In this document: piece after piece, positions 1 through 64,000 of the stretch
Position numbering within the stretch: position 1 is the stretch's first letter
How the letters are laid out: each line of letters opens with the position of its first letter
Origin: Acidobacteriota bacterium
GTDB taxonomy: Bacteria > Acidobacteriota > Vicinamibacteria > Vicinamibacterales > JAFNAJ01
DNA: 64,000 nt
Assembly (NCBI GenBank): GCA_023384575.1
Contig: JAHDVP010000012.1
Coordinates: forward strand, 1 to 64,000
Reading direction: 5' to 3'
Notes under the pieces: generated by a model
The model's input: only the letters and a program-made list of their open reading frames with translations
Database searches by the model: none
What the model was told of the DNA's origin: nothing
Made by a program: the position numbers and the translations under genes

Positions 1-1110
1 CGGCGGCCGCCGCCCGCCGAGGCCGGGGCGGGTGTCGCGCGGGCCGCGCGCGAGCAGGCGCGCGCGGCCCGCGCGCATCTCGACACGCTCCACCGCTGGG
101 GCGTGACCACGCTCGGCGCCCTCGCGGCGCTCCCCGCGGCGGCGCTGCACGCGCGGCTCGGCGATGCCGGGCCGCGCTGGCAGCGCCTGGCCCGCGGCCT
201 CGACCCACGCCCCCTCGTCGTCGTGCCGCCCGAGGTCCGGTTCGAGGAGCAGATTACGCTCGAGTGGCCCATCGAGGGGCTCGAGCCCATGGCGTTCGTG
301 CTGGCGCGGCTGCTCGATCCGCTCTGCACCAGGCTCGCATCGCACGATCGCGGCGCCCTCGGCGTGCGGCTGCTGCTGCGGCTCGTCACGCGCGACGTCG
401 ATCGGCGCCGGCTCGAGTGGCCGGCGCCGATTGGCGACGCGCGGGCGCTGCGGACACTGCTGCTGCTCGATCTCGAGGCGCGGCCGCCGAAGGCCGGCAT
501 CGACGCCATTCACCTGCACGTCGAACCGGGCCCCGCGCGCACCGTGCAGGAGACGCTCTTCACCCGGCCGCTGCCGACGCCGGATCACGTCTCGACCCTC
601 GTTGCACGGTTGTCGGCCCTGATGGGCGCCGGGCGGGTGGGCACACCCGTGCGGTCCGACACGCACCGGGCCGAGGCGTTCGAGGTGGCACGCTTCCAGC
701 CTGCCCACGACGCCCGCGCCAGGCGGGTGAGCGGCGGGCTCGTCTCGAGACCAACCTCCCGCGACGAAGTGCGCGACGCCGCACCCGCAGGCGTCGAGAG
801 GCATCCTCCGGGCGCCGTGCTGCGCCGCTTCAGGCGGCCCGTCGCGGCGCGCGTCCGGCTCCAGGACGGACGGCCCGCGCACCTCGCCACGCGGCACGCG
901 GGAGTGACCGGCGGCGCCGTGCGCCAGTGGGCCGGGCCGTACCGGACGTCGGGGGAGTGGTGGCGGCTCGCGGTGAACGCCGGAGGAGCGCGCACGACGG
1001 CGCCGTGGGACCGCGACGACTGGGACGTCGCGGTCGCCGACGGCGCCGTCTATCGACTCTCCCAGGACCGTCTCACGGGCCAGTGGACCGTAGACGGCAC
1101 CTGGGATTGA
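1..1110 (+). CDS. imuB: ImuB-like Y-family DNA polymerase homologue, C-terminal part (5' end outside window)
   Basis: The frame is open from base 1 and stops at 1108-1110, leaving about 369 codons. The visible part begins inside the helix-hairpin-helix stretch (LDTLHRWGVTTLGALAALP) and the little-finger region typical of ImuB. Near the end is the ImuB-like signature GAGRVGTPVRSDTHRAEAF. ImuB is a catalytically impaired Y-family polymerase homologue that links ImuA, DnaE2 and the sliding clamp in SOS mutagenesis (known for the family). No dnaE2 follows here, so the cassette is either split or lies upstream. The catalytic N-terminal region is outside the window, so loss of polymerase residues cannot be checked. 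Confidence 0.8.
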   Translation, partial: RRPPPAEAGAGVARAAREQARAARAHLDTLHRWGVTTLGALAALPAAALHARLGDAGPRWQRLARGLDPRPLVVVPPEVRFEEQITLEWPIEGLEPMAFVLARLLDPLCTRLASHDRGALGVRLLLRLVTRDVDRRRLEWPAPIGDARALRTLLLLDLEARPPKAGIDAIHLHVEPGPARTVQETLFTRPLPTPDHVSTLVARLSALMGAGRVGTPVRSDTHRAEAFEVARFQPAHDARARRVSGGLVSRPTSRDEVRDAAPAGVERHPPGAVLRRFRRPVAARVRLQDGRPAHLATRHAGVTGGAVRQWAGPYRTSGEWWRLAVNAGGARTTAPWDRDDWDVAVADGAVYRLSQDRLTGQWTVDGTWD

Positions 1111-1153
1111 ACACGGCTGACAACTGGCGGCCTTCGGGGTCTCCTGCGGCGCC

Positions 1154-1159
1154 TATAAT
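1154..1159 (+). promoter_or_regulatory. -10 box for mntA-hepT
   Basis: A perfect TATAAT lies 20 nt before the ATG of the nucleotidyltransferase gene. No good -35 hexamer is found at 16-18 nt spacing, so only the -10 element is called. Confidence 0.4.
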
Positions 1160-1179
1160 GACGGCGAGGCGCTCGGCTC

Positions 1180-1578
1180 ATGGACCCCGATCTCGTCGCC
1201 CGGATCACCGGCAGGCACGGCATCCGACTGCTGCTCCAGTTCGGGTCAACGGTCACGGGTCACGAACACCCGCACAGCGACGTCGATCTCGCCGTCGAGT
1301 TCGCGGAAGTTCCTGGATCGTTCGCCACCCTCGGCGAGGCGATGGCAGATCTACAGTCGCTCTTCCCGGGGCGCGAGGTGGACGTCGCCGTCGTCAATCG
1401 GGCCGATCCCTTGTTCCTGGATCGCATACTCCGCTCGTGCCGCCTGCTGCACGGCGACCCGCGGCGGCTGAACGAGCTGAGGATGTACGCGTTCAAGCGG
1501 TATCAGGATCACAAGCGCTTTCTCGCGATGGAGCGAGAGTACGTCGCCCGGGTCCTCGCGCGGGCCGGTGCCTCATGA
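1180..1578 (+). CDS. mntA: MntA-type minimal nucleotidyltransferase antitoxin
   Basis: 132-residue protein with the complete minimal nucleotidyltransferase motif: Gly22-Ser23, ten residues, then Asp34-x-Asp36, and a third acidic residue at Asp68. In characterised MntA-HepT pairs the antitoxin transfers AMP units from ATP to a tyrosine of HepT and so silences its RNase activity. The stop codon overlaps the start of the downstream HepT-like gene (ATGA, 1575-1578), the usual translationally coupled arrangement. The pair sits in an accessory region next to broken genes, consistent with a mobile defence or addiction module. Confidence 0.85.
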   Translation: MDPDLVARITGRHGIRLLLQFGSTVTGHEHPHSDVDLAVEFAEVPGSFATLGEAMADLQSLFPGREVDVAVVNRADPLFLDRILRSCRLLHGDPRRLNELRMYAFKRYQDHKRFLAMEREYVARVLARAGAS

Positions 1579-2003
1579 TCGATCGCGAGCTGGTGACGCG
1601 GAAGAGCCTTCTGATCGCGCGGGACCTCGAGCCGCTCGGCGAGCTCGCACGCGCCGAGCTCGCGGCGTTCCAGGCGTCGCGGTCCGACCAGGTCCTGGCC
1701 GAACGCTACCTCGAGCGGATCATCGGACGTATCATCGACATCAACTTCCACCTGATCACGGCGGGCGGCGCCGCGCCGCCGTCCGACTACTACGCGTCCT
1801 TCGTCGAGCTCGGTCGCCTCGGTGTGCTCGACACGGCGTTTGCGCAGCGCCTGGCGCCGAGTGCCGGCCTTCGGAACCGTCTCGTTCACGAATACGACGA
1901 GGTCGATCCGGTGAAGCTCCACGAGGCCTGTCGAGCCGCGACGGTCGACGTCCCGCTGTATCTGCGGTCGGTCGACAGGTGGCTGAGCGATTCGGGCTGC
2001 TGA
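1575..2003 (+). CDS. hepT: HepT-like (DUF86) toxin RNase
   Basis: 142-residue all-helical protein of the HepT/HEPN family. It carries the HEPN RNase motif R-X4-H-X-Y as Arg100, His105 and Tyr107 (RNRLVHEY). The tyrosine is the residue modified by MntA in studied systems. The start ATG overlaps the mntA stop by 4 nt. All catalytic residues are intact, so the toxin looks functional. The assignment rests on the motif plus the MntA neighbour. Confidence 0.85.
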   Translation: MIDRELVTRKSLLIARDLEPLGELARAELAAFQASRSDQVLAERYLERIIGRIIDINFHLITAGGAAPPSDYYASFVELGRLGVLDTAFAQRLAPSAGLRNRLVHEYDEVDPVKLHEACRAATVDVPLYLRSVDRWLSDSGC

Positions 2004-2059
2004 AGGCAGGGGCGACGGGCCGGCAGACTGAACGTCCCGTCGACCTCGCACCTCGCGGT

Positions 2060-3543
2060 TCATTCTCGACCCCTCGGTGCGGGCAGCCCCAATCGCGCGA
2101 GGAGCGCGTCGAACCGCGGATCGGCCCGGAGCGGATCGAAGCCGGGCAGCCCGGTGTAGTAGAGCCAGAGTTGGCAAGCGTCGGCTGCCCGCGCGAGCAC
2201 CTCGAAGGCCGCGTCGATCTCCCCGAGTGCGCCGGGCAGCCAGCCCTCGGAGACGATCGGGGGCGCGGAGGCCGGCCGCGCTCGCAGCCCTTCGAGCAGC
2301 GCCCGGGCTTCGTCAGTCCGTCCTGCGGTCGCGAGCGCCCACCCCAGAAGGCCCAGGAAGTCGGCCCCGCGGTGCGAGACGGCGACACCGTGCTCGGCCG
2401 CCGCCATGCCCTCCTCGTACCGCCCCAGGGCGACGTTCGCCAGGCTCGAGCAGAACAGCGCCGACGCGTCCTCCTTCTCGAAGGTGAGCGCCTGCTCGGC
2501 GTCGCGGTGGGCTTCCTGTGGCCTCCTGGCGGTCAGCAGCCCCAGTGAGGTGAGCATGTACGGGAAGGACGCGAGGGGATCGGCCTCCCGTGCCCGCTCG
2601 AAGAACGGCTCGGCGTCGTCGGGCTTCTGATGCAGACAGAACCACATCCCCAGCATCCCCAGGGACGGGACGTGCGAGGGTTGGAACTCGATCGCTCGAC
2701 GAACAGCGGCCTCCATGGCTGTCCAGCCAGCCCCTCGGCCAACGCCGCGACGTCCCGGTTCGCACGCGCGTGACGCACGGGCAGCACCGCCACCCAGAAG
2801 CCCTCGGCCTGCCGCCTCCGGCGTCAGGCAGCGTAGAATCAACGTCCCTCAGGTGGATCACCTTCCGAGCGGCGTACTGGTCTAGTTTCCGAGCGGCGCG
2901 CGCAGACGTCGCGCGCCGTCTGGATCCGCTGTCGCGGGTTCTTCTCCAGGCACCGCCGGACGAGGCGCGCCAGGTCGGCGGGCAGATCGGTCCTGATCTC
3001 CGCCAGGGGCCGCGGCCCGTCGCGCAGGATCGCCGAGGCGACCTCGGCCGAGGAATCGCCGCGGAACGGGCGCTCGCCGCTCGCCATCTCGTAGAGCAGC
3101 ACGCCGAGCGAGAAGAGGTCGGTGCGGGGGGCCACGGGACGTCCCGCGACCTGTCCTGGCGACATGTACGCCGGCGTGCCCATCACGACGCCCGCCTGGG
3201 TCTGGCCCGCCGCGGTGAGCGTGGCCCCGACCGGATCGTCGGCCCGCAGGTCCTTCGCGAGGCCGAAGTCGAGCACCTTCACGCGGCCCTCGGGCGTCAC
3301 CATCCCGTTGGCCGGCTTGAGGTCGCGGTGCACGATGCCCTTCTCGTGCGCCGTGGCGAGCGCGTCGGCGAGCGCGGTGGCGATGGCGACGATGCGCTCG
3401 AGCGGCAGGCCGCCCTGGGGGATCAGCCGGTCGAGGGTCTCTCCCTCCACGAGCTGCATCGTCAGGAAGTGGACGGTGCTGGCCTCTTCCGCCGAGAAAA
3501 CGGTGCCGAGGATCCGCTACGGACCGAGCGTTTCACCAATCAC
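2060..3543 (-). pseudogene. Degenerate Ser/Thr protein kinase with C-terminal TPR region
   Basis: The original gene appears to start at GTG 3541-3543 (MIGETLGP) and hits a TAG at 3517-3519, where the family has Tyr (GPYRIL). After RILG the sequence jumps directly to the hinge region (VHFLTMQLVEGETL), so the glycine loop and catalytic lysine of the N-lobe are deleted. The C-lobe is readable from 3459 (HRDLKPAN, DFGLAKD). Its activation segment has SPGQ instead of SPEQ. A frame change near 2840 leads to a decayed linker (AVLPVRHARANRD) and a readable TPR domain (about 2060-2715) ending LRADPRFDALLARLGLP. Such kinase-TPR fusions are common in Acidobacteriota. An internal ATG at 3459 could still give a 206-residue C-lobe fragment, but no kinase activity is expected. 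Confidence 0.8.
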
Positions 3544-3576
3544 GATCGAATCCTCGCCTGGCTGCGGCGGACCCTA

Positions 3577-3972
3577 TCATCTGCCGATCTGACGGTTGTA
3601 CGCGGCCTCGTCGAAGTGGCCCTTCGATTCTGCGATCAGGCCGTCTGCGCCGATGGTCCACTCTTCACGTCCGCCGATGCGGACCGCCTTGCCGGTGCCC
3701 CCCGGGCTGGTGTTCGTCCCCGTGAGCGTCCACCGATACACCGCCCGGCCGCCCTCGAGGCTCACGCCGTCCATCGCGACCACCATGTCGGGGAACGCCG
3801 TCATGAACCCTTGGGCGGCGGCGGTGATCGCCGGCCGGCCCTCCGCAGGGGCCCCGCCGTTGATCGTCAGCGATCCGTGCTCCGCGAAGAACGCCGCGAC
3901 GCTCGCCGCGTCCTGGTTGCACCACGCCGCGGTGTACTTCGCGCCGAACTCCTTCAACCTCGCCACGTCCAT
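3577..3972 (-). CDS. SnoaL-like / NTF2-fold protein
   Basis: 131-residue protein starting MDVARLKEFGAKYT, with the small cone-fold pattern of the SnoaL/DUF4440 families: an N-terminal helix, a YTAAWCNQDAASVAAFF segment, a GRPAI helix and C-terminal strands (REEWTIGADGLIAES). Members include small hydrolases, isomerases and ligand-binding proteins, so no substrate can be assigned. Start 3972 was chosen because the domain begins there; the frame continues upstream to 4077 through sequence unrelated to the fold. The gene sits between two kinase gene fragments (3985-4072 and 2060-3543), so it probably arrived by the rearrangement that broke the kinase. Confidence 0.65.
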   Translation of the reverse strand: MDVARLKEFGAKYTAAWCNQDAASVAAFFAEHGSLTINGGAPAEGRPAITAAAQGFMTAFPDMVVAMDGVSLEGGRAVYRWTLTGTNTSPGGTGKAVRIGGREEWTIGADGLIAESKGHFDEAAYNRQIGR

Positions 3973-3984
3973 CGCCGCCGCGAG

Positions 3985-4072
3985 CCACCCCGGCCGGGAG
4001 CACCTCGAGCGCCACGTCGCGCCCGAGCCCAGGGTCGGTGACGCGATACACCTCGCCGGCCCGAAGTCGCAT
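3985..4072 (-). pseudogene. Ser/Thr kinase N-lobe fragment
   Basis: Translation from ATG 4072 reads MRLRAGEVYRVTDPGLGRD followed by VALEVLPAGVA. This matches beta-strands 2 and 3 of bacterial kinases (GEVYRARDxxLGRDVALKVLP), with the catalytic lysine replaced by Glu. It lies upstream of the SnoaL-like gene and in a different frame from it. It is a displaced piece rather than part of an expressed protein. Confidence 0.6.
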
Positions 4073-4080
4073 GGCACCGC

Positions 4081-4165
4081 ACATGACAGGCGCAGGCCAG
4101 GCGACAGGCTGCTGGCGGCTCAGCTCACGGCCACGAGCCACCAGTGGCCAGTCGCCAGCGGCCCT
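4081..4165. repeat. Intergenic CTGGCGACTGGCCACTGGTGG-type repeat
   Basis: Short, internally repetitive, non-coding stretch made of variants of CAGGC, CTGGCGG and CCAGTGG. Similar tracts occur between genes near 8340, 31955 and 47480. It appears to be a dispersed intergenic repeat of unknown function. Confidence 0.4.
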
Positions 4166-4177
4166 ACGCGGTGGCCG

Positions 4178-4191
4178 CGAGACATGTCTCG
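4178..4191. repeat. 14-bp perfect palindrome
   Basis: CGAGACATGTCTCG is a perfect palindrome immediately beside the large hairpin at 4192-4239, downstream of the Tricorn stop codon. It may be a protein-binding site or part of the 3' end structure. Confidence 0.4.
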
Positions 4192-4239
4192 AGAAGCGCC
4201 CGCCCCCGGCCAACGGCGCCTGCCGGGAGGGTCGCTTCT
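4192..4239 (-). terminator. Hairpin downstream of the Tricorn protease gene
   Basis: AGAAGCG (4192-4198) pairs with CGCTTCT (4233-4239), and CCCGGC (4205-4210) pairs with GCCGGG (4222-4227), forming a long interrupted stem 12 nt beyond the stop codon. There is no clear T-run, so it may be an intrinsic terminator of the GC-rich kind or an mRNA 3' stabiliser. Confidence 0.45.
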
Positions 4240-4251
4240 TGGGAGCCTGAT

Positions 4252-7200
4252 CTATCGCCGCCGCCCCGTCCGATCGAGCGGCGCCGGGCGCGGCGGCAGC
4301 TTCACGGGCGCGGCTTGCAGTTTCTTCATCACCTCCGCCACGGCCCGCTCGAGCTGCAGGTCCTTGCCGGCCATGACCGACGCCGGGTCGTTCTCGACAT
4401 CGATGTCCGGGTCGACGCCGTAGCCCTCGATGACCCATTCACCCTTCGCGTTGGCGAAGCCGAACTCCGGCACGCTCACCGAGCCGCCGTCGACGAGCGG
4501 GCCGCGGTTCGTGATCCCGACGACGCCACCCCACGACCGTCGTCCGATGAGGGGGCCGAGCCCGGCCTCGCGGAACATCGCCGGGAAGATGTCGCCGTCC
4601 GACGCCGAGTTCTCGTTGAGCAGCGTCGCCATCGGCCCGATGAACGTCCCGTCGGGATAGGTGGTCGCGCGGTCGTTCGTGCGCGAGTAGCCGAGGGCGA
4701 GCACCGTGCGGCGCAGCCGCTCGATGAGCATCCGCGACACGTTGCCGCCGCCGTTGGCCCGCACGTCGACGATGAGCCCCTCCATCGGCAGTTGCGTGTA
4801 GTACCACTTGATGAACTCGCGGATGCCGTTGGCCCCCATGTCCGGGACGTGCAGGTACCCGATGCGCCCGCCAGACATCTCGGCGACCCTGCGCTGGTTG
4901 CCGAGCACCCAGTTGAGATAGATCAGGTTCGATTCGTCCGTGACCGGTCGATAGGTCACCGTGCGCGCGCCGTCCTTCGTCGGCTTCGTGTTCACCGTCA
5001 GCCTCACCGGCCGGTCGGCCTTGTGACGCAGCAGGCGGTACGGGTCGTCGGCGGCGGTGAGGTCCTCGCCGTCGATCGCGAGCACGTAGTCGCCGACCTT
5101 GACGTCGACGCCGACCTCGGTGAGCGGCGAGCGGTAGATCGGCTCCTCGTTGTGCCCCTCGAAGATCCGCGCGATGCGGAAGCGGTTCGACGCGCGATCG
5201 ACCTCGAAGCGGGCCCCGGGCAGCGCGACGCGCGGCCGTGCGGGAATCTCGAAGTCGCCCCCCTCGATGTAGGCGTGCTGGACGGTGAGCTCGGCAATCA
5301 TCTCGCCGATGACGTAGTTGAGATCCGAGCGATGCGCCACGTGCGCGAGCAGCGGCTCGTACTGCGCGCGCAGCGCCGCCCAGTCGTAGCCGTGCATGTT
5401 CTCGACGTAGAACCAGTCGCGGTAGCGGCGCCAGACCTCGCCGAAGATCTGCGCCCACTCGTCGGCCGGCACCCGATCGACCATCAGTCCGGCCGTCGAC
5501 ACCGTCTTGCGCGAGTTCGCGCCCTGCGGCGTCGCGTCGAACAGATGGAACGCCGGGCCCTGCCGGACGAGCACCTTGGACCCGTCGGCCGACAGCGCGT
5601 ACCCGGCCACGTCCTCGACGAGCGTCGTCTCCTTGCGATCCTTGAGCGAGTAGATGCGGAGCGACGTCTTCCGGTCGCTCTCGCGGCCGTAGTAGAAGGG
5701 CCCGGTCACGGCGTAGATCAGGTGCCCGCTCTTCGCGGCGAGTCCCTGGTAGTTGTCGCCGTCGAGCGGCACGCGCGCCACGCGCGACGTGATGCCGTCG
5801 AAGTCGATCGTCAGGTCGGTCGCCGCGGGCTTGTCGGCCGGCTTCTCCGCCGGCTTCTCGGCTGGCTTCGCCTCGTCGGGCTTCGTCACGCTCACCTCGT
5901 CGCTCTCGGGTGGGAACGGGTGCGGGACGTCCTTCCGAAGTGCCAGCGCGAAGAGGCCCGTCGTCCGGCTGGTGGCGAAGTTCCACTCGACGGTGGAGAT
6001 CTGCGGCGCGTAGTCGCGGTCGCTTCGGTAGTAGAGATACTGACCGTCGGGGTCCCACGCCGGGTTCTGAGCGTTGAACGTCGGGTCGGTGACCCGGCGC
6101 ACCTGGTTGTCGCGGGCGCTCCAGATGTGGATGGCCGAGGCGTCGTTCTCGTGGGTCAGGCTGAACGCGAGGTGATGCCCGCGCGGCGACCAGGTGTAGT
6201 CCTGCACCTGGCCTCGCGGTGCCTTCACGATCTCGACCATCTTCCTGTCGGCGACCGTGACGACGAACACGCGGCCGTCCTTGTCGGAGAACGCGATGCG
6301 GCTGCCGTCGGGCGACCACGCCGGCGCATACCGCTGCGCCCGTCCCCCGGTCGTCAACGGCTCGGGCGGCGTGGCCCCATCCTGCGCGACGATGTAGAGT
6401 TCCTCTTCGCCGGTGGCGTCCGACAGGTAGGCGATGCGGCTGCCGTCGGGCGACCAGCGGCCGAACTTCGCGTGCGCGGCGGAGGTGTTCGTGAGGTTGC
6501 GCGTCGGGCCCTTCTCGATGGGTGCCGTGAACACGTCGCCGCGCGCCGAGAAGACGACGCGCTCGCCTTTCGGGCTGAGCGAGAAGCTGTGAATCTGGCC
6601 CGCGGCCGACACGCGGGACGGCCGCTTCGCCAGGCCGTCGTTGGGGACGGTGATGGCGACCTTCTGGCTCGCGCCGCTCGCCGCGTCGAGCACGTGCAGC
6701 TCGCCCGCCATCTCGTACACGATCCGGCCCGTCGCGTCGGCGCTCGGCCAGCGGACGTCCCAGGTGGTGCTCGTCGTCACCTGCCGGATCTGGCGACTGG
6801 CGACGTCGTAGGCGTAGAGGTTGAACGTGCCGTCGCGGTCGGACGTGAAGTAGACGGCGCCGCCAATCCACATCGGGTCGCGATCGGCCCGCGGGTGATC
6901 GACGATGCGCGTGGCGGTGTTCGCCGTGAGATCGAAGATGAAGAGATCGTTGGCCTGGCCGCCGCCGTAGCGCTTCTCGGCGCGGAAATCGCGCGACTGC
7001 GGCGAGTAGACCATCTGACGGCCATCGGGCGAATAGTCGCCCGAGCCGGCTTCCGGCATCGGCAGCGGCTCGGCCGGGCCGCCGTCGATCGGCACCGTGT
7101 AGAGGCGCGCGACGGGCAGCGTCCACGAGTCGCGCAGCGAGCGGAAGACCACGGCCTTGCCATCGGGCGTCCAGCCGTGTACCTGGTTGTCCCAGCCCCA

Positions 7201-7554
7201 GCGCGGCGTCAACGGCCCGCGGGCGGGGTAGTGCGTGAGCTGCTTCGGCACGCCGCCGGTCGACGGCACGACGTAGACCTGCTCGTCGCCGTCGTACTGC
7301 CCGGTGAACGCAAGCCATCGGCCGTCCGGCGAGAAACGGGCGAAGAGCTCCACGCCCGGGTGTGCGGTGATGCGTGTCGCCAGACCGCCGGCCACCGGTG
7401 CCGTCCAGATGTCGCCGGCGTAGGTGAAGGCAACGCGATCGCCGTGAATGGCGGGGAAGCGCAGCAGCTTCGTCTCGGCCGCCGCCGTGGTGGCCAGCGC
7501 GAGCCACGCGAGCGTGGCCACGTACGGAACCAGGGTACGAGTGAATCGGAACAC
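4252..7554 (-). CDS. Tricorn protease homologue (S41 family), secreted
   Basis: 1,100 residues from a GTG at 7554 that follows a GGAGG Shine-Dalgarno sequence with 4-nt spacing. An N-terminal signal peptide ends near TTAAAE. Next come WD40/PD40-type beta-propeller repeats (many SPDGxxxAF/Y motifs, about residues 25-670) with a Lys/Pro/Ala-rich linker (PAEKPAEKPADKP), then a Tricorn C1-like domain, a PDZ domain and the S41 core. Catalytic features are visible: YLHVPDMG (core His), DVRANGGGN (oxyanion region), nucleophile Ser985 in SASDGD, and the Glu of IEGYGVDPDI. Tricorn degrades oligopeptides; a signal peptide suggests periplasmic peptide turnover here. Frame-consistent start codons upstream lack a signal peptide at their N-terminus. 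Confidence 0.88.
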   Translation of the reverse strand: MFRFTRTLVPYVATLAWLALATTAAAETKLLRFPAIHGDRVAFTYAGDIWTAPVAGGLATRITAHPGVELFARFSPDGRWLAFTGQYDGDEQVYVVPSTGGVPKQLTHYPARGPLTPRWGWDNQVHGWTPDGKAVVFRSLRDSWTLPVARLYTVPIDGGPAEPLPMPEAGSGDYSPDGRQMVYSPQSRDFRAEKRYGGGQANDLFIFDLTANTATRIVDHPRADRDPMWIGGAVYFTSDRDGTFNLYAYDVASRQIRQVTTSTTWDVRWPSADATGRIVYEMAGELHVLDAASGASQKVAITVPNDGLAKRPSRVSAAGQIHSFSLSPKGERVVFSARGDVFTAPIEKGPTRNLTNTSAAHAKFGRWSPDGSRIAYLSDATGEEELYIVAQDGATPPEPLTTGGRAQRYAPAWSPDGSRIAFSDKDGRVFVVTVADRKMVEIVKAPRGQVQDYTWSPRGHHLAFSLTHENDASAIHIWSARDNQVRRVTDPTFNAQNPAWDPDGQYLYYRSDRDYAPQISTVEWNFATSRTTGLFALALRKDVPHPFPPESDEVSVTKPDEAKPAEKPAEKPADKPAATDLTIDFDGITSRVARVPLDGDNYQGLAAKSGHLIYAVTGPFYYGRESDRKTSLRIYSLKDRKETTLVEDVAGYALSADGSKVLVRQGPAFHLFDATPQGANSRKTVSTAGLMVDRVPADEWAQIFGEVWRRYRDWFYVENMHGYDWAALRAQYEPLLAHVAHRSDLNYVIGEMIAELTVQHAYIEGGDFEIPARPRVALPGARFEVDRASNRFRIARIFEGHNEEPIYRSPLTEVGVDVKVGDYVLAIDGEDLTAADDPYRLLRHKADRPVRLTVNTKPTKDGARTVTYRPVTDESNLIYLNWVLGNQRRVAEMSGGRIGYLHVPDMGANGIREFIKWYYTQLPMEGLIVDVRANGGGNVSRMLIERLRRTVLALGYSRTNDRATTYPDGTFIGPMATLLNENSASDGDIFPAMFREAGLGPLIGRRSWGGVVGITNRGPLVDGGSVSVPEFGFANAKGEWVIEGYGVDPDIDVENDPASVMAGKDLQLERAVAEVMKKLQAAPVKLPPRPAPLDRTGRRR

Positions 7555-7646
7555 AGGACCTCCAGAACGGGGGATGACGCGCGCGCGGGGACTGCCTGGT
7601 CGACTGCCCGGTGGTGCACGACCGGCCGGCGCCGAACGCTTCGGCC

Positions 7647-7674
7647 ATTGTACGCCCCAACCCGGCGGGCCCAA
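7647..7674 (-). promoter_or_regulatory. Sigma-70-type promoter for the Tricorn gene
   Basis: On the minus strand TTGGGC (7669-7674) and TACAAT (7647-7652) are separated by 16 nt. Transcription would start near 7640, giving a leader of about 85 nt. The 7555-7876 spacer otherwise holds no readable gene. Confidence 0.5.
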
Positions 7675-7876
7675 GCCTGCCCAGGTGGTCGGCCGCTCGT
7701 CGGCGCCCGCCGGGATATGCTTGGCCCGGCCCGGAGCCTCGTCCGCACCCGCAGTGACGGTTTGACGGAGCGCGCGAGGCCGGGTTCCCGGGCCGTCGCG
7801 CGGCGGGAGGGACAGATGACACGCCGGTGCCGGTACGTCGGGTCGGTTCACCGCCCCCTCGCCTGGCAGGGATGAC

Positions 7877-8305
7877 ATGGCAGAGTCGTTCGGGCGCTCG
7901 CGCGTCCTCTACGCAGGGCTGCTGCTCGTCACGATCGCGGCCGGCCTGGCCTCGCGGAGGTTCCCGACCGTCCAGCCCGACTGGCTGGCGCGGTATGCCG
8001 GCGATACGTTGTGGGCCGCTGGCGTTTTCTGGGGACTTGCCCTTTGTGCGACGCGTGCGGGCACTCTGGCCCTGGGTGCCGGCGCGCTCGGCATCGCCGC
8101 GGCCGTCGAGGTCAGCCAACTCGCCCGCGCGCCGTGGCTCGACGCGTTGCGTGCGACCCGCGTGGGGGCGCTCGTCCTCGGCCAAGGCTTCCTGTGGTCG
8201 GACCTGGCCTGCTATGCGTTCGGCGTCGGGGCCGCGACGGTCGTGGATCGCGCGATGCGTGCCAGCCGGCCCGGACCGGCCGCGGCGCGGACCGACGCCG
8301 GCTAG
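7877..8305 (+). CDS. DUF2809 family integral membrane protein
   Basis: 142-residue hydrophobic protein with four predicted membrane spans and the DUF2809 layout: RYAGDTLWA in the second span, then VEVSQLARAPWLDALRATRVGALVLGQGF split over the loop and third span, and a final DLACYAFGVG helix. The function of the family is unknown. The start follows a CAGGGA sequence 4 nt upstream. It is divergent from the Tricorn gene and stands alone. Confidence 0.65.
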   Translation: MAESFGRSRVLYAGLLLVTIAAGLASRRFPTVQPDWLARYAGDTLWAAGVFWGLALCATRAGTLALGAGALGIAAAVEVSQLARAPWLDALRATRVGALVLGQGFLWSDLACYAFGVGAATVVDRAMRASRPGPAAARTDAG

Positions 8306-8335
8306 CCCAGGTTTGGCCCAGGTTAACCCTGATCC

Positions 8336-8393
8336 GACAGTCTGGCTGGCGGCTACAGGCTGGTGGCCTGGCTGGCGAAATCAGCCATTGGGA
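8336..8393. repeat. Intergenic GGCTGGCGGCTACAGGCTGG-type repeat
   Basis: Non-coding tract of repeated CTGGC/GGCTACAGG units just after the DUF2809 gene, related to those at 4081, 31951 and 47470. It marks the left edge of the hipBA segment. Confidence 0.4.
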
Positions 8394-8640
8394 CGACTGG
8401 CCGCGCGTCGCGTGTGCGCCGCTTCTTGCACGCGATTCGGCCGTCCCCTCTGCGACGGCCGGCGCGCCCGTCGACTCCCCAGCCGCGCGCGTCCTCGCGG
8501 TCGTCCTGACATCGTCCTCTTGCGCCCGGCGCGTGTGTCATTCGGCGACGGGCCGGTCCGATAATCGGCACGGCGGGCGTCCGCGCGCCCGCGGAGGGGA
8601 AGGCGCATGCAGACGACACCCACTGGGCCACGGCCTGACG

Positions 8641-8775
8641 ACGAGCCTCAAGACGCCGACCGTCGTCGCTGACTTCCCCGCGCAGGTCCAGGTGAGGGCA
8701 GGCGCCGACTTTGCCCTCGCCGTCACGGCGGATGGGGTGGTGTGGCTGTGGGGCGGCAACGCGAGCGGCCAGCTT
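8641..8775 (+). pseudogene. RCC1-repeat remnant
   Basis: About 45 codons read VQVRAGADFALAVTADGVVW followed by LWGGNASGQL, a single good RCC1 (regulator of chromosome condensation) blade. A GATAAT box (8562-8567 region) and an SD-preceded ATG at 8607 lie upstream but in another frame, and the reading frame dissolves right before the hip operators. It looks like the 5' stump of a longer RCC1-repeat gene truncated where the hipBA module begins. Confidence 0.55.
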
Positions 8776-8806
8776 CTAGCGAGCCGAGCGCAGCGGATGT
8801 GCCGGA

Positions 8807-8820
8807 TTCCCGGTCGGGAA
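8807..8820. promoter_or_regulatory. HipB-type operator O1
   Basis: TTCCCGGTCGGGAA, a near-perfect palindrome with one change from the other two sites. Its centre lies exactly 50 bp from that of the next site. Confidence 0.65.
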
Positions 8821-8856
8821 TGTGGTGCCCGATTGAGCGAACAAGTTGGTCAATAT

Positions 8857-8870
8857 TTCCCGATCGGGAA
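8857..8870. promoter_or_regulatory. HipB-type operator O2
   Basis: TTCCCGATCGGGAA, a perfect 14-bp palindrome, 50 bp centre-to-centre from both neighbours, lying in the presumed hipBA promoter. Confidence 0.7.
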
Positions 8871-8906
8871 ATGCACTGGACATCAGCTCGTCAAGCGGTC
8901 ATGATA

Positions 8907-8920
8907 TTCCCGATCGGGAA
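8907..8920. promoter_or_regulatory. HipB-type operator O3
   Basis: A third copy of TTCCCGATCGGGAA ends 6 nt before the hipB GTG start codon. A GATATT sequence (8903-8908) overlaps its left edge and could be a -10 box, which would make this the direct repression site. Confidence 0.7.
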
Positions 8921-8926
8921 CCCCGC

Positions 8927-9151
8927 GTGACCATCGATGAGATCGGCACTGTCGTGCGGCAAGCCCGCCTCGCGCAGGGCCTGCGCCAGGATCAGTTGGC
9001 CGCGGCCGCTGGTGTCGGTCTGCGCTTCCTGGTCGAACTGGAGCGCGGGAAGCCCACCGTACGCCTCGACAAGGTGCTCGCCGTCCTGAGTGCCCTTGGC
9101 TGCCGTCTGGACGTCACGCCGCCGCCGGTACCGGCAGGAAGTGACGCCTGA
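8927..9151 (+). CDS. hipB: HipB-like antitoxin, XRE-family repressor
   Basis: 74-residue protein with a helix-turn-helix domain: IGTVVRQARLAQGLRQDQLA, then AAAGVGLRFLVELERGKPTV. Such HTH proteins are the antitoxin and operator-binding partner of HipA. GTG 8927 is chosen because the domain starts there; an in-frame ATG at 8846 would put operators O2 and O3 inside the coding region. The stop shares one base with the hipA start (TGATG). Autoregulation through the three upstream palindromes is inferred from position. Confidence 0.82.
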   Translation: MTIDEIGTVVRQARLAQGLRQDQLAAAAGVGLRFLVELERGKPTVRLDKVLAVLSALGCRLDVTPPPVPAGSDA

Positions 9152-10407
9152 TGCGGACGCTCTCGGTCTGGTGGGACCGCGTGGTCGTCGGCACGTTGCA
9201 GGTGAATCAACACGGTCAGATGCGGTTCACCTACGCCGCCGACTGGCTGGCTGACACGTCGCGGCCTGCGATCTCGTTCTCGCTGCCCAAGCAGGAGCAG
9301 CCGTTCACGCAGCGCCAATGCCGTCCGTTCTTCGCGGGCCTTCTGCCCGAGGAGGCGCAGCGCGGCGTGATCGCCGGAGCCCTCGGCATCTCCAAGGGCA
9401 ACGACTTCGCGCTCCTCGAAGCGCTCGGTGGCGATGTTGCGGGTGCCCTCTCTCTCTGGCCGGAAGGCGAGGTGCCACCGACGCCGGAACCGACGGGCAC
9501 GCCGCGCGCACTCAGCGACGACGAACTGGTCGAAGTACTGGATACGCTCCCGAAGCGCCCGCTGCTCGCCGGCCGCGAGGGGATGCGGCTCTCCCTCGCC
9601 GGTGCGCAGTCCAAGCTGCCCGTCGTGCTGGTCGGCGACCGCGTGGCCCTACCGGCCCCAGGACAGCCGACGACACACATTCTGAAGCCGGCCATCGAGC
9701 GCTTCCAGCAGACCACCGAGAACGAGGCGTTGGTGATGACGCTGGCCGCAGCGGTTGGACTGTCGGTCGCGCCGGCGACTGTCCGTAGCGTGAAGGGCCG
9801 GCCGTACCTGCTCGTCACCCGCTACGACAGGCGCTTCGATGCGAATGGGCAGGCGCACCGGCTGCACCAGGAAGACTTCTGTCAGGCGCTCGGCATTGTA
9901 CCCGAGCGGAAATACGCGGCGGAAGGCGGCCCGACCTTCAAGACTGGCTTCGACTTGCTTCGTCGCGCGACGACGGTTCCGGCCGTTGCCGTGCTGGCTT
10001 TTCTCGACGCTGCGATCTTCAACCTGATCGTTGGCAACGCCGACGGCCACGGGAAGAACTTCAGCCTGCTCTACCAAACCTCCGGCGTGAGCCTTGCCCC
10101 GTTCTACGACCTCCTCTCGACGGTCGCCTACCCGGATCTGTCGCCGAACCTGGCCATGAAGACCGCCAAGCGGGCGACGCTCGAGGAGATTGGGCCTACC
10201 ACGTGGACGGCGTTCGCGGACGACATCGGCCTGGCGGCCTCGTTCATTCGGCGGCGTGTGCGGGAGCTCTCTGAAAGCGTGAGCGGCCATGTGCGGACGC
10301 TTCCGGCCAGCGCAGCACTTGCCGAGCTCGACGCTTCCGCGCTGAAGGAGTACGCCGTGCTCATCTCGTCTCGCTCGGAACGGCTGGCCAGGACGATCAC
10401 GACGTAG
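9151..10407 (+). CDS. hipA: HipA-like Ser/Thr kinase toxin
   Basis: 418 residues. An N-terminal Couple_hipA domain (about 1-105) is followed by the HipA kinase domain. Motifs seen: SLAGAQSK (148-155, the Gly-rich loop, where Ser148 corresponds to the autophosphorylated Ser150 of E. coli HipA), HILKP with Lys179, the catalytic loop NADGHGKN (296-303) and YDLLST with metal-binding Asp320. HipA phosphorylates glutamyl-tRNA synthetase in E. coli and causes growth arrest; the substrate here is unknown. All key residues are present, so the toxin looks active. It is co-transcribed with hipB. Confidence 0.88.
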   Translation: MRTLSVWWDRVVVGTLQVNQHGQMRFTYAADWLADTSRPAISFSLPKQEQPFTQRQCRPFFAGLLPEEAQRGVIAGALGISKGNDFALLEALGGDVAGALSLWPEGEVPPTPEPTGTPRALSDDELVEVLDTLPKRPLLAGREGMRLSLAGAQSKLPVVLVGDRVALPAPGQPTTHILKPAIERFQQTTENEALVMTLAAAVGLSVAPATVRSVKGRPYLLVTRYDRRFDANGQAHRLHQEDFCQALGIVPERKYAAEGGPTFKTGFDLLRRATTVPAVAVLAFLDAAIFNLIVGNADGHGKNFSLLYQTSGVSLAPFYDLLSTVAYPDLSPNLAMKTAKRATLEEIGPTTWTAFADDIGLAASFIRRRVRELSESVSGHVRTLPASAALAELDASALKEYAVLISSRSERLARTITT

Positions 10408-10522
10408 CTGAAGGGTTGTGTTGAACCGTGTCGGGCCTTGGGAAGCCTCCGGGTACCGACTCTGACACCAAGTCGTTCCCTGACGGGCAATGGACTAGAA
10501 GAGGCAGTGGAGAGGGTGAGCG

Positions 10523-10668
10523 ATGGCCGCTGAGCCCATGCTGAATGACGCGAATCTGGAGGCCTCTGCAACGTGCTTGGCGACACGGAGACAGGCCTCA
10601 CCGGCTCTGAGATCGCGCGCTCCCTCCGGGGCTGCGGAATCGCCGACTTACTGCCGGGCATGTCTGCT
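10523..10668 (+). pseudogene. Frameshifted fragment of an uncharacterised gene
   Basis: An SD-preceded ATG at 10523 opens MAAEPMLNDANLEA. One frame away the sequence continues LCNVLGDTETGLTGSEIA and then RSLRGCGIADLLPG, a pattern I recall from small uncharacterised (TIGR02391/Abi-like) proteins. A frameshift near 10560 and an abrupt end at 10662 show that it is broken. The family name is from memory and weak. Confidence 0.4.
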
Positions 10669-10790
10669 GCCGAGTGGAACGTGATCGAACGCGTCCCGTG
10701 CACGGTCAAGCTGCTGAAGGCGCCGAAGACGACGGCGACGTTTCACGACTTCGAGGCGTACGAGCGGCTGGTCGACTACCCGGGCGATGT
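10669..10790 (+). pseudogene. Tyrosine-recombinase (phage integrase) fragment
   Basis: About 40 codons read EWNVIERVPCTVKLLKAPK and then TATFHDFEAYERLVD, the junction between the arm/core-binding domain and the catalytic domain of phage-type integrases. The catalytic R, H and Y boxes are absent, so only a scar remains. It is fused in frame to the preceding fragment, 0.5 kb from the tmRNA 3' end. Confidence 0.55.
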
Positions 10791-10798
10791 CGCCCCCC

Positions 10799-11062
10799 TC
10801 AAAGCCTTCTGAGCAGTGCGAGATCCCCGGCGATGAGCGCTTCCTTTTTCGCGCGCGTCCACTTCTTCAACTGTCGCTCGCGCCTCAGCGCGGCGGCGCG
10901 GGTTTCTTGCAGCTCGGAGTAGACCAGCGCAACCGGCCGTCGCCGCGCGGTGAACACGCAGGCGCTCCCGTCGCGATGCTTCACGAGCCGGCCCTCGAGA
11001 TCGGCCGTCTCGCCGATGTAGAGAGCGTTGTCGGCGCAGCGGAGGATGTACACGAGGTGCAC
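10799..11062 (-). CDS. GIY-YIG nuclease superfamily protein (YhbQ-like)
   Basis: 87-residue single-domain protein with the GIY-YIG core: VYILRCADNALYIGETADLE, then GRLVKHRDG and a C-terminal basic helix (RRERQLKKWTRAKKEALI). This is the size and layout of small stand-alone GIY-YIG proteins (YhbQ/COG2827 type), several of which have DNA nuclease activity. It is convergent with the integrase scar and may belong to the same island. Confidence 0.8.
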   Translation of the reverse strand: MHLVYILRCADNALYIGETADLEGRLVKHRDGSACVFTARRRPVALVYSELQETRAAALRRERQLKKWTRAKKEALIAGDLALLRRL

Positions 11063-11117
11063 GACGACGACGATGCCATCGTCGACCTTTGGATGCCAGT
11101 GGGGATATCGGGGCCCT

Positions 11118-11245
11118 TCGACTCGCGCCCTTCGACTGCGCTCAGGGAGCCCAGAGCAAGGTCGAGGGGCTCAGGGCATTCGACTCGTTGGATGGCGTGC
11201 GGAGGGCCCTTCGACTCGCTCCGCTCGCTCAGGGCATTCTCCCTG
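11118..11245. repeat. CCCTTCGACTCG...CTCAGGGC repeats
   Basis: At least three degenerate copies of CCCTTCGACT(C/G)(C/G)...CTCAGGG in alternating orientation form a non-coding mosaic. This sequence type is widespread between genes in many GC-rich bacteria. No gene is present in the 11063-11306 spacer. Confidence 0.6.
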
Positions 11246-11267
11246 GCAGATGGCTTGCCATGAGCGA

Positions 11268-11298
11268 GCCTTCGGCTTGCGGTAGGCAAGACGAAGGC
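11268..11298. terminator. Strong stem-loop downstream of tmRNA
   Basis: GCCTTCGGCTTGC (11268-11280) and GCAAGACGAAGGC (11286-11298) pair over 12 of 13 positions with a 5-nt loop, 9 nt past the tmRNA 3' end. It lacks a T-run; it is either a terminator or part of the adjacent repeat mosaic. Confidence 0.5.
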
Positions 11299-11306
11299 GA
11301 GTCGAA

Positions 11307-11659
11307 TGGTGGAGGCGGCGGGAGTCGAACCCGCGTCCGAAAGCACATCCCTGCAGGACTCTACATGCGTGTCTGCTCTTGAATCTTCACCAGCCGCCTC
11401 GAAGCGCAGCGAGAAAAAGCGACTGGCTAGCCCCGGTGTGTCTCATCGCCCGGGGCCGACGCGCCCCCGAACGACCAGCCGACAAAGATGACATCCGGCC
11501 CGGGGCCGTCGGCCCTCCCCGGGTGGACGCTCGCCGGGATTAAGCGGCGAGAGCGAGCTGCGGTTCCGCAGTTATCGTGTGTTCCACCGGATTAACGAGT
11601 CAGTGGGGCTCGGCATGCATCCCGCAGATCCATACCTCCGTCGAAGCCGTGTCGCCCCC
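11307..11659 (-). ncRNA. ssrA: tmRNA (transfer-messenger RNA)
   Basis: 353-nt RNA. The 5' end GGGGGCGACACGGCUUCGAC and the 3' end with TTCGACTCCCGCCGCCTCC and an encoded ACCA form a complete alanine tRNA-like acceptor stem (GGGGGCG/CGCCUCC, one G-U pair). The internal tag frame ends HTITAEPQLALAA before TAA at 11540-11542. The Leu-Ala-Leu-Ala-Ala tail is the usual proteolysis degron; the exact resume codon was not determined. tmRNA rescues stalled ribosomes with SmpB. Its 3' end borders an island-like segment. Confidence 0.95.
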
Positions 11660-11794
11660 ACGGCGGGAACGCCAAACCGACACCTAACCGGTGTCGAAGG
11701 CGGGACTTACGAGTTCGTCGTCGGGTGATCGACACGCAAGCGGCGGGCACCGCCCGCTGCCTGGCATCGACAGAACCGTCAGACGAACACCAGC

Positions 11795-11823
11795 ATTGTA
11801 CGAAGTGCCGGAGCGATCGTCAA
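11795..11823 (-). promoter_or_regulatory. ssrA promoter
   Basis: TTGACG (11818-11823), 17 nt, TACAAT (11795-11800) on the minus strand. Initiation near 11788 would give a precursor with a 5' leader of about 130 nt, including hairpins such as GACACC-GGTTA-GGTGTC (11669-11685), to be removed by RNase P. Confidence 0.75.
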
Positions 11824-11861
11824 CTATCTGAGCATCAGCGAGTTACATGATGCACGACACC

Positions 11862-11890
11862 TTGACGCCCTCGATCGCCCCTTTCATAAT
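11862..11890 (+). promoter_or_regulatory. Sigma-70-type promoter for the GAF-domain gene
   Basis: TTGACG (11862-11867), 17 nt, CATAAT (11885-11890). It is divergent from the ssrA promoter, with only 38 bp between the two -35 boxes. The predicted start (about 11897) lies before ATG 11937 and rules out the earlier in-frame ATG at 11847. Confidence 0.75.
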
Positions 11891-11936
11891 GCGGGGAACC
11901 TCCGTTCCGCGCCCACTCGCCCCAGGATCAACAGTC

Positions 11937-13178
11937 ATGGCCGCCGACGACCGAACCACCTCCCTTGCCCACGACCTGGTCGAACGTCTGTCGCGCGAGC
12001 TCGCCGACGGTCTCGAGCGTCTCGAGCACGAGTGGCAGGCGCGCGCGGCCTCAGCGCAGGCGACCGCCGTCGAAGAGGCGACCGCGTCCGTACGTGCCGA
12101 CGCCGAACGCCTCGTCGCCGAGGCCGTGGCGCACGCGCGCGAGGCGTGGCAGGCCAGCGCCAACGAGGCCCAGGCCGTCGCGGAGCGGACCCTCCGGTCT
12201 GAGCTCGAGGCGCGGCTCGCGGTCGCCGAAGGGCAGGCCGCCGAGGCCGTCGCCGCCCTCGCCGCCGCCGAGACGGTGGCCCGCGCCGGCGAGCGCGAGT
12301 CGAAGCTGGCCGAACTCTCGCGCCTGCTCGTCGCCATCGAACGTCTCGACGACAGCCGGTCGCTGCGCGAGACACTCGACAGCCTGGCCGACGGGCTGAC
12401 GGCTGAGACCGGGCGCGCCATGGTCTGGCTCGTTCGCGACGAGAGGCTGCGCGCCTGGCGGTTCCACGGGTTCGCCGATGCGCCAGACCTCGCCGTCCCG
12501 GTGAGCGTGGCACTCGATGAGGCCGGGCCGCTTGCCGACGTCGTCCGCTCGAGGCGTCCCGCGCACGTCCGTCCGGACGTGTTCGGTGACTCGACGAGTG
12601 AAGCCCTGCGCTTTGCCCGCCACCCTCACGGCCAGGCCGGCCTTGCGTTGCCCGTCGTGGTCGGCCACGACACGGTCGCCGTCGTCTACGCGGACGATGG
12701 GGGCCGGAGCGACCGGCCCGTGCCGGACGTGTGGCCGGAGGCCGCGGAGATTCTCGTGCGCCACGCCAGTCGCTGCCTCGAGGCGCTCACGGTGGCGCGT
12801 TCTGCCTCGCTCGGCGTGCTCCGTGAGGGGGCCACCGCGCAGGCGCTGCCGGTGTCGACGGTCGCGGAGCACCCGGCGTTCGCGTCGTTTAACCGAGCGA
12901 GCGAGACCACCGACGTCGACGCGTCGGAGCCCGCCCGCCGCTTCGCCCGGCTCGTGCTCTCGGAACTCAAGCTCGAGCACGAGACCGACGTCAAGGTCGG
13001 GCGCCTCAACCGTGACCTGCGCTCGCGGTTGCGCGAGCCGATCGCCGCCGCGCGGCGGCGATACGACGATCGGGTGCCGTCCGACCTGCCGGCGCGCGAT
13101 CGCTACTTCGAAGAGGAACTGGTCCGGACCCTGGCCGATGGCAACCCGGCCATGCTGGGTGCGGCGGACCCCGTCTGA
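11937..13178 (+). CDS. Coiled-coil/GAF domain protein
   Basis: 413 residues from ATG 11937. Residues about 15-145 are an Ala/Glu/Arg-rich coiled coil (long heptad-like stretches such as VRADAERLVAEAVAHAREAW). They are followed by a GAF-like domain of about 150 residues (SLRETLDSLADGLTAETGRA through ALPVVVGHDTVAVVYADDGG). The C-terminal 90 residues are helical and basic (LSELKLEHETDVKVGRLNRD). No output domain, signal peptide or membrane span is present. It may be a scaffold or sensor partner; no ligand can be named. It has its own strong promoter and is followed 30 bp later by the transglycosylase gene. Confidence 0.6.
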   Translation: MAADDRTTSLAHDLVERLSRELADGLERLEHEWQARAASAQATAVEEATASVRADAERLVAEAVAHAREAWQASANEAQAVAERTLRSELEARLAVAEGQAAEAVAALAAAETVARAGERESKLAELSRLLVAIERLDDSRSLRETLDSLADGLTAETGRAMVWLVRDERLRAWRFHGFADAPDLAVPVSVALDEAGPLADVVRSRRPAHVRPDVFGDSTSEALRFARHPHGQAGLALPVVVGHDTVAVVYADDGGRSDRPVPDVWPEAAEILVRHASRCLEALTVARSASLGVLREGATAQALPVSTVAEHPAFASFNRASETTDVDASEPARRFARLVLSELKLEHETDVKVGRLNRDLRSRLREPIAAARRRYDDRVPSDLPARDRYFEEELVRTLADGNPAMLGAADPV

Positions 13179-13208
13179 CGACCGGCGGAGCCCGGTCGTT
13201 CGAGTGAG

Positions 13209-15458
13209 ATGACGCAGACCCCACGTCCCCCACGCGCTGTCTGCTTGACGGTCTTGTCGGTCTTCGCCGTTGCGGCAGCCGCCGTGTTGAGCCTGCTCGT
13301 TGCGCCCGGCGGCCACGGCGAAGCCGAAGCGATGCCCGACGGTCCGGCCGGGGCCACGGAGCTTCGCCCGACGGCCCACCCGCCGATTCCGACGTCGACG
13401 ACCGAGGCGTGGTTCGTGCCCGACGCGCCGCTGAGGACGACGCCGGCGTTCAGGGCGTTCACGGCGGCCGCGACCGGGGCGCGCGCCTCCGATCATGCGG
13501 CCGTGCTGAGGGCGGTCGACGCGGCCAGGCTCGCGAAGACGCCGCTCGAGCACTGGGCGTCGTACTACCGGGCCGTCGCGCTCACCGGGCTCGGCCGGCA
13601 CGCCGAGGCGCAGGCCGTTCTGGCCGGTCTCCGTGCGGTGCAGCCGGCGGGATACCTCGACGAGGCGTCGCTCCTGCTGACGGCGCGCGTGGCCGAGGCG
13701 CTCGGCGACCACCGGGCGGCCGTGTCGGCGTACGACGAGCTGACCCACCGCCGGACGGCGTCGCCCGACCTCGTGCTCGACCGCCTGGCCCGGGCCGCGT
13801 CGGCGGCCGGAGATGCCGAGGCCGCGCGCTCCGCGCTGTCGCGGCTCTACTTCGAGCATCCCCTCAGTGCCCTCGGCGCGGCGATCGAGTCTCAAGCCGC
13901 CGAGTGGCGACGCCAGGCCGACCCGGCGCTGGCCGGCCAGTTGTTCGACCTGGAGCTTGCTCGAGCAGAGCGCCTGTTCGCGGCGAGGCGATGGGCCGAC
14001 GCCAGTACCGCCTTCGAGCGGCTGCGCTCCGGGGCAACAGCCGACGCGCTGGAACTGATCGAACTCCGGATCGCGGCGTGCGACTACCAGCAGCGCCGCC
14101 ACCAGAACGCGGTCAACCGGCTGGCGCCGTGGCTCGACAAGGCTTCCCGCCGGGCCGAAGCGCGGTACTATCACCTGTCGGCCCTGCGTCCGCTCGGCCG
14201 GCACGACGAGTACGTGACACGGGCTCGCGCGCTGGTGGCCGACTTCCCGGAGAGCTCGTGGGCTGCCGAAACGCTCGACGGCCTGGGTACACACTACATC
14301 CTCGTGAGCGACGAGCCGGCGTCGGTCGAGGTGTTCCGCACGTTGTTCGAGCGGTTCCCCGACTCGCCTCGCGCCGAGCGCGCGGCGTGGAAGCTCGGGT
14401 GGTGGCTCTACAAGGCCGGGGAGTACCGCGAGGCGGCCGAGGTGTTCGAACGGGCGGCCGCGATGGCGCCACGCTCCGACTTCCGTCCGCCCTGGCTCTA
14501 CTGGGCTGGCCGCGCGCACGACCGCGTCGGCGACCCATCACGGGCCAACGGGCGGTATGCCCTCGTCACGGTCGACTACCTGAATTCCTACTACGGCCGG
14601 CTCGCGTCGCGGCGCCTGGCCGAGCGCGGCCTGGCGGCCGGCCGCCTCGACGGACCGATCGCTCTGGAACGACCGACGCCCGCGCCGTCTCGCGTGCCCC
14701 CGACCGTCCGCCGGTCGGTCGAACCGCCAGCGCCGCCGACCCGCAGGGTCATCGAGACGCTGATCGCGCTCGAACTCTACGACCTGGCGATCGACGAGCT
14801 CTTGTACGCACAACGGCAGTGGGGGACCTCGTCGGCCATCGAAGCCACGCTCGCCTGGGTCTACGCGCGCCAGGGCGACCTGCGCCGCGGCATCAACGCC
14901 ATGCGACGGGCATACCCGCAGTTCATGGCGGCCGGTGGCGAGCTGTTGCCCGAGCCGATCCTGAAGACGATCTTCCCGGTCGACTACTGGGACCTCATCC
15001 GCAAGTACTCGACACAGCGTGGCCTCGACCCCTACCTGGTCGTGGCCCTCGTCGCGCAGGAATCGACATTCCAGCCGGCCGCGCGCTCCTCCGCGAATGC
15101 CTACGGCCTCATGCAGATCATCCCCGCGACCGGCCGCCGGCTCGCCAGGCAGGAAGGCCTCCGGTTCACGACGCGGATGCTGACGAACCCCCAGACCAAC
15201 GTTCGGCTCGGGACCCGCCATTTCGCCGCCCTGATCAAGCAGTTCGGCGGCGAGCACTTCGCGCTCGCCAGCTACAACGCCGGCGAGCACCGCGTCCTGC
15301 GCTGGCAGCGCGAGCGGCCCGGGTTCGAGCAGGACGAATTCATCGACGACATCCCCTTCCCTGAGACGCAGAACTACGTCAAGCGCATCCTGGGGACCGC
15401 CGAGGACTACCGGCAGCTCTACGGCGGGAAGGCCGCAACGGACGCCGACGTCGACTGA
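13209..15458 (+). CDS. Soluble-type lytic murein transglycosylase with TPR-like superhelix
   Basis: 749 residues. An N-terminal hydrophobic segment (AVCLTVLSVFAVAAAAVLSL) acts as signal or anchor. A long helical solenoid of TPR-like repeats (about 70-560) resembles the Slt70 U-domain, and the C-terminal SLT domain runs from about 600 to 735. The catalytic acid is Glu618 in VAQESTFQP, followed by the family motifs AYGLMQIIP, NVRLGTRHF and ALASYNAGE. The enzyme cleaves peptidoglycan glycan strands to 1,6-anhydro-MurNAc products. It is convergent with the downstream membrane-protein genes. Confidence 0.9.
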   Translation: MTQTPRPPRAVCLTVLSVFAVAAAAVLSLLVAPGGHGEAEAMPDGPAGATELRPTAHPPIPTSTTEAWFVPDAPLRTTPAFRAFTAAATGARASDHAAVLRAVDAARLAKTPLEHWASYYRAVALTGLGRHAEAQAVLAGLRAVQPAGYLDEASLLLTARVAEALGDHRAAVSAYDELTHRRTASPDLVLDRLARAASAAGDAEAARSALSRLYFEHPLSALGAAIESQAAEWRRQADPALAGQLFDLELARAERLFAARRWADASTAFERLRSGATADALELIELRIAACDYQQRRHQNAVNRLAPWLDKASRRAEARYYHLSALRPLGRHDEYVTRARALVADFPESSWAAETLDGLGTHYILVSDEPASVEVFRTLFERFPDSPRAERAAWKLGWWLYKAGEYREAAEVFERAAAMAPRSDFRPPWLYWAGRAHDRVGDPSRANGRYALVTVDYLNSYYGRLASRRLAERGLAAGRLDGPIALERPTPAPSRVPPTVRRSVEPPAPPTRRVIETLIALELYDLAIDELLYAQRQWGTSSAIEATLAWVYARQGDLRRGINAMRRAYPQFMAAGGELLPEPILKTIFPVDYWDLIRKYSTQRGLDPYLVVALVAQESTFQPAARSSANAYGLMQIIPATGRRLARQEGLRFTTRMLTNPQTNVRLGTRHFAALIKQFGGEHFALASYNAGEHRVLRWQRERPGFEQDEFIDDIPFPETQNYVKRILGTAEDYRQLYGGKAATDADVD

Positions 15459-15518
15459 GCCCGACGTCGCCGTCATTGCGGATCGAAGCCCTGAGGAGCC
15501 GGCCGCGACGTCGTTACT

Positions 15519-17162
15519 CTACGGCGTGCGTCCGTCTGCACGCGGGCGCAGCCGGTAGACCCGCAGCGCCCCCTCGACCGCGATCAGGTCGACGTCCGGT
15601 CGGCGGCTGAGCGCTGCCTCGGCTCCCGGTACCTCGTCGAGACGCACGACCAGGTGCGTGACGCCGATCTCCCGCATCGCATCGAACGTCGAAGGGTCCG
15701 GGAAGCTCGCGAGCGCCTCGTAGTGCTCGACGTACGACCGCGGCACGAAGCCGCTGTAGCCGTTGACCATCGGCTTCCAGTGCGCCGTCGACGCCGCGAT
15801 CGTCCGCGCGTTCCGCGACACGAACCCGGGCTCGGGGAGGGGGAGGTCCACGACGACGGCGTTGGCTTCAGCGGCCAGGACACGATGGATGGCGGGAACG
15901 CCGGGGGCGCGAACGAAGTGGAGCGGTGCCGCGAACGCCTCGACGTTCACCAGGACGACGACGGCGCCGAGTGCCAGGCTGGCCAGGCGTCGAGGCCGGC
16001 CTGACGGCCAGCGTGCCTGCAGGCGACCGGCGATCCAGGCCGTCCCGAAGCCGGAGAGGCCTGCGACACCGACGAGTACCAGATAGCCGAACCTCGCGGC
16101 TCCCCGAATACCTTCGAGGAGCGGGAAGCCCTGATACAGGACACCGTACGGCGGAAACGCCGGGCCCAGAGAGAGCGCGAACCCGGCGACCGCCATCAGC
16201 AGCAGCATGCGCGCCCTCGGGTCGCTCCAGGCGCGCCCGCTGACGATGGCGACGAGCGCGAGCGCCACGGCGAGGGCACCGGGGAAGAAGGCATCGCTGC
16301 GGAAGAAGGCGTGACTCCACCACTCGTAGTGGAGACGCGAGACCGTGGCCAGGTAGTCGCCGGGGACCGCGGAGTAGCGACCGACCTCGTCGAGCGTGCG
16401 ACTCAATCCCTGGAGCCGGCGCACCTGCGCGTACGGCCAGAGGAACGGCGCGAGCGCGACCCCGGCCATCGTCGTGGCCAGGCCGAGGTGCCAGGCCGCC
16501 CTCACGATCCGGTCGCGGCGGATCCACTCCGAGGCGCGCGCCAACGTCGCCGCCACGAGGGCGACGGCCGTGAGCACGAGCAGGTAGCCGGAGCAGAGCG
16601 CCTGCAGCGTGAAGGCCGCGGCGAGGGCGCCGGCACGCCGGACACGAGGTGCGGTCAGCAGCCGATCGAGCGCCACGAGCGCGAGCGGGAGGGCCCAGGC
16701 ATGCGATGCCTGCACGTGCGCCATGCGGGTGAACGTGTGGCTGTTGAAGACGACGAGGCACCCTGCGACGAAGCCCGCCGTCCAGCATCCCGTCCACTTC
16801 GTCACCACCATCGACGTGACCCACCCGGTGAGGACCAGGCCCGCGAGCAGCACCAGGTTGTGTGCGAGGAGCGGCGAAGCCCCGAGCCACAGCAGGGGCG
16901 CCGCGAGCACACCCTGGACGACGAGGTGCTCCGAGTACGCCAGCGTGTACGGTTCGGGAAAGAAGATGTTGGCGTGGAACAACCCGAGCGGGTCGGTGAA
17001 GACGGTGCGGGCCACCCAGGCCAGGATCCACTCGTTCAGGAGCGCGTCGGCGTTGTCGGCGCGGCTCCACGTGCCGGGCGCGCCCGCGAGCGGCCAGGTG
17101 TGGATCACGGTCAGCGCGGCGAAGGCCGCTAGCGTGGCCAGGCGACGATCTCGTACAGCCAC
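15519..17162 (-). CDS. Polytopic membrane protein, GT-C-like, paralogue A
   Basis: 547 residues starting at a GTG (17160-17162) that overlaps the upstream gene by 34 bp. There are 10-12 predicted membrane helices. The first periplasmic loop carries acidic residues (RADNADALLNEW) and FHANIFFPEPYTLAYSE; the C-terminal soluble tail has STAHWKPMVNGYSGFVP. This layout resembles GT-C membrane glycosyltransferases, but no family can be named with certainty. The neighbour upstream is a clear paralogue. The substrate is unknown; a lipid-linked sugar or cell-envelope role is only inferred. Confidence 0.55.
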   Translation of the reverse strand: MAVRDRRLATLAAFAALTVIHTWPLAGAPGTWSRADNADALLNEWILAWVARTVFTDPLGLFHANIFFPEPYTLAYSEHLVVQGVLAAPLLWLGASPLLAHNLVLLAGLVLTGWVTSMVVTKWTGCWTAGFVAGCLVVFNSHTFTRMAHVQASHAWALPLALVALDRLLTAPRVRRAGALAAAFTLQALCSGYLLVLTAVALVAATLARASEWIRRDRIVRAAWHLGLATTMAGVALAPFLWPYAQVRRLQGLSRTLDEVGRYSAVPGDYLATVSRLHYEWWSHAFFRSDAFFPGALAVALALVAIVSGRAWSDPRARMLLLMAVAGFALSLGPAFPPYGVLYQGFPLLEGIRGAARFGYLVLVGVAGLSGFGTAWIAGRLQARWPSGRPRRLASLALGAVVVLVNVEAFAAPLHFVRAPGVPAIHRVLAAEANAVVVDLPLPEPGFVSRNARTIAASTAHWKPMVNGYSGFVPRSYVEHYEALASFPDPSTFDAMREIGVTHLVVRLDEVPGAEAALSRRPDVDLIAVEGALRVYRLRPRADGRTP

Positions 17163-18832
17163 ACGTCGTCCTCGCGGCTCAGCGGGCGGAGGTACGCCTG
17201 GTAGGCCTCCAGGGCCTCGACGACCTTCTCGCGGCTCCGGCGGTCGTACAACCGGAGGTGGATGACGACGAAGCGGGCGCGGCGCTTGCGGAGCTTCTCG
17301 AAGGCGGCACGCGACGGAAACGTCGAGAGGTGCATGACTTCGTCGCGGAAGTCCTGGGGGAAGTGGTCGCTGTATCCGTTGATGAGCGGCTGCCAGTGTG
17401 CCGTCGACGACAGCATGTAGCGCGTATGGCGATGCCAGTCGATGCGGTGGTAGAAGAACGGGAACTCGGCGACGCCGCCCCGGCGCTCGTGCGCGAGCAC
17501 GCGGTAGGCCGGGTTGACCGCGTCTGGTTCGACGCGCGGGATCGGCAGCGGGATCGCCGTGAGCTCTGCGGAGAGCAGCACCGTGAGCGCGAGCGGCAGC
17601 CCGAGCGACCAGCGGGAGAATCTCGGCACGACGACCCGTGCGAACAGCAGTGCCGCACCCACGGCGAAGGCGAGGCTGACGACGATGCCAATCCGCGCCG
17701 GCGCGCGCAGCAGCTCGAAGGCCGGCACGTAATGGTAGAGCAGCGTGTAGAGGCCCGCCTTCGGGCCAAACGAGATCCAGAAGGCCATGACGGCAATGAG
17801 GCCGTAGAGCAGCGCCGTCTCGCGCGGTCGAAGCGCTGTGGGGCTCACGGGGACCGACGCCGGCGTGGAGGCGATCGTCTCAGGCGAACGGCGCGATGCC
17901 ACGAGGATGAGCCCCACCACTCCGAGGAGCGTCGTGAGGAAGCCGGGAAACAGCACCTCCTTCCACGTGCCGAGCAGCGGCAGCATCCACCGGTGGGCCC
18001 ACGCGGGCGAGGCGAGCCATGCGCGCCAGTCCGCAGACCAGTGCGCGGCGTGTTCGAGCGTGCGCGCTGCGAAGCCGACGTCGCGCTGGATCTCGGCGTA
18101 GGGCAGGAAGAAGGGGGCGACGAGGCCCACGGACAGCGCCGCGGCCGCGGCCACCCACATCCAGTAGCGCCACTGCCGCCACAGGCCGCGGGCGAGCGCG
18201 TAGAACAGTACGGCCAGGCCGACCATCAACCCCGCGAAGAGGCCGTAGTAGGCGCACGTCATGGCCTGCGCGAAGAGTGCCAGGCCAAGCAGCACGCTCG
18301 CTGACGCCGACGGCCGGTCGACGAGCCGGTGGAGCGCGAGCATGCCGAACGGCAGGCCGGCCGTCATGAGCAGCTGGATGTGTGCGGTGCGGGCGTAGAT
18401 GTATGGCGCAAACGCGAAGGCCACGGCGCAGAACGCCGCGGCACCCGCGTGCCCGGTGAGGTAGCGCGCGAGCAGGTAGGCGCCGACGAGCGAGGCGATG
18501 AACCCCACGATGACCACGCTGTTGTGCGCCGCGTACGGGTTCTTCGTGGCCAGCCAGACGGGAATCGCGATGGTGCCCGCGCCGATGTTCGCCTCGGAAT
18601 ACGCGAGCGTGTAGCGATGCGGGTAGAAGATGTTCGCGTGGAAGAGGCGCGAGGCGTCGGTGGTGAGCGCGTGCGCGACCCACGCGACGTTCCAGATGGC
18701 GAACTGCCCGTCGCCCGTGTTGACGCGGCCGATCCGGTCGAACCTGGGCACGAGCGGCCAGGTGAGCACGACGACGAGGAGAACGGCGCCGGCGGCGACG
18801 GCACCCGGTTCGGCGAGGCGGCGGGCGGCCAT
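17129..18832 (-). CDS. Polytopic membrane protein, GT-C-like, paralogue B
   Basis: 567 residues from ATG 18832 (MAARRLAEPGAV). It has the same architecture as the next gene: first-loop VNTGDGQFAIWNVAW, FHANIFYPHRYTLAYSE, about a dozen membrane spans, and the C-terminal STAHWQPLINGYSDHFPQ motif followed by a small alpha/beta tail (RARFVVIHLRLYD). The two genes are a tandem duplication and are translationally coupled through their overlap. Both probably act in the inner membrane on related substrates. No catalytic residue can be proven from sequence alone. Confidence 0.55.
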   Translation of the reverse strand: MAARRLAEPGAVAAGAVLLVVVLTWPLVPRFDRIGRVNTGDGQFAIWNVAWVAHALTTDASRLFHANIFYPHRYTLAYSEANIGAGTIAIPVWLATKNPYAAHNSVVIVGFIASLVGAYLLARYLTGHAGAAAFCAVAFAFAPYIYARTAHIQLLMTAGLPFGMLALHRLVDRPSASASVLLGLALFAQAMTCAYYGLFAGLMVGLAVLFYALARGLWRQWRYWMWVAAAAALSVGLVAPFFLPYAEIQRDVGFAARTLEHAAHWSADWRAWLASPAWAHRWMLPLLGTWKEVLFPGFLTTLLGVVGLILVASRRSPETIASTPASVPVSPTALRPRETALLYGLIAVMAFWISFGPKAGLYTLLYHYVPAFELLRAPARIGIVVSLAFAVGAALLFARVVVPRFSRWSLGLPLALTVLLSAELTAIPLPIPRVEPDAVNPAYRVLAHERRGGVAEFPFFYHRIDWHRHTRYMLSSTAHWQPLINGYSDHFPQDFRDEVMHLSTFPSRAAFEKLRKRRARFVVIHLRLYDRRSREKVVEALEAYQAYLRPLSREDDVWLYEIVAWPR

Positions 18833-18904
18833 GAACGGTCGATCGTAACACGGCGTCGCGGCCGGCGCCGGACGTCCGCCGCGCCGGGCCTTCGTCCAGA
18901 GTCC

Positions 18905-19050
18905 GTGGCGCCGGGCCTTCAGCCCCGGCGGGGGATCACGCCGCCTCACGAGGGGCTGAAGGCCCTCGCGCTACGATGGCGTCGTCGGTTCTCATCGCCC
19001 GTCATCGTCCGTCTTGATCGTCCGTCGCGCCCGGGCTTCATCCCCGGCGG
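18905..19050. repeat. REP-like inverted repeat (GGGCCTTCAGCCCC)
   Basis: GGGCCTTCAGCCCC (18913-18926) and its exact inverse GGGGCTGAAGGCCC (18952-18965) form a pair. A degenerate third copy (CGGGCTTCATCCCCGGCGG, about 19030-19050) follows. No gene is seen between 18833 and 19060. It resembles REP/BIME-type palindromic elements. Confidence 0.6.
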
Positions 19051-19060
19051 CAGGCGACGA

Positions 19061-19879
19061 TCAGAACCGCACGACCGCGGCGAGGTACGGCCCGCGCATC
19101 TTGAAGTCGCCGAAGTCCGCGTCCTTGCGGTACGTCACCGTGATCGAGCGGAATCCCGCTGAGACCCCGACGTTGTCGGTGAAGTTCAGCGTGCCGTAGA
19201 CGTCGAAGTCGTAGTAGCTGCCCGCCGTGTCGTCCTCGAAGAGGTCGCCGGGCAGGTGGAAGCCGGTGAACTCGCCGGTGAGCGCGACGTTGGGGGCGAC
19301 GTACGCCCGGCCGATGAGGCCGAGAGCCGGAATCGGGGCCTTGACGGTGGTGACCTCGGTCGCCAGCGGGCTGGCGATGCCGGCGTTCACGTCGGTCCAC
19401 TTCGCTTCGACGATGAGGCCGAGGAATCCCCGATCGCGGTAGAGGAAATCGTACTCGTAGCCCACGCGCCACGCCTTCCACTCGAAGGTCGTGTTGACCG
19501 GCAGTCCGACCGGGTAGCGCACGCCGTTGAAGACGATCTCGCGCCGCAGGACCGATTCGGCCTCGTACTCGATCGGGATGTAGCTGACACGGAGCTTGTG
19601 CTTCCTGGCCGGCCGCAGGACCAGGCGGAAGTCGCCGAAGCGCGCCTTCTCGATGCCGAGGTCGTTGCGGAGGTCGAACTCGGTGCCGACCACGTCGAGG
19701 AAGTCGACGGCGAGCGAGAGCTCCGGCGAGGGATTCCAGAAACCGCCCTGGATCTCGACGTGGTAGGTCTCGCCGGTCGCCCGGTTCGACTGGGCGCCGT
19801 AATACTGGGCGGTGGCTGGAGACGCCAGGCCAGAGACGAGCGCCGCGCACACGGCGCCCACGATCGGAGAGATGCGCAT
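19061..19879 (-). CDS. Outer-membrane beta-barrel protein
   Basis: 272 residues from ATG 19879. A signal peptide (VGAVCAALVSGLASPATAQ) precedes a mature chain rich in alternating hydrophobic strands. It ends in Phe (YLAAVVRF), the usual C-terminal signature for Bam-dependent barrels. About 10-12 strands could be formed. No recognised family beyond a generic porin-like barrel. It is divergent from the ABC exporter genes with a 181-bp spacer. Confidence 0.6.
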   Translation of the reverse strand: MRISPIVGAVCAALVSGLASPATAQYYGAQSNRATGETYHVEIQGGFWNPSPELSLAVDFLDVVGTEFDLRNDLGIEKARFGDFRLVLRPARKHKLRVSYIPIEYEAESVLRREIVFNGVRYPVGLPVNTTFEWKAWRVGYEYDFLYRDRGFLGLIVEAKWTDVNAGIASPLATEVTTVKAPIPALGLIGRAYVAPNVALTGEFTGFHLPGDLFEDDTAGSYYDFDVYGTLNFTDNVGVSAGFRSITVTYRKDADFGDFKMRGPYLAAVVRF

Positions 19880-20047
19880 ACGGACGTTCCAGGCCCCGGA
19901 ACGAGTCGATGAGCGCCGTGGCTGCACGGCCGCAAGTGCGGGCAACCGCTGGGAAGGGTGCCGGCCAGCATCTTACAGGACTCCGCGGTGCGGGGCCAGC
20001 ACCTCGACCACACCTCGGCCGCCAACGGGCAGCCGGTCCCCGCCGGC

Positions 20048-20053
20048 TATACT
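20048..20053 (+). promoter_or_regulatory. -10 box positioned for a leaderless ABC-exporter mRNA
   Basis: TATACT lies 7 nt before ATG 20061, so transcription would begin at or next to the start codon. No convincing -35 hexamer is seen. Confidence 0.4.
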
Positions 20054-20060
20054 GGAATCG

Positions 20061-21821
20061 ATGGACCCCGCTTTGCGCCGGCTCTGGCCCTACGTGAGGC
20101 GCCACCGGCGCGACGTCGTCATCGGCCTCAGCTGCGCCCTGGCGTCGACCGCCGTCACGCTCGTCGGACCTCAAGTCCTCAAGTTCGCCGTCGACGACCT
20201 GACGGCCGGCGTCACTCGGGCCAAGCTGGCCGTCTATGCGGGCCTCGTGTTGGCGGTGGCGCTCGTTGGCGGCACCTTCCGCTTCCTGATGCGGCGCATC
20301 CTCATGGGCGCGTCACGCCGCATGGAGTACGACCTCCGCAACGACTTCTTCGCGCACCTGCAGCGGCTGGCGCCGGCCAACTTCGAACGCCGGCGCACCG
20401 GCGACCTCATGTCGCGCGCGACGAGCGACCTGTCCGCGGTCCGGATGATGACCGGGCCCGCCTTGATGTATGCGACCACGACGGGCGTCCTGTTCGTCGT
20501 CGCGGTGGCGACCATGGCGTCGCTCAACGTGCGGCTGACGCTCATTGCGCTGCTGGCGCTGCCGCTCGTCAGCGTGGCCGTCAAGTACTTCGGCGCGGCG
20601 ATCCACACGCGGTCGGAGCGCATCCAGGCTCAGCTGTCGGAGATGAGCGCCATCGCCCAGGAGGCGCTCGCCGGCGTGCGCGTCGTGCGCGCGTACTGCC
20701 AGGAGAGTTACGAGCTCGAGCGGTTCCGGTCGGCCAACGAGGAGTACGTGCGCCGCAACCGCGACGTGATCCGGCTGCAGGGGCTCTTCTACCCGAGCCT
20801 CGGCTTCTTCCTCGGCGTGGCTGCGCTGCTGGTGCTGTGGCTCGGCAGTCGCGAGGTCATCCTCGGCCGTCTGACGCTCGGCGAGTTCGTGGCGTTCAAC
20901 GCGTATCTCGCCATGCTCAGCTGGCCGATGATCGCCTTCGGGTGGATCACGAACATGGTGCAGCGCGGGCTCGCGTCGTGGAAGCGCATGCTCGACGTTC
21001 TCGACGAGGTCCCGGCCGTGGCCGACGCGCCAGGCCCGTCGGTGCCGACACGCGCCGTGGGCGAAGGCGCGATCGAGGTCAGGCGCCTTTCGTTCACGTA
21101 CGGCCAGGCGGAGATCCTCCACGACATCTCGTTCCGGGTCGAACCCGGCCAGACGGTGGCCGTCGTCGGGCCCACCGGCAGCGGCAAGTCGACGCTGCTC
21201 GGCCTGCTCGTCCGGCTGCACGAGCCACCGCCGGACACGGTGTTCGTCGACGGCGTCGACGTCCGACGGCTGCCGCTCGACGTCCTGCGGGGGGCGATTG
21301 GGATGGTCCCGCAGGAGCCGTTCCTGTTCTCCGACACCCTCGCGGGCAACATCGCGTTCGGGCTTGCCGCCGACCGCACGCCCGACGACCGCCAGTCGGT
21401 CATCGAACGCGCGGCCGCCGTGGCGCGCCTCGACAAGGACGTCACGAGTTTCCCGAAGCGGTTCGAGACGGTGGTCGGCGAACGCGGCATCACGCTGTCG
21501 GGCGGGCAGAAGCAGCGCACGGCGCTCGCGCGCGCAATTGCCACCGATCCGCGCATCCTGGTGCTCGACGACGCGTTGTCGGCCGTCGACACGTACACCG
21601 AGGAGGAGATCCTCAGCGGGCTGCGCGAGGTGATGCGCCAGCGCACCGCGATCATCGTCTCGCATCGGGTGTCGACCATCCGCCACGCCGACCTGATTCT
21701 GGTGCTCGAGGACGGCCGCATGACGGAACGCGGCCGCCATGCCGAGCTCGTCGCGCGCGGCGGGTTCTACGCGGCGCTCCACCGCAGGCAGCTGCTCGAG
21801 GAGGAGCTCGCCGCGTCGTAG
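20061..21821 (+). CDS. Heterodimeric ABC exporter, subunit 1 (degenerate-site Walker B)
   Basis: 586 residues: six membrane helices (about 15-320) and a nucleotide-binding domain. Walker A is GPTGSGKS with Lys376, the signature is canonical LSGGQ (479-483), and Walker B is LVLDDALS, where Asp504 replaces the catalytic Glu. The H-loop is IIVSHRVSTI. The missing glutamate is typical of one half of asymmetric exporters (TM287/288, BmrCD type). The next gene, 16 bp downstream, encodes the partner. Substrate (drug, lipid or peptide) cannot be told. A TATACT box sits 7 nt before the ATG. Confidence 0.88.
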   Translation: MDPALRRLWPYVRRHRRDVVIGLSCALASTAVTLVGPQVLKFAVDDLTAGVTRAKLAVYAGLVLAVALVGGTFRFLMRRILMGASRRMEYDLRNDFFAHLQRLAPANFERRRTGDLMSRATSDLSAVRMMTGPALMYATTTGVLFVVAVATMASLNVRLTLIALLALPLVSVAVKYFGAAIHTRSERIQAQLSEMSAIAQEALAGVRVVRAYCQESYELERFRSANEEYVRRNRDVIRLQGLFYPSLGFFLGVAALLVLWLGSREVILGRLTLGEFVAFNAYLAMLSWPMIAFGWITNMVQRGLASWKRMLDVLDEVPAVADAPGPSVPTRAVGEGAIEVRRLSFTYGQAEILHDISFRVEPGQTVAVVGPTGSGKSTLLGLLVRLHEPPPDTVFVDGVDVRRLPLDVLRGAIGMVPQEPFLFSDTLAGNIAFGLAADRTPDDRQSVIERAAAVARLDKDVTSFPKRFETVVGERGITLSGGQKQRTALARAIATDPRILVLDDALSAVDTYTEEEILSGLREVMRQRTAIIVSHRVSTIRHADLILVLEDGRMTERGRHAELVARGGFYAALHRRQLLEEELAAS

Positions 21822-21837
21822 CGGCCGCGCCCGGTCG

Positions 21838-23691
21838 ATGTCAATTCACGACGAGGACGTCCTCGGAAAGGCCTACGACGGCCGGCTGATGCGGCGGCTG
21901 CTGCGCTACCTCCGCCCCTACTGGGCGGTGGCGCTCGTCGCGCTCGTCGCGATCGTCGGCAACTCCGTCCTCCAACTCGCACAGCCGTGGCTCACGAAGG
22001 TCGCCATCGACCGGCACATCGCCGTCGGCGATCTCGAGGGACTCGGGACGCTCGCCTTCGTGTTCCTGCTGGTCCTCGCGGGCTCGTTCGCGCTCGAGTT
22101 CGTCCAGACGTGGACGATGCAGATGACCGGGCAGCGGATCATGTACGACATCCGCATGCAGGTCTACGGCCACCTGCAGCGGCTCGACGTGTCGTACTAC
22201 GACCGCAATCCCGTCGGGCGGCTCATGACGCGGGTGACGAGCGACGTCGACGTGCTGAACGACCTCTTCTCGAGCGGCGTCATCACGGTGTTCGGCGACG
22301 TGTTCACGCTGGCCGGCATCATGGTCGTGCTCGTGGCGATGGACTGGCGGCTGGCGCTGCTCGCCTTCTCGGTGCTGCCGCTGATCGTGCTCATCACGCA
22401 GTGGTTCCGCCGGCACGTGCGTGAGACGTACCGGACGGTCCGCACCTGGATTGCCCGCATCAACGCCTTCCTCCAGGAACACATCACGGGAATGGCGACG
22501 GTGCAGCTGTTCCGGAGGGAACGCGCCAGCTTCGAGACGTTCGACGCGGTGAACGCGCGGCATCGAGACGCGAACGTCGACTCGCTCTTCTACTACGCCG
22601 TCTTCTACCCGGCCATCGAGTTCGTCGGGGCGATCGCGAGCGCGGCCATCATCTGGTGGGGCGGCGGCTGGGTCGGCGAGGGCACCCTGACGCTCGGCGC
22701 GCTCGTCGCCTTCCTCCAGTACTCGCAGCGCTTCTTCCGGCCGATCAGCGACCTGTCCGAGAAGTTCAACCTGCTGCAGGCCGCCATGGCCTCTTCGGAG
22801 CGGATCTTCGCGTTGATCGACACCCCGGTGTCGGTGTCGTCGCCCACACGGCCTGCGCCCCGACCCTCGATCGAGGCGAGGCCCGTCGTCGCCGAGGGGC
22901 CCGCCGGGCTCGAGCTGCCTCCCGCGCGGCCGGCATCACCCGCCGGGATCGCGTTCGAGGGCGTCTGGTTCGCCTACCAGGGCGACGACCACGTGCTGCG
23001 CGACGTCTCGTTCGACGTGGCGCCAGGCGAGCGCGTCGCGATCGTCGGCGCGACCGGCGCCGGCAAGTCGACGCTCATCAACCTGCTCATGCGGTTCTAC
23101 GACGTCAGCAGGGGGCGCATCCTCGTCGACGGCGTCGACGTGCGCGACTACGACCTGCACGATCTGCGACGACGCTTCAGCCTGGTGCTCCAGGACGTGC
23201 ACCTGTTCTCAGGCACCGTCGGCGCCAACATCAGGCTCGGACGTGGCGACATCAGCGACGCGGACGTCCGGCGCGCGGCGACCGCCGTCCACGCGGCGAA
23301 GTTCATCGACCGCTGGCCGCTCGGCTACGAGACACCCGTCGCAGAACGTGGTGCGACGCTGTCGGTGGGGCAGAAGCAGCTGCTGTCGTTCGCGCGTGCC
23401 CTCGCCTTCGACCCGTCGGTACTGGTGCTCGACGAAGCGACGTCGAGCGTCGACACGGACACCGAGTGGCTCATTCGCGACGCGCTGCACGTGCTGATGG
23501 CGGGGCGGACGACGATCGCCATCGCCCACCGCCTCTCGACCATTCAGGACATGGACAAGATCCTGGTGCTGCACAAGGGGAGGCTGCGCGAAGCCGGAAC
23601 GCACCAGGCGCTGCTCGCCGCGCGCGGCATCTACTTCAGGCTGTACCAGCTGCAATACAAGGATCAGGAGATCGACGCGGCGCGCCAGTGA
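21838..23691 (+). CDS. Heterodimeric ABC exporter, subunit 2 (catalytic Glu, degenerate signature)
   Basis: 617 residues with six membrane spans and one NBD. Walker A is GATGAGKS with Lys410, and Walker B is LVLDEATS with catalytic Glu533. The signature motif is LSVGQ (Val510 in place of Gly). Combined with subunit 1, the two ATP sites become one consensus site (Glu533 plus LSGGQ) and one degenerate site (Asp504 plus LSVGQ). A Pro/Ala-rich insertion (about 340-370) precedes the NBD. The genes are clearly an operon and the proteins an obligate pair. Confidence 0.88.
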   Translation: MSIHDEDVLGKAYDGRLMRRLLRYLRPYWAVALVALVAIVGNSVLQLAQPWLTKVAIDRHIAVGDLEGLGTLAFVFLLVLAGSFALEFVQTWTMQMTGQRIMYDIRMQVYGHLQRLDVSYYDRNPVGRLMTRVTSDVDVLNDLFSSGVITVFGDVFTLAGIMVVLVAMDWRLALLAFSVLPLIVLITQWFRRHVRETYRTVRTWIARINAFLQEHITGMATVQLFRRERASFETFDAVNARHRDANVDSLFYYAVFYPAIEFVGAIASAAIIWWGGGWVGEGTLTLGALVAFLQYSQRFFRPISDLSEKFNLLQAAMASSERIFALIDTPVSVSSPTRPAPRPSIEARPVVAEGPAGLELPPARPASPAGIAFEGVWFAYQGDDHVLRDVSFDVAPGERVAIVGATGAGKSTLINLLMRFYDVSRGRILVDGVDVRDYDLHDLRRRFSLVLQDVHLFSGTVGANIRLGRGDISDADVRRAATAVHAAKFIDRWPLGYETPVAERGATLSVGQKQLLSFARALAFDPSVLVLDEATSSVDTDTEWLIRDALHVLMAGRTTIAIAHRLSTIQDMDKILVLHKGRLREAGTHQALLAARGIYFRLYQLQYKDQEIDAARQ

Positions 23692-23710
23692 GGCGCCGCG
23701 TGCGCCTCAC
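23688..23710. terminator. Bidirectional hairpin between convergent genes
   Basis: GTGAGGCGC and GCGCCTCAC form a perfect 9-bp stem with a 5-nt loop. The TGA stops of both converging genes (23689-23691 plus; 23707-23709 minus) lie within the stem arms. There is no T-run on either side. Confidence 0.5.
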
Positions 23711-24459
23711 CGCGCCGGCTTGCGGGCCAGGCACAGCACGGAACTGCCAATCGGCATGTTCACGTGCCGCGCCAGGGCGGCCTCGGTCGCGACGAGCGCC
23801 GAGAGGGTACGGTTGATCGGTGCGATCGGCACCTGGATCTCGCGCCCCTTCGCCCGACCGGACTCCACGCGCCGTGTCAGCCGCTGCGCCAGCCGGACGG
23901 CCAGGACCAGCGGGAAGAGGGAGACGTTGGTGTAGGTGATTCGCTCGATGGCGAAGCCCGCCGCCTCGAGCGCGGCCCGCAGCGATGCCTTCGAGTGACG
24001 ATGGTGTTCCTGCGCGAGCGCGGAATGGCTGCCGCGCAGCCACTCGAGGGCCGCGACGTTCAGCAGCAGCGCGCCACCGGGACGAAGCACGCGCGCCACG
24101 TCGCGGAGGGCCTGGGCCTCCTGCTCGTGCGTCAGCGTCTGCAGCACGTCGAACGACGTCACGATGTCGAACGAGCCGCTCGCGAACGGGATGTCGGTGA
24201 TGCTGGCCTGGACGAGGCGCGTCGCGCCCCGCCTGGCGCCGTACGCGAGGCCCAGCCACGTGAGGTCGAGACCGAAGGCCGTGCCATGCGCCGACAGCAG
24301 GGTCAGGTTGAGGCCCGTGCCGCAGCCGGCGTCGAGCAGCCGCAGGTCGCGACGGCCCGACGCGGCTCGAGCCAGCACCGGCACGACGAACCGGCGGAAC
24401 CCCACGAACCAGAAGTGATGCTGCTCGGCGTGGTAGGTCGCTTCGAGGAGGCGATCCAT
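23707..24459 (-). CDS. Class I SAM-dependent methyltransferase
   Basis: 250 residues. Motif I is LLDAGCGTGLNLTLL, the acidic motif II is GLDL, and the post-motif region DIVTSFDVLQTL with VLRPGGALLLNV matches Methyltransf_11 enzymes. The N-terminus HAEQHHFWFVGFRR is typical of a subgroup acting on small molecules or lipid-linked sugars. The substrate is unknown. It lies 18 bp after thiL on the same strand and ends in the shared hairpin with the ABC operon. Confidence 0.75.
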   Translation of the reverse strand: MDRLLEATYHAEQHHFWFVGFRRFVVPVLARAASGRRDLRLLDAGCGTGLNLTLLSAHGTAFGLDLTWLGLAYGARRGATRLVQASITDIPFASGSFDIVTSFDVLQTLTHEQEAQALRDVARVLRPGGALLLNVAALEWLRGSHSALAQEHHRHSKASLRAALEAAGFAIERITYTNVSLFPLVLAVRLAQRLTRRVESGRAKGREIQVPIAPINRTLSALVATEAALARHVNMPIGSSVLCLARKPAR

Positions 24460-24477
24460 GGGCGCGTTCTCCCGCCC

Positions 24478-25524
24478 TCAGGCGAAGTGAGCGTAGCCAC
24501 GCGGCCACGAGTCGTCGCCGCCCGACCGCCTCAGGACCAGCCCGGGCGACTTCACGAGCTCGCCGATGCGCGTCGCGGGAACGTCGGCGGCGGTGCGGAT
24601 GGCGGCGGCAAACGCCCGCTCGACACGGCGGGGCACGGCGAAGAGCAACTCGTACTCGTCGCCGCCCACGATCGCCCGCGTCAGGGGGTCGCCGTGACCG
24701 TCGAACGCCACGGCCGTCGACGGGTGGACCGGCACCAAGGCGGCGTCGACCCACGCACCCAGGCCGCTCCCCTCCGCGAGGCGGCGCACGCCGTCGGCCA
24801 GGCCGTCGCTCAGGTCGATGGCGGCCGAGGCCGCCCGGTTGCGCCCGACGAGTCGGCCTATCCGGACACGCGGCGCCGGACGTCGGTACGCCGCCACGGC
24901 CTCCGCCATGGCATCGGCGTCGCCTCGAGCCGGTCGGTCGACGGGCCCGGCCTCCCGGTCGGCGGGCGACTCGCGCTGCAGCCACGCCAGACCGGCGGCG
25001 GCCGCCCCGACGCGGCCGGTCACGTAGAGCGCGTCTCCCGCCCGGGCCGTGGTTCGTCGCAGGAGCTTTCGAGGGTGCACCGCGCCCACGAGCGTCACGT
25101 CGAGGACGATGGGCCCCGGCGACCGCGTGAGGTTGCCTCCGACGAGGGCGACGCCGTGGACAGACGCCAGGTCGACCAGGCCCCCGAGCATGGCGTCGAA
25201 CCAGTCGAGCGCCAGCGTCGACGGCAGGGCCAGCGACAGGAGGGCCACGCGCGGCGTGGCGCCCATCGCGGCGAGGTCGCTCAGGTTCACCGCGAGCGCC
25301 TTGTGGCCGACGTCGGTGGGCGACGAGAGTGCCCTCGTGAAGTGGACGTCCTCGACGAGCGCGTCGGTGGTGAGCACCTCGAGGCGGCGCGGCACCGGCT
25401 CGACGATGGCGGCGTCGTCACCGATGCCGAGCGTGACGAACGGCGGTGGCGCGGGGACACGCGCCGCGATCCGGGCGACGAGGGCGTGCTCGCCGAGGTC
25501 GGCGATGGTGGGGCAGTCGCTCAC
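24478..25524 (-). CDS. thiL: Thiamine-monophosphate kinase
   Basis: 348 residues, GTG start overlapping the rny stop (GTGA, 25521-25524). ThiL motifs are GIGDDAAI near the N-terminus, DALVEDVHF, KALAVNLSDLAAMGA, GGNLTRSPG, IDLSDGL and GGDEYELLF. It phosphorylates thiamine phosphate to thiamine diphosphate, the last step of vitamin B1 cofactor synthesis. An insertion around residues 195-215 (ADREAGPVDRPARGDADAMA) lengthens it slightly. No TPP riboswitch is seen upstream, as expected for an internal operon gene. Confidence 0.9.
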   Translation of the reverse strand: MSDCPTIADLGEHALVARIAARVPAPPPFVTLGIGDDAAIVEPVPRRLEVLTTDALVEDVHFTRALSSPTDVGHKALAVNLSDLAAMGATPRVALLSLALPSTLALDWFDAMLGGLVDLASVHGVALVGGNLTRSPGPIVLDVTLVGAVHPRKLLRRTTARAGDALYVTGRVGAAAAGLAWLQRESPADREAGPVDRPARGDADAMAEAVAAYRRPAPRVRIGRLVGRNRAASAAIDLSDGLADGVRRLAEGSGLGAWVDAALVPVHPSTAVAFDGHGDPLTRAIVGGDEYELLFAVPRRVERAFAAAIRTAADVPATRIGELVKSPGLVLRRSGGDDSWPRGYAHFA

Positions 25525-27098
25525 CTGGCGAACTCGACGGCGCGCGTCTCACGGATGACCGTGACCTTGATCTGCCCGGGGTACTCGAGCTCGCTCTCGA
25601 TGCGGCGTGCGATGTCCTTCGAGAGCCACACGGCTTCCTCATCGGTGATCCGCTCGCTCTCGACCATGATCCGGATCTCGCGGCCGGCCTGCAGCGCGAA
25701 GGCCTTCGAGACCCCCTTGAACGAGTCGGCGATGCCCTCGAGCTTCTCGAGGCGCTTGACGTACGACTCGAGGATGTCGCGCCTCGCGCCCGGACGGGCC
25801 GCCGAGATCGCGTCGGCGGCCTGCACCAGCATGGCCTCGAGCGACGGCCAGTCGATGTCCATGTGGTGCGCGGCCATGGCCATGACCACGGCCTCGTTCT
25901 CGCCGTGCTTGCGGAGGAAGTCGATGCCGAGCTCGAGGTGCGAGCCGCCGAGGTCGCGATCGATGGCCTTGCCGATGTCGTGGACGAACGCCGCGCGCGT
26001 CGTGACCATGGCGTCGAGACCGACCTCGCGCGCCATCATGCCGGCGAGAAACGCCACTTCCTTCGAGTGGTTGAGCACGTTCTGGCCGTAGCTCGTCCGG
26101 AACTTCAGCTTGCCCATCGTCCGCATGATGTCCGGGTGGAGGTCGAACAGCCCCAGCTCGAAGGCGGCGGCCTCGCCCTCCTTGAGCGTGGCCTCCTCCA
26201 TCTCGGCCTTCACCTTCTCGACCACTTCCTCGATGCGCGCCGGGTGGATACGGCCGTCGGCAATGAGCCGTTCGATGGCCTGTCGCGCGACCTCGCGCCG
26301 GTACGGATCGAAGCTCGAGAGGATGATCGCGCCGGGGGTGTCGTCGACGATCAGCTCGACGCCGGTCGCCAGCTCGAGCGCGCGGATGTTCCGCCCCTCG
26401 CGGCCGATGATGCGCCCCTTCATGTCGTCGCTCGGCAGGTCGACGACCGAGACCGTCGTCTCGATGGCGTGCTCGGCGGCGCTGCGCTGGATGGCCTCGG
26501 TGACGATCTGCCGCGCGCGGGCCGCCGCCTGCTCGCGGGCTTCGGCCTCGAGCCGCTTGACGAGGGTTGCGGCATCGCGCCGGGCGTCCGACTCGATCTG
26601 CCTGAGCAGCAGGTCGCGTGCTTCGTCGGCGGTGAGGCCGGCGACCCGCTGCAGTTCGCGCTGCTGATCGGCGACGAGGCGCTCGTAGCGGCCCGCCGCC
26701 TCGACGCTCGCCTGCTCGCGCGCGTCGATGTCGCGCTCGCGCCGGCGCAGGTCCTTCTCGAGCCGGTCGGTGGCCGCGAGCCGGTCGGCGAGGGCCTGGG
26801 CCTTCTCGGCGAGTCCCTGCTCGGCGTGCATGGCGGCCTGAACCCGATCGCGCGCCTGCCGTTCGGCGTCGACGATCATCTCGTGGGCCTTCTCCTTGGC
26901 CTCGAGCAGCGCTTCCTTCTTTCGGGCTTCGATGTCGCGCTCGGTCTCGCGGAGGAGGCGGCTCGCCTCCTGCTCGGCGCGTCCTACCGTCTCGGCGGCG
27001 ATTCGCTTCCGGTTGGCGAGCCAGTACGCGAAGACGGCACCGGCGGCGACGAGCGTGAAGACGACGTCGAGGAAATAGCGAAGGGGGAACTCGCCCAT
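25521..27098 (-). CDS. rny: Ribonuclease Y
   Basis: 525 residues from ATG 27098. An N-terminal membrane anchor (YFLDVVFTLVAAGAVFAYWL) is followed by a long charged coiled coil (about 30-200), a KH domain with GREGRNIRALELATG, and an HD domain with HSKEVAFLAG and the HDIGKAID metal site. RNase Y is the membrane-bound endonuclease that starts mRNA decay in many bacteria lacking RNase E. It is translationally coupled to thiL. The upstream 388-bp spacer carries a 6S RNA candidate. Confidence 0.92.
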   Translation of the reverse strand: MGEFPLRYFLDVVFTLVAAGAVFAYWLANRKRIAAETVGRAEQEASRLLRETERDIEARKKEALLEAKEKAHEMIVDAERQARDRVQAAMHAEQGLAEKAQALADRLAATDRLEKDLRRRERDIDAREQASVEAAGRYERLVADQQRELQRVAGLTADEARDLLLRQIESDARRDAATLVKRLEAEAREQAAARARQIVTEAIQRSAAEHAIETTVSVVDLPSDDMKGRIIGREGRNIRALELATGVELIVDDTPGAIILSSFDPYRREVARQAIERLIADGRIHPARIEEVVEKVKAEMEEATLKEGEAAAFELGLFDLHPDIMRTMGKLKFRTSYGQNVLNHSKEVAFLAGMMAREVGLDAMVTTRAAFVHDIGKAIDRDLGGSHLELGIDFLRKHGENEAVVMAMAAHHMDIDWPSLEAMLVQAADAISAARPGARRDILESYVKRLEKLEGIADSFKGVSKAFALQAGREIRIMVESERITDEEAVWLSKDIARRIESELEYPGQIKVTVIRETRAVEFAR

Positions 27099-27209
27099 GG
27101 CGTGTCGCGTCGAACGCCCTGGTCCAAGGCCGCCAGCGCCTGGCGTCGAAGGGCAGGGCAGGCCGGCCCGGCACAGCGAGGTCGGGCAGGAGTGATGTCT
27201 TCGAAGAAG

Positions 27210-27382
27210 TCCCCGCGTTGCCGTGTGGGGAGGTCGATGAACCTGCAGAGCAGGTGGAACCGCTCGAATCCGCGCTTCAGGCTTCCTCGCTCGGAGGTGT
27301 GCACACCACGCGGCATCGCGGTTCACTTGGGGTGAAACGTTGGCTCAAGCGAGCCTCCGCACCATCACGGGCAACGCAGGGA
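27210..27382 (-). ncRNA. ssrS: 6S RNA candidate
   Basis: About 173 nt downstream of zapA, the position of 6S RNA in many bacteria. The ends pair: GGCAACGCAGGG (27370-27381) and CCCCGCGTTGCC (27211-27222) give a closing stem of at least 12 bp with one G-U. Inside there is a small hairpin GGCUC-GCUU-GAGCC on the 5' side, a hairpin CCUGC-UCU-GCAGG on the 3' side of the central bubble, and a terminal arm GAACCGC/GCGGUUC capped by GGUGUGCACACC. This reproduces the 6S layout (closing stem, bubble, terminal stem) that mimics an open promoter for RNA polymerase. Confidence 0.75.
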
Positions 27383-27405
27383 ACCCGGAAACCGCTTACA
27401 GTCGC

Positions 27406-27434
27406 ATCTTAGACCCGAACCGCACGGCGCGCAA
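27406..27434 (-). promoter_or_regulatory. Promoter for the 6S RNA candidate
   Basis: TTGCGC (27429-27434), 17 nt, TAAGAT (27406-27411) on the minus strand. Initiation near 27400 gives a short 5' extension before the mature end. Confidence 0.5.
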
Positions 27435-27486
27435 GATCAACGCGCGAGGCCGGGCGGCCGACGCGGCCGCGGCGCGGTCGCCGCGA

Positions 27487-27804
27487 TCACGCGTCGTCGG
27501 CGGGCGAGAGGCGGCCAATCGCGCGGTCGACGATCGCCTCGAGGCGCTCGGCTCGCCGACGCCAGGCGACGTCGGCCGACTCGTCGCCCTCGCGGCAGCG
27601 AAAGACCTCGTCGGCGATGTTGAGCGCCGCCAGGACGGCGATCTTGACCTGGTCGCCCGAGCCGCTCTCGTCGGCCGCCGACTGCATCTTGCGGTCGACG
27701 TAGCCTGCGAGCGCCTGCACGTAGTCTGGCGCGAGGTCGCTGCGGATCGCGTACCGCAGGCCCTGGATCTCCACCGAGACCACGCGCCCGGTTTCATCGC
27801 TCAC
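27487..27804 (-). CDS. zapA: Cell division protein ZapA
   Basis: 105 residues from GTG 27804, which has a GGAGG 8 nt upstream; a further in-frame GTG at 27822 is possible. The sequence VSVEIQGLRYAIRSDLAPDY leads into the ZapA fold, followed by a helix (VDRKMQS) and the coiled-coil tail (LNIADEVFRCREGDES). ZapA bundles FtsZ filaments at midcell. The coiled-coil gene just upstream looks like its ZapB-type partner, and the 6S RNA candidate follows, as in the zapA-ssrS order known elsewhere. Confidence 0.82.
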   Translation of the reverse strand: MSDETGRVVSVEIQGLRYAIRSDLAPDYVQALAGYVDRKMQSAADESGSGDQVKIAVLAALNIADEVFRCREGDESADVAWRRRAERLEAIVDRAIGRLSPADDA

Positions 27805-27872
27805 GTGCGGGCCCTCCCCCACGAGCGGCGCCGCGGGGCTTCCCGGCAGGCCGGCGTCCTGGAAGGCATCGG

Positions 27873-28148
27873 TCAGGCGTCGACCGCCTCGAGCTGTTCG
27901 AGCATCTCGGCGACGCGCGCCCGCACCTCGGCCCGCTCCGCCCGCAGCGCCGCGACCTCACCACCCGCCTGTTCGGCTTCGGCCAGCCGGCCTGTGAGAC
28001 TCGACACCTCGTCGAGCAGGCGGGCGTTGTCCGACTTGAGTTCGGCCTGTTCCTGACGCAGGTGCTCGAGGACGGCCACGAGCTGCTTGATCTTGGCTTC
28101 GAGGCGTTCGATGGGTCCGAGGTCGAGCGCGGTGGGCGTCTTCATCAT
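27873..28148 (-). CDS. ZapB-like small coiled-coil protein
   Basis: 91 residues, almost entirely one coiled coil (LEAKIKQLVAVLEHLRQEQA, then ELKSDNARLLDEVSSLTGRL). Size, composition and the position directly before zapA match ZapB-type cell-division proteins, which bind FtsZ rings through ZapA. Two adjacent ATG codons (28148, 28145) could start it. It lies 21 bp after pheT. Identity is inferred from coiled coil plus context, because coiled coils give little family signal. Confidence 0.6.
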   Translation of the reverse strand: MMKTPTALDLGPIERLEAKIKQLVAVLEHLRQEQAELKSDNARLLDEVSSLTGRLAEAEQAGGEVAALRAERAEVRARVAEMLEQLEAVDA

Positions 28149-28169
28149 GAGGCTCTCTTCGCGTACCGC

Positions 28170-30254
28170 CTAGCGAAGGCGGGCGTCGTGCGCGCGCTGA
28201 AGCGCCGCGACGATCTCGTCGGTCGCCGACTGCACCTCGGCGTCGGTCAGGGTCCGGTCGGCGGCGCGGAACGTCAGGCGGAACGAGAGGCTGACCTGGC
28301 CGTCTGGCACGCCGCGCCCGCGATAGCGAGCGAACTCGCGCGCGTGTTCGAGTGTCGGCGGTGCCGCCTGCCGGATCGTGGCACGAAGCGCCTCGGCCGG
28401 CAAGCCTTCCGCCACCACGAGCGAGAGGTCGCGCACGACCGACGGGAAACGGGGCAACGGCCGCACGCGGACGTCCTCGCCGAAGGAGACGAGATCGGCC
28501 ACCGCGTCGAGGTCGAGTTCCGCCACGTACACCTCGTCGTGGGCGGGCAGGCCGCGGGCGGCGGCCGCGGCGGGCGCCAACTGGCCGAGACGGCCGAAGA
28601 CGATCTCACCGCCGTCACGGCCCGAGACGATCGCCGACGCGGCGCGGCCGTGGACGAGCCACGACACGACGGCCTCCTCGAAGCGCGCCGCAAGGCCGAG
28701 GCCGTCGCAGATCACCTCGACGGCTCCCTTCAGATCGAAGAAATCGACCGGGCGGCCGCTGCCGCTCCAGTGTTCGGCCGCGCCTGCACCCGTCCAGGCC
28801 AGTGCGATGCCGCGCGACTCGCCCCCATCACTCGCAAACCGGCTGCCGGTCTCGAAGAGGCGGACGTCGCGCTGCTCGCGCCGCCGGTTGTAGGCGACCG
28901 AGTCGACGAGCCCCGCGAGCAGCGACGGCCGCAGCACCGCGAACTTCTCGGAGAGCGGGTTGGCGATCGGCACGAGTGACGCGGCGTCGGCGACGTAGGG
29001 CAGGGCCGCATCGCGCTCGACGAAGGTGAACGTCATGGCCTCGTGGAAGCCGAGCGCCCGGGCCAGCCGCCGGGCCACGCCGTCGCGCGCGAGCCGGGCG
29101 TCGGGGGGGGCCGGTGCCGTGACGAGCGACGGAAACGTCGTCGGCAGACGGTCGTAGCCGTGGACGCGGGCGACCTCCTCGATGAGATCGATCTCACGGG
29201 CGACGTCGCCGCGCCACGAGGGCACCGTCACGTGCCACACCGACGCGTCGCCGGCGGCGGGCGACGACGAGAGGTCGAAGCCGAGGCCGCCGAGCACGCG
29301 CTCGATCTCTCCGGGGGCGATGGCCGCGCCGAGGACGGCCGCGACCCGCGACCCCCGCAGCGTCAGCGTCGTCCGGGCCCGGGGCGCCGGATGGGCATCG
29401 ATCCAGCCGGGCCGCACCGCGCCCGCGCCAATCTGCTCGATGAGCTCGCAACACCGCGCGAGCGCGCGCACCGGCGCGTCGGGATCGGCGCCGCGCTCGA
29501 AGCGGTACGACGCCTCGGTCGACAGGCCGAGGCGCTTGCCGGTACGCCGCACCGAGGTCGGCAGGAACCACGCGCTCTCGAGCACGATCGTGGTCGTCGC
29601 CAGCGACACCTCGGAATCGAGGCCGCCCATCACGCCCGCCACGGCCTGGGCGCGCCCGGCGTCGGCGATGACGAGCATCTCCGGCTCGAGCGTCCGCTCC
29701 TGCCCGTCGAGCGTCGTCACGCGCTCACCGGCCCGCGCCCGTCGCACGACGATGGCGGCGCCGCCGAGCCTCGCGTAGTCGAACGCGTGCGTCGGATGGC
29801 CCATCTCGAGCAGCACGTAGTTCGAGACGTCGACGATGTTGTTGATGGCGCGCACGCCGGCGGCCGCGAGACGCCGCTCGAGCCAGGCCGGCGACGGGCC
29901 GATCCGCACGTCGGCCATCGCTGCGGCGTACCGGCCGCACAACTCGGCCGCGTCGACGGTCACCGAGAGCGGCAGCGGTGTCGTCGGCTCGCCGCGCAGG
30001 GTCGGGGTCGGAAGCGTGAGCGGTCGATCGAACAGCGTCGCCGCCTCGCGGGCGATGCCCGCGACGCTCAGGCAGTCGGGCCGGTTGGCGGTGATCTCGA
30101 GGTCGACGACCGCGTCCTCGTCGGCCGACGCGGTGCCGCCGACGGGGTCGATGCTGGCGAGCTCGAAGCCCGCCATGTGCAGCCTCCAGCCGAGCTCCTC
30201 GATCGGCACGCCGGGGTCGACGAACTCACGCAGCCACGAGACCAGGATCTTCAC
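28170..30254 (-). CDS. pheT: Phenylalanyl-tRNA synthetase beta subunit, short form
   Basis: 694 residues from GTG 30254, overlapping pheS by 4 nt. It starts MKILVSWLREFVDPGVP and goes almost directly (after GGTASADEDA) to DLEITANRPDCLSVAGIARE. The EMAP-like tRNA-binding domain normally found at about residues 40-150 is therefore missing, while B3/B4 editing (GHPTHAFDYARL), B5, the core domain and the C-terminal anticodon-binding FDX-ACB domain (PRFPSVVRDLSLVV) are present. It forms the alpha2-beta2 enzyme with PheS. Confidence 0.92.
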   Translation of the reverse strand: MKILVSWLREFVDPGVPIEELGWRLHMAGFELASIDPVGGTASADEDAVVDLEITANRPDCLSVAGIAREAATLFDRPLTLPTPTLRGEPTTPLPLSVTVDAAELCGRYAAAMADVRIGPSPAWLERRLAAAGVRAINNIVDVSNYVLLEMGHPTHAFDYARLGGAAIVVRRARAGERVTTLDGQERTLEPEMLVIADAGRAQAVAGVMGGLDSEVSLATTTIVLESAWFLPTSVRRTGKRLGLSTEASYRFERGADPDAPVRALARCCELIEQIGAGAVRPGWIDAHPAPRARTTLTLRGSRVAAVLGAAIAPGEIERVLGGLGFDLSSSPAAGDASVWHVTVPSWRGDVAREIDLIEEVARVHGYDRLPTTFPSLVTAPAPPDARLARDGVARRLARALGFHEAMTFTFVERDAALPYVADAASLVPIANPLSEKFAVLRPSLLAGLVDSVAYNRRREQRDVRLFETGSRFASDGGESRGIALAWTGAGAAEHWSGSGRPVDFFDLKGAVEVICDGLGLAARFEEAVVSWLVHGRAASAIVSGRDGGEIVFGRLGQLAPAAAAARGLPAHDEVYVAELDLDAVADLVSFGEDVRVRPLPRFPSVVRDLSLVVAEGLPAEALRATIRQAAPPTLEHAREFARYRGRGVPDGQVSLSFRLTFRAADRTLTDAEVQSATDEIVAALQRAHDARLR

Positions 30255-31324
30255 GAGGGAAACTGCTCCAGGAACCGCAAGTCGTTCTCGTAGAACTGCC
30301 GGATGTCCTCGACGCCGTGGCCGAGCAGCGCCAGCCGCTCGATGCCGATGCCGAACGCGAAGCCCGTGAACCGCTCGCTGTCGTAGCCCACCGCCTCGAA
30401 GACGGCCGGGTGGACCATGCCGCAGCCGAGCACCTCGATCCACCCCGTGCGCTTGCACATCCCGCACCCCGCGCCGCGGCACGCCTGGCACTCGGCGAAG
30501 ACGTCGGCCGACGGCTCGGTATACGGGAAGAAGCTCGGGCGGAACGCCACGCGCACGTCGCTCGCGAACAGTTCACGCAGGAACGCGGTGATCGTGCCCT
30601 TGAGATCGCCCATGGTGACGGCTTCACCGACGACCAGGCCTTCGACCTGCGTGAACATCGGCGTGTGCGTCACGTCGGGATTGTCGCGCCGGTAGACCCG
30701 CCCCGGGCAGATGATGCGCACGGGCGGCGGGTGCGCGGCCATGTAGTGAATCTGCATGGCCGAGGTGTGCGTGCGGAGCAGCGTGGCGGCGCTCGTCGCG
30801 CCGGGGGTCGCGCCGGCGCCCCAGAGACGCCGCTCGAGCGGCGCCGCGAGGTAGAGCGTGTCCTGCATGTCGCGCGCGGGGTGCTCCGGCGGCATGTTGA
30901 GGGCTTCGAAGTTGTGCCAGTCGTCCTCGGTCTCGGGACCGTCGAGGATGTCGTAGCCCTGGCGCGCGAAGATGGCCTCGATGCGCTCCCGCATCACCGT
31001 GAGCGGATGACGGCGCCCCGGCGTGTGGCGGCGGCCGGCGAGGCTGATGTCGACGGCGTCGGCGGGCCTCGCGGTCGCCAGCAGCGCCTCACGCCGCGCC
31101 GTGAGCTCGCCCTCGACATAGGTCTTGAGCGAGTTGGCGAGCCGGCCGAGCTCGCGCCGCTCGTCCGGCGACGCGCCCGCGATCTGCTGGAAGACCGCGG
31201 TGACGGCGCCGTGCTTGCGCCCGAGGTAGCGGTCGCGAATCGCCTGGAGGTCGCGCTCGGTGGCGGCCGCGGCGAGATCGCGCTCGGCCTCGGCGCGCAG
31301 GCGGGAGATGGTGGAGTCAATCAT
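30251..31324 (-). CDS. pheS: Phenylalanyl-tRNA synthetase alpha subunit
   Basis: 357 residues. An N-terminal coiled coil binds tRNA (about 1-90). The class II catalytic core carries motif 1 (GPETEDDWHNFEALNMP), motif 2 (CPGRVYRRDNPDVTHTPMF) and motif 3 (GFAFGIGIERLALL). A cysteine cluster CQACRGAGCGMC (two CxxC pairs) may bind zinc, as in some PheS proteins. It activates Phe and charges tRNA-Phe. It is coupled to pheT by a GTGA overlap, and rplT lies 73 bp upstream on the same strand. Confidence 0.95.
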   Translation of the reverse strand: MIDSTISRLRAEAERDLAAAATERDLQAIRDRYLGRKHGAVTAVFQQIAGASPDERRELGRLANSLKTYVEGELTARREALLATARPADAVDISLAGRRHTPGRRHPLTVMRERIEAIFARQGYDILDGPETEDDWHNFEALNMPPEHPARDMQDTLYLAAPLERRLWGAGATPGATSAATLLRTHTSAMQIHYMAAHPPPVRIICPGRVYRRDNPDVTHTPMFTQVEGLVVGEAVTMGDLKGTITAFLRELFASDVRVAFRPSFFPYTEPSADVFAECQACRGAGCGMCKRTGWIEVLGCGMVHPAVFEAVGYDSERFTGFAFGIGIERLALLGHGVEDIRQFYENDLRFLEQFPS

Positions 31325-31397
31325 CGGGCCGGACCCAGGAACGGGCGCGCGCCTGGCCGCCTGGCCGGGCGCGCGTCGTGACGCAGTGGCTGGGCCG

Positions 31398-31766
31398 TCA
31401 GGCGGCCGGGGCCGGATCGGCGGTCTTGACGCGGGCCACGAGGCCGGCGAACGCCTCGGGCTGGGTGGCCGCCATGTCGGCGAGCATCTTCCGATCGATG
31501 GTCATGCCCGCGGTCTTCAGCCCGTGCATGAACTGGCCGTACGTGAGACCGTGCTCGCGCGCGGCCGCGTTGATCCGCTGGATCCACAACTGCCGGAAAT
31601 CGCGCTTCTTGCGCTTTCGGCCGACGTAGGCGAAGGAGAGCGCCCGATCGACGGCTTCCTTCGCCGCACGATAGAGCTTGCTCTTGGTCTGGTAGTACCC
31701 TTTGGCGCGCTCGAGCAGCTTCTTCCGCTTCGCTCGACGCACGGTGCCGCGCTTGACTCTCGGCAT
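31398..31766 (-). CDS. rplT: 50S ribosomal protein L20
   Basis: 122 residues beginning [19 protein letters not shown], with the L20 helix ([20 protein letters not shown]) and the globular C-terminus ([20 protein letters not shown]). An assembly-initiating 23S rRNA-binding protein that also represses its own operon in E. coli. It is downstream of infC-rpmI. The rpmI-rplT spacer (249 bp) is unusually long for this operon and contains a repeat tract. Confidence 0.97.
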
Positions 31767-31950
31767 GACGACGACTCCTCGGGGCGCGTGGCGGCCCGTT
31801 CGGTGGGGGAGCGTCCGGCGGTGGGCCGGCTCGCGCTCTCAGCGCTCCCGACGATTGACGATCGGCCCTCGCGTGGTGCGCAGTCGATCCACGCTTCGGA
31901 CACCGGACGGCCACGACGGCCGACGGGCGAGGGCGTCCCCTGAGAGAGGG

Positions 31951-32010
31951 ACAAGCTGCAGGCTGCAGGCTACAGGCCAATCACTGCCAATAACCAACAA
32001 CCAACGACCA
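31951..32010. repeat. CTGCAGGCTGCAGGCTACAGGC tract plus CCAACAACCAACGACCAACG tract
   Basis: Non-coding repeat inside the rpmI-rplT spacer, made of GCTGCAG units followed by ACCAACNA units. The first part resembles the intergenic repeats at 4081, 8336 and 47470. The rest of the spacer (31767-31950) holds no readable gene. Confidence 0.5.
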
Positions 32011-32015
32011 ACGAC

Positions 32016-32213
32016 TTACTTGTACGGCAACATCCGCTCGAGCGTGGCCTGATCGTGTTCCGAGACGAGCGTCGTGCCGCGCAGGGCGCGCTTCCGCTTG
32101 GTCGATTTGCTGGTCAGGATATGGCGCTTGAACGCGCTGCTGCGCTTGAACTTCCCGCTCGCCGTGGCCTTGAACCGCTTGGCGGCGCCGCGGTGGGTCT
32201 TCAATTTCGGCAT
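32016..32213 (-). CDS. rpmI: 50S ribosomal protein L35
   Basis: 65-residue very basic protein, [20 protein letters not shown] at the N-terminus and [20 protein letters not shown] at the end, the standard L35 pattern. It lies 13 bp after infC in the conserved infC-rpmI-rplT order. Confidence 0.96.
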
Positions 32214-32226
32214 GGTCGTCTCTCCG

Positions 32227-32832
32227 TCAGGATGCTGGCTGGTCGCTCGTTTCCGGCTGCGCGCGCTCGGCGCGCTCCACCTTCTTCGAGCCGGGCCGTT
32301 GCGCCAGGATCGTGCTCATCTGGTTGCCTTCGAGCCGTGGCATGGTCTCGGCGATGGCGATCTCGGCGATCTCCGTGACCAGCCGCTCGAGGATGCGCCG
32401 GCCGATCTCGGGGTGCGCGATCTCGCGGCCCCGGAAGAACACCGTCGCCTTCACCTTGTCGCCGTCACCCAGGAAGCGCTCGATGTTGCGCTTCTTGAAC
32501 TGGTAGTCGTGTTCGTCGACCTTCGGCCGGAACTTGACTTCCTTGACCTCGATCTGCTTCTGGTGCTTCTTGGCCTGCCGGGCGCGCTTCTGCTCCAGGT
32601 ACTGGAAGCGCCCGTAGTCCATGATGCGGCAGACCGGCGGCACGGCCGTGGCCGAGACCTCGACGAGGTCGAGCCCTTTCTGCCGGGCAATCGCCAGCGC
32701 CTGTGCCGGCGCCATGATGCCCAGCTGCTCGCCCGTGTCGTCGATGACGCGGATCTCGCGGACGCGGATACGTTCGTTCACGCGGGCGCGGTCGTCCCGG
32801 CGCATGCCGCGCGGTCCTCGATCGAAAGCGAT
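32227..32832 (-). CDS. infC: Translation initiation factor IF-3 with ATC start codon
   Basis: 201 residues when started at ATC 32832, which follows GGGGGAGG with 5-nt spacing. The first ATG (32805) has only a weak SD. The frame from the ATC reads [20 protein letters not shown], then [19 protein letters not shown] (IF3-N). The linker is basic, and the C-terminal domain includes [19 protein letters not shown]-3 dissociates ribosomal subunits and checks initiator tRNA and start codon. infC genes with AUU/AUC/AUA starts are autoregulated because IF-3 itself rejects such codons. It is downstream of thrS by 30 bp. Confidence 0.93.
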
Positions 32833-32862
32833 GGCTACCTCCCCCGGTCCCGGCTGAAAGCG

Positions 32863-34797
32863 TTATGCACGGCTGAGACCCTTCGTGCGGATCTCCTCGC
32901 GGGCCGCGGCCACGAACTCGGGAAGCGCGCGCGAGCCGAGGTCCCCGCCGGCGCGGCTGCGCACGGCCACCGTGCCGTCGGCCGCCTCGCGATCGCCGAC
33001 GACCAGCATGTAGGGGATCTTCTGGAGCTGCGCTTCCCGAATCTTGTAGTTCACCTTCTCCTGTCGCGCGTCGGTCTCGACTCGCAACCCGGCGGCCGCG
33101 AGCTCGGCGCCGACGCGGCGGGCGTACTCGACGTGCCGGTCGGCAATCGGCAGCACGACCGCCTGCACGGGGGCCAGCCACAGCGGGAACGCACCGGCGT
33201 AGTGCTCGATGAGCAGCGCGATGAAGCGTTCGAAGCTGCCGAAGATCGCCCGGTGAATGACGACCGGCCGATGCTCGTGGTTGTCGGCGCCGACGTACTT
33301 CAGGTCGAAGCGCTCGGGCAGCTGGTAGTCGAGCTGAATCGTCGCGCACTGCCACTGCCGGCCGATGGCGTCGGTGACGTCGAAGTCGATCTTCGGACCG
33401 TAGAACGCGCCGTCGCCCTCGTTGACCGTGTACGGCTGGTTCACGGCGGCGAGGGCGCGGCGCAGCTCCGCCTCGGCGTGATCCCACGTGGCGACCTCGC
33501 CGAGGAACTCGGCGGGCCGCGTCGAGAGCTTCATGTCGGGCGTCAGGTCGAAGTCGGCGTAGACCCGCTGGACGAGCCGGAGCAGGCGCTCGACCTCCTC
33601 GCCAATCTGCGATGCCATCACGAAGCAGTGCGCGTCGTCCTGCGCGAACTGCCGCACGCGCGTCAGTCCCGACAAGACGCCCGACGCCTCGTTGCGGTGC
33701 AGCGGCGTCTGCTCGTGGAAGCGCAGCGGCAGATCGCGATAGCTCCGGACGGCGCTCGCGAAGACGAGCATGTGGCCGGGGCAGTTCATCGCCTTGACCC
33801 CCATGGGCTCGTTCTCCGATTCGACGAGGAACATGTGCTGCCGGTAGTGCTGCCAGTGGCCCGACGTCTCCCAGAGCGCCCTGTTGAAGACCAGCGGCGT
33901 CTTCAACTCGACGTACCCCGCGGGGAACAGCACGCCGCGCATGTAGTCGGCGAGCAGGTGATAGAGCGTCGTGCCCTTGTCGAGCCAGAAAGTGGCCCCC
34001 GGCGCCCACGGGTGGAACGTGAAGAGCCCCAGGTCGCGGCCGAGCCGGCGATGGTCGCGCTTCTTCGCCTCCTCGAGACGCGTGAGATGGGCCTTCAGCT
34101 CCTTGTCCGAGAAGAACGCCGTGCCGTAGACCCGCTGCATCGGCTGGTTGTTCGCGTCGCCCTTCCAGTAGGCGTTGGACGTCGACAGCAGCTTGAACGC
34201 CTTGAGCCGTCCGGTCGACGGCACGTGGGGCCCCACGCAGAAGTCGACGAACAGCTCACGGTCGCGGATGGTGTAGCACGACACGGCAGGCTCGCCGGCC
34301 GTCTTCTCGTCGATCAGCTGGCACTTCAGCGGCTCACCACGGCTGGCGAAGAACGCGAGGGCCTCGTCGCGCGGCCACATCTGCCGCTCGTACGGCAGGT
34401 CGGCCTCGGCCAGCTCGCGCATCTTCGCCTCGATGCGCTCGAGATCCTCGGGCACGAACGGCCGCTCGACGACGAAGTCGTAGAAGAAGCCGTCGTCGGT
34501 CGCCGGACCGATGCCGCACTGCGTGCCGGGGAACAATTGCGTCACGGCGGCCGCCAGCAGGTGCGCGGTCGAGTGGCGGTAGACCGCGAGCGCCTCGGGC
34601 GCGTCCGCGGTCACGATTCGGACCCGCGCATCACGGTCGAGGCCGAACGACAGATCGACGAGACGGTCGTCGACCGTCGCGGCGAGCGCCGCTCTGGCGA
34701 GCCGAGGCGAAATCGTGGCGGCCAGTTCGGCCACGGACGTTCCTCGTGGAGCGCGCCGCTCCGACCCATCCGGAAGCGTGACGACGATCTCGGTCAT
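32863..34797 (-). CDS. thrS: Threonyl-tRNA synthetase
   Basis: 644 residues from ATG 34797: TGS domain (1-62, TEIVVTLPDGSERRAPRGTS), editing domain with HSTAHLLAAAV (HxxxH) and the Cys-containing SCYTI, class II core (motif 2 MNCPGHMLVF...FHEQTPLHRNEASG, motif 3 HRAIFGSFERFIALLIEHY) and an anticodon-binding C-terminus. Zinc ligands of the core (Cys in MNCPGH, His residues) are present. It charges tRNA-Thr and edits Ser. Its position before infC matches the widespread thrS-infC-rpmI-rplT cluster. Confidence 0.96.
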   Translation of the reverse strand: MTEIVVTLPDGSERRAPRGTSVAELAATISPRLARAALAATVDDRLVDLSFGLDRDARVRIVTADAPEALAVYRHSTAHLLAAAVTQLFPGTQCGIGPATDDGFFYDFVVERPFVPEDLERIEAKMRELAEADLPYERQMWPRDEALAFFASRGEPLKCQLIDEKTAGEPAVSCYTIRDRELFVDFCVGPHVPSTGRLKAFKLLSTSNAYWKGDANNQPMQRVYGTAFFSDKELKAHLTRLEEAKKRDHRRLGRDLGLFTFHPWAPGATFWLDKGTTLYHLLADYMRGVLFPAGYVELKTPLVFNRALWETSGHWQHYRQHMFLVESENEPMGVKAMNCPGHMLVFASAVRSYRDLPLRFHEQTPLHRNEASGVLSGLTRVRQFAQDDAHCFVMASQIGEEVERLLRLVQRVYADFDLTPDMKLSTRPAEFLGEVATWDHAEAELRRALAAVNQPYTVNEGDGAFYGPKIDFDVTDAIGRQWQCATIQLDYQLPERFDLKYVGADNHEHRPVVIHRAIFGSFERFIALLIEHYAGAFPLWLAPVQAVVLPIADRHVEYARRVGAELAAAGLRVETDARQEKVNYKIREAQLQKIPYMLVVGDREAADGTVAVRSRAGGDLGSRALPEFVAAAREEIRTKGLSRA

Positions 34798-34900
34798 CTG
34801 ACGGACAACTGCCGGGCACGACGAAGGGGCGACGCGGGCCTGAGGTGAGCCCAGGCCGACGCTGCGCACCGTCCGCAGGTTTCGGCGCCGGGCGAGGGGA

Positions 34901-34976
34901 TGGTAGGCGCGAGTGGAGTCGAACCACCGACCTCCTGCGTGTCAAGCAGGCGCTCTAACCACTGAGCTACGCGCCT
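34901..34976 (-). tRNA. tRNA-Val (GAC)
   Basis: 76 nt with encoded CCA. Acceptor AGGCGCG/CGCGCCT, D-stem GCTC/GAGC, anticodon stem CCTGC/GCAGG with loop TTGACAC (anticodon GAC), variable AGGTC, T-stem GGTGG/CCACT (one imperfect pair) with TTCGACT loop, discriminator A. All standard positions fit. Reads GUC and GUU valine codons. Confidence 0.96.
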
Positions 34977-35009
34977 TCGTCGATAGGCTCGGCCCATGCG
35001 CGAACGACC

Positions 35010-35038
35010 AGTATAACCGTGCCCGGGGAGGCGGTCAA
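35010..35038 (-). promoter_or_regulatory. tRNA-Val promoter
   Basis: TTGACC (35033-35038), 17 nt, TATACT (35010-35015) on the minus strand. Initiation near 35003 would leave a 27-nt leader before the tRNA. Confidence 0.75.
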
Positions 35039-35179
35039 CGCGAGCGACCTCGCCGGCACGCCATCCGGCCCACGCGGCACCGGACGTCCGTCGTGGCAGG
35101 CGAGCAGGGAGAACACCGGGGGTGCCGCCGGCGCGCCCCGCACACGACGCGCGCCGTTTCGGCCTCGGGAGGGACGGAC

Positions 35180-35452
35180 CTACTTGACGGTGGTCTTGAG
35201 CGCCTTGCCCGGCGTGAACCGCACCACCTTGCGCTTCGGGATCTTGATCGAGGCGCCCGTCTGCGGATTGCGCGCGGTGCGCGCCTTGCGCTGGACCGTC
35301 TTGAACGTGCCGAACCCCACGAACGTGATCGAGTCGCCCTTCTTGAGCGCCTTCGTGAGGCTGTCGAACAGGGAGTCGACCGCGGCCGCTGCCGCCGTCT
35401 TCGTGATGCCGGTGTCCTTGACGATCTTCGCGATGACGTCTTGCTTGTTCAT
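35180..35452 (-). CDS. HU family DNA-binding protein
   Basis: 90 residues, MNKQDVIAKIVKDTGITKTA at the start, GFGTFKTVQRKARTARNPQTG (with the DNA-minor-groove proline arm) and TPGKALKTTVK at the end. It is a small basic nucleoid protein that bends and compacts DNA as a dimer. A strong SD (AGGAGGTTCA before ATG) and a consensus promoter indicate high expression. It could also be called HupB; HU and IHF subunits are not separable by eye, but the single-gene context favours HU. The 35040-35179 spacer downstream shows no gene. Confidence 0.93.
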   Translation of the reverse strand: MNKQDVIAKIVKDTGITKTAAAAAVDSLFDSLTKALKKGDSITFVGFGTFKTVQRKARTARNPQTGASIKIPKRKVVRFTPGKALKTTVK

Positions 35453-35518
35453 TGAACCTCCTGGGAAGTGCGCAACGATCTTCGTGCACGCGAGTCACGC
35501 CGCGCACGACCGGAAGCC

Positions 35519-35547
35519 GTTATACGCGACCGATCCACGGGTGTCAA
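35519..35547 (-). promoter_or_regulatory. HU gene promoter
   Basis: TTGACA (35542-35547), 17 nt, TATAAC (35519-35524): a nearly perfect sigma-70-type promoter 67 bp before the HU ATG. Confidence 0.85.
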
Positions 35548-35611
35548 GATGCGCACCGGCGGAACCACGCGATGTTGACGGCCCACATGGAGCACGCGAC
35601 GACACGCGAAC

Positions 35612-36778
35612 TCACCGCGCGCTCGTCGCGCGCAGGTGATCGAGCGCCGCGTCGAGGATGGGATCGACGGCGGGACGCTCGGCGCCGAACTCGACGTCGG
35701 GGGTCGACGCCGCGATGGTCGGCTCGAGCCCGGCGCCGTGAATCGCCGTGCCGTCCGGGGCGAGGAACCGGGCCCACGTCATCCACAGCCCGCTGCCGTC
35801 GGGCAGCCGAACGAGCTTCTGCACGCCGGCGCGGCCGATCGTCCGCTCGCCCACGAGGGTGGCGCGACCGTTGCCGGCGAGCGCCGCGGCGAACAACTCG
35901 CCCGCTCCCGCCGTACCCGTCGTCACGAGCAGCGCCACGGGCAGGTCGATGACCCGGTCGTTCTTCGGGGCGGTGATGATCTCCGGGGTCCGGCCGCGGC
36001 TCTCCCGGCGGGCGAGTGGGACGTCCGACAGGAAGAGCCGGGCCGCCTCGAGGCCGCTCTCGATGTCGCCGCCCGTCGTCGCCCGTACATCGACGACGAG
36101 CGCGCGGGCGCCGGACTGCCGCAACGACGCCACCTCGCTCTGGAGCGCCGCGGCGACGTCCGGGCCGAACGTCTCGACACGGATCAGCCCGATGCCGTCG
36201 GCGAGCATCCTCGCGGCGGTGACGCGCGAGGGGACCGCCTCGCGGGTCAGCGTGACCTGGTGGGGCTCGGCGGCGCTGCCGCGGAGCACGGTCAGCGTCA
36301 CGGTCGATCCGACCTCACCGCGCAGGCGCCGGCGGCCCTCGTAGAGCGACATGTCGCGGGTCGACACGCCGTCGATCGCCCGGAGGTAGTCGCCCGTGTC
36401 GATGCCGGCGCGCGCTGCCGGCGATCCGTCGCGCGCGGCCACGACCCGAAGATAGTACTGACGCGTCAGGTCGAGGCCCGTGTCGCCGGGTGGCGGCGCC
36501 TCCCCACGCTCGATGGCCGTGACTTCCGCGCTCGACAGAAACGAGCTCTCCGCGTCGAGTCCGTCGGCGAGACCGCGCATCGCGCCGTCCATCACCCGGT
36601 CGATGTCGACCTCTTCGACGTAGTTGTTCAGCACCAGCGAGACGACGTCCTCGAAGATCCGGAGGTTGCGGTAGCTGTCGTCGCGGGTGACCGTCTTGCC
36701 CATCAGCCCGCCCACGACGGCGAAGGCCACGAGCGGCGTCGAGACGAGGAGGACGGCGAGGCGCGTTCGGAAGGTCAT
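35612..36778 (-). CDS. S41-family (CtpA-like) protein lacking the catalytic dyad
   Basis: 388 residues with an N-terminal membrane anchor or signal (LAVLLVSTPLVAFAVVGGLM), a CtpA-like helical region, a PDZ domain (about 105-185, AARAGIDTGDYLRAIDGVST) and an S41 core. In active carboxy-terminal proteases the nucleophile lies in S-A-S-A-S-E and the base lysine 25 residues later in F-G-K-G. Here these are TAGAGE (Gly291 at the serine position) and IGRAGVQ (Arg316 at the lysine position, exactly 25 residues on). Peptidase activity is therefore not expected; a scaffold or PDZ-adaptor role is inferred. It follows the EnvC-like gene by 19 bp. Confidence 0.8.
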   Translation of the reverse strand: MTFRTRLAVLLVSTPLVAFAVVGGLMGKTVTRDDSYRNLRIFEDVVSLVLNNYVEEVDIDRVMDGAMRGLADGLDAESSFLSSAEVTAIERGEAPPPGDTGLDLTRQYYLRVVAARDGSPAARAGIDTGDYLRAIDGVSTRDMSLYEGRRRLRGEVGSTVTLTVLRGSAAEPHQVTLTREAVPSRVTAARMLADGIGLIRVETFGPDVAAALQSEVASLRQSGARALVVDVRATTGGDIESGLEAARLFLSDVPLARRESRGRTPEIITAPKNDRVIDLPVALLVTTGTAGAGELFAAALAGNGRATLVGERTIGRAGVQKLVRLPDGSGLWMTWARFLAPDGTAIHGAGLEPTIAASTPDVEFGAERPAVDPILDAALDHLRATSAR

Positions 36779-36797
36779 CGCGGGCAGCTTTCGACAA

Positions 36798-38012
36798 TCA
36801 CGGGGAAACCGGTGCCAGCCATTGTACCGGATCGACCGGGCGACCGTCGATCCGCAGCTCGAAATAGAGTGCCGTTCCGCCCGTCGGCGTCTGGCCCACC
36901 GTGCCGACGATTCCGCCCTGGGTCACGGCGGCGCCCACCGGGACGAGCATCGACGAGAGGTGGCCGTACAGGGAAAAGGCGCCTCCCCCGTGATCGACGA
37001 TCACGAGCCGGCCGAACCCCGCGAAGGGCTCGGCGAACACCACGCGGCCTTCGTGCACCGCGCGGACGGGCGTGGCCTCCGGGGCATCGATCTCGACGCC
37101 GCTGCGGTAGGTGCGCGTGCCGTACGCCGACGGCGTCTGGCGCCCGAACCGTCCCGCGATCCGGCCGCGCAGGGGCCAGCCGAGGCGGCCCTGGAAGGCC
37201 TTGATGGGCAGCGGCGCTTCGACCTCCCGCGACGTGTCGGCGAGGCGCGCGAGCGACTGATCGAGGCGGCTCTCGGCGTCGGCCAGCTCGCGCCGCAGCG
37301 TGTCGGCGAGCTCGCGCTGCGAGGCGACGCGCCGCGCCAGCGCGGCGCGCTCGGCCGCGGCCCGGTCGAGGGCGGCCCGCGCCGCGCGCGCGTCGTCGCG
37401 CAACGCGGTCAGCGTCGTCTCGCGGGCCTCGAGCGCGGCTCGCTCGTCGTGCAGCGTGGCGAGCATCGCGCCGTACGCCTCGACCCGCTGGCGGTCGCGC
37501 GCCACCACGCCGGCGAGCAGTCGCCAGCGCGCGCCCGCCGCCCGCAGGTCGTCGACGCCCACGAGCCACCAGGCGTCGAGCGGCGACCGCAGACGGGCGA
37601 GCCGCCGGAGTCGCGTCGCGATCTCGGGGCGTTCCGCGGCCACCTGGGCCTCCAGCGCCTCGACGCGGGCGCTCGCGGCCTGCTGCTGCCGGGAGACGTC
37701 GTCGAGCTCGGCGTCGAGGCGGGCGACCTCGGTCGCGCGGATCTCGCGCTCGACCTCGAGGCGCCGCAGCTCGCCGAGCAGCGTGCGCTCCTGGCGCGCG
37801 AGGGCGGCCGCCTCCCGCCGCAGTTCCTCGAGCCGTTCACGCGCCCGCTTCGCGAGCTCCTCGGTGTAGACGCCCTGAACGGCTTCGCGCCCGCGGGTCG
37901 ACAGGTCGACGAGCGGCGCCTGTTGCGCGGAGGGTCCCGGCCGCACCGCCTCGCCCGCCACCACGCAGGCGACCACGGCCATCACGACCACGGCTCGACG
38001 TCGACGTCGCAT
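36798..38012 (-). CDS. EnvC-like murein hydrolase activator (degenerate M23 domain)
   Basis: 404 residues from ATG 38012: signal segment (AVVVMAVVACVVAGEAV), two long coiled coils (about 45-125 and 180-265) and a C-terminal LytM/M23 domain. The zinc motifs are lost: the HxxxD region reads YRSGVEIDAPEATP and the HxH region reads LYGHLSS. This matches EnvC/NlpD-type factors, which do not cut peptidoglycan themselves but activate amidases at the division site. The operon partner is an inactive S41 protein; in many bacteria an EnvC-like gene sits beside a ctpA gene. Confidence 0.8.
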   Translation of the reverse strand: MRRRRRAVVVMAVVACVVAGEAVRPGPSAQQAPLVDLSTRGREAVQGVYTEELAKRARERLEELRREAAALARQERTLLGELRRLEVEREIRATEVARLDAELDDVSRQQQAASARVEALEAQVAAERPEIATRLRRLARLRSPLDAWWLVGVDDLRAAGARWRLLAGVVARDRQRVEAYGAMLATLHDERAALEARETTLTALRDDARAARAALDRAAAERAALARRVASQRELADTLRRELADAESRLDQSLARLADTSREVEAPLPIKAFQGRLGWPLRGRIAGRFGRQTPSAYGTRTYRSGVEIDAPEATPVRAVHEGRVVFAEPFAGFGRLVIVDHGGGAFSLYGHLSSMLVPVGAAVTQGGIVGTVGQTPTGGTALYFELRIDGRPVDPVQWLAPVSP

Positions 38013-38102
38013 CACTCTTCGCCCCGGCCCGTGAGTGTACCTTACCGCCGCCCGGCCGCGCGGCGTCGACGGCCGAACCCGTGGCGATCGCGGCCTGTTC
38101 GG

Positions 38103-38131
38103 TTGCCAGGCGCCGGCCGGCTTGGTACCCT
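38103..38131 (+). promoter_or_regulatory. Promoter for ruvX-mltG
   Basis: TTGCCA (38103-38108), 17 nt, TACCCT (38126-38131). The expected start is about 35 nt before the ruvX ATG. Confidence 0.5.
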
Positions 38132-38171
38132 GCAGGAGTCGGGCTTCCTTCCCAGCTGGAGTGTGTCGTTC

Positions 38172-38630
38172 ATGCGGGTGATCGCATTCGATCTCGGTGC
38201 CAAGCGGACTGGCGTCGCCGTCAGTGACGCCACGGGCACGCTCGCCCGCCCGCTCACCGTCATCCACGGCGAGCCGCTCGCCGCCGCCCTCGCTCTGATC
38301 GACGGGCTCCGCGGCGAAGGCGACGGTCTGTCGGCTGTGGTCGTGGGCCTGCCGCGTCGCCTCGACGGGTCGGCCAACGACGTCACGCCTCTCGCCGAGC
38401 GCTTCGCGGAGGCCGTGCGAACCGCGACGGGCCTGCCCGTCGCGCTGCAGGACGAGCGGCTCTCGAGCCACGAGGCCGAGCAGCGGCTGGCCGCGCGCGA
38501 ACGCGACTGGCGGCGCCGGAAGGCGCGGATCGACGCGGCGGCCGCCGCGGTCATCCTCCAGGACTACCTCGACCTCGCCGCCCCGGGACGGACGAGGGTG
38601 TCGGCGGCCGGCCCGGGGGCGTCCCCGTGA
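38172..38630 (+). CDS. ruvX: Putative Holliday junction resolvase / pre-16S rRNA nuclease (YqgF/RuvX)
   Basis: 152 residues with an RNase-H-like fold: FDLGAKRTGVAVSD at the N-terminus, VVVGLPRRLDGSANDVT in the middle and QDERLSSHEAEQRL carrying the catalytic acidic residue, then KARIDAAAAAVILQDYLD. E. coli YqgF is needed for 16S rRNA 5' end maturation. It is coupled to mltG by a GTGA overlap (38627-38630), a very common pairing in bacteria. Confidence 0.9.
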   Translation: MRVIAFDLGAKRTGVAVSDATGTLARPLTVIHGEPLAAALALIDGLRGEGDGLSAVVVGLPRRLDGSANDVTPLAERFAEAVRTATGLPVALQDERLSSHEAEQRLAARERDWRRRKARIDAAAAAVILQDYLDLAAPGRTRVSAAGPGASP

Positions 38631-39787
38631 CGTCGGCGATTCCACCAGCCGGGTCGCCGGAGGTCGCGCATCCCGATCCGCCACCACCGCGCCCGCGCCG
38701 CCGGTTCTGGCGCCGTCTCGCGCTCGTCGCCGGATCGGGCCTCGCGCTGATCGTCGTGCTCGCCGGGGGCCTCGCCGTGCACGTGCTGCACCAGACGGAA
38801 CGGCCGTTCCGCGGGTTCGAGGGCGATGAGCAGTTCGTGGAGATCGCGCGCGGCAGCGGCGTGGCGGCCATCGCGCGGCAGCTCGAAGACGCCGGCGTCG
38901 TCTCCGACGCGCGGTGGTTTCGCGTGGCCGCGTGGCGCCGCGACGCGCACACGACCCTGAAGGCCGGCGAGTACCGCTTCACGACGGCGTCCTCTCCACT
39001 CGAGGTGATCGATCGCCTCGTGCGGGGTGACGTGTATCGCCGGCTGGTCACGTTCCGCGAGGGGCTCTCGATCCGGGAGAAGGCCGCCGTGTTCGCCGCC
39101 CAGGGCCTTGGCGACGCGCAGGCGTTTCTCGACGCGGCGACCAACCGGGCCCTCGTGGCCGAGGTCGATCCCGCCGCGCCCGACCTCGAAGGCTATCTCT
39201 TCCCGGATACCTACGCCCTGCCGCGATCGCTGTCTGCCGACGACGTCGTCAGGATGATGGTCGAGCGGTTCCTCGGCGTGGTCGACCAGACGATGCGCGA
39301 GCGCGCCGCGGCCCGCGGCCTGACGATCAGGCAGCTCGTGACGCTCGCCTCGCTCGTCGAGAAGGAGACCGCCGTGCCCGACGAACGCCCCATCGTGGCC
39401 GGCGTGTTCGCCAATCGACTCCGGATCGGGATGGGCCTGCAGTGCGACCCGACCGTCATCTACGCCCTGCAGCGCGCCGGGCTGTACACGGGGAACCTGA
39501 CGCGCGAGAACCTCCGCTTCGACTCGCCCTACAACACCTATCGCTATGCGGGCCTGCCGCCGGGCCCCATCGCGGCGCCGGGCCGGGCCTCGATCGAGGC
39601 CGCGCTCGACCCGGCCGACGTCCCGTACTTCTACTTCGTCAGCCGCAACGACGGGAGCCACGTGTTCGCGACGACCCTCCGCGAGCACAACGAGAACGTC
39701 AGGCGCTGGCAGGTGCAGTACTTCCGCGAGAAGCGGGCCCGCGAGCAGGCGGGGCCCACCGACGGCGGCAGCCGCCCCGAATCGTGA
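38627..39787 (+). CDS. mltG: Endolytic murein transglycosylase MltG
   Basis: 386 residues, GTG start. Pro-rich cytoplasmic tail, one membrane helix (LALVAGSGLALIVVLAGGLAV), LysM-like subdomain (ARGSGVAAIARQLEDAGVVS) and YceG catalytic domain with the catalytic Glu in LASLVEKETAVPDER. FDSPYNTYRYAGLPPGPIA and YFYFVSRNDGSHVF are further hallmarks. It cuts nascent glycan strands and ends their elongation. It is convergent with nadK; a 14-bp palindrome (39788-39801) lies between them. Confidence 0.92.
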   Translation: MTSAIPPAGSPEVAHPDPPPPRPRRRFWRRLALVAGSGLALIVVLAGGLAVHVLHQTERPFRGFEGDEQFVEIARGSGVAAIARQLEDAGVVSDARWFRVAAWRRDAHTTLKAGEYRFTTASSPLEVIDRLVRGDVYRRLVTFREGLSIREKAAVFAAQGLGDAQAFLDAATNRALVAEVDPAAPDLEGYLFPDTYALPRSLSADDVVRMMVERFLGVVDQTMRERAAARGLTIRQLVTLASLVEKETAVPDERPIVAGVFANRLRIGMGLQCDPTVIYALQRAGLYTGNLTRENLRFDSPYNTYRYAGLPPGPIAAPGRASIEAALDPADVPYFYFVSRNDGSHVFATTLREHNENVRRWQVQYFREKRAREQAGPTDGGSRPES

Positions 39788-39801
39788 GCCGGGCGCCCGG
39801 C
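39788..39801. terminator. Palindrome between convergent mltG and nadK
   Basis: GCCGGGCGCCCGGC is fully self-complementary and directly follows the mltG stop. The loop would be tight, so its terminator role is uncertain. Confidence 0.3.
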
Positions 39802-39808
39802 CCGCCGA

Positions 39809-40723
39809 TCATCGTTCCGCCCATCGCAGCTTCTGGCGCAGCACGTCGAAGTATGAACGCTGGGCCCTGATCACGCGCGTGGGCTCGTCGGCCTGTCGGA
39901 TCTCGACCGCGTCGTCGGCGTGCAGCGGGAAGCCACGCTGCCCGTCGAAGGTCGCGAAGATGGCATCGGGCTCGACGTCGCCCACGGGCTGGATGACGAC
40001 CGTCGACGAGGACGGGATGGCGATCGGGCGATTGGTCAGCGTGTGGGGGGCGATCGGCGTGATGACGAAGGCCTCGACCGACGGGTGCACGATCGGGCCC
40101 CCGGCGGCCAGGTTGTACGCGGTCGACCCCGTCGGGGTCGCCAGGATCAACCCGTCGGCCTTGAATCGGGCCACGAACTGCGCGTCGACGGTGACCGACA
40201 GGTCGATGATCCGCGACAACGCGCCTTTGGTGATGACCACGTCGTTCAGCACCGTGCAGAACGCCGTGTGCCCGTCGCGGCGGCGCGTCGTCGCCCGGAC
40301 CATGAGCCGCTCGTCCACGCGCGCCGACCCGTCGAGGGCCGAGGCCAGGGCGGGAAAGAGCTCGGGGAGCGTGATCTCCGTGAGGAAGCCGAGGCTCCCG
40401 AAGTTCACGCCGAGAATCGGCACCCGCGCCTGAGCCTCGGCGATCCGATCGGCCATGCCGAGCAGCGTCCCGTCGCCGCCGAGGACGACCATGAGGTCCA
40501 CGGCTCCCGGCAGGTCTGCCTGGGCGAGGGCCGCGACATCCGGGCGCCCGGCGAGGTGCGCGGTGTCGAGATCGAGGATCGGCGTCACCTCGCGCGTGGC
40601 GAGCCAGTCGACGAGCTCGTCGAGCAGCCTGGCGGCCTCGTAGAGGTGGCGCTTGGCGACGATGCCCACCCGGCGGATGGGACCGAGCGCGGCGGTCGAC
40701 TGCGGCTCGTGGTTCACGGGCAT
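39809..40723 (-). CDS. nadK: NAD kinase
   Basis: 304 residues. Phosphate-binding GGDGTLLGMA (Gly-Gly-Asp-Gly with catalytic Asp), NFGSLGFLTE, LNDVVITKG (Asn-Asp) and ATPTGSTAYNLAAGGPIVHP are all present. It makes NADP from NAD and ATP. The start overlaps the tlyA end by 10 bp, and the tlyA-nadK pairing is common. Confidence 0.95.
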   Translation of the reverse strand: MPVNHEPQSTAALGPIRRVGIVAKRHLYEAARLLDELVDWLATREVTPILDLDTAHLAGRPDVAALAQADLPGAVDLMVVLGGDGTLLGMADRIAEAQARVPILGVNFGSLGFLTEITLPELFPALASALDGSARVDERLMVRATTRRRDGHTAFCTVLNDVVITKGALSRIIDLSVTVDAQFVARFKADGLILATPTGSTAYNLAAGGPIVHPSVEAFVITPIAPHTLTNRPIAIPSSSTVVIQPVGDVEPDAIFATFDGQRGFPLHADDAVEIRQADEPTRVIRAQRSYFDVLRQKLRWAER

Positions 40724-41469
40724 GGACCTTCGCCTCTGAGGTGGAGCAGGAACTCGCGGTTGCCGTCGGCGCCGGTCACCGGCGAGGGCGTGCTCGCCAT
40801 CACCCGCAAGCCGAGCCGCCGCGACACGTCGGCGATGTCGTCGACGACGCGCCGGTGCACGTCGGGATCGCGCACGATGCCGCCGGCGCCCACCTCGTGC
40901 CGGCCGGCTTCGAACTGTGGTTTCACGAGCACCACCAGGTCGGCGCCAGGCCGCAGCAGCGTCACGAGCGGCGGGAGCACGAGCCGCAGGGAGATGAACG
41001 ACACGTCGACCGTCACGACGTCGAAGTCACGGTGCGCCTCGGGCAGGCGATCGCTCGTCAGCGTGCGCGCGTTGGTTCGTTCGAGCACGACGACGCGCGG
41101 GTCGTGGCGCAGCCGCCAGTCGAGCTGACCGTGCCCGACGTCGAGGGCGACGACCGACCTCGCGCCGCGCGCGAGCAGCACGTCGGTGAACCCACCGGTC
41201 GAGGCCCCGACATCGAGGGCGTCGCGGCCGTCGACGGTGACGGAGAAGGCCTCGAGCGCGTGAGCGAGCTTGAGGCCGCCGCGGCCCACCCAGGGATGGT
41301 CGGGCACGCGGACGACGACGTCGGCGTCGTCGGCGACGAGCGCGCCGGCCTTCGGCACGGCGAGCCCCGCGACGTGGACCTCGCCGGCGAGGATGAGCGC
41401 CCGCGCCCGATCCCGGGAAGCGGCGAGACCGCGTTCGACGAGCAGCGTGTCGAGCCGACGTCTGGGCAT
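40714..41469 (-). CDS. tlyA: TlyA family RNA methyltransferase
   Basis: 251 residues from ATG 41469: S4 RNA-binding domain (RRRLDTLLVERGLAASRDRA, then RALILAGEVHVAG) and FtsJ-like Rossmann methyltransferase (ALDVGASTGGFTDVLLARGA, VVTVDVSFISLRLVLPPL, LVKPQFEAGR). Mycobacterial TlyA 2'-O-methylates 16S and 23S rRNA; short forms methylate only 23S rRNA. Some TlyA proteins were reported as hemolysins. It is downstream of ispA by 77 bp. Confidence 0.92.
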   Translation of the reverse strand: MPRRRLDTLLVERGLAASRDRARALILAGEVHVAGLAVPKAGALVADDADVVVRVPDHPWVGRGGLKLAHALEAFSVTVDGRDALDVGASTGGFTDVLLARGARSVVALDVGHGQLDWRLRHDPRVVVLERTNARTLTSDRLPEAHRDFDVVTVDVSFISLRLVLPPLVTLLRPGADLVVLVKPQFEAGRHEVGAGGIVRDPDVHRRVVDDIADVSRRLGLRVMASTPSPVTGADGNREFLLHLRGEGPCP

Positions 41470-41546
41470 CGCGCGTCCGTGGGGGCCTCCCGGCCCGATT
41501 CGAGCCTCGCGGCGGCCCCCGCGGCCGGGCCGCAGGGGGCGCCCGG

Positions 41547-42527
41547 TCACGACGTCCGATCGACGACCGATCGGGCGATGGCGCCGAGATGGCCGTCGAG
41601 GCCCGCGCGGGCGAGCGCGTCGAGCGCGCGGGCGAGGGCGTTCTGCGCCAGGCGCTTCGATTCGTCGAGGCCGAAGAGCGCGGGGTACGTCGGCTTGCCT
41701 GCCGCGGCGTCCTTGCCGGCGGTCTTGCCGAGCGTCGCCGCGGCCCCTTCGACGTCGAGCACGTCGTCCACGATCTGGAACGCGAGGCCGAGGTGCGTCG
41801 CGAAGTCGGCCACGGCGGCGCGCACCGCACCGATGGCCCCCGCCATGATCGCCCCTGCCGTCGCGGCGGCCCGGATCAGGGCCCCGGTCTTCATGGCGTG
41901 CATGGCCTCGAGTTGCCGCGCGTCCAGGTGCAGCGGCGGCATCCCGCCCTCGTGCCGCCCGGCCGCCGTCGACGGCGACCAGGCGTCGTAGCCGGCCGCC
42001 GCCGCCAGATCGACGGCCTGTCCCCCGACCATGCCGGTGGCGCCGGCGGCGCGGGCGATGACGGCCAGGGTCTCGAGCTTCCTCTCCACGATTTCCGGTC
42101 GATCGGCCGCCGGCTCGCGGGCGAGCAACGCGAAGGCCTCGGTGAGCAGGCCGTCGCCGGCGAGGATCGCCAGGCCTTCACCGAACACCACGTGCGACGT
42201 CGGCCGTCCGCGCCGCAGCGTGTCGTCGTCCATCGCCGGCAGGTCGTCGTGGACGAGGGAGTAGGTGTGGATCCACTCGATGGCGCAGGCGGCGGGCAGC
42301 GCCAGGTCCACCGCGTCGGGCTCGCCTCGGGAGGCGGCGTCGGCGGCGGCCAGAACCAGCAGCGGCCGCAGGCGCTTGCCTCCCGCCACGAGACTGTAGC
42401 GCATCGCCTCGTGCAGCGCGGGCGGGCACGCGGGTGGTGCCGGGAGGAACCTGTCGAGCGCGCGTTCGACCCGCTCGCGTGCCTGCTCGATGAAGGCCGC
42501 GGTGGCGGCCGGGAGGGTCGAGGTCAT
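41547..42527 (-). CDS. ispA: Farnesyl/geranyl diphosphate synthase
   Basis: 326 residues. First Asp-rich motif HDDLPAMDDDTLRRGRPTSH and second motif FQIVDDVLDVEG, with the GKRLRPLLVLA substrate-binding motif near residue 53 and GGQAVDLAAA. An insertion (AGYDAWSPSTAAGRHEGGMP) makes it somewhat longer than E. coli IspA (299). It condenses IPP with allylic diphosphates to C15 (or C20) for quinones and undecaprenol. The start overlaps the xseB stop (ATGA), the typical xseB-ispA order; dxs does not follow. Confidence 0.9.
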   Translation of the reverse strand: MTSTLPAATAAFIEQARERVERALDRFLPAPPACPPALHEAMRYSLVAGGKRLRPLLVLAAADAASRGEPDAVDLALPAACAIEWIHTYSLVHDDLPAMDDDTLRRGRPTSHVVFGEGLAILAGDGLLTEAFALLAREPAADRPEIVERKLETLAVIARAAGATGMVGGQAVDLAAAAGYDAWSPSTAAGRHEGGMPPLHLDARQLEAMHAMKTGALIRAAATAGAIMAGAIGAVRAAVADFATHLGLAFQIVDDVLDVEGAAATLGKTAGKDAAAGKPTYPALFGLDESKRLAQNALARALDALARAGLDGHLGAIARSVVDRTS

Positions 42528-42784
42528 CCGCGGTTCTCACCGCCACCCGCCAGACCGTCGAGCGCCGGGGGAGCGGGTTCGAGCTGGCCGCGGTCGTTGA
42601 GGACCTGGATGCGGCGCTCGGCGTCCTCGAGTCTCGCGTGACAGAACCGCGACAGCTGCACGCCTCGCTCGTACAGCTCGAGCGACTTCTCGAGCGTGAG
42701 GTCGCCTTCCTCCAGGGCCTTGACGATGCGCTCGAGTTCCCCGATCGCCGACTCGAAGTCGTTCGTGCTGTCGTTGGCGTTCAT
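42524..42784 (-). CDS. xseB: Exodeoxyribonuclease VII small subunit
   Basis: 86 residues. The hallmark reads FESAIGELERIVKALEEGDL, then TLEKSLELYERGVQLSRFCH, followed by the ARLEDAERRIQVL helix. It binds XseA as multiple small subunits and both are needed for bidirectional ssDNA exonuclease activity. Overlaps of 4 nt with both xseA and ispA indicate strict co-expression. Confidence 0.92.
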   Translation of the reverse strand: MNANDSTNDFESAIGELERIVKALEEGDLTLEKSLELYERGVQLSRFCHARLEDAERRIQVLNDRGQLEPAPPALDGLAGGGENRG

Positions 42785-44223
42785 GCGTCGTGCTCCGAGG
42801 AGGCGGTCCGCGGCATGGCCCGATCCGTCCGTGCGGCCGTCGCGGTCACCTCGCAGTGCAGTTCGCCGCGGGCCAGCGTGACCCGTACCGCGTGGCCGAC
42901 GAGTCCCGGGTCGGCTTCGCGCAGCAGCGTCCGCCCGTCGTCGGACCAGCAGAGCGCGTACCCGCGACCGAGGACCGCGAGCGGGCTGAGGCTCGCGAGC
43001 CGTGCCGAAAGCGTACGCCACCGGGTATCGCCGCGTCCATGGCGCACGCGGATGGCGGCGTGCAGCCGGCCGTCGGTCGTGCCCAGCCGGCCTCGCGCCG
43101 AAGCGAGGCGGCGGCGATGGTCGAGACGCTCGAGGCCAACCTGCGCCGACTGCAGGCGCCGGAACGCGGCGTGCAGGCGCGCGACGCACGCATCGCGCAG
43201 GGAGGCCGCCAGGTCGGCGACCTGCCGGCCGCGCAGCGCGACCCGCACGGGAACGCCCGCGAGACCGCGGTGGCCCGCCAGCACGTGCACGAGCGATCGC
43301 CGCCGGGCGACCGCGTCGCGGGTGGCGGCGAGGGCCCGCCGATCGAGGCGATCGAGAGCGGCCACGAACTCGTCCTTCCGCCCGACGACGATCTCGGCCG
43401 CGTTCGACGGGGTGGCCGCCCGGACGTCGGCGACGAAGTCGGCGATCGTGAAGTCGGTCTGGTGGCCGATGCCCGTGATGACCGGCACGGGGCAGGCGGC
43501 GATGGCCCGCGCGACCGCTTCCTCGTTGAACGCCCACAGGTCTTCGATGGACCCTCCGCCACGCGCGAGGATGATGACGTCGATGCCCGGCACTCGGGCG
43601 AGGCGCTCGAGCCCCCGCGCGATCTCCGCCGCCGCGCCCTCGCCCTGCACGCGGGCCGGCCGGACGACCAGGTCCACGTTCGCGTACCGGCTCCGCAAGA
43701 CCTTCACGACGTCGCGCAGGGCGGCCCCGTCGATCGACGTGACGATCCCGATGCGGCGGGGCAGGAGGGGCAGCCGTCGCTTTCGGACCGCGTCGAAGAG
43801 CCCCTGCGCCTCGAGGCGTCGCCGGAGCTGGTCGAAGGCCAGTTGCAGGGCCCCGAGGCCGAGCGGGTCCATCTGCTCGGCCACGACCTGGTACTCGCCC
43901 TTCGGCTCGTAGACGCTCAGGCGGCCACGCACGAGCACGCGCGCGCCGTCCTCGGGCCGGAAACGCAACTGCCGCGCAGCCGAGCGGAACATGACGCCTC
44001 GCAGCTGCGCCCCCTCGTCCTTCAGCGTGAAGTAGAGGTGCCCGCTCTGATAGACACGGCAGTTGCTGAGCTCCCCTTCGACGAGCAGATCGCCGTACGC
44101 GTCTTCGAGGAGGCGACGGATGCCGGCGGTGACCTGCGAGACGGTGAGCGCCCGAGGCGGCGGCGGGGGCGCGGCCTCGTCACCCGGCTCGTCCTCGAAC
44201 GGCACGTCGAAGAGGCTCGTCAT
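42781..44223 (-). CDS. xseA: Exodeoxyribonuclease VII large subunit
   Basis: 480 residues from ATG 44223: OB-fold domain (VEGELSNCRVYQSGHLYFTL, ...EPKGEYQVVAEQMDPLG), catalytic domain with IGIVTSIDGAALRDVVKVL, ARGGGSIEDLWAFNEEAVARAI and ITGIGHQTDFTIADFVADVR, then a coiled-coil stalk and a C-terminal segment SPLAVLGRGYALC. It degrades single-stranded DNA into oligonucleotides. In canonical XseA the middle segment is GSPTGAAI; here it is SIDGAALRD, so the metal-site acid (Asp) is kept but the loop is altered. Confidence 0.92.
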   Translation of the reverse strand: MTSLFDVPFEDEPGDEAAPPPPPRALTVSQVTAGIRRLLEDAYGDLLVEGELSNCRVYQSGHLYFTLKDEGAQLRGVMFRSAARQLRFRPEDGARVLVRGRLSVYEPKGEYQVVAEQMDPLGLGALQLAFDQLRRRLEAQGLFDAVRKRRLPLLPRRIGIVTSIDGAALRDVVKVLRSRYANVDLVVRPARVQGEGAAAEIARGLERLARVPGIDVIILARGGGSIEDLWAFNEEAVARAIAACPVPVITGIGHQTDFTIADFVADVRAATPSNAAEIVVGRKDEFVAALDRLDRRALAATRDAVARRRSLVHVLAGHRGLAGVPVRVALRGRQVADLAASLRDACVARLHAAFRRLQSAQVGLERLDHRRRLASARGRLGTTDGRLHAAIRVRHGRGDTRWRTLSARLASLSPLAVLGRGYALCWSDDGRTLLREADPGLVGHAVRVTLARGELHCEVTATAARTDRAMPRTASSEHDA

Positions 44224-45044
44224 CGGCTCCGGGCGGTCTGCGGCAACGGCGCGGTCTCCAGATCGTGCGCTCCGAGGTCGAGGCGATCGATCGAGAGCGC
44301 GCGGCCGGTGGACGCGTCGGCCGTCACGAGGACGGCGTTGAGCCGTGGATTGCCGGTCGCGGTCTCGAAACGGCTCGGCAGTCCCGTCAGGAAGCGCGAG
44401 ATGGCCGCCTCGCGCTGGACGCCGATCACCGAGTCGTGGGGACCGGTCATGCCGACATCGGTGATGTACGCCGTGCCCGAGGGCAGCACCCTCGCATCGG
44501 CGGTCTGCACGTGGGTGTGGGTGCCGGCGACGAGCGTGGCCCGCCCGTCGAGGTGCCAGCCGAGCGCCGTCTTCTCCGAGGTCACCTCGGCGTGGAAATC
44601 GACGAGGACGACGGGCGTCTCTGCGCGCAATCGCGCGATCTCGGCGTCGAGCGCCGCGAAGGGATCGTCGACGAGCGGCATGTGCACGCGCCCCATCGCG
44701 TTGACCACCGCCACGCGCTCGCCGCGTGGCGTCGTCACGACGACCGAACCCCGCCCGGGAGCTCCGGCGGCGTAGTTGAGCGGACGCAGCAGCCGAGGCT
44801 CCGCCGCGATGTACGGCAGCGCTTCCTTCTTGTCCCACACGTGATTGCCGGACGTCATCACGGCGACGCCGGCGTCGAGGACGGCCTCACACGTCTCCCG
44901 GGTGAGGCCGAACCCGCCAGCCGCGTTCTCGACGTTGGCCACGACGAGGTCGATCTCGTGACGCCGGATCAGCGACGGCAGCAGCCGCCGCACGATCTCG
45001 CGTCCCGGCTTCCCGACGATGTCGCCGATGAAGAGCAGCGTCAT
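44220..45044 (-). CDS. YmdB-type metallophosphoesterase (TIGR00282)
   Basis: 274 residues. Metal ligands in LLFIGDIVGKPGR, VANVENAAGGFGLT, TSGNHVWDKKEAL, VDFHAEVTSEKTALGWHLDG and VAGTHTHVQTAD match the Bacillus YmdB fold, a 2',3'-cyclic nucleotide phosphodiesterase that affects biofilm and RNA turnover. In Bacillus ymdB is next to rny; here rny is 18 kb away in the same orientation. 4-nt overlaps join it to the upstream hsp20 and to xseA. Confidence 0.88.
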   Translation of the reverse strand: MTLLFIGDIVGKPGREIVRRLLPSLIRRHEIDLVVANVENAAGGFGLTRETCEAVLDAGVAVMTSGNHVWDKKEALPYIAAEPRLLRPLNYAAGAPGRGSVVVTTPRGERVAVVNAMGRVHMPLVDDPFAALDAEIARLRAETPVVLVDFHAEVTSEKTALGWHLDGRATLVAGTHTHVQTADARVLPSGTAYITDVGMTGPHDSVIGVQREAAISRFLTGLPSRFETATGNPRLNAVLVTADASTGRALSIDRLDLGAHDLETAPLPQTARSR

Positions 45045-45499
45045 GACGAAGCGGCGCCCTTGTCCTCGACCGGGACGGCGATCACCACGCCGCGCCGCTC
45101 CTCGATTCGGGGCAGGCTGACGCGCAGCTCCCCGTTCTCGATCCGAGCGGCGCAGCGCGCGCCGTCGATGGCCGTCGTCAGGCGGATGACCCTGGCGAAG
45201 CGTCCAAAACTCCGCTCGACGAGATGGAAAGCCTCGATGCCGGGCGCCCCGGTGTCCGGCGCGAGCTTCTCGCCGACGACGACCAGGCAGCCCTCCTTGA
45301 AGAGGACCCGGAGGTCGGTCGCCGCGAGCCCGGGGACGTCGACGAACACCTCGATGGACGCCGGGGTCTCGACCACGTCGAGCGCAGGCGTGTGCAGGGA
45401 GCTCGTCTGCCGGCACCCGGGCGCGTGGGAGCGATCGAGCTCCTCGAACACCCGGCGGACTTCGTCGGACAGCTCGTTGACTTCGGGGAACGACAGCAT
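45041..45499 (-). CDS. Small heat shock protein (Hsp20/alpha-crystallin), copy 1
   Basis: 152 residues from ATG 45499; a GTG three codons upstream (45508) is an alternative nearer to GGGAGA. The alpha-crystallin domain runs from PALDVVETPASIEVFVDVPG to LTTAIDGARCAARIENGELR, followed by VSLPRIEERRG. The usual C-terminal I-x-I/V anchoring motif is present as VIAVPVE. It is an ATP-independent holdase. Unusually, it leads an operon with ymdB, xseA, xseB and ispA through a chain of 4-nt overlaps. Confidence 0.85.
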   Translation of the reverse strand: MLSFPEVNELSDEVRRVFEELDRSHAPGCRQTSSLHTPALDVVETPASIEVFVDVPGLAATDLRVLFKEGCLVVVGEKLAPDTGAPGIEAFHLVERSFGRFARVIRLTTAIDGARCAARIENGELRVSLPRIEERRGVVIAVPVEDKGAASS

Positions 45500-45686
45500 G
45501 TCGATCACATTCTCCCGCGGCCCCGCGCCGCGCGGCCATGATCGCACAGACACCGGCCGTCCCGACGAGGGTGGCGGGGCGGCCCGCACGGCGGGCGCCG
45601 GTCGCGAGAGAAGAGAAATGTGGCAGGGGCCGGAGACTGGCACTTGGCGAGATTGTATATGAGTGTGGATTGCTAATGTTATATGC

Positions 45687-45715
45687 TTGACAGGCGCTCA
45701 GTTAAAGCGTATGCT
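45687..45715 (+). promoter_or_regulatory. Promoter for hsp20 copy 2
   Basis: TTGACA (45687-45692), 17 nt, TATGCT (45710-45715). It sits in a short AT-rich island (45650-45715) shared with the divergent hsp20 copy 1. No CIRCE element is recognised. Confidence 0.75.
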
Positions 45716-45721
45716 CGTGTT

Positions 45722-45854
45722 CGTTGGCACTCGCCCGCTGGGCAGCCTCCTCCTTCGGGAGGTGCCGGCCCGGTCGGCGACTCGGGGGAGAGCCCGAGCG
45801 GCCGCGGGCGAGGTGGTGCGACGCGCTTCAAGTGTTCCAAGGAGGAGATACGTC
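45722..45854 (+). promoter_or_regulatory. Structured 5' leader of hsp20 copy 2, possible RNA thermometer
   Basis: CTCCTCCTT (45747-45755) is exactly complementary to AAGGAGGAG (45839-45847), the Shine-Dalgarno sequence. The same segment can instead form a local hairpin CCTCC/GGAGG (45746-45762). A second hairpin CTCGGG/CCCGAG (45781-45798 region) lies in between. This gives two alternative states, SD hidden or free. It does not match the known ROSE or fourU consensus, so the switch is an inference. Confidence 0.45.
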
Positions 45855-46307
45855 ATGGCTATCGTGCGTCTCGACCCGTTCCGTGAGCTGGCGGCCATGC
45901 AGGACCGCATCAACCGCATCTTCGGCGATGCCTACGGCCGGCGCGCCGACGACGACGTGTCGCTGCGGGGTGACTGGATCCCCGCCGTCGACATCTACGA
46001 GAACGACCGGCACGAACTGGTGCTGAAGGCCGAGTTGCCTGGACTGAATCGGGACGACATCGATCTGCGGGTCGAGAACAACACGCTGACGGTCCGGGGA
46101 GAGCGGCGGCGCGAGGCAGGGGTTCGCGACGAGCAGTATCACCGGGTCGAGCGGGTGTACGGCACCTTCTCGCGCTCGTTCACGCTGCCCTCGTCGCTCG
46201 ACGCCGGCAGCGTGACGGCCGACTACCGCGACGGCGTCCTGACCGTGGTGCTGCCGAAGCGCGAGGAGGCGAAGCCGCGTCAGATCCAGGTGAAGGTCAA
46301 CGGCTGA
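45855..46307 (+). CDS. Small heat shock protein (Hsp20/alpha-crystallin), copy 2
   Basis: 150 residues. MAIVRLDPFRELAAMQDRIN is followed by the alpha-crystallin domain (WIPAVDIYENDRHELVLKAE, ELPGLNRDDIDLRVENNTL, YGTFSRSFTLPSSLD, DGVLTVVLPKREEAKPRQI) and a C-terminal IQVKVNG (I-x-V motif). This is the classic class A/C bacterial Hsp20 pattern, better conserved than copy 1. A very strong SD (AAGGAGGAG, 7 nt before the ATG) is preceded by a leader able to mask it. Confidence 0.93.
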   Translation: MAIVRLDPFRELAAMQDRINRIFGDAYGRRADDDVSLRGDWIPAVDIYENDRHELVLKAELPGLNRDDIDLRVENNTLTVRGERRREAGVRDEQYHRVERVYGTFSRSFTLPSSLDAGSVTADYRDGVLTVVLPKREEAKPRQIQVKVNG

Positions 46308-46450
46308 GCGGTGGCGGTCTCGGGCGGGGCTGGGCACGGCCGGCCTCGCCCGGTCGTGGCCCGTCTGCCGCGGGCGCGCGGAGCGCGATGCCTCGACGCG
46401 GCCCGACGACTTGCGGTGACGGGCCACCGCCGCATACGCTGTAAGGTGCG

Positions 46451-46732
46451 ATGTCTGACGATCCTCTAGTCGAAGTCCCGTCCGGCGAGCCCGTCGAGGG
46501 CGTCGAACCTGCCGAACCCTTCGAGCCGGCCGAGCCCATCTCGAACCGGTTCCTCTTCGTCGACGTCTCGGCTCAGCGCGCCAAGCAGCTGCGCCGCGGC
46601 GCCCGCCCGAGAGTCGACGCTCCCGGCCTTCCGCACAAGCTCGAGCGGGTGGCCATGGACGAAGTGCGCCAGGGCATGATCCACTACTCCGTGCCACCGG
46701 TCAGGTCGACGGCGGCGGGTGGCACCGTGTGA
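46451..46732 (+). CDS. rpoZ: RNA polymerase omega subunit
   Basis: 93 residues. After an unusual acidic, Pro-rich N-terminus (PSGEPVEGVEPAEPFEPAEP) comes the omega core SNRFLFVDVSAQRAKQLRRG and HKLERVAMDEVRQGMIHY. The N-x-F-x-L/F-V...A-x-R-A-x-Q-L pattern is diagnostic for omega, which helps fold and hold the beta' subunit. The TAAGGT just upstream (46442-46447) may be a -10 box. It is coupled by a GTGA overlap to a small membrane-protein gene. Confidence 0.8.
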   Translation: MSDDPLVEVPSGEPVEGVEPAEPFEPAEPISNRFLFVDVSAQRAKQLRRGARPRVDAPGLPHKLERVAMDEVRQGMIHYSVPPVRSTAAGGTV

Positions 46733-46992
46733 CCCCCGCGGTCGCCGCGGTCGTCGGGCTCGTGGTCGCGCTCACCGCCGCCGCGGGGGCGATCCTCCTG
46801 CTGCTCATCGGCGTGACGTTCGGGTTCGGCCTGAGGAAGCTTCGCCCGGGTCGGGACACGCCCCGGAGCCTCGACGAGCTCGTCGGAGAGGAGCGCTTCG
46901 CACTGCTGCTTCCGGCCTCGGTGCCGCGCGGGCCGGTCGATCAGCTCAGCACGCCGGAACTTCGGGAGGCGGCACGCCGTAAAGTCGAGTAG
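46729..46992 (+). CDS. Small single-span membrane protein
   Basis: 87 residues, GTG start overlapping the rpoZ stop. One N-terminal membrane helix (AVAAVVGLVVALTAAAGAIL, LLLIGVTFGFG) is followed by a charged soluble tail (DELVGEERFALLLPASVP, LREAARRKVE). I do not recognise a family. Coupling to rpoZ and to the next hydrophobic gene suggests co-expression only. Confidence 0.5.
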   Translation: MTPAVAAVVGLVVALTAAAGAILLLLIGVTFGFGLRKLRPGRDTPRSLDELVGEERFALLLPASVPRGPVDQLSTPELREAARRKVE

Positions 46993-47010
46993 GACTCGAC
47001 GGAGGCGGCC

Positions 47011-47346
47011 GTGCTCGAACTCCTCGTCATCGGTACGATTCTGGGCGCCCTCGCCATCGCGGGCACCGTGGCCCTCGCGGTGCTGGCCGTCCTCAAGTTC
47101 GTCTTCTGGATCATCCTGCTGCCGATCAGACTCGCCCTGAAGCTGCTGTTGCTGCCGTTGCTGCTCGTCAAGTGGGTCGTGCTCGGCGCACTCGGCGTGC
47201 TGCTCGCGCCTCTGGTGGTGCTCGCGGTGGTGGTGGCGGGGTTCGGGCTGCTCGCCGCGCTCGTCGTGCCGCTGCTGCCCTTGATCTTCCTGGCCTTCGT
47301 CGTCTGGGCGCTCTTCCACCTGTTCGCGCGCCCGGCGCACGCCTAG
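47011..47346 (+). CDS. Very hydrophobic small membrane protein
   Basis: 111 residues, GTG start with GGAGG 7 nt upstream. It is almost completely Leu/Val/Ala-rich with three to four membrane helices (LELLVIGTILGALAIAGTVA, FVFWIILLPIRLALKLLLLP, LVVLAVVVAGFGLLAALVVP). No polar motif or family is seen. It lies 18 bp after the preceding small membrane-protein gene and is likely the last gene of the rpoZ unit. Confidence 0.5.
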   Translation: MLELLVIGTILGALAIAGTVALAVLAVLKFVFWIILLPIRLALKLLLLPLLLVKWVVLGALGVLLAPLVVLAVVVAGFGLLAALVVPLLPLIFLAFVVWALFHLFARPAHA

Positions 47347-47364
47347 TTCCGGGCCGACCTTCGG

Positions 47365-47543
47365 CTTGCCACGACCGGCCAGCGGCCGCCGGCCAGCACG
47401 ATGACAATCGCCGTCTTCTCCGTGATTGGGTCACCTCACTGGCAGGGAAGCGAGGGCCCGTCGTTCAATCGGTGATTGCTCCAGGCAGGCCTCCAGCCAC
47501 CAGCCTGTCGCCGCCGGCCAGATCGTCGAATCAGGACTGGTCC
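47365..47543. repeat. Intergenic repeat tract
   Basis: The spacer between two convergent genes holds CGGCCAGCGGCCGCCGGCCAG and CCAGGCAGGCCTCCAGCCAC-type units (about 47374-47399 and 47480-47530). They are related to the repeats at 4081, 8336 and 31951. No gene is seen. Confidence 0.4.
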
Positions 47544-49016
47544 CTACACCATTTCGTCGGCGGGGAACGGCGGCCGGCACGCCGACCAGCGGGTCCGCCG
47601 CTCGAACGCGTGCGCGAGCCCGACGAGGGTCGCCTCGTCGAACGGCCGCCCGACGAACTGCAGGCCAACCGGCAGGTGGTCCGAGGTGAGACCGCACGGC
47701 ATGCTGATGCCGGGAAGGCCCGCCAGATTCGCCGAGACGGTGAACACGTCGGCCAGGTACATCTGCAGCGGGTCATCGACGCGCTCGCCGAGGCGGAACG
47801 CCGGCGTGGGGCTCGTCGGCGTGGCGATGACGTCGACGGCCGCGAACGCTTCGTCGTAGTCGCGCCGGATGAGCGTACGTACCTGCTGGGCCTTCAAGTA
47901 GTACGCGTCGTAGTAGCCCGCGCTGAGCACGTAGGTGCCGAGCATGATGCGCCGCTTGACCTCGGCACCGAAGCCCTCGTCGCGTGTGCGGTCGTACATC
48001 GCGAGCAGGTCGTCGTCCGGGTCGAGGCGGGTCCGGTGTCCGTATCGCACGCCGTCGTAGCGAGCCAGGTTCGACGAGGCCTCGGCGGTGGCGACGAGAT
48101 AGTAGACGGGGACGGCGAAGCTCGAATGGGGGAGGTCGACGTCGACGAGCACCGCCCCCGCGTCGCGCAGCACGCCGAGGGCGTCGTCGCACGCCCGGAG
48201 GACCTCGCGATCGACGCCCTCGGCGAGCCAGCGGCGCGGGACGCCGATGCGGGTGCCCGCGACGTCGTGCGCCAGCGCACCTTCGAGGCTGGGCAGCGCG
48301 CGAGGAGACGACGTGGCGTCGCGCGGGTCGTGGCCGGCGACGACCGACAGCAGGAGCGCCGCGTCTTCGGCCGACCGCGCGAGCGGCCCGATCTGGTCGA
48401 GCGACGAGCCGAACGCGACGAGGCCGTAGCGCGACACGCGGCCGTAGGTCGGCTTGAGACCGACCACGCCGCAGAAGGCCGCCGGCTGCCTGACCGACCC
48501 GCCGGTATCCGATCCGAGCGCGGCCGGCACCAGACCCGCGGCCACGAGTGCCGCCGATCCCCCGCTCGACCCCCCGGGTGTCCGGTCGAGCGCCCACGGG
48601 TTTCGAGCCGGGCCGTGGGCGGAGTTCTCGTTCGACGAGCCCATCGCGAACTCGTCGCAGTTGGCCTTGGCGACGATCAGCGCGCCGGCGGCCTCGAGGC
48701 GGGCGACGACGGTGGCATCGTACGGCGGCGCGAAGTCGGCCAGCGCGCGCGAGCCGGCGGTCGTGCGCACGCCCTGCGTGCAGATGTTGTCCTTCACCGC
48801 GATCGGCACCCCCGCGAGCGGGAGCGCCCGTAACGCCGGGTCGGCGTCGATGGCCGCGGCGCGCGCCATGGCCCGATCGCGCACGAGCGTGACGACCGCG
48901 CCGAGCGTCGGACCGAAGCGCGCGAGGCCGTCGAGCGCCCGCTCGCACTGGGCCACGGCCGTGACGCGGCCGGCGGCCACGTCGTCGCGCAGGGCTTTCA
49001 CTCCGCCGGGAGTCAT
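47544..49016 (-). CDS. gatA: Asp-tRNA(Asn)/Glu-tRNA(Gln) amidotransferase subunit A
   Basis: 490 residues. The amidase Ser-cisSer-Lys triad is Lys75 (PIAVKDN), cis-Ser150 ([11 protein letters not shown]) and nucleophile Ser174 ([16 protein letters not shown]). Later GatA motifs are [20 protein letters not shown] and [20 protein letters not shown]. It releases ammonia from Gln for transamidation of mischarged tRNA in the GatCAB complex. gatB is not beside it. The start overlaps gatC by 4 nt. Confidence 0.95.
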
Positions 49017-49309
49017 CCGCCGATCACCCGGGGCACGGTGAAGAGGCCGGCCGCTCTGTCGGCGCCAGGGGCATTGGCCAGGGCGTCCTCGCGTGCCAGT
49101 GAGGGCCGGGGCTCGTCGTCACGCAGGGCGGCCCCAGCGTCGAGGGTGTGCGTGGTCGGCGGGACGTCGGTTGTGGGGACTGCCCGAAGCGTCTCGACGT
49201 AGTCGAGGATGCGCTCGAGTTGAGGCCCGAGCTGCCGCCGTTCTTCGTCGGTCAACGCCAGCCGGGACAGAGCCGCCAGTCGATCGATTTCCTCGGAGGC
49301 GAACGCCAT
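49013..49309 (-). CDS. gatC: Asp-tRNA(Asn)/Glu-tRNA(Gln) amidotransferase subunit C
   Basis: 98 residues: [20 protein letters not shown], then [19 protein letters not shown] and [20 protein letters not shown], the complete GatC pattern. It wraps around GatA and links it to GatB. A TAGCAT box (49317-49322) ends 7 nt before the ATG, so the transcript may be leaderless. It is divergent from the AmmeMemoRadiSam B gene (46-bp spacer). Confidence 0.92.
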
Positions 49310-49355
49310 GGCGCTGATGCTACCACGGTGCTAGGATGCGGTTCAGGAGGACGCC

Positions 49356-50222
49356 ATGCGAAGGCCCGCCGCTGTCGCAGGCTCCTGGTACCCGGCGTCG
49401 CCGGCCGCGTTGTCGGCAGCCGTGGACCGTTTCTGCGCCGCCGTGCCGGCGACCGCCCCGTTGGCCTCGGTCGTCGCGCTCATCACGCCACATGCCGGTC
49501 TCGTGTACTCCGGTGGCGTCGCCGCACACGCCTGGCAGGCCGCGGCGCGCGCGTCGTCGCCCGACCTCGTCGTCCTCGTCGGGCCTTCGCACTACGTCTG
49601 GTTCGACGGCGTGTCGGTGTGGCCCGCCGGCGCCTTCGACACTCCGCTCGGCCCCATCGAGGTCGACGAAGCGGCGGCGCGGGCGCTGCTCGCGCACCGC
49701 GTGGTGGTCGACGACCGCCGGGCGCATGCCCGCGAGCACGCCCTCGAGATGCAACTGCCGTTTGTCGCCCGGCTCCTGCCGGGGGTCCCGATCGTGCCGC
49801 TCGTCATGGGCGAGCAGACACCCCCGACGCTGGCAGGTCTGGCCGATGCCCTCGTGGCGACGTGTCGCGGCCGGCGAGCGCTGCTCGCCGCGTCGACCGA
49901 TCTCTCGCACTTTTTCGATGCCGACACCGCTTCGACGCTCGACTCGCGCACGGCCGCCCTCGTCGAGGCCTTCGACGACGAAGGGCTGCTCGAGGCGCTC
50001 GAAGCGTGCCCGCCGGGCGAGTCGGGGCGCTACGTGATGTGCGGCGGCGGCGCGGCGGTGGCGGTGATGTCCGCAGCGCGTCGACTTGGCGCCACGCGGG
50101 CGGTCACGCTCGTGCGAGCGCATTCGGGCGACGTCTCGGGCGACCACTCACGGGTCGTCGGGTACCTCGCCGCGGTGTTCGGGACCGACGAGCGGGAACC
50201 ACGGCATGGCACCGGCGGCTGA
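49356..50222 (+). CDS. amrB: AmmeMemoRadiSam system protein B (MEMO-like)
   Basis: 288 residues. RRPAAVAGSWYPASPAAL at the start, ITPHAGLVYSGGVAAHAW with the first metal-site His, LVGPSHYVWFDGVSVWPAGA, DDRRAHAREHALEMQLPFVA (HxxEHxxE-like) and STDLSHFFD are the conserved MEMO landmarks. The fold is shared with extradiol dioxygenases. The partner radical-SAM protein AmrS is not in the window. A good SD (CAGGAGG) lies before the ATG, which is divergent from gatC. Confidence 0.88.
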   Translation: MRRPAAVAGSWYPASPAALSAAVDRFCAAVPATAPLASVVALITPHAGLVYSGGVAAHAWQAAARASSPDLVVLVGPSHYVWFDGVSVWPAGAFDTPLGPIEVDEAAARALLAHRVVVDDRRAHAREHALEMQLPFVARLLPGVPIVPLVMGEQTPPTLAGLADALVATCRGRRALLAASTDLSHFFDADTASTLDSRTAALVEAFDDEGLLEALEACPPGESGRYVMCGGGAAVAVMSAARRLGATRAVTLVRAHSGDVSGDHSRVVGYLAAVFGTDEREPRHGTGG

Positions 50223-50790
50223 CGCGGTCGATCGCGACGGCGCCGCGCGGTCGTGGCCTCGGGATCGCGAGGCGCTGCTCGACCTCGCTCGCCGGGCGGT
50301 GACGGCGACCGCCCGGGGGCGTCCGCTTCCCGAGGTGCCCCGCGGCGCGTGGTTCGACGCACCCGGCGCGGCCTTCGTCTCGCTGCACCGGCACGGTCAG
50401 CTCCGGGGGTGCATCGGTTGCCTGCCGCCGCACGAGCACCCGCTGGCCGACACGGTGGTCCGGATGGCCGTGGCCGCCGCCCGCGACGACCCGCGGTTTC
50501 CCCCGGTCGGTCCGGACGAACTCGACGATCTCGTGATCGAAATCTCGGTGCTCGGGCCCCTGCGGCCGGTGAACGGCCCCGACGACCTCATGGTCGGCCG
50601 CGACGGCCTCGTGGTCGAGCGCGGCGGCCAAAGGGGCGTCCTGCTGCCGCAGGTGGCGAGCGAGCACTGCTGGGACGCCACGCGTTTTCTCGACGAAACG
50701 TGCCGGAAGGCACACCTGCCGCCCGGAGCCTGGCGCGAGGGAGCCGTCGTGCGGGCGTTCAGCGCCGACGTCTTCGCCGAGGTCCGGTAA
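50206..50790 (+). CDS. amrA: AmmeMemoRadiSam system protein A (AMMECR1 domain)
   Basis: 194 residues from ATG 50206, overlapping the previous gene by 17 bp. The six-residue LRGCIG motif of AMMECR1 is present in GQLRGCIGCLPPHEHPL, followed by DDLVIEISVLGPLRPV, RGVLLPQVASEHCWDATRFL and HLPPGAWREGAVVRAF. AMMECR1 and MEMO genes are paired, or fused, in many genomes. The biochemical function is unsettled. Confidence 0.88.
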   Translation: MAPAADAVDRDGAARSWPRDREALLDLARRAVTATARGRPLPEVPRGAWFDAPGAAFVSLHRHGQLRGCIGCLPPHEHPLADTVVRMAVAAARDDPRFPPVGPDELDDLVIEISVLGPLRPVNGPDDLMVGRDGLVVERGGQRGVLLPQVASEHCWDATRFLDETCRKAHLPPGAWREGAVVRAFSADVFAEVR

Positions 50791-50793
50791 GAT
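50788..50793 (+). promoter_or_regulatory. -10 box positioned for a leaderless zinc-hydrolase mRNA
   Basis: TAAGAT overlaps the amrA stop codon and ends 6 nt before ATG 50800. Confidence 0.35.
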
Positions 50794-50799
50794 AACAGG

Positions 50800-51693
50800 A
50801 TGGTCCGACGACACGTTGTCCTGGCGCTCGCGCTGTGCTCTCTCCTCTTCCCGCGAGCGGCCACGGCCTGGAGCTTCGAACTGCATCGCGAGATCACGGC
50901 CCGCGCGATCGCGATGCTCCCCGCGGACATCGCGCCGTTCTTCGAGGCCCATCGCGACTACCTGATCGAGCACTCGATCGATCCCGATCTGTGGCGGAAC
51001 GCGGGGTTCACCGACGAGCCGCCGCGCCACTACCTCGATCTCGATGCGTACGGAGAGTACCCGTTCGCGGACCTGCCGCGCGATTTCGACGAGGCGGTCG
51101 CGAAGTTCGGCCGGGAGAAGGTGATCAAGTACGGGACGGTCCCATGGCGTACCGCCGAGATGTGGGAGCGGCTGGTCAAGGCGTTCGCCGACCACGGAGA
51201 GGGCACCTCGCCGTACGCCGTCGAGAACATCAAGTTCTTCGCGGCGATCGTCTCGCACTACGCGGCCGATGCCAACGTGCCCTTCCACGCGGTCCTCAAC
51301 TACGACGGCCAGTTGACCAACCAGCACGGCGTGCACGCCCGTTTCGAGAGCGAGCTCTACCGGAGGTATCGCGGTCGCGTGTCGTTCGCGCCCGAGCGCG
51401 TTCCACCGGTGATCGCACCGCGCGATCACGTCTTCGAACGCCTGCTCGAAGGGACGAAGCTCGTCGAGCCGATCCTGGCAGCCGACCTCGACGCGCTTGG
51501 CGATGGCGACCTCTACGACGAGGCGTACTTCGACAGGTTCTTCAAGGCCACTCAACCCATCCTCGAGCGGCGCCTCTCGAGTGCGGTGGCGACGGTCGCG
51601 GCCCTGATTGCCGGGGCGTGGGAGGCCGCAGGCCGGCCCGATCTCACCCGCGTTCCCGAACGGCCGCTGCAGCGCAGGCGGTCGACACCCTGA
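50800..51693 (+). CDS. Secreted zinc-dependent PLC/P1-nuclease superfamily protein
   Basis: 297 residues. The signal peptide (LALALCSLLFPRAATA) would be cut directly before Trp24, giving an N-terminal Trp whose amino group and carbonyl bind zinc in this superfamily. Further candidate ligands are His29, the Asp of IDPDLW, the His of PRHYLDLD, SHYAADANVPFH (H-x3-D-x5-H) and HGVHARFESEL (H-x3-E). The full trinuclear zinc set therefore seems present. Substrate (phospholipid or nucleic acid) cannot be told apart. A TAAGAT box ends 6 nt before the ATG. Confidence 0.75.
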   Translation: MVRRHVVLALALCSLLFPRAATAWSFELHREITARAIAMLPADIAPFFEAHRDYLIEHSIDPDLWRNAGFTDEPPRHYLDLDAYGEYPFADLPRDFDEAVAKFGREKVIKYGTVPWRTAEMWERLVKAFADHGEGTSPYAVENIKFFAAIVSHYAADANVPFHAVLNYDGQLTNQHGVHARFESELYRRYRGRVSFAPERVPPVIAPRDHVFERLLEGTKLVEPILAADLDALGDGDLYDEAYFDRFFKATQPILERRLSSAVATVAALIAGAWEAAGRPDLTRVPERPLQRRRSTP

Positions 51694-51727
51694 CGCCGGC
51701 GATCCCTCCGTCCCGCGTCGCTCGTCC

Positions 51728-52429
51728 ATGTCTTCGATGGAGGTCTTCCTGATCCCGCTCGGCCGGGATCGCCACGAGCCGTACTGCGAGGTGCCGGACG
51801 ACGACGGCGGCGGCACGCCGTCTGGCGGCGGCCTCTTCAGGAGTCTCGTCGAGAAGTTCCGGCAGATGCTGTCGGCTGCCGAACAGCAGCGCCAGCGGGC
51901 CGACGTCGCGCGCGGCGCGGAGGACGGCCCACGGGGGTGGCGCGCCCGATTGAAGGCGCGCTTCTTCCGCTGGCTGGCCGAGCGCATCGCCGAGCAGCGG
52001 CTGCTGTGGCACCTGCGACGCCAGGACGCCGTCGTCCTGGTGTACCCGGCCGACCTGCACGCCGATCGGGCCCGCCAGGTGTTCCGCGATTCGCTGTGGC
52101 GCGATCGGGATCGCCACCGGCGCTGGCTGGTGGCCAACGCGCTGCTCTTCGTCGCCTCTGGCCTGCTCGCCGTCGTGCCGGGCCCCAATCTCGTGGCCTA
52201 CTACTTCGCGTTCCGCGTCGTCGGGCACTACCTGTCGTTCCGCGGCGCCCGACACGGGCTCGAGATGGCGAGATGGGAAGTCAGGGCGAGCGAGGCGCTG
52301 ACCGATCTGCGCCGCGCGATCGACCTGGATCCGGCGGTGCGCCAGGTCAGGGTGCTCGAGATCGCCGCGCGGCTGCAACTGCAGCACCTCGCCCGGTTCT
52401 TCGAGCGGATGCGCCCCCGGGGCGCGTGA
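51728..52429 (+). CDS. Mit_KHE1-like (PF10173) protein
   Basis: 233 residues from ATG 51728; a second ATG at 51737 is possible. It reads MEVFLIPLGRDRHEPYCEVP, an acidic Gly-rich linker, a helix WRARLKARFFRWLAERIAEQ, VVLVYPADLHADRARQVFRD, a hydrophobic helix pair (LLFVASGLLAVVPGPNLVAY) and YFAFRVVGHYLSFRGARHGL. The P-G/L-P-N...YF..R..GHY...RG.RH pattern recalls the mitochondrial K+/H+ exchange-related family. The match is from memory; transport function is not shown. No clear SD. Confidence 0.5.
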   Translation: MSSMEVFLIPLGRDRHEPYCEVPDDDGGGTPSGGGLFRSLVEKFRQMLSAAEQQRQRADVARGAEDGPRGWRARLKARFFRWLAERIAEQRLLWHLRRQDAVVLVYPADLHADRARQVFRDSLWRDRDRHRRWLVANALLFVASGLLAVVPGPNLVAYYFAFRVVGHYLSFRGARHGLEMARWEVRASEALTDLRRAIDLDPAVRQVRVLEIAARLQLQHLARFFERMRPRGA

Positions 52430-52435
52430 TATCCT
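52430..52435 (+). promoter_or_regulatory. -10 box in front of lpxD
   Basis: TATCCT ends 9 nt before the lpxD TTG start; initiation would leave a leader of only about 3 nt. Confidence 0.35.
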
Positions 52436-52444
52436 ACCGCCGCC

Positions 52445-53494
52445 TTGAAGCTCGCCGAACTCGCCGACCGGCTCGGCTGTCGACTCGAGGGCGATGGTGA
52501 CGTCGAGATCACCGGCGTGGCCGGCCTCGAGCGCGCCGGCCCGGGTCAGGTGACCTTCCTGGCCAACCCGAAATACCTCGCGGCGCTCCAGCGGACCGGC
52601 GCCTCGGCGGTCATCGCCGACGACCGGGCGCCGGGCGCCCCATGCGCGATCCTTCGGACGCCGACGCCTTATGTGGCGTTCGCCGAAGCGCTGTCGCTCT
52701 TCGGCCCGGACGATCGGCCGGCGCCAGGCGTGCACCCGAACGCGTCGGTCGGCCGGAACGTCGAGCTGGGGCCGGACGTGTCGATTGGCGCCTTCACGAC
52801 CATCGGCGACGGCACGCGGATCGGGTCGCGCACGGTCGTGCACCCGCACGTCGCGATCGGCCACGGGGTCGTCATCGGCGACGACTCGGTCGTGCACGCC
52901 CACGTCAGCATCAGGGAGCGGGTGGTCATCGGTCACCGTGTCGTGCTCCAGAACGGGGCCGTGATCGGGAGCGACGGCTTCGGCTTCGCGACGCGTCCCG
53001 ATGGCGTGCACCAGAAGGTGCCGCAACTCGGCGACGTCGTCATCGAAGACGACGTGGAGATCGGGGCCAACAGCACCGTCGATCGCCCGCCGGTCGGTGA
53101 GACGCGGATAGGGGCGGGCACGAAGATCGACAACCTGGTACAGGTCGCCCACGGCGTCACCATCGGTCGCCGCGTGCTGCTCGCGGCCCAGGTGGGGATC
53201 TCGGGCAGCACCCTCGTCGGCGACAACGTCATCCTCGCCGGCCAGGTGGGCGTGGCGGGGCACATCACCATCGGGGCCGGCACGCGCGCGACGGCACAGA
53301 CCGGCATCCCGAACTCGGTCGATCCTGGGGCCTTCGTGTCGGGCTACCCGGCCATCGACAACCGCGACTGGCTCAAGGCGTCGGCGGTGTTCAAGCGGCT
53401 GCCGGAGATGAAGCGCGCGCTGGCCGCGCTCGAACGCCGGTTGGCCGACCTCGAGGCGCGCCTCGGCGCGCCCCCTGCGGCAGAATCGGAATGA
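52445..53494 (+). CDS. lpxD: UDP-3-O-(3-hydroxyacyl)glucosamine N-acyltransferase
   Basis: 349 residues starting at TTG 52445, required because the family N-terminus [20 protein letters not shown] begins there. N-terminal uridine-binding domain ([15 protein letters not shown]), left-handed beta-helix built of hexapeptide repeats (about 100-300), catalytic His236 in [11 protein letters not shown] and the GSDGFGFAT loop. It adds the N-linked acyl chain in lipid A synthesis. There is no SD, and a TATCCT box lies 9 nt upstream, so the start region is unusual. The stop overlaps the next gene by 4 nt. Confidence 0.92.
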
Positions 53495-54312
53495 CCGTCC
53501 GGCCGGCGCGGGCGCTCTCCGGGGCGCTCGGGCTCCTCGCCGGCCTGCTCGTGACGGCGGCCGCGGCGCAGACCGTGCCGCCGCACGAACGGGATCCCAC
53601 GCCGTCGCCTGGATTCCTCGCGAGGTTCCACTACCACCTGGCAATGGCGACCCTCTCGGGCGACGACCCGCTCGTCCAGTGGGACGCCGATTTCGGCGGC
53701 GACTTCGATCTCGTCGATTTCGGACGCGGACGGGTGAACGTCCTCTTCAACTACGAGGCCGTGCTCGGCGAGCAGTTCCAGCCATTCGACCCCGTGTTCG
53801 CCAACTACACGATTGGCCTGCTCGGGGGAGTTCGTTTCGGGACCGTCGAAGTGGCCGCGGTGTTCGAGCACGTCTCGCGGCACCTGAGCGATCGCCCGAA
53901 GGTCTTCGGGATCGCCTGGAACGGCCTCGGAGCCGAGGTGAGCGAACGTCGCCGGTCGGGCGCCTGGGACGTCGAGGGGCGCCTGCGTCTGCTCGGGGTC
54001 GTGGCCGCGTCGTACGTCGACTACGACGCCGAGGTGACGGCCGACCTGGTGGTGCGCCGCCGGTGGCGCCCGCGGCTCTCGTGGCTCGCGCGGGGCCAGG
54101 GCCGGTGGGTGGCGACCGACCGGCAGCGGTTCGGGCGAAGCGGGATGGCCGCTGGCCTGCTCGAAGCCGGTCTGCGCGTGCTCGGCGAGCGGGCGGCGCT
54201 CGACGTGATCGCGGGCGTGGAGCGCCGGGTCGACGTCGATCCCATCCGTCTCACCCCGGGGTCGTGGGCGTTCCTGGGCGTCCGCGTCGTCGATCGGCCC
54301 GCTGTGCCATAA
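53491..54312 (+). CDS. Predicted outer-membrane or envelope protein, unknown family
   Basis: 273 residues with a signal peptide ([16 protein letters not shown]). The mature chain alternates hydrophobic and polar residues in strand-like runs ([55 protein letters not shown]), which suggests a beta-barrel of about ten strands. It starts within the lpxD stop (ATGA), so it may be co-translated with lipid A genes. No family is recognised; DUF1207-type barrels were considered but could not be confirmed. Confidence 0.5.
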
Positions 54313-54427
54313 TCGATCGCATCGGCGGTCGCCTCCAGCCCACCGTGACCACGGCCCGGTCGTGTTCGCCCGCAGTGCCGTCCGGGCCGGTCTGGTTCGA
54401 TGGCTCCGGCGTGTTCATCCCACCACG

Positions 54428-55804
54428 ATGTCGAAACGCGTTTGCCGGTTCGTTGCCTTCGTGTTCGCGTTCGGTCTCCTCGCGGCGTCGCCCGGTCTGC
54501 TCGAGGCCTCGGTGCAGCCGCCGAAGATGCCCTACCGCATCGTCACGCTCGACAACGGGCTGACGGTCGTGCTGTCGGAGGACCGCTCCACGCCGATCGT
54601 CAACATGCAGGTGTGGTATCACGTCGGCTCGAAGGACGAGCCGAAGGGCCGGACCGGCTTCGCGCACCTCTTCGAGCACCTGATGTTCAAGGGGTCGAAG
54701 AACGTCGCGCCGGAGCAGCACACGTCCATGGTCGCGTCGATCGGCGGGCAGGCGAACGCCTACACCACCGAGGACGTGACCGTTTACTGGCAGACGGTGC
54801 CCGCCCACTACCTGCCGCTCGTGTTGTGGCTCGAGGCCGACCGCATGGCGACGCTGCGCATCGACGAGCAGACGTTCCGGGCCGAGCGCGAGGTCGTGAA
54901 GGAAGAGCGGCGGATGCGAATCGAGAACGTGCCGTACGGGCGCCTCTCCGAGCTCGTGTACGACCAGGCGTTCACGGTGCACCCGTACAAGCACCCGGTC
55001 ATCGGGAGCATGGAGGACCTCGAGGCGGCCCGCGTCGCCGATGTTCGCGACTTCTACGAGACCTACTACGTCCCGGAGAACGCGACCGTCGTGCTCGTGG
55101 GCGACTTCGACACCGCACAGGCGCTCGAACTGGTCGAGCAGTACTTCGCGGGCGTGCCGCGGGGCGCGAAGCCCATCGTGCGGCAGATTCCCCGTGAGCC
55201 CCCGCAGACCGGCGAGCGCCGGGTCACGCTCCACGAGGACTGGCCGCTGCCGGCGGTGGTCGTCGCGCACCACATCACCTACGATGGCCACCCCGATTCG
55301 TACCCGCTGCACATCGTCTCGAAGGTGCTGTCCGACGGCCAGAGCTCGCGGATCTACCGGCGGCTCGTGCGCGACGAACAGGTGGCGGTGGCCGCGTTCG
55401 GAGGCGGGAACATCATCGAGCACCCGAACCTCTTCTTCGCCACGGCGATCGTCCAGCCGGGACGGACACCCGACGAGGCCATCGCCGCGCTCGTCGACGA
55501 GCTCGATCGGCTCACCAGGGAGCCGATCTCGGACCGCGAGCTCCAGCGCGCGAAGAACCAGTTCGCCCGCGACTACATCATCGGTCGCGAGTCCGTGCAG
55601 CAGAAGGCCTCGCACCTGGCGCACGCCGTCGTCCTGCACGGCGGCGACATCGCGACGGCGGACGGCGAGTTCGACATCTTCCAGGGCATCACCGTCGAGG
55701 ACGTGCAGCGAGTGGCGCGCACGTACTTCACGAAGGAGAACCGGACGGTGATCACGATTCTGCCGCGAAGGCCGTCGCTCGATGGCCAGGGGAGAGGGCG
55801 ATGA
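54428..55804 (+). CDS. M16 family zinc peptidase, catalytic subunit
   Basis: 458 residues from ATG 54428, with a signal peptide (FVFAFGLLAASPGLLEASVQ). The inverted zinc motif HxxEH is intact (His80, Glu83, His84 in FAHLFEHLMFKG), and the third ligand Glu lies in EREVVKEERRM. The second M16 half contains HITYDGHPDSYPLHIVSKVL and SRIYRRLVRDEQ. It probably works in the periplasm on peptides. It is coupled by ATGA to the next gene, which encodes an M16 homologue without the zinc motif. Confidence 0.9.
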   Translation: MSKRVCRFVAFVFAFGLLAASPGLLEASVQPPKMPYRIVTLDNGLTVVLSEDRSTPIVNMQVWYHVGSKDEPKGRTGFAHLFEHLMFKGSKNVAPEQHTSMVASIGGQANAYTTEDVTVYWQTVPAHYLPLVLWLEADRMATLRIDEQTFRAEREVVKEERRMRIENVPYGRLSELVYDQAFTVHPYKHPVIGSMEDLEAARVADVRDFYETYYVPENATVVLVGDFDTAQALELVEQYFAGVPRGAKPIVRQIPREPPQTGERRVTLHEDWPLPAVVVAHHITYDGHPDSYPLHIVSKVLSDGQSSRIYRRLVRDEQVAVAAFGGGNIIEHPNLFFATAIVQPGRTPDEAIAALVDELDRLTREPISDRELQRAKNQFARDYIIGRESVQQKASHLAHAVVLHGGDIATADGEFDIFQGITVEDVQRVARTYFTKENRTVITILPRRPSLDGQGRGR

Positions 55805-57309
55805 CCGGTGCCCTCCGGCGCGTGTCCGTCGCACTTGCCGCGCTCGCCGTGACGGCGGTGGCGCTCGGGGCCCAGACAGTCGGCGACAAGGCCTGGCCGA
55901 CCTCGCGGCCGCCGCGGCCGCTTCCGGCCCGCGACGTCATCTTTCCGCCGTACGAGGTTCGCACGCTGCAGAACGGCCTGCGGGTCATCACGGTGCTGCA
56001 GGCCGAACAGCCGGCGGTGAGCCTCCGGCTCCTCGTCGGGGCCGGTGCCGCGCAGGACCCCGCCGGCAGGCCCGGGGTGGCGACGCTGACGGCGGCGCTG
56101 CTCGATCAGGGCACGCGTACCCGGTCGGCCGAGGACATCGCCGACACGATCGACTACATCGGCGGTGGCCTCGGGACGGGAGCGGGGACCGACCTCTCGT
56201 TCGTCAACGTGCTCGTGATGAAGGGGAGCTTCGAGCTGGCGCTGGATCTGCTGTCCGACGTCGTGCGGAACCCGGCGTTCGCCCCGGGCGAGCTGGAGCG
56301 CCAGCGGCAGCAGCTGCTGTCCGGCTTGACCGTGAACTACCAGGATCCCGACTACGTCGCGAGGGTGGTCGCCGACCGGCTCGTCTTCGGCTTCCATCCG
56401 TACGGCATGCCGTCGAACGGGACGCCCGAGTCGGTTGCGGCCATCACGCGGGACGACCTGGTCCAGTTCCACGAGACCTGGTTCGCACCGAACAACGCGA
56501 TTCTCGCGATCGTCGGCGACGTCTCGACCGACGAGGCGTTCCGCGGCGCCGAGCGCGCGCTCGGCGGCTGGCAGGCCAAGGAGCTCCCGCTGCAGGCGTT
56601 CACCGACCCCCCCGACCCGACGCGCCGCGTCGTGGTCGTCGATCGGCCGGAGGCGGTGCAGACCGAGATCCGCATCGCCAACCTCGGTGTGCCGCGCCGA
56701 CACGCCGACTACCAGGTCCTCGACCTCGCCACCAAGATCCTCGGCGGCGAGGGAGCCAACCGGCTCCAGCGCGTGCTGCGATCGGAACGCAGCCTGACCT
56801 ACGGGGCCTCGGCCGACATGGTGAGCCTCAGACAGGGCGGCGCCATCGTCGCCGAGACCGACACGCGGTCGGACGCGACCGGCGAAGTCCTGCGCGTCGC
56901 CGTCGAGGAGTTCTGGCGGCTGCAGCGCGACCGCGTGCACGAGGGCGAGCTCGCCGACGCGAAGGCCTATCTCACCGGCAGCTTCCCCCTGACGATCGAG
57001 ACCCCCGACGCGATCGCCGCGCAGGTACTCAACGCGGTCTTCTACGATCGCGACGTCAAGGAGATCGAGACCTACCGCGAGCGCATCAACGCCATCGGTC
57101 CCGACGATATCCAGCGCGTGGCGAAGGCCTACCTGCGCCCGGCGCGGCTGTCGATCGTGCTCGTGGGCGATGCTCGCACCATCCGCCCCCAACTGGCCGC
57201 GGTCGGGTTCGACGAATTCGAGATCGTGCCGATCGACGATCTCGATCTCACCCGGGCCGATCTGCGTCGGGTCCGGGTCGCGCCCGCGGGCGCCGGCCAC
57301 GAGCCCTGA
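55801..57309 (+). CDS. M16 family peptidase-like, non-catalytic subunit
   Basis: 502 residues with a signal peptide (LAALAVTAVALGAQT). The M16 fold is clear (LQNGLRVITVLQAEQPAVSL, RLLVGAGAAQDPAGRPGVAT), but where the zinc motif HxxEH should be it reads GVATLTAALLDQGT. It retains the C-terminal R/Y-type element (RSERSLTYGASADMVSLRQG). Such inactive partners form heterodimers with active M16 subunits, like the alpha and beta subunits of mitochondrial processing peptidase. The ATGA overlap supports a 1:1 complex. Confidence 0.88.
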   Translation: MTGALRRVSVALAALAVTAVALGAQTVGDKAWPTSRPPRPLPARDVIFPPYEVRTLQNGLRVITVLQAEQPAVSLRLLVGAGAAQDPAGRPGVATLTAALLDQGTRTRSAEDIADTIDYIGGGLGTGAGTDLSFVNVLVMKGSFELALDLLSDVVRNPAFAPGELERQRQQLLSGLTVNYQDPDYVARVVADRLVFGFHPYGMPSNGTPESVAAITRDDLVQFHETWFAPNNAILAIVGDVSTDEAFRGAERALGGWQAKELPLQAFTDPPDPTRRVVVVDRPEAVQTEIRIANLGVPRRHADYQVLDLATKILGGEGANRLQRVLRSERSLTYGASADMVSLRQGGAIVAETDTRSDATGEVLRVAVEEFWRLQRDRVHEGELADAKAYLTGSFPLTIETPDAIAAQVLNAVFYDRDVKEIETYRERINAIGPDDIQRVAKAYLRPARLSIVLVGDARTIRPQLAAVGFDEFEIVPIDDLDLTRADLRRVRVAPAGAGHEP

Positions 57310-57338
57310 CCCGGCATGCCGCTCACGCACGGCGGTCG

Positions 57339-58808
57339 ATGACGCGCCAGGGTCGACCCGCTTCCGCACACGACGCGGTCCCCGCTCGCCGGCGGCAGGC
57401 CACCAGGGGGACGGCGCGCGGCGGCCCTGCACGCCACGCCATCGCGACGGTCCTCGACTGGGCTGCCTCCGGAGACGGGCTCGTCGAGGTCGCCGACGAG
57501 CGTCTTCAGGTGTCTGGGGTCGTACCGGGTGAGGAAGTCGAGATCGCCTGGTCGCCGGGGTCGCGGCGGCGGGTGGCACGCGTGGTGCGCATCGTGACGC
57601 CGTCGCCGCATCGTGTGGCGCCAGACTGCCGCCACGCCGGCGAGTGCGGCGGATGCTCGTGGCAGCACGTCGCCTACCAGGAGCAGCTCCGCGTGAAGCG
57701 CGCCGGGCTCCAGGCCCGGCTCGACGAGTCGCTGGGTCGTGAGTCGGTCGGTGTGGCGCCCGTCGTGTCCGCGTGGACGGCGGGTGAGGTGCCGCGAGGC
57801 TTTCGCGACAAGGCCCACTTCGTCGTGGCGCGCGGCGGGCGGGCGGGCGAGCTCGTGGTGGGGCACTACCGGCGCGGCACGCAGCACGTGCTGCCGGTCG
57901 GCGAGTGTCCCGTGCACGCGCCCCGGGCCAACGCGGTGGCGTTCCGGCTCTTCGACGCCCTGGCTCGCGCGGGTGCCGTCGGCGCCGGTGAAGACGTGAG
58001 GCGCGGCGGCGTCCGCCATCTCGTCGTGCGCGCCGCACGTCACTCAGGCGAGACGCTCGCGACGCTGGTCGTGACACGGTCGAACGACCCGGCCGTACGG
58101 TCGGCGGTGCGTTCGGTACTGGGGTCGGGACCCGCGCCCGATGGCGTGCACGTCAACCTCCACGCCGAGCCCGGCTCGCACCTGTTCGGGCGCCGCACGC
58201 AACGCGTGGCCGGTCGCGAGCGCCTGCTCGAGCACGTGGCGGGCGTGCGGTTCCTGGTGTCGCCGACCTCGTTCTTCCAGACGCACGTCGGCGCGGCCGA
58301 GACGCTCGCCCGTCTCGTGCTGGACGCGGTGCCGCCCGGCGCGCGCGTGCTCGACCTGTACGCCGGTGCGGGCCTGTTCTCGCTGCCGCTCGCCAGGCGG
58401 GGGCACGCGGTGGTGGCCGTCGAGGAATCGGCTGGCGCCGTGAGCGATGGCGAGGCGAGCCGGGCCGCGAATCGTCTCGACCCCGCCACCTGCCGCTTCG
58501 TCCGTGGACGCGTCGAGGACGTCCTCGCCCGGATCGCGAGAGGCGAACGCGCGCGGTTCGCCGTGGTGATCCTCGACCCACCGAGACAGGGGTGCGAAGC
58601 CCGCGTCCTCGAGCTCGTCGCGGACGAGGTGAGGCCCGATCGCGTGATCTACGTCTCGTGCCACCCCGAGGCGCTGTCGCGCGATCTCGCCCGGCTGCTG
58701 CGCGCGAGCTCGTCACGCTACCGCCTGGCGAGCGTGGTGCCGATCGACATGTTCCCGCACACCCCGCACGTCGAAGCCGTCGCCGTGCTCGACGTACAGC
58801 CGCGGTGA
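57339..58808 (+). CDS. RlmD/TrmA-type RNA 5-methyluridine methyltransferase
   Basis: 489 residues from ATG 57339. A basic N-terminus and TRAM domain (about 35-95) precede the iron-sulfur cysteine set CRHAGECGGCSWQH plus GECPVH, then the SAM-binding domain (RVLDLYAGAGLFSLPLARRG). The catalytic motif IYVSCHPEALSRDL (Cys nucleophile) and DPPRQGCEA are typical of the RumA/RlmD family, which makes m5U in 23S rRNA. RlmC and TrmA cannot be excluded, but the Fe-S cysteines favour RlmD or RlmCD. It is 15 bp before lpxB. Confidence 0.85.
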   Translation: MTRQGRPASAHDAVPARRRQATRGTARGGPARHAIATVLDWAASGDGLVEVADERLQVSGVVPGEEVEIAWSPGSRRRVARVVRIVTPSPHRVAPDCRHAGECGGCSWQHVAYQEQLRVKRAGLQARLDESLGRESVGVAPVVSAWTAGEVPRGFRDKAHFVVARGGRAGELVVGHYRRGTQHVLPVGECPVHAPRANAVAFRLFDALARAGAVGAGEDVRRGGVRHLVVRAARHSGETLATLVVTRSNDPAVRSAVRSVLGSGPAPDGVHVNLHAEPGSHLFGRRTQRVAGRERLLEHVAGVRFLVSPTSFFQTHVGAAETLARLVLDAVPPGARVLDLYAGAGLFSLPLARRGHAVVAVEESAGAVSDGEASRAANRLDPATCRFVRGRVEDVLARIARGERARFAVVILDPPRQGCEARVLELVADEVRPDRVIYVSCHPEALSRDLARLLRASSSRYRLASVVPIDMFPHTPHVEAVAVLDVQPR

Positions 58809-58812
58809 TATG
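58807..58812 (+). promoter_or_regulatory. -10 box in front of lpxB
   Basis: TATGCT ends 11 nt before the lpxB ATG. Confidence 0.35.
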
Positions 58813-58823
58813 CTCTCCGGGCC

Positions 58824-60008
58824 ATGGCGCGCGTGATGATCTCCTGCGGGGAGGCGTCGGGCGATCTCTACGCCGCGGCGCTGTCGAGGGAGCTCACCGC
58901 GAGCGCGCCGGGCGCCGAGGTGTTCGGGTTCGGCGGCCCCCGCCTGGCCGCCGCCGGGGCCGACCTCGTCGGCGACTATCGGGGCATCTCGGTGACCGGC
59001 CTCGTCGAGGTCGTGAAGCTCCTGCCGAAGACCTACGCGATGTACCGGCGCCTGATCGAGGCGGCCCGGGCACGCCGGCCCGACGTCTTCGTGGCGATCG
59101 ATTTTCCCGACTTCAACTTCCGCCTCGCGCGCGCGATGGGGGCGCTCGGCGTTCCCGTCGTCTACTACATCGGCCCCCAGCTCTGGGCGTGGCGGCCTGG
59201 GCGGCTGCGGACGCTGGAGCGGCTGGTCGACCGGGTGCTCGTCATCTTTCCGTTCGAGCGTGAGATTTACGAGCGGGCCGGCGTTCCCGTGGAGTTCGTG
59301 GGCCATCCGCTCGTCGACCTCGTCTCCGACGTCGTGCCCCGCGACCGCTTTCTGGCTTCCGTGGGGCTCGACCCCGCCGCGCCGGTCGTCGCCCTGCTCC
59401 CCGGCAGCCGGCCGAACGAACTGCGACAGATCCTGCCGGTGCTCGTCGAAGGCGCCGCCCTCGTCGCCGCGACGCGCCCGGCCACGCAGTTCGTGGTGGC
59501 CCGCGCGCCGAACCTCGACGCGGCCCTCTTCGCGCCGATCGAGGCGGCGCGCCCGCGCCATGGCCTGCGGGTCGTCACGGTCGACGGGCAGACCGACTCG
59601 GTGCTCGCCGCGGCCGACGCCGTCGTCACCGCTTCGGGGACGGCGACGATCCAGACCGCGCTGCACGAGCGTCCCATGGTCATCGTGTACCGGCTGTCGC
59701 CGCTGACGTATCGCCTCGGCATCCGGTTCGTCCGCGTCGACACCTACGGGATGGTGAACCTCGTCGCGGGGCGCCGGGTGGTTCCCGAGCTGATTCAGCA
59801 CGGCTTCACGCCCGGCGCGATGGCGGCCGAGGTCGGGCGCTATCTCGACGATCCCGGGCATGCGGAGGCCACGAGGGCGGCGCTGCGCGCCGTGAAGACC
59901 CAGCTCGGAGGGAGCGGCGCGAGCCGTCGCGCGGCCGACGCGGTGCTGCGCGTGGCCCGGGGAGCCCCGTCGGCCGAACCGGCCACCGGAGTCCGGCGCG
60001 ACCCGTGA
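58824..60008 (+). CDS. lpxB: Lipid-A-disaccharide synthase
   Basis: 394 residues. ARVMISCGEASGDLYAAALS at the N-terminus, GFGGPRLAAAGADLV, FVAIDFPDFNFRLARAMGAL, YYIGPQLWAWRPGRL, FPFEREIYERAGVPVEFVGH and LLPGSRPNELRQILPVLVEG are all LpxB landmarks. It joins lipid X and UDP-diacylglucosamine into the lipid A disaccharide at the inner membrane (GT-B fold, family GT19). With lpxD this confirms an LPS-making Gram-negative cell. Confidence 0.95.
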   Translation: MARVMISCGEASGDLYAAALSRELTASAPGAEVFGFGGPRLAAAGADLVGDYRGISVTGLVEVVKLLPKTYAMYRRLIEAARARRPDVFVAIDFPDFNFRLARAMGALGVPVVYYIGPQLWAWRPGRLRTLERLVDRVLVIFPFEREIYERAGVPVEFVGHPLVDLVSDVVPRDRFLASVGLDPAAPVVALLPGSRPNELRQILPVLVEGAALVAATRPATQFVVARAPNLDAALFAPIEAARPRHGLRVVTVDGQTDSVLAAADAVVTASGTATIQTALHERPMVIVYRLSPLTYRLGIRFVRVDTYGMVNLVAGRRVVPELIQHGFTPGAMAAEVGRYLDDPGHAEATRAALRAVKTQLGGSGASRRAADAVLRVARGAPSAEPATGVRRDP

Positions 60009-60036
60009 CGCGGTCGCGCGTGCAGGCAGGTCATCC

Positions 60037-61119
60037 ATGCGTTGGTCCTGGCGAATCGCCACCGTCTCGGGCATCCCGGTCTACGTGCACGGCACGTTCC
60101 TGGCGCTCATCGCGTTCTTCCTGGTGAGCGATCTCACCTCGGGACGGACGCTCTGGGCGGCGCTCGGCACCGTGGTCTTCATCCTCGCGGTGTTCGGTGC
60201 GGTGGTGCTGCACGAGTTCGGCCACGCGTTCGCGGCGCGGCACTACGGGATCCGGACTCGCGACATCACGCTCCTGCCCATCGGCGGCCTGGCCCGGCTC
60301 GAGCGCATTCCCGAGATTCCCCGCCAGGAGCTCTGGGTGGCTCTCGCCGGACCGGCGGTCAACGTCGTGATCGTCGTGGTCGGCGTCCTCGCGCTCGTGG
60401 TGCTCGGCCTCGGCGTACCGGCCCTGTCGGTGGAGGCGCTTGCGGGCAGCGCCGTGGGGCGCTTTCTCGCCGTCAACCTGTTCCTCGCCCTGTTCAATCT
60501 GATTCCCGCCTTCCCGATGGACGGAGGCCGGGCGCTGCGCGCGGTGCTCGCCGAACGCATGGACTACCTGCGGGCCACCGAGATCGCCGCCTCGCTCGGC
60601 CAGGGCCTCGCGCTGCTGTTCGGCTTCCTCGGCCTCTTCACCAACCCCTTCCTGCTGTTCATCGCGCTGTTCGTGTGGATGGGGGCGTCGGCCGAGACAT
60701 CGGTGGTGTCGGTGCGCCTCGCGGTGGCCGGCCTGCCCGTGGCCCGGGCGATGATCACCGACTTCCGCGTGGTCGACGCCGGCGACCCGCTTCGCCACGC
60801 CGCCGACCTCGTCGTCGCGGGCACGCAGCAGGACTTCCCGGTGGTCGAGCACGGGCGGCTCGTCGGCGTGTTGACGCGCGACGCGCTCGTCCGCGCGATC
60901 AGGGATCGCGGGCTCGACGCGCCGGTCGGCGAGGTGATGGTGCGGGAGTTCGAGACGGTCGACGTGCGCGACCTGCTCGAGCAGGCGTTGACTCGGTTGA
61001 ACGCGTCGGCCTGCCCCGTGCTGCCGGTGCTCGACGCCGGGCGAGTGGTCGGCCTGCTGACCTCGGACAACGTCGGCGAGTTCGTGATGATCCGCGGCGC
61101 CATCACGTCGCGCCGGTAA
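60037..61119 (+). CDS. Site-2 protease (M50) with two CBS domains
   Basis: 360 residues with six membrane helices. The zinc motif is HEFGH in VVLHEFGHAFAARHYGIRTR, and the second metal motif is FPMDGGRALRAVLAERMDY (Asp of MDGGR). A C-terminal cytoplasmic pair of CBS domains (about 240-355: AMITDFRVVDAGDPLRHAAD and VMVREFETVDVRDLLEQALT) may bind adenine nucleotides and tune activity, as in SpoIVFB/Rip relatives. It is an intramembrane protease for regulatory or lipoprotein remnants; the substrate is unknown. It is convergent with the DUF4405 gene, 19 bp apart. Confidence 0.9.
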   Translation: MRWSWRIATVSGIPVYVHGTFLALIAFFLVSDLTSGRTLWAALGTVVFILAVFGAVVLHEFGHAFAARHYGIRTRDITLLPIGGLARLERIPEIPRQELWVALAGPAVNVVIVVVGVLALVVLGLGVPALSVEALAGSAVGRFLAVNLFLALFNLIPAFPMDGGRALRAVLAERMDYLRATEIAASLGQGLALLFGFLGLFTNPFLLFIALFVWMGASAETSVVSVRLAVAGLPVARAMITDFRVVDAGDPLRHAADLVVAGTQQDFPVVEHGRLVGVLTRDALVRAIRDRGLDAPVGEVMVREFETVDVRDLLEQALTRLNASACPVLPVLDAGRVVGLLTSDNVGEFVMIRGAITSRR

Positions 61120-61138
61120 ACGGACGCGTGGCCGCCCG

Positions 61139-61972
61139 TCAGCGCCCCGTGATGAGCTGCACGAGTTCGACGGGCGTCCGCGGCTGCTGCTGCGCGAGGG
61201 CCCGCAGCGTGGCATCGGCCTTCGCGTCGTACCCCGCGGCATCGAGGCGGCTCAGCGCGTCGCCCAGGGGCACCTCATACTGCGCGGCGATCTCGGCCAC
61301 CGTCTTTCGGCCATGCCCTCCGCCCTCGACGATCGGACCGCCGCCGGAGTTGGAGAAACCCGCCTGGGCCACGAGCGCGAACAGCTCCCGTGGCGTTCTG
61401 TGCTCGCGTGCCGCGAGGTCGGCCATCGTCGTCTGTGGCGTCACGTCGCGCAAACCGGCGGCCGTCAGCCGTCCCACGATGTCGTCGAGCGGCTGACGGG
61501 TGACGTCGGCGAGGCCCCGCAGGCTGAGCAGCTCGGCGTGTGGCACCGGGGGCTCGTTCCGGCTCTCGGCCCAGCTGTTCTTCGCCGACTCGCCGAGCGC
61601 GACGATGGTGCTGAATGGCGGCCAGCCCGCCAGGGTGAAGACCAGCGCGAGCATCGTCACGACACCGGCGGCCACGACCTCTGCGCGGCGATGCAGCCCC
61701 GCCTTCGCTTTCGACCACAGGTGCGCGAGCAGCACGCGCCAGTTGAAGATCAGGTGGAGGATGCCAAACCCCACGAACAGCCAAGCGAAGATCGTGTGGA
61801 CCGCCTGCCATTGCGCCTTGTCGAGCGCGCTGAGTCGCCAGCCGGACCAGTTCGCGACCCGCCCGGCCGGCGCCACGTAGAGCACGAGGCCCGAGACCGT
61901 GATGACGACGAAGGCGAGCGTGATGATGAAGCTGGTGAAGGATCGCCAGTGGAACGCGCCTGGCCGTGACAT
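61139..61972 (-). CDS. DUF4405 b-type cytochrome-like membrane protein with C-terminal helical repeats
   Basis: 277 residues from ATG 61972 (SD GGGAGG). Three to four membrane helices (FIITLAFVVITVSGLVLYVA; AVHTIFAWLFVGFGILHLIF, with His residues suited to heme b; AEVVAAGVVTMLALVFTLAG) match DUF4405. The soluble C-terminus (about 145-277) is an A-B-A-B set of repeats: LADVTRQPLDDIVGRLTAAG, MADLAAREHRTPRELFALV, VAEIAAQYEVPLGDALSRLD and LRALAQQQPRTPVELVQLI. An electron-transfer role with the adjacent barrel protein is inferred. It is the last gene of a sigma-54-type unit. Confidence 0.7.
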   Translation of the reverse strand: MSRPGAFHWRSFTSFIITLAFVVITVSGLVLYVAPAGRVANWSGWRLSALDKAQWQAVHTIFAWLFVGFGILHLIFNWRVLLAHLWSKAKAGLHRRAEVVAAGVVTMLALVFTLAGWPPFSTIVALGESAKNSWAESRNEPPVPHAELLSLRGLADVTRQPLDDIVGRLTAAGLRDVTPQTTMADLAAREHRTPRELFALVAQAGFSNSGGGPIVEGGGHGRKTVAEIAAQYEVPLGDALSRLDAAGYDAKADATLRALAQQQPRTPVELVQLITGR

Positions 61973-61989
61973 CGCAAGTCCTCCCGTCG

Positions 61990-63228
61990 TCAGTACCGCA
62001 GCGTCAGTCCCGTGCCGACGCGGTGCGACGTGTAGGTGTAGAACGCGTCGTTCGACCTGCTGTTGGTCAAGCGGTACCCCGTCCACCAGTTGAGGGATAC
62101 CGGTCCCAGTCGTTGGCTCGCGATCGGCAGCGACAGGTCGATCGACCCCCTCCAGGCGCGGTCGCTGCGCAGCGCGAGGTCGGCTCCCGGGAGCCCGTCG
62201 GCATCGAGCGCGAGAGCGGCCGTGTAGTCCTTGGCGACGCGCCACACGCCGCCCTCGACCGTCGCGCCGCTGGCGAACACGCGCTTCAAGCCGGCGCGCA
62301 GGCTCCAGCCGTCGCTGGCGTACGGATCGTCGTACACCGGGTCGTCGAACAGAACCTCGGGAGTCGAGACGAGCGTGGGCGGGGCGCCGTCGAACGCCCA
62401 TCGCACCGTGGCCTCGCCCGAGAGGGAGAGCCGGTCGGCCAGCGACTGCGCGACACGTCCGAAGACCTGCACGAGCTTCGCCTGATCGCCGCGCACCGAC
62501 GTCAGCACGTGCGTCGGCGCCGGGCTGAACCGGGCGGTGCCGGTGTTCTGTCCGACCCCTGGTCCCCGTCCGACCTGCGTGCCCGTCATGGTCTGCGTGG
62601 GGCTGCCGCCTACGACAACGGTCTCGTCAACGCTGTCGTACGACTTCACGCCCGTCGTGACCTCGCCGATGAGCGTCGTCCGGCTCTGCAGGTTCACGAG
62701 GGCGCTGCCGAAGATGGCGTGCTCCTGCTGGTCGAGCGTGCCGAGGTCGGGAAAGGTGCGTCCGGTGAAACGGTAGCCAGCACGCAGCGCCGACGTCGGC
62801 GCCGGTCGGATCTCGAGGTTCGCAAACGCCGAAATCCCACGGTAGTTGGCGTCGGTCCAGGCGTCACCGTTCACGCGGAAGTCTGCCTGACCCCCGATGA
62901 AGAGGCGGCGGTGGCTGGCACCCAGATCGAAACGCTGGCTGCCGCCGGCCGCGAACGCGAAGTACCGCCAGTCCCCCTCGGTGACGTAGGTACCAACGTC
63001 GACGTCGGAGAACACCCGGAGGCGCTGGTCGAACGCGAGGTGTTCGATGGTCGCCGTGACGGCGGGCGCGTGCTTCGGGTCCGGGGTTGGACCGTCGTGG
63101 TCGACGCGTTCGAGTGACTCCGTGACGGTGAGCCTGAGGCTGGTCTGTGCACGGGTCGCGTCGGGCCACAGCCACGTCGCGCCCAGCAGCGCCAGCCACC
63201 ACACGAGGCGACATGATGTCGGGTGCAT
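61990..63228 (-). CDS. Outer-membrane beta-barrel protein
   Basis: 412 residues. Signal peptide (LVWWLALLGATWLWPDATRA), then strand-rich sequence with many aromatic girdle residues and tight turns (DVDVGTYVTEGDWRYFAFAA, LRAGYRFTGRTFPDLGTLDQ, SLNWWTGYRLTNSRSNDAFY), ending in an aromatic residue (GTGLTLRY). About 16-20 strands could form. Barrels of this type next to membrane cytochromes recall outer-membrane electron conduits (MtrB/PioB), but no CxxCH heme protein is visible here. It lies between the EF-hand gene and the DUF4405 gene. Confidence 0.6.
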   Translation of the reverse strand: MHPTSCRLVWWLALLGATWLWPDATRAQTSLRLTVTESLERVDHDGPTPDPKHAPAVTATIEHLAFDQRLRVFSDVDVGTYVTEGDWRYFAFAAGGSQRFDLGASHRRLFIGGQADFRVNGDAWTDANYRGISAFANLEIRPAPTSALRAGYRFTGRTFPDLGTLDQQEHAIFGSALVNLQSRTTLIGEVTTGVKSYDSVDETVVVGGSPTQTMTGTQVGRGPGVGQNTGTARFSPAPTHVLTSVRGDQAKLVQVFGRVAQSLADRLSLSGEATVRWAFDGAPPTLVSTPEVLFDDPVYDDPYASDGWSLRAGLKRVFASGATVEGGVWRVAKDYTAALALDADGLPGADLALRSDRAWRGSIDLSLPIASQRLGPVSLNWWTGYRLTNSRSNDAFYTYTSHRVGTGLTLRY

Positions 63229-63290
63229 CGGGGTGTCCTTTGGTGCCGAGGAAGGGGACCGCCCGGTGGCGGTCCCCTCGCCGAGCGATG

Positions 63291-63647
63291 CTATCGACGC
63301 GGCCCACCGCGCTTGGCGGCCTGCCCCTTGGGACCCGTGCCGTCGCAGGTGCCGTTGCCCGCGCCGCTGCCAGGGCCGAAGCCCGTGCCGTCTCTCGGCC
63401 CGACGCCCTGGTGACCCGTGCCGTCACCCGGGCCGTAGCCGCCGCGCTTGCCGCGGCCCTGCCCCTGACCCTGGCCAGCACGCGACTGGAACAGGTCGCA
63501 GATCCCGTCACCGTCGGCGTCGACGAAGTTCGGGCTCGAGACGTTCTTGCCGGGTCCGGGCCCCGCGGCCGGTCCGGCTTGCTGGGCCGAGGCCGTGAGC
63601 ACGCTCACGAACAGCAACCCGACGGCGAGAACCAGAATGCGCTGCAT
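63291..63647 (-). CDS. Secreted Gly-rich protein with one EF-hand-like calcium loop
   Basis: 118 residues. Signal peptide (ILVLAVGLLFVSVLTASAQQ), one EF-hand/dockerin-like loop (FVDADGDGICDLFQ, with Asp at loop positions 1, 3, 5 and a later Asp), then a low-complexity Gly/Gln/Arg tail (GQGQGQGRGKRGGYGPG) with one more Cys. It is probably a periplasmic calcium-binding or structural protein. It has a very strong SD (AAGGAGG) and is the first gene after a sigma-54 promoter, so it is likely made in large amounts when induced. Confidence 0.6.
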   Translation of the reverse strand: MQRILVLAVGLLFVSVLTASAQQAGPAAGPGPGKNVSSPNFVDADGDGICDLFQSRAGQGQGQGRGKRGGYGPGDGTGHQGVGPRDGTGFGPGSGAGNGTCDGTGPKGQAAKRGGPRR

Positions 63648-63721
63648 GACGAACCTCCTTTTTGGCTTCCCGGAACCCCTCCGGTGAGGGGAGGCGCTGT
63701 CTGCGTCTCACCCAGAGCCAA

Positions 63722-63737
63722 CGCAAGGGCGATGCCG
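63722..63737 (-). promoter_or_regulatory. Sigma-54 (-24/-12) promoter
   Basis: On the minus strand CGGCATCGCCCTTGCG has GG and GC exactly 10 nt apart (GG at 63736-63735, GC at 63724-63723). It matches GGCA and TTGC of the consensus TGGCACG-N4-TTGCW. The start would be near 63711, about 64 nt before the EF-hand gene. Confidence 0.65.
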
Positions 63738-63833
63738 ACACGGCCTGCATCGGGACGAGGTCCGTAAGTGATTGAACACTCGCCGCTTGGTTGCCTTGGG
63801 TTGAGCGCACGGCCACCAGCGGCCGACTGACAA

Positions 63834-63849
63834 TCGACCACTTGGTCGA
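63834..63849. promoter_or_regulatory. Inverted repeat, candidate enhancer for the sigma-54 regulator
   Basis: TCGACCA-CT-TGGTCGA, two perfect 7-bp arms with a 2-bp spacer, about 100 bp upstream of the -24/-12 element and 51 bp from the end of the regulator gene: the usual place for an NtrC-type activator site. Confidence 0.5.
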
Positions 63850-63900
63850 AGCGTCACGACCGGATGGTCGAGCACGCCGGCTCTCCCCGTCCCGCGCCGA

Positions 63901-64000
63901 TCAGTGGCTGGAACCGGGGCCGGATCCGAGGTCGTACTTCTTCAGCTTGTAGCGCAGGTGCCGCTCGCTCATCCCCAACAGGCGCGCGGCCTGAGTCTGG
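63901..64000 (-). CDS. C-terminus of a sigma-54-dependent regulator (Fis-type HTH)
   Basis: Only the last 32 codons lie in the window, reading QTQAARLLGMSERHLRYKLK followed by KYDLGSGPGSSH and TGA (63901-63903). AARLLGxSERxLRYKLKKYxL is the Fis-type helix-turn-helix that ends NtrC-family enhancer-binding proteins. The gene runs toward the sigma-54 promoter of the downstream unit, which makes it the likely activator. Its receiver and AAA+ domains are outside the window. Confidence 0.85.
   Translation of the reverse strand, partial: QTQAARLLGMSERHLRYKLKKYDLGSGPGSSH

Follow-up and report, generated by a model that had tools for sequence, protein, structure and literature searches.

Upstream of the single-copy hipB and hipA genes of an Acidobacteriota bacterium, three near-identical palindromes (consensus TTCCCG(G/A)TCGGGAA) are centred at 8813.5, 8863.5 and 8913.5, i.e., at a pitch of 50 and 50 bp, and nearly the same pitch is maintained at related loci of about eight phyla. 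The array probably represents the autoregulatory operators of a Y4mF-type hipBA operon, with a pitch that would set the contacts between neighbouring HipB2A2 complexes and a promoter that would be clamped between two of the sites.

The hipBA locus and its palindromes

In the window, which is the whole stretch of 64,000 nucleotides that was analysed, the stop codon of hipB overlaps the start of hipA at 9151, and the HTH antitoxin gene directly precedes hipA in one operon (Table 1). The start of hipB was taken as the GTG at 8927; an in-frame TTG is also present at 8846. Profile searches of the genome returned hipB as the sole match to TIGR03070 above the cut-off. The full-length HipA matches the profiles PF07804 (1.5e-51) and PF13657 (1.4e-25) as well as the E. 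coli HipA structures (1e-36/1e-37), and the catalytic columns D298, K179 and D320 are conserved. Judged by the HipA domains and the upstream HTH antitoxin gene, the locus is a hipBA type II toxin-antitoxin module with putative toxicity and neutralisation. Downstream of hipA and convergent with it, the window contains a small GIY-YIG nuclease-like gene of 87 aa (10799-11062, minus strand).

Table 1. Predicted features of the hipBA locus; coordinates refer to the window
Feature	Position	Strand	Remarks
O1, candidate HipB-type operator	8807..8820	.	TTCCCGGTCGGGAA; one dyad mismatch; third site found in 80/97 homologous loci
O2, candidate operator	8857..8870	.	TTCCCGATCGGGAA; perfect palindrome; ends 6 bp ahead of the -35 hexamer
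Predicted sigma70-type promoter	8877..8905	+	TGGACA-N17-CATGAT; between O2 and O3
O3, candidate operator	8907..8920	.	TTCCCGATCGGGAA; perfect palindrome; would overlap the predicted transcription start
hipB	8927..9151	+	74 aa; Y4mF-type antitoxin, Xre/Cro HTH; TIGR03070 couple_hipB 79.7 bits (over cut-off), HTH_3
hipA	9151..10407	+	418 aa; HipA-family Ser/Thr kinase toxin; HipA_C and Couple_hipA

The palindromes and their twofold 50-bp spacing had been recognised in the original prediction, and the coordinates were confirmed; the last site, which was said to touch the hipB start, actually ends 6 bp short of the GTG. The right half of O3 (GGGAA, 8916-8920), which immediately precedes this 6-bp gap, could double as a ribosome-binding site. 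In the whole 5.9-Mb genome, TTCCCGNNCGGGAA has five matches including O1-O3, compared to three for a reversed control pattern, and a second TTCCCGNNCGGGAA pair 34-64 bp apart was found nowhere else. A chance origin of the array is excluded, as three of the only five TTCCCGNNCGGGAA sites of the genome are located here. The predicted dissimilarity to the E. coli operator also holds: TATCC-N8-GGATA has no match in the window even when up to two mismatches are allowed, and neither these half-sites nor the E. coli arrangement of four sites at 28/39/28 bp is present at the locus.

Spacing, half-sites and recognition helices of related loci

Relatives of hipBA were gathered from Acidobacteriota genomes, viral contigs and bacterial genomes. 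A motif-free repeat search of their upstream regions gave a best lag of 49/50 bp, or the double, in nearly all cases. In a site-matrix scan of 97 related loci, which are linked by descent and transfer and hence do not provide independent observations, 175 of 183 adjacent spacings measure 48-51 bp, the commonest pitches being 49 bp (n=83) and 50 bp (n=83). Exactly three sites were detected in 80 of the 97 loci; wherever three sites are regularly spaced (80 loci), O1 and O3 are 97-100 bp apart. The inner spacers are identical between loci only to the level expected by chance (median 0.26 in O1-O2 spacers, 0.29 in O2-O3 spacers), whereas the identity of the sites is 0.81; the distance is therefore the conserved quantity. 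Loci on the minus strand (L007, L013, L014, L018) exhibit the same spacing, among them the closest relative, L007 (HipA identity 89%). The 50-bp period and the palindromes are kept upstream of hipBA homologues, a check that the original prediction had itself suggested, and by position and conservation the palindromes are hipBA operators to which HipB presumably binds.

The class as defined here comprises TTCCCGNNCGGGAA-like dyads, three sites, a pitch of 48-51 bp and a sigma70 promoter between O2 and O3, and the present locus displays all of these features. It extends over about eight phyla (Acidobacteriota, Pseudomonadota, Myxococcota, Gemmatimonadota, Verrucomicrobiota, Kiritimatiellota, Lentisphaerota and others). 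The original proposal of a distinct operator class for this HipB lineage consequently stands insofar as the class is conserved and set apart from E. coli, but its restriction to Vicinamibacteria is rejected because hipBA relatives in many phyla carry the same array.

The recognition helix of HipB in the class (GxRF[IL]) retains its R in 97/97 and its F in 96/97 loci, and the sites retain a CCCG core. Other Hip clades possess different helices (KQATIS, RQATIS, VTQQTY and GKTxxF) together with different half-sites, and often the pitch differs too (27-28, about 41 or 70-76 bp). In the divergent loci L043 and L141, the half-sites are unrelated (TTTCAACG) while the pitch is still 50 bp; including L036-L038, L016 and L123, where the half-sites are likewise altered, all of these loci are spaced at 49-51 bp. 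Four hipBST loci share the half-site TATACCC and a GLRF/GIRF helix, with a pitch of about 41 bp in L214, L217 and L219 and of 73-75 bp in L149; a given half-site can go with more than one pitch. In the HipA tree, the 49-50 bp loci are separate from the 27-28 bp loci; pitch was labelled there for the class in its entirety, and a few entries rest on one measured spacing.

Multiple operators are already known from E. coli, Caulobacter (three sites) and Legionella. The hipBA operon of E. coli K-12 resembles the one described here in its HipB-family antitoxin, the several dyads upstream of hipB and the expected autoregulation. It differs in the number and spacing of sites (four at 28/39/28 bp centre to centre, as measured from a genome, versus three at 50/50) and in its half-site TATCC-N8-GGATA and recognition helix KQATIS, which is GLRFLV in the HipB of the window. 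E. coli HipB binds cooperatively to the four operators and introduces a 70-degree bend; HipA lies at its flanks and is kept inactive on the DNA (PMC3920265). The HipB of Acidovorax citrulli binds its own promoter in EMSA (PMC11990009). The hipBA1 and hipBA2 promoters of Caulobacter crescentus are reported to have three palindromic operator sites apiece (PMC8545095) and regularly spaced 'identical inverted repeats' (PMC7029023). The number of sites per promoter is the same as in the window, the Caulobacteraceae loci L051 and L079 belong to the 49-50 bp class, and the hipBA1 and hipBA2 operators very likely do so as well; the accessible main text on these promoters states no family-wide spacing rule. 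Legionella pneumophila hipBST has three evenly spaced operators, separated by 53-bp gaps, to which HipB binds in gel-shift assays (PMC10653801). The even spacing of three HipB operators resembles that in the window, but hipBST is a three-gene system with a different half-site and a pitch of about 71 bp centre to centre, in agreement with the hipBST loci at 70-76 bp. The y4mF-y4mE genes of Sinorhizobium fredii NGR234 (L173) encode a HipB of the same family (annotated Y4mF) and are preceded by TTCCCG sites 49 bp apart; unlike the window locus they are plasmid-borne, and no operator description for them was found in the searchable literature.

Even arrays of 26-28 bp, often with four sites (27/54/81), precede E. 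coli-like hipBA on plasmids, on viral contigs and in one Acidobacteriota genome (L176-L184, L192-L201, L021). On the Agrobacterium deltaense plasmid pEL101-131 (L186, 680-3624), two hipA-family genes lie in tandem and each follows a small gene, annotated as hypothetical in the first case and as HTH in the second. In the searchable literature, no prior description was found of the pitch conservation, of its independence of the half-site or of the promoter placement, and the array 14-mers had no occurrence in the literature searched.

Site pairs away from hipBA

When viral contigs were scanned for pairs of these sites 35-65 bp apart, irrespective of the encoded proteins, 61 contigs were recovered, 57 of them with a pair at 49-51 bp, and a looser scan revealed a family of 67 contigs retaining 49-50 bp. 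Only three of the viral loci from both pattern scans adjoin hipBA; the notion that the array always marks hipBA is rejected by these scans. Among the Acidobacteriota genomes with the array, it is located at hipBA in 7/9; the exceptions, G139 (L345) and G297 (L344), have an array-like 50-bp pair without hipBA; the pair in L344 immediately follows an integrase-like gene.

Orphan TTCCCGNNCGGGAA pairs at 49-50 bp are found on phage-like contigs without hipBA (L222-L341, L353-L367; e.g., L223:718-778, L222:5641-5704, L274:2538-2601 and L301:2892-2955). They are mostly the sole such sites in the stretch covered, and their surroundings vary, including neighbouring tRNA, ribonucleotide reductase, DNA polymerase and SSB genes. 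Three explanations for them were tried: (i) HipB-encoding elements are rejected, as none of 30 orphan records has a TIGR03070 match over the cut-off (the weak matches have E-values no better than 2e-7; the hipBA-bearing contig L315 gives 4e-19 in the same search, yet is itself below the cut-off); (ii) regulated promoters are rejected for lack of enrichment (promoter in 4/45 versus 4.9% of shuffles); (iii) coding repeats fit some 51-bp cases inside ORFs, but not most of the 49/50 cases. It is possible that a protein other than HipB reads the orphan viral pairs.

Probable assembly on the promoter and alternative explanations

The predicted promoter, whose -10 element abuts O3, is the only promoter-like match within 8760-8960 (0.0 expected). 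Among distinct loci, sigma70-like promoters (at least 9 of 12 matches) occur in 45/77 O2-O3 spacers versus 1/77 O1-O2 spacers and 3.4% of shuffles. Repression probably proceeds in the following manner: HipB dimers would bind the three near-identical dyads, O3 covering the -10 element and start point and O2 lying on the -35 side, and occupation of both would shut the promoter; O1 would lengthen the array. If two HipA monomers associate with each HipB dimer, as in E. coli, contacts between neighbouring HipB2-HipA2 complexes may confer cooperative repression and keep HipA inactive on the DNA, and selection for these contacts is the favoured reason for the fixed distance. By this analogy, cooperative contacts with HipA are plausible; the chances that a HipA-HipA contact causes the fixed pitch are about even. 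Promoter clamping alone is insufficient as an explanation since O1-O2 has the same pitch without a promoter, and the variation of the pitch among Hip clades (27-28, about 41, 70-76 bp) implies that there is no single contact geometry for the whole family.

RNA polymerase rather than HipA might fix the pitch, the 36 bp between O2 and O3 accommodating a -35/-10 promoter and the O1 spacing being copied by duplication. The promoter indeed fits O2-O3 exactly in the homologues, where the -35 element begins 6-8 bp after O2 and the -10 element ends 0-2 bp from O3. However, O1-O2 stays at 48-51 bp even though it contains no promoter and its spacer identity is at chance level, as a neutral duplicate would not, and the orphan viral pairs keep 49-50 bp without a promoter, which renders this explanation rather unlikely.

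Still less probable is the model of the original prediction, in which the proteins stack on one face of the DNA, nearly five turns apart, or loop it. The equal spacing in 80 three-site loci and the bending of DNA by E. coli HipB (PMC3920265) speak in its favour. At 10.5 bp per turn, however, 50 bp corresponds to 4.76 and 49 bp to 4.67 turns; these values are not integers, successive sites are rotated by about 240-274 degrees, and the sites therefore lie off one face of relaxed B-DNA. The five-turn spacing of 52-53 bp is avoided in the class, and 50-bp loops require sharp bends. A common helical phase in 11-bp steps (28, 39, 50, 72) was considered as well: the helical remainder of the E. coli spacings (28 and 39 bp) is similar to that of 49-50 bp, which is suggestive, but those of 27, 41 and 74 bp differ, and the rule is broken by the 27-bp arrays and by the hipBST arrays at about 41 bp and at 73-76 bp.

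A different widespread DNA-binding protein as the reader of the sites would account for the same-pitch pairs in dozens of viral contigs that have no hipB beside them; it is very unlikely for the class given that the array is present at nearly every Y4mF-type hipB examined, that a different HipB recognition helix is accompanied by a different half-site from one Hip clade to another and that Acidovorax HipB binds its own promoter (PMC11990009). A functionless recent tandem duplication, or chance, can be dismissed despite the near-identity of the three sites: it is refuted by the 175/183 spacings at 48-51 bp and the chance-level identity of the 36-bp spacers between loci, the pitch is kept across phyla, and the genome contains just five sites.

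Beyond autoregulation by HipB, the pitch, and not the site sequence, might be what the Hip family conserves as its code, with HipB2A2 complexes forming an ordered filament on DNA and the viral pairs acting as HipB-HipA decoys; taken together, this is an improbable proposition. Its decoy part, according to which viral site pairs would trap the host's HipB-HipA on DNA in its inactive state as a DNA-sponge counter-defence, is speculation.

The assembly of HipB and HipA on multiple operators has been detailed mainly in E. coli, with its irregular 28/39/28 spacing. A fixed pitch of 49-50 bp over about eight phyla, with the spacer sequence lost, provides a clean natural test of toxin-antitoxin operator geometry. 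For this class, repression is expected to depend measurably on spacing, and the HipB recognition helix may serve to predict operators and to classify hipBA operons.
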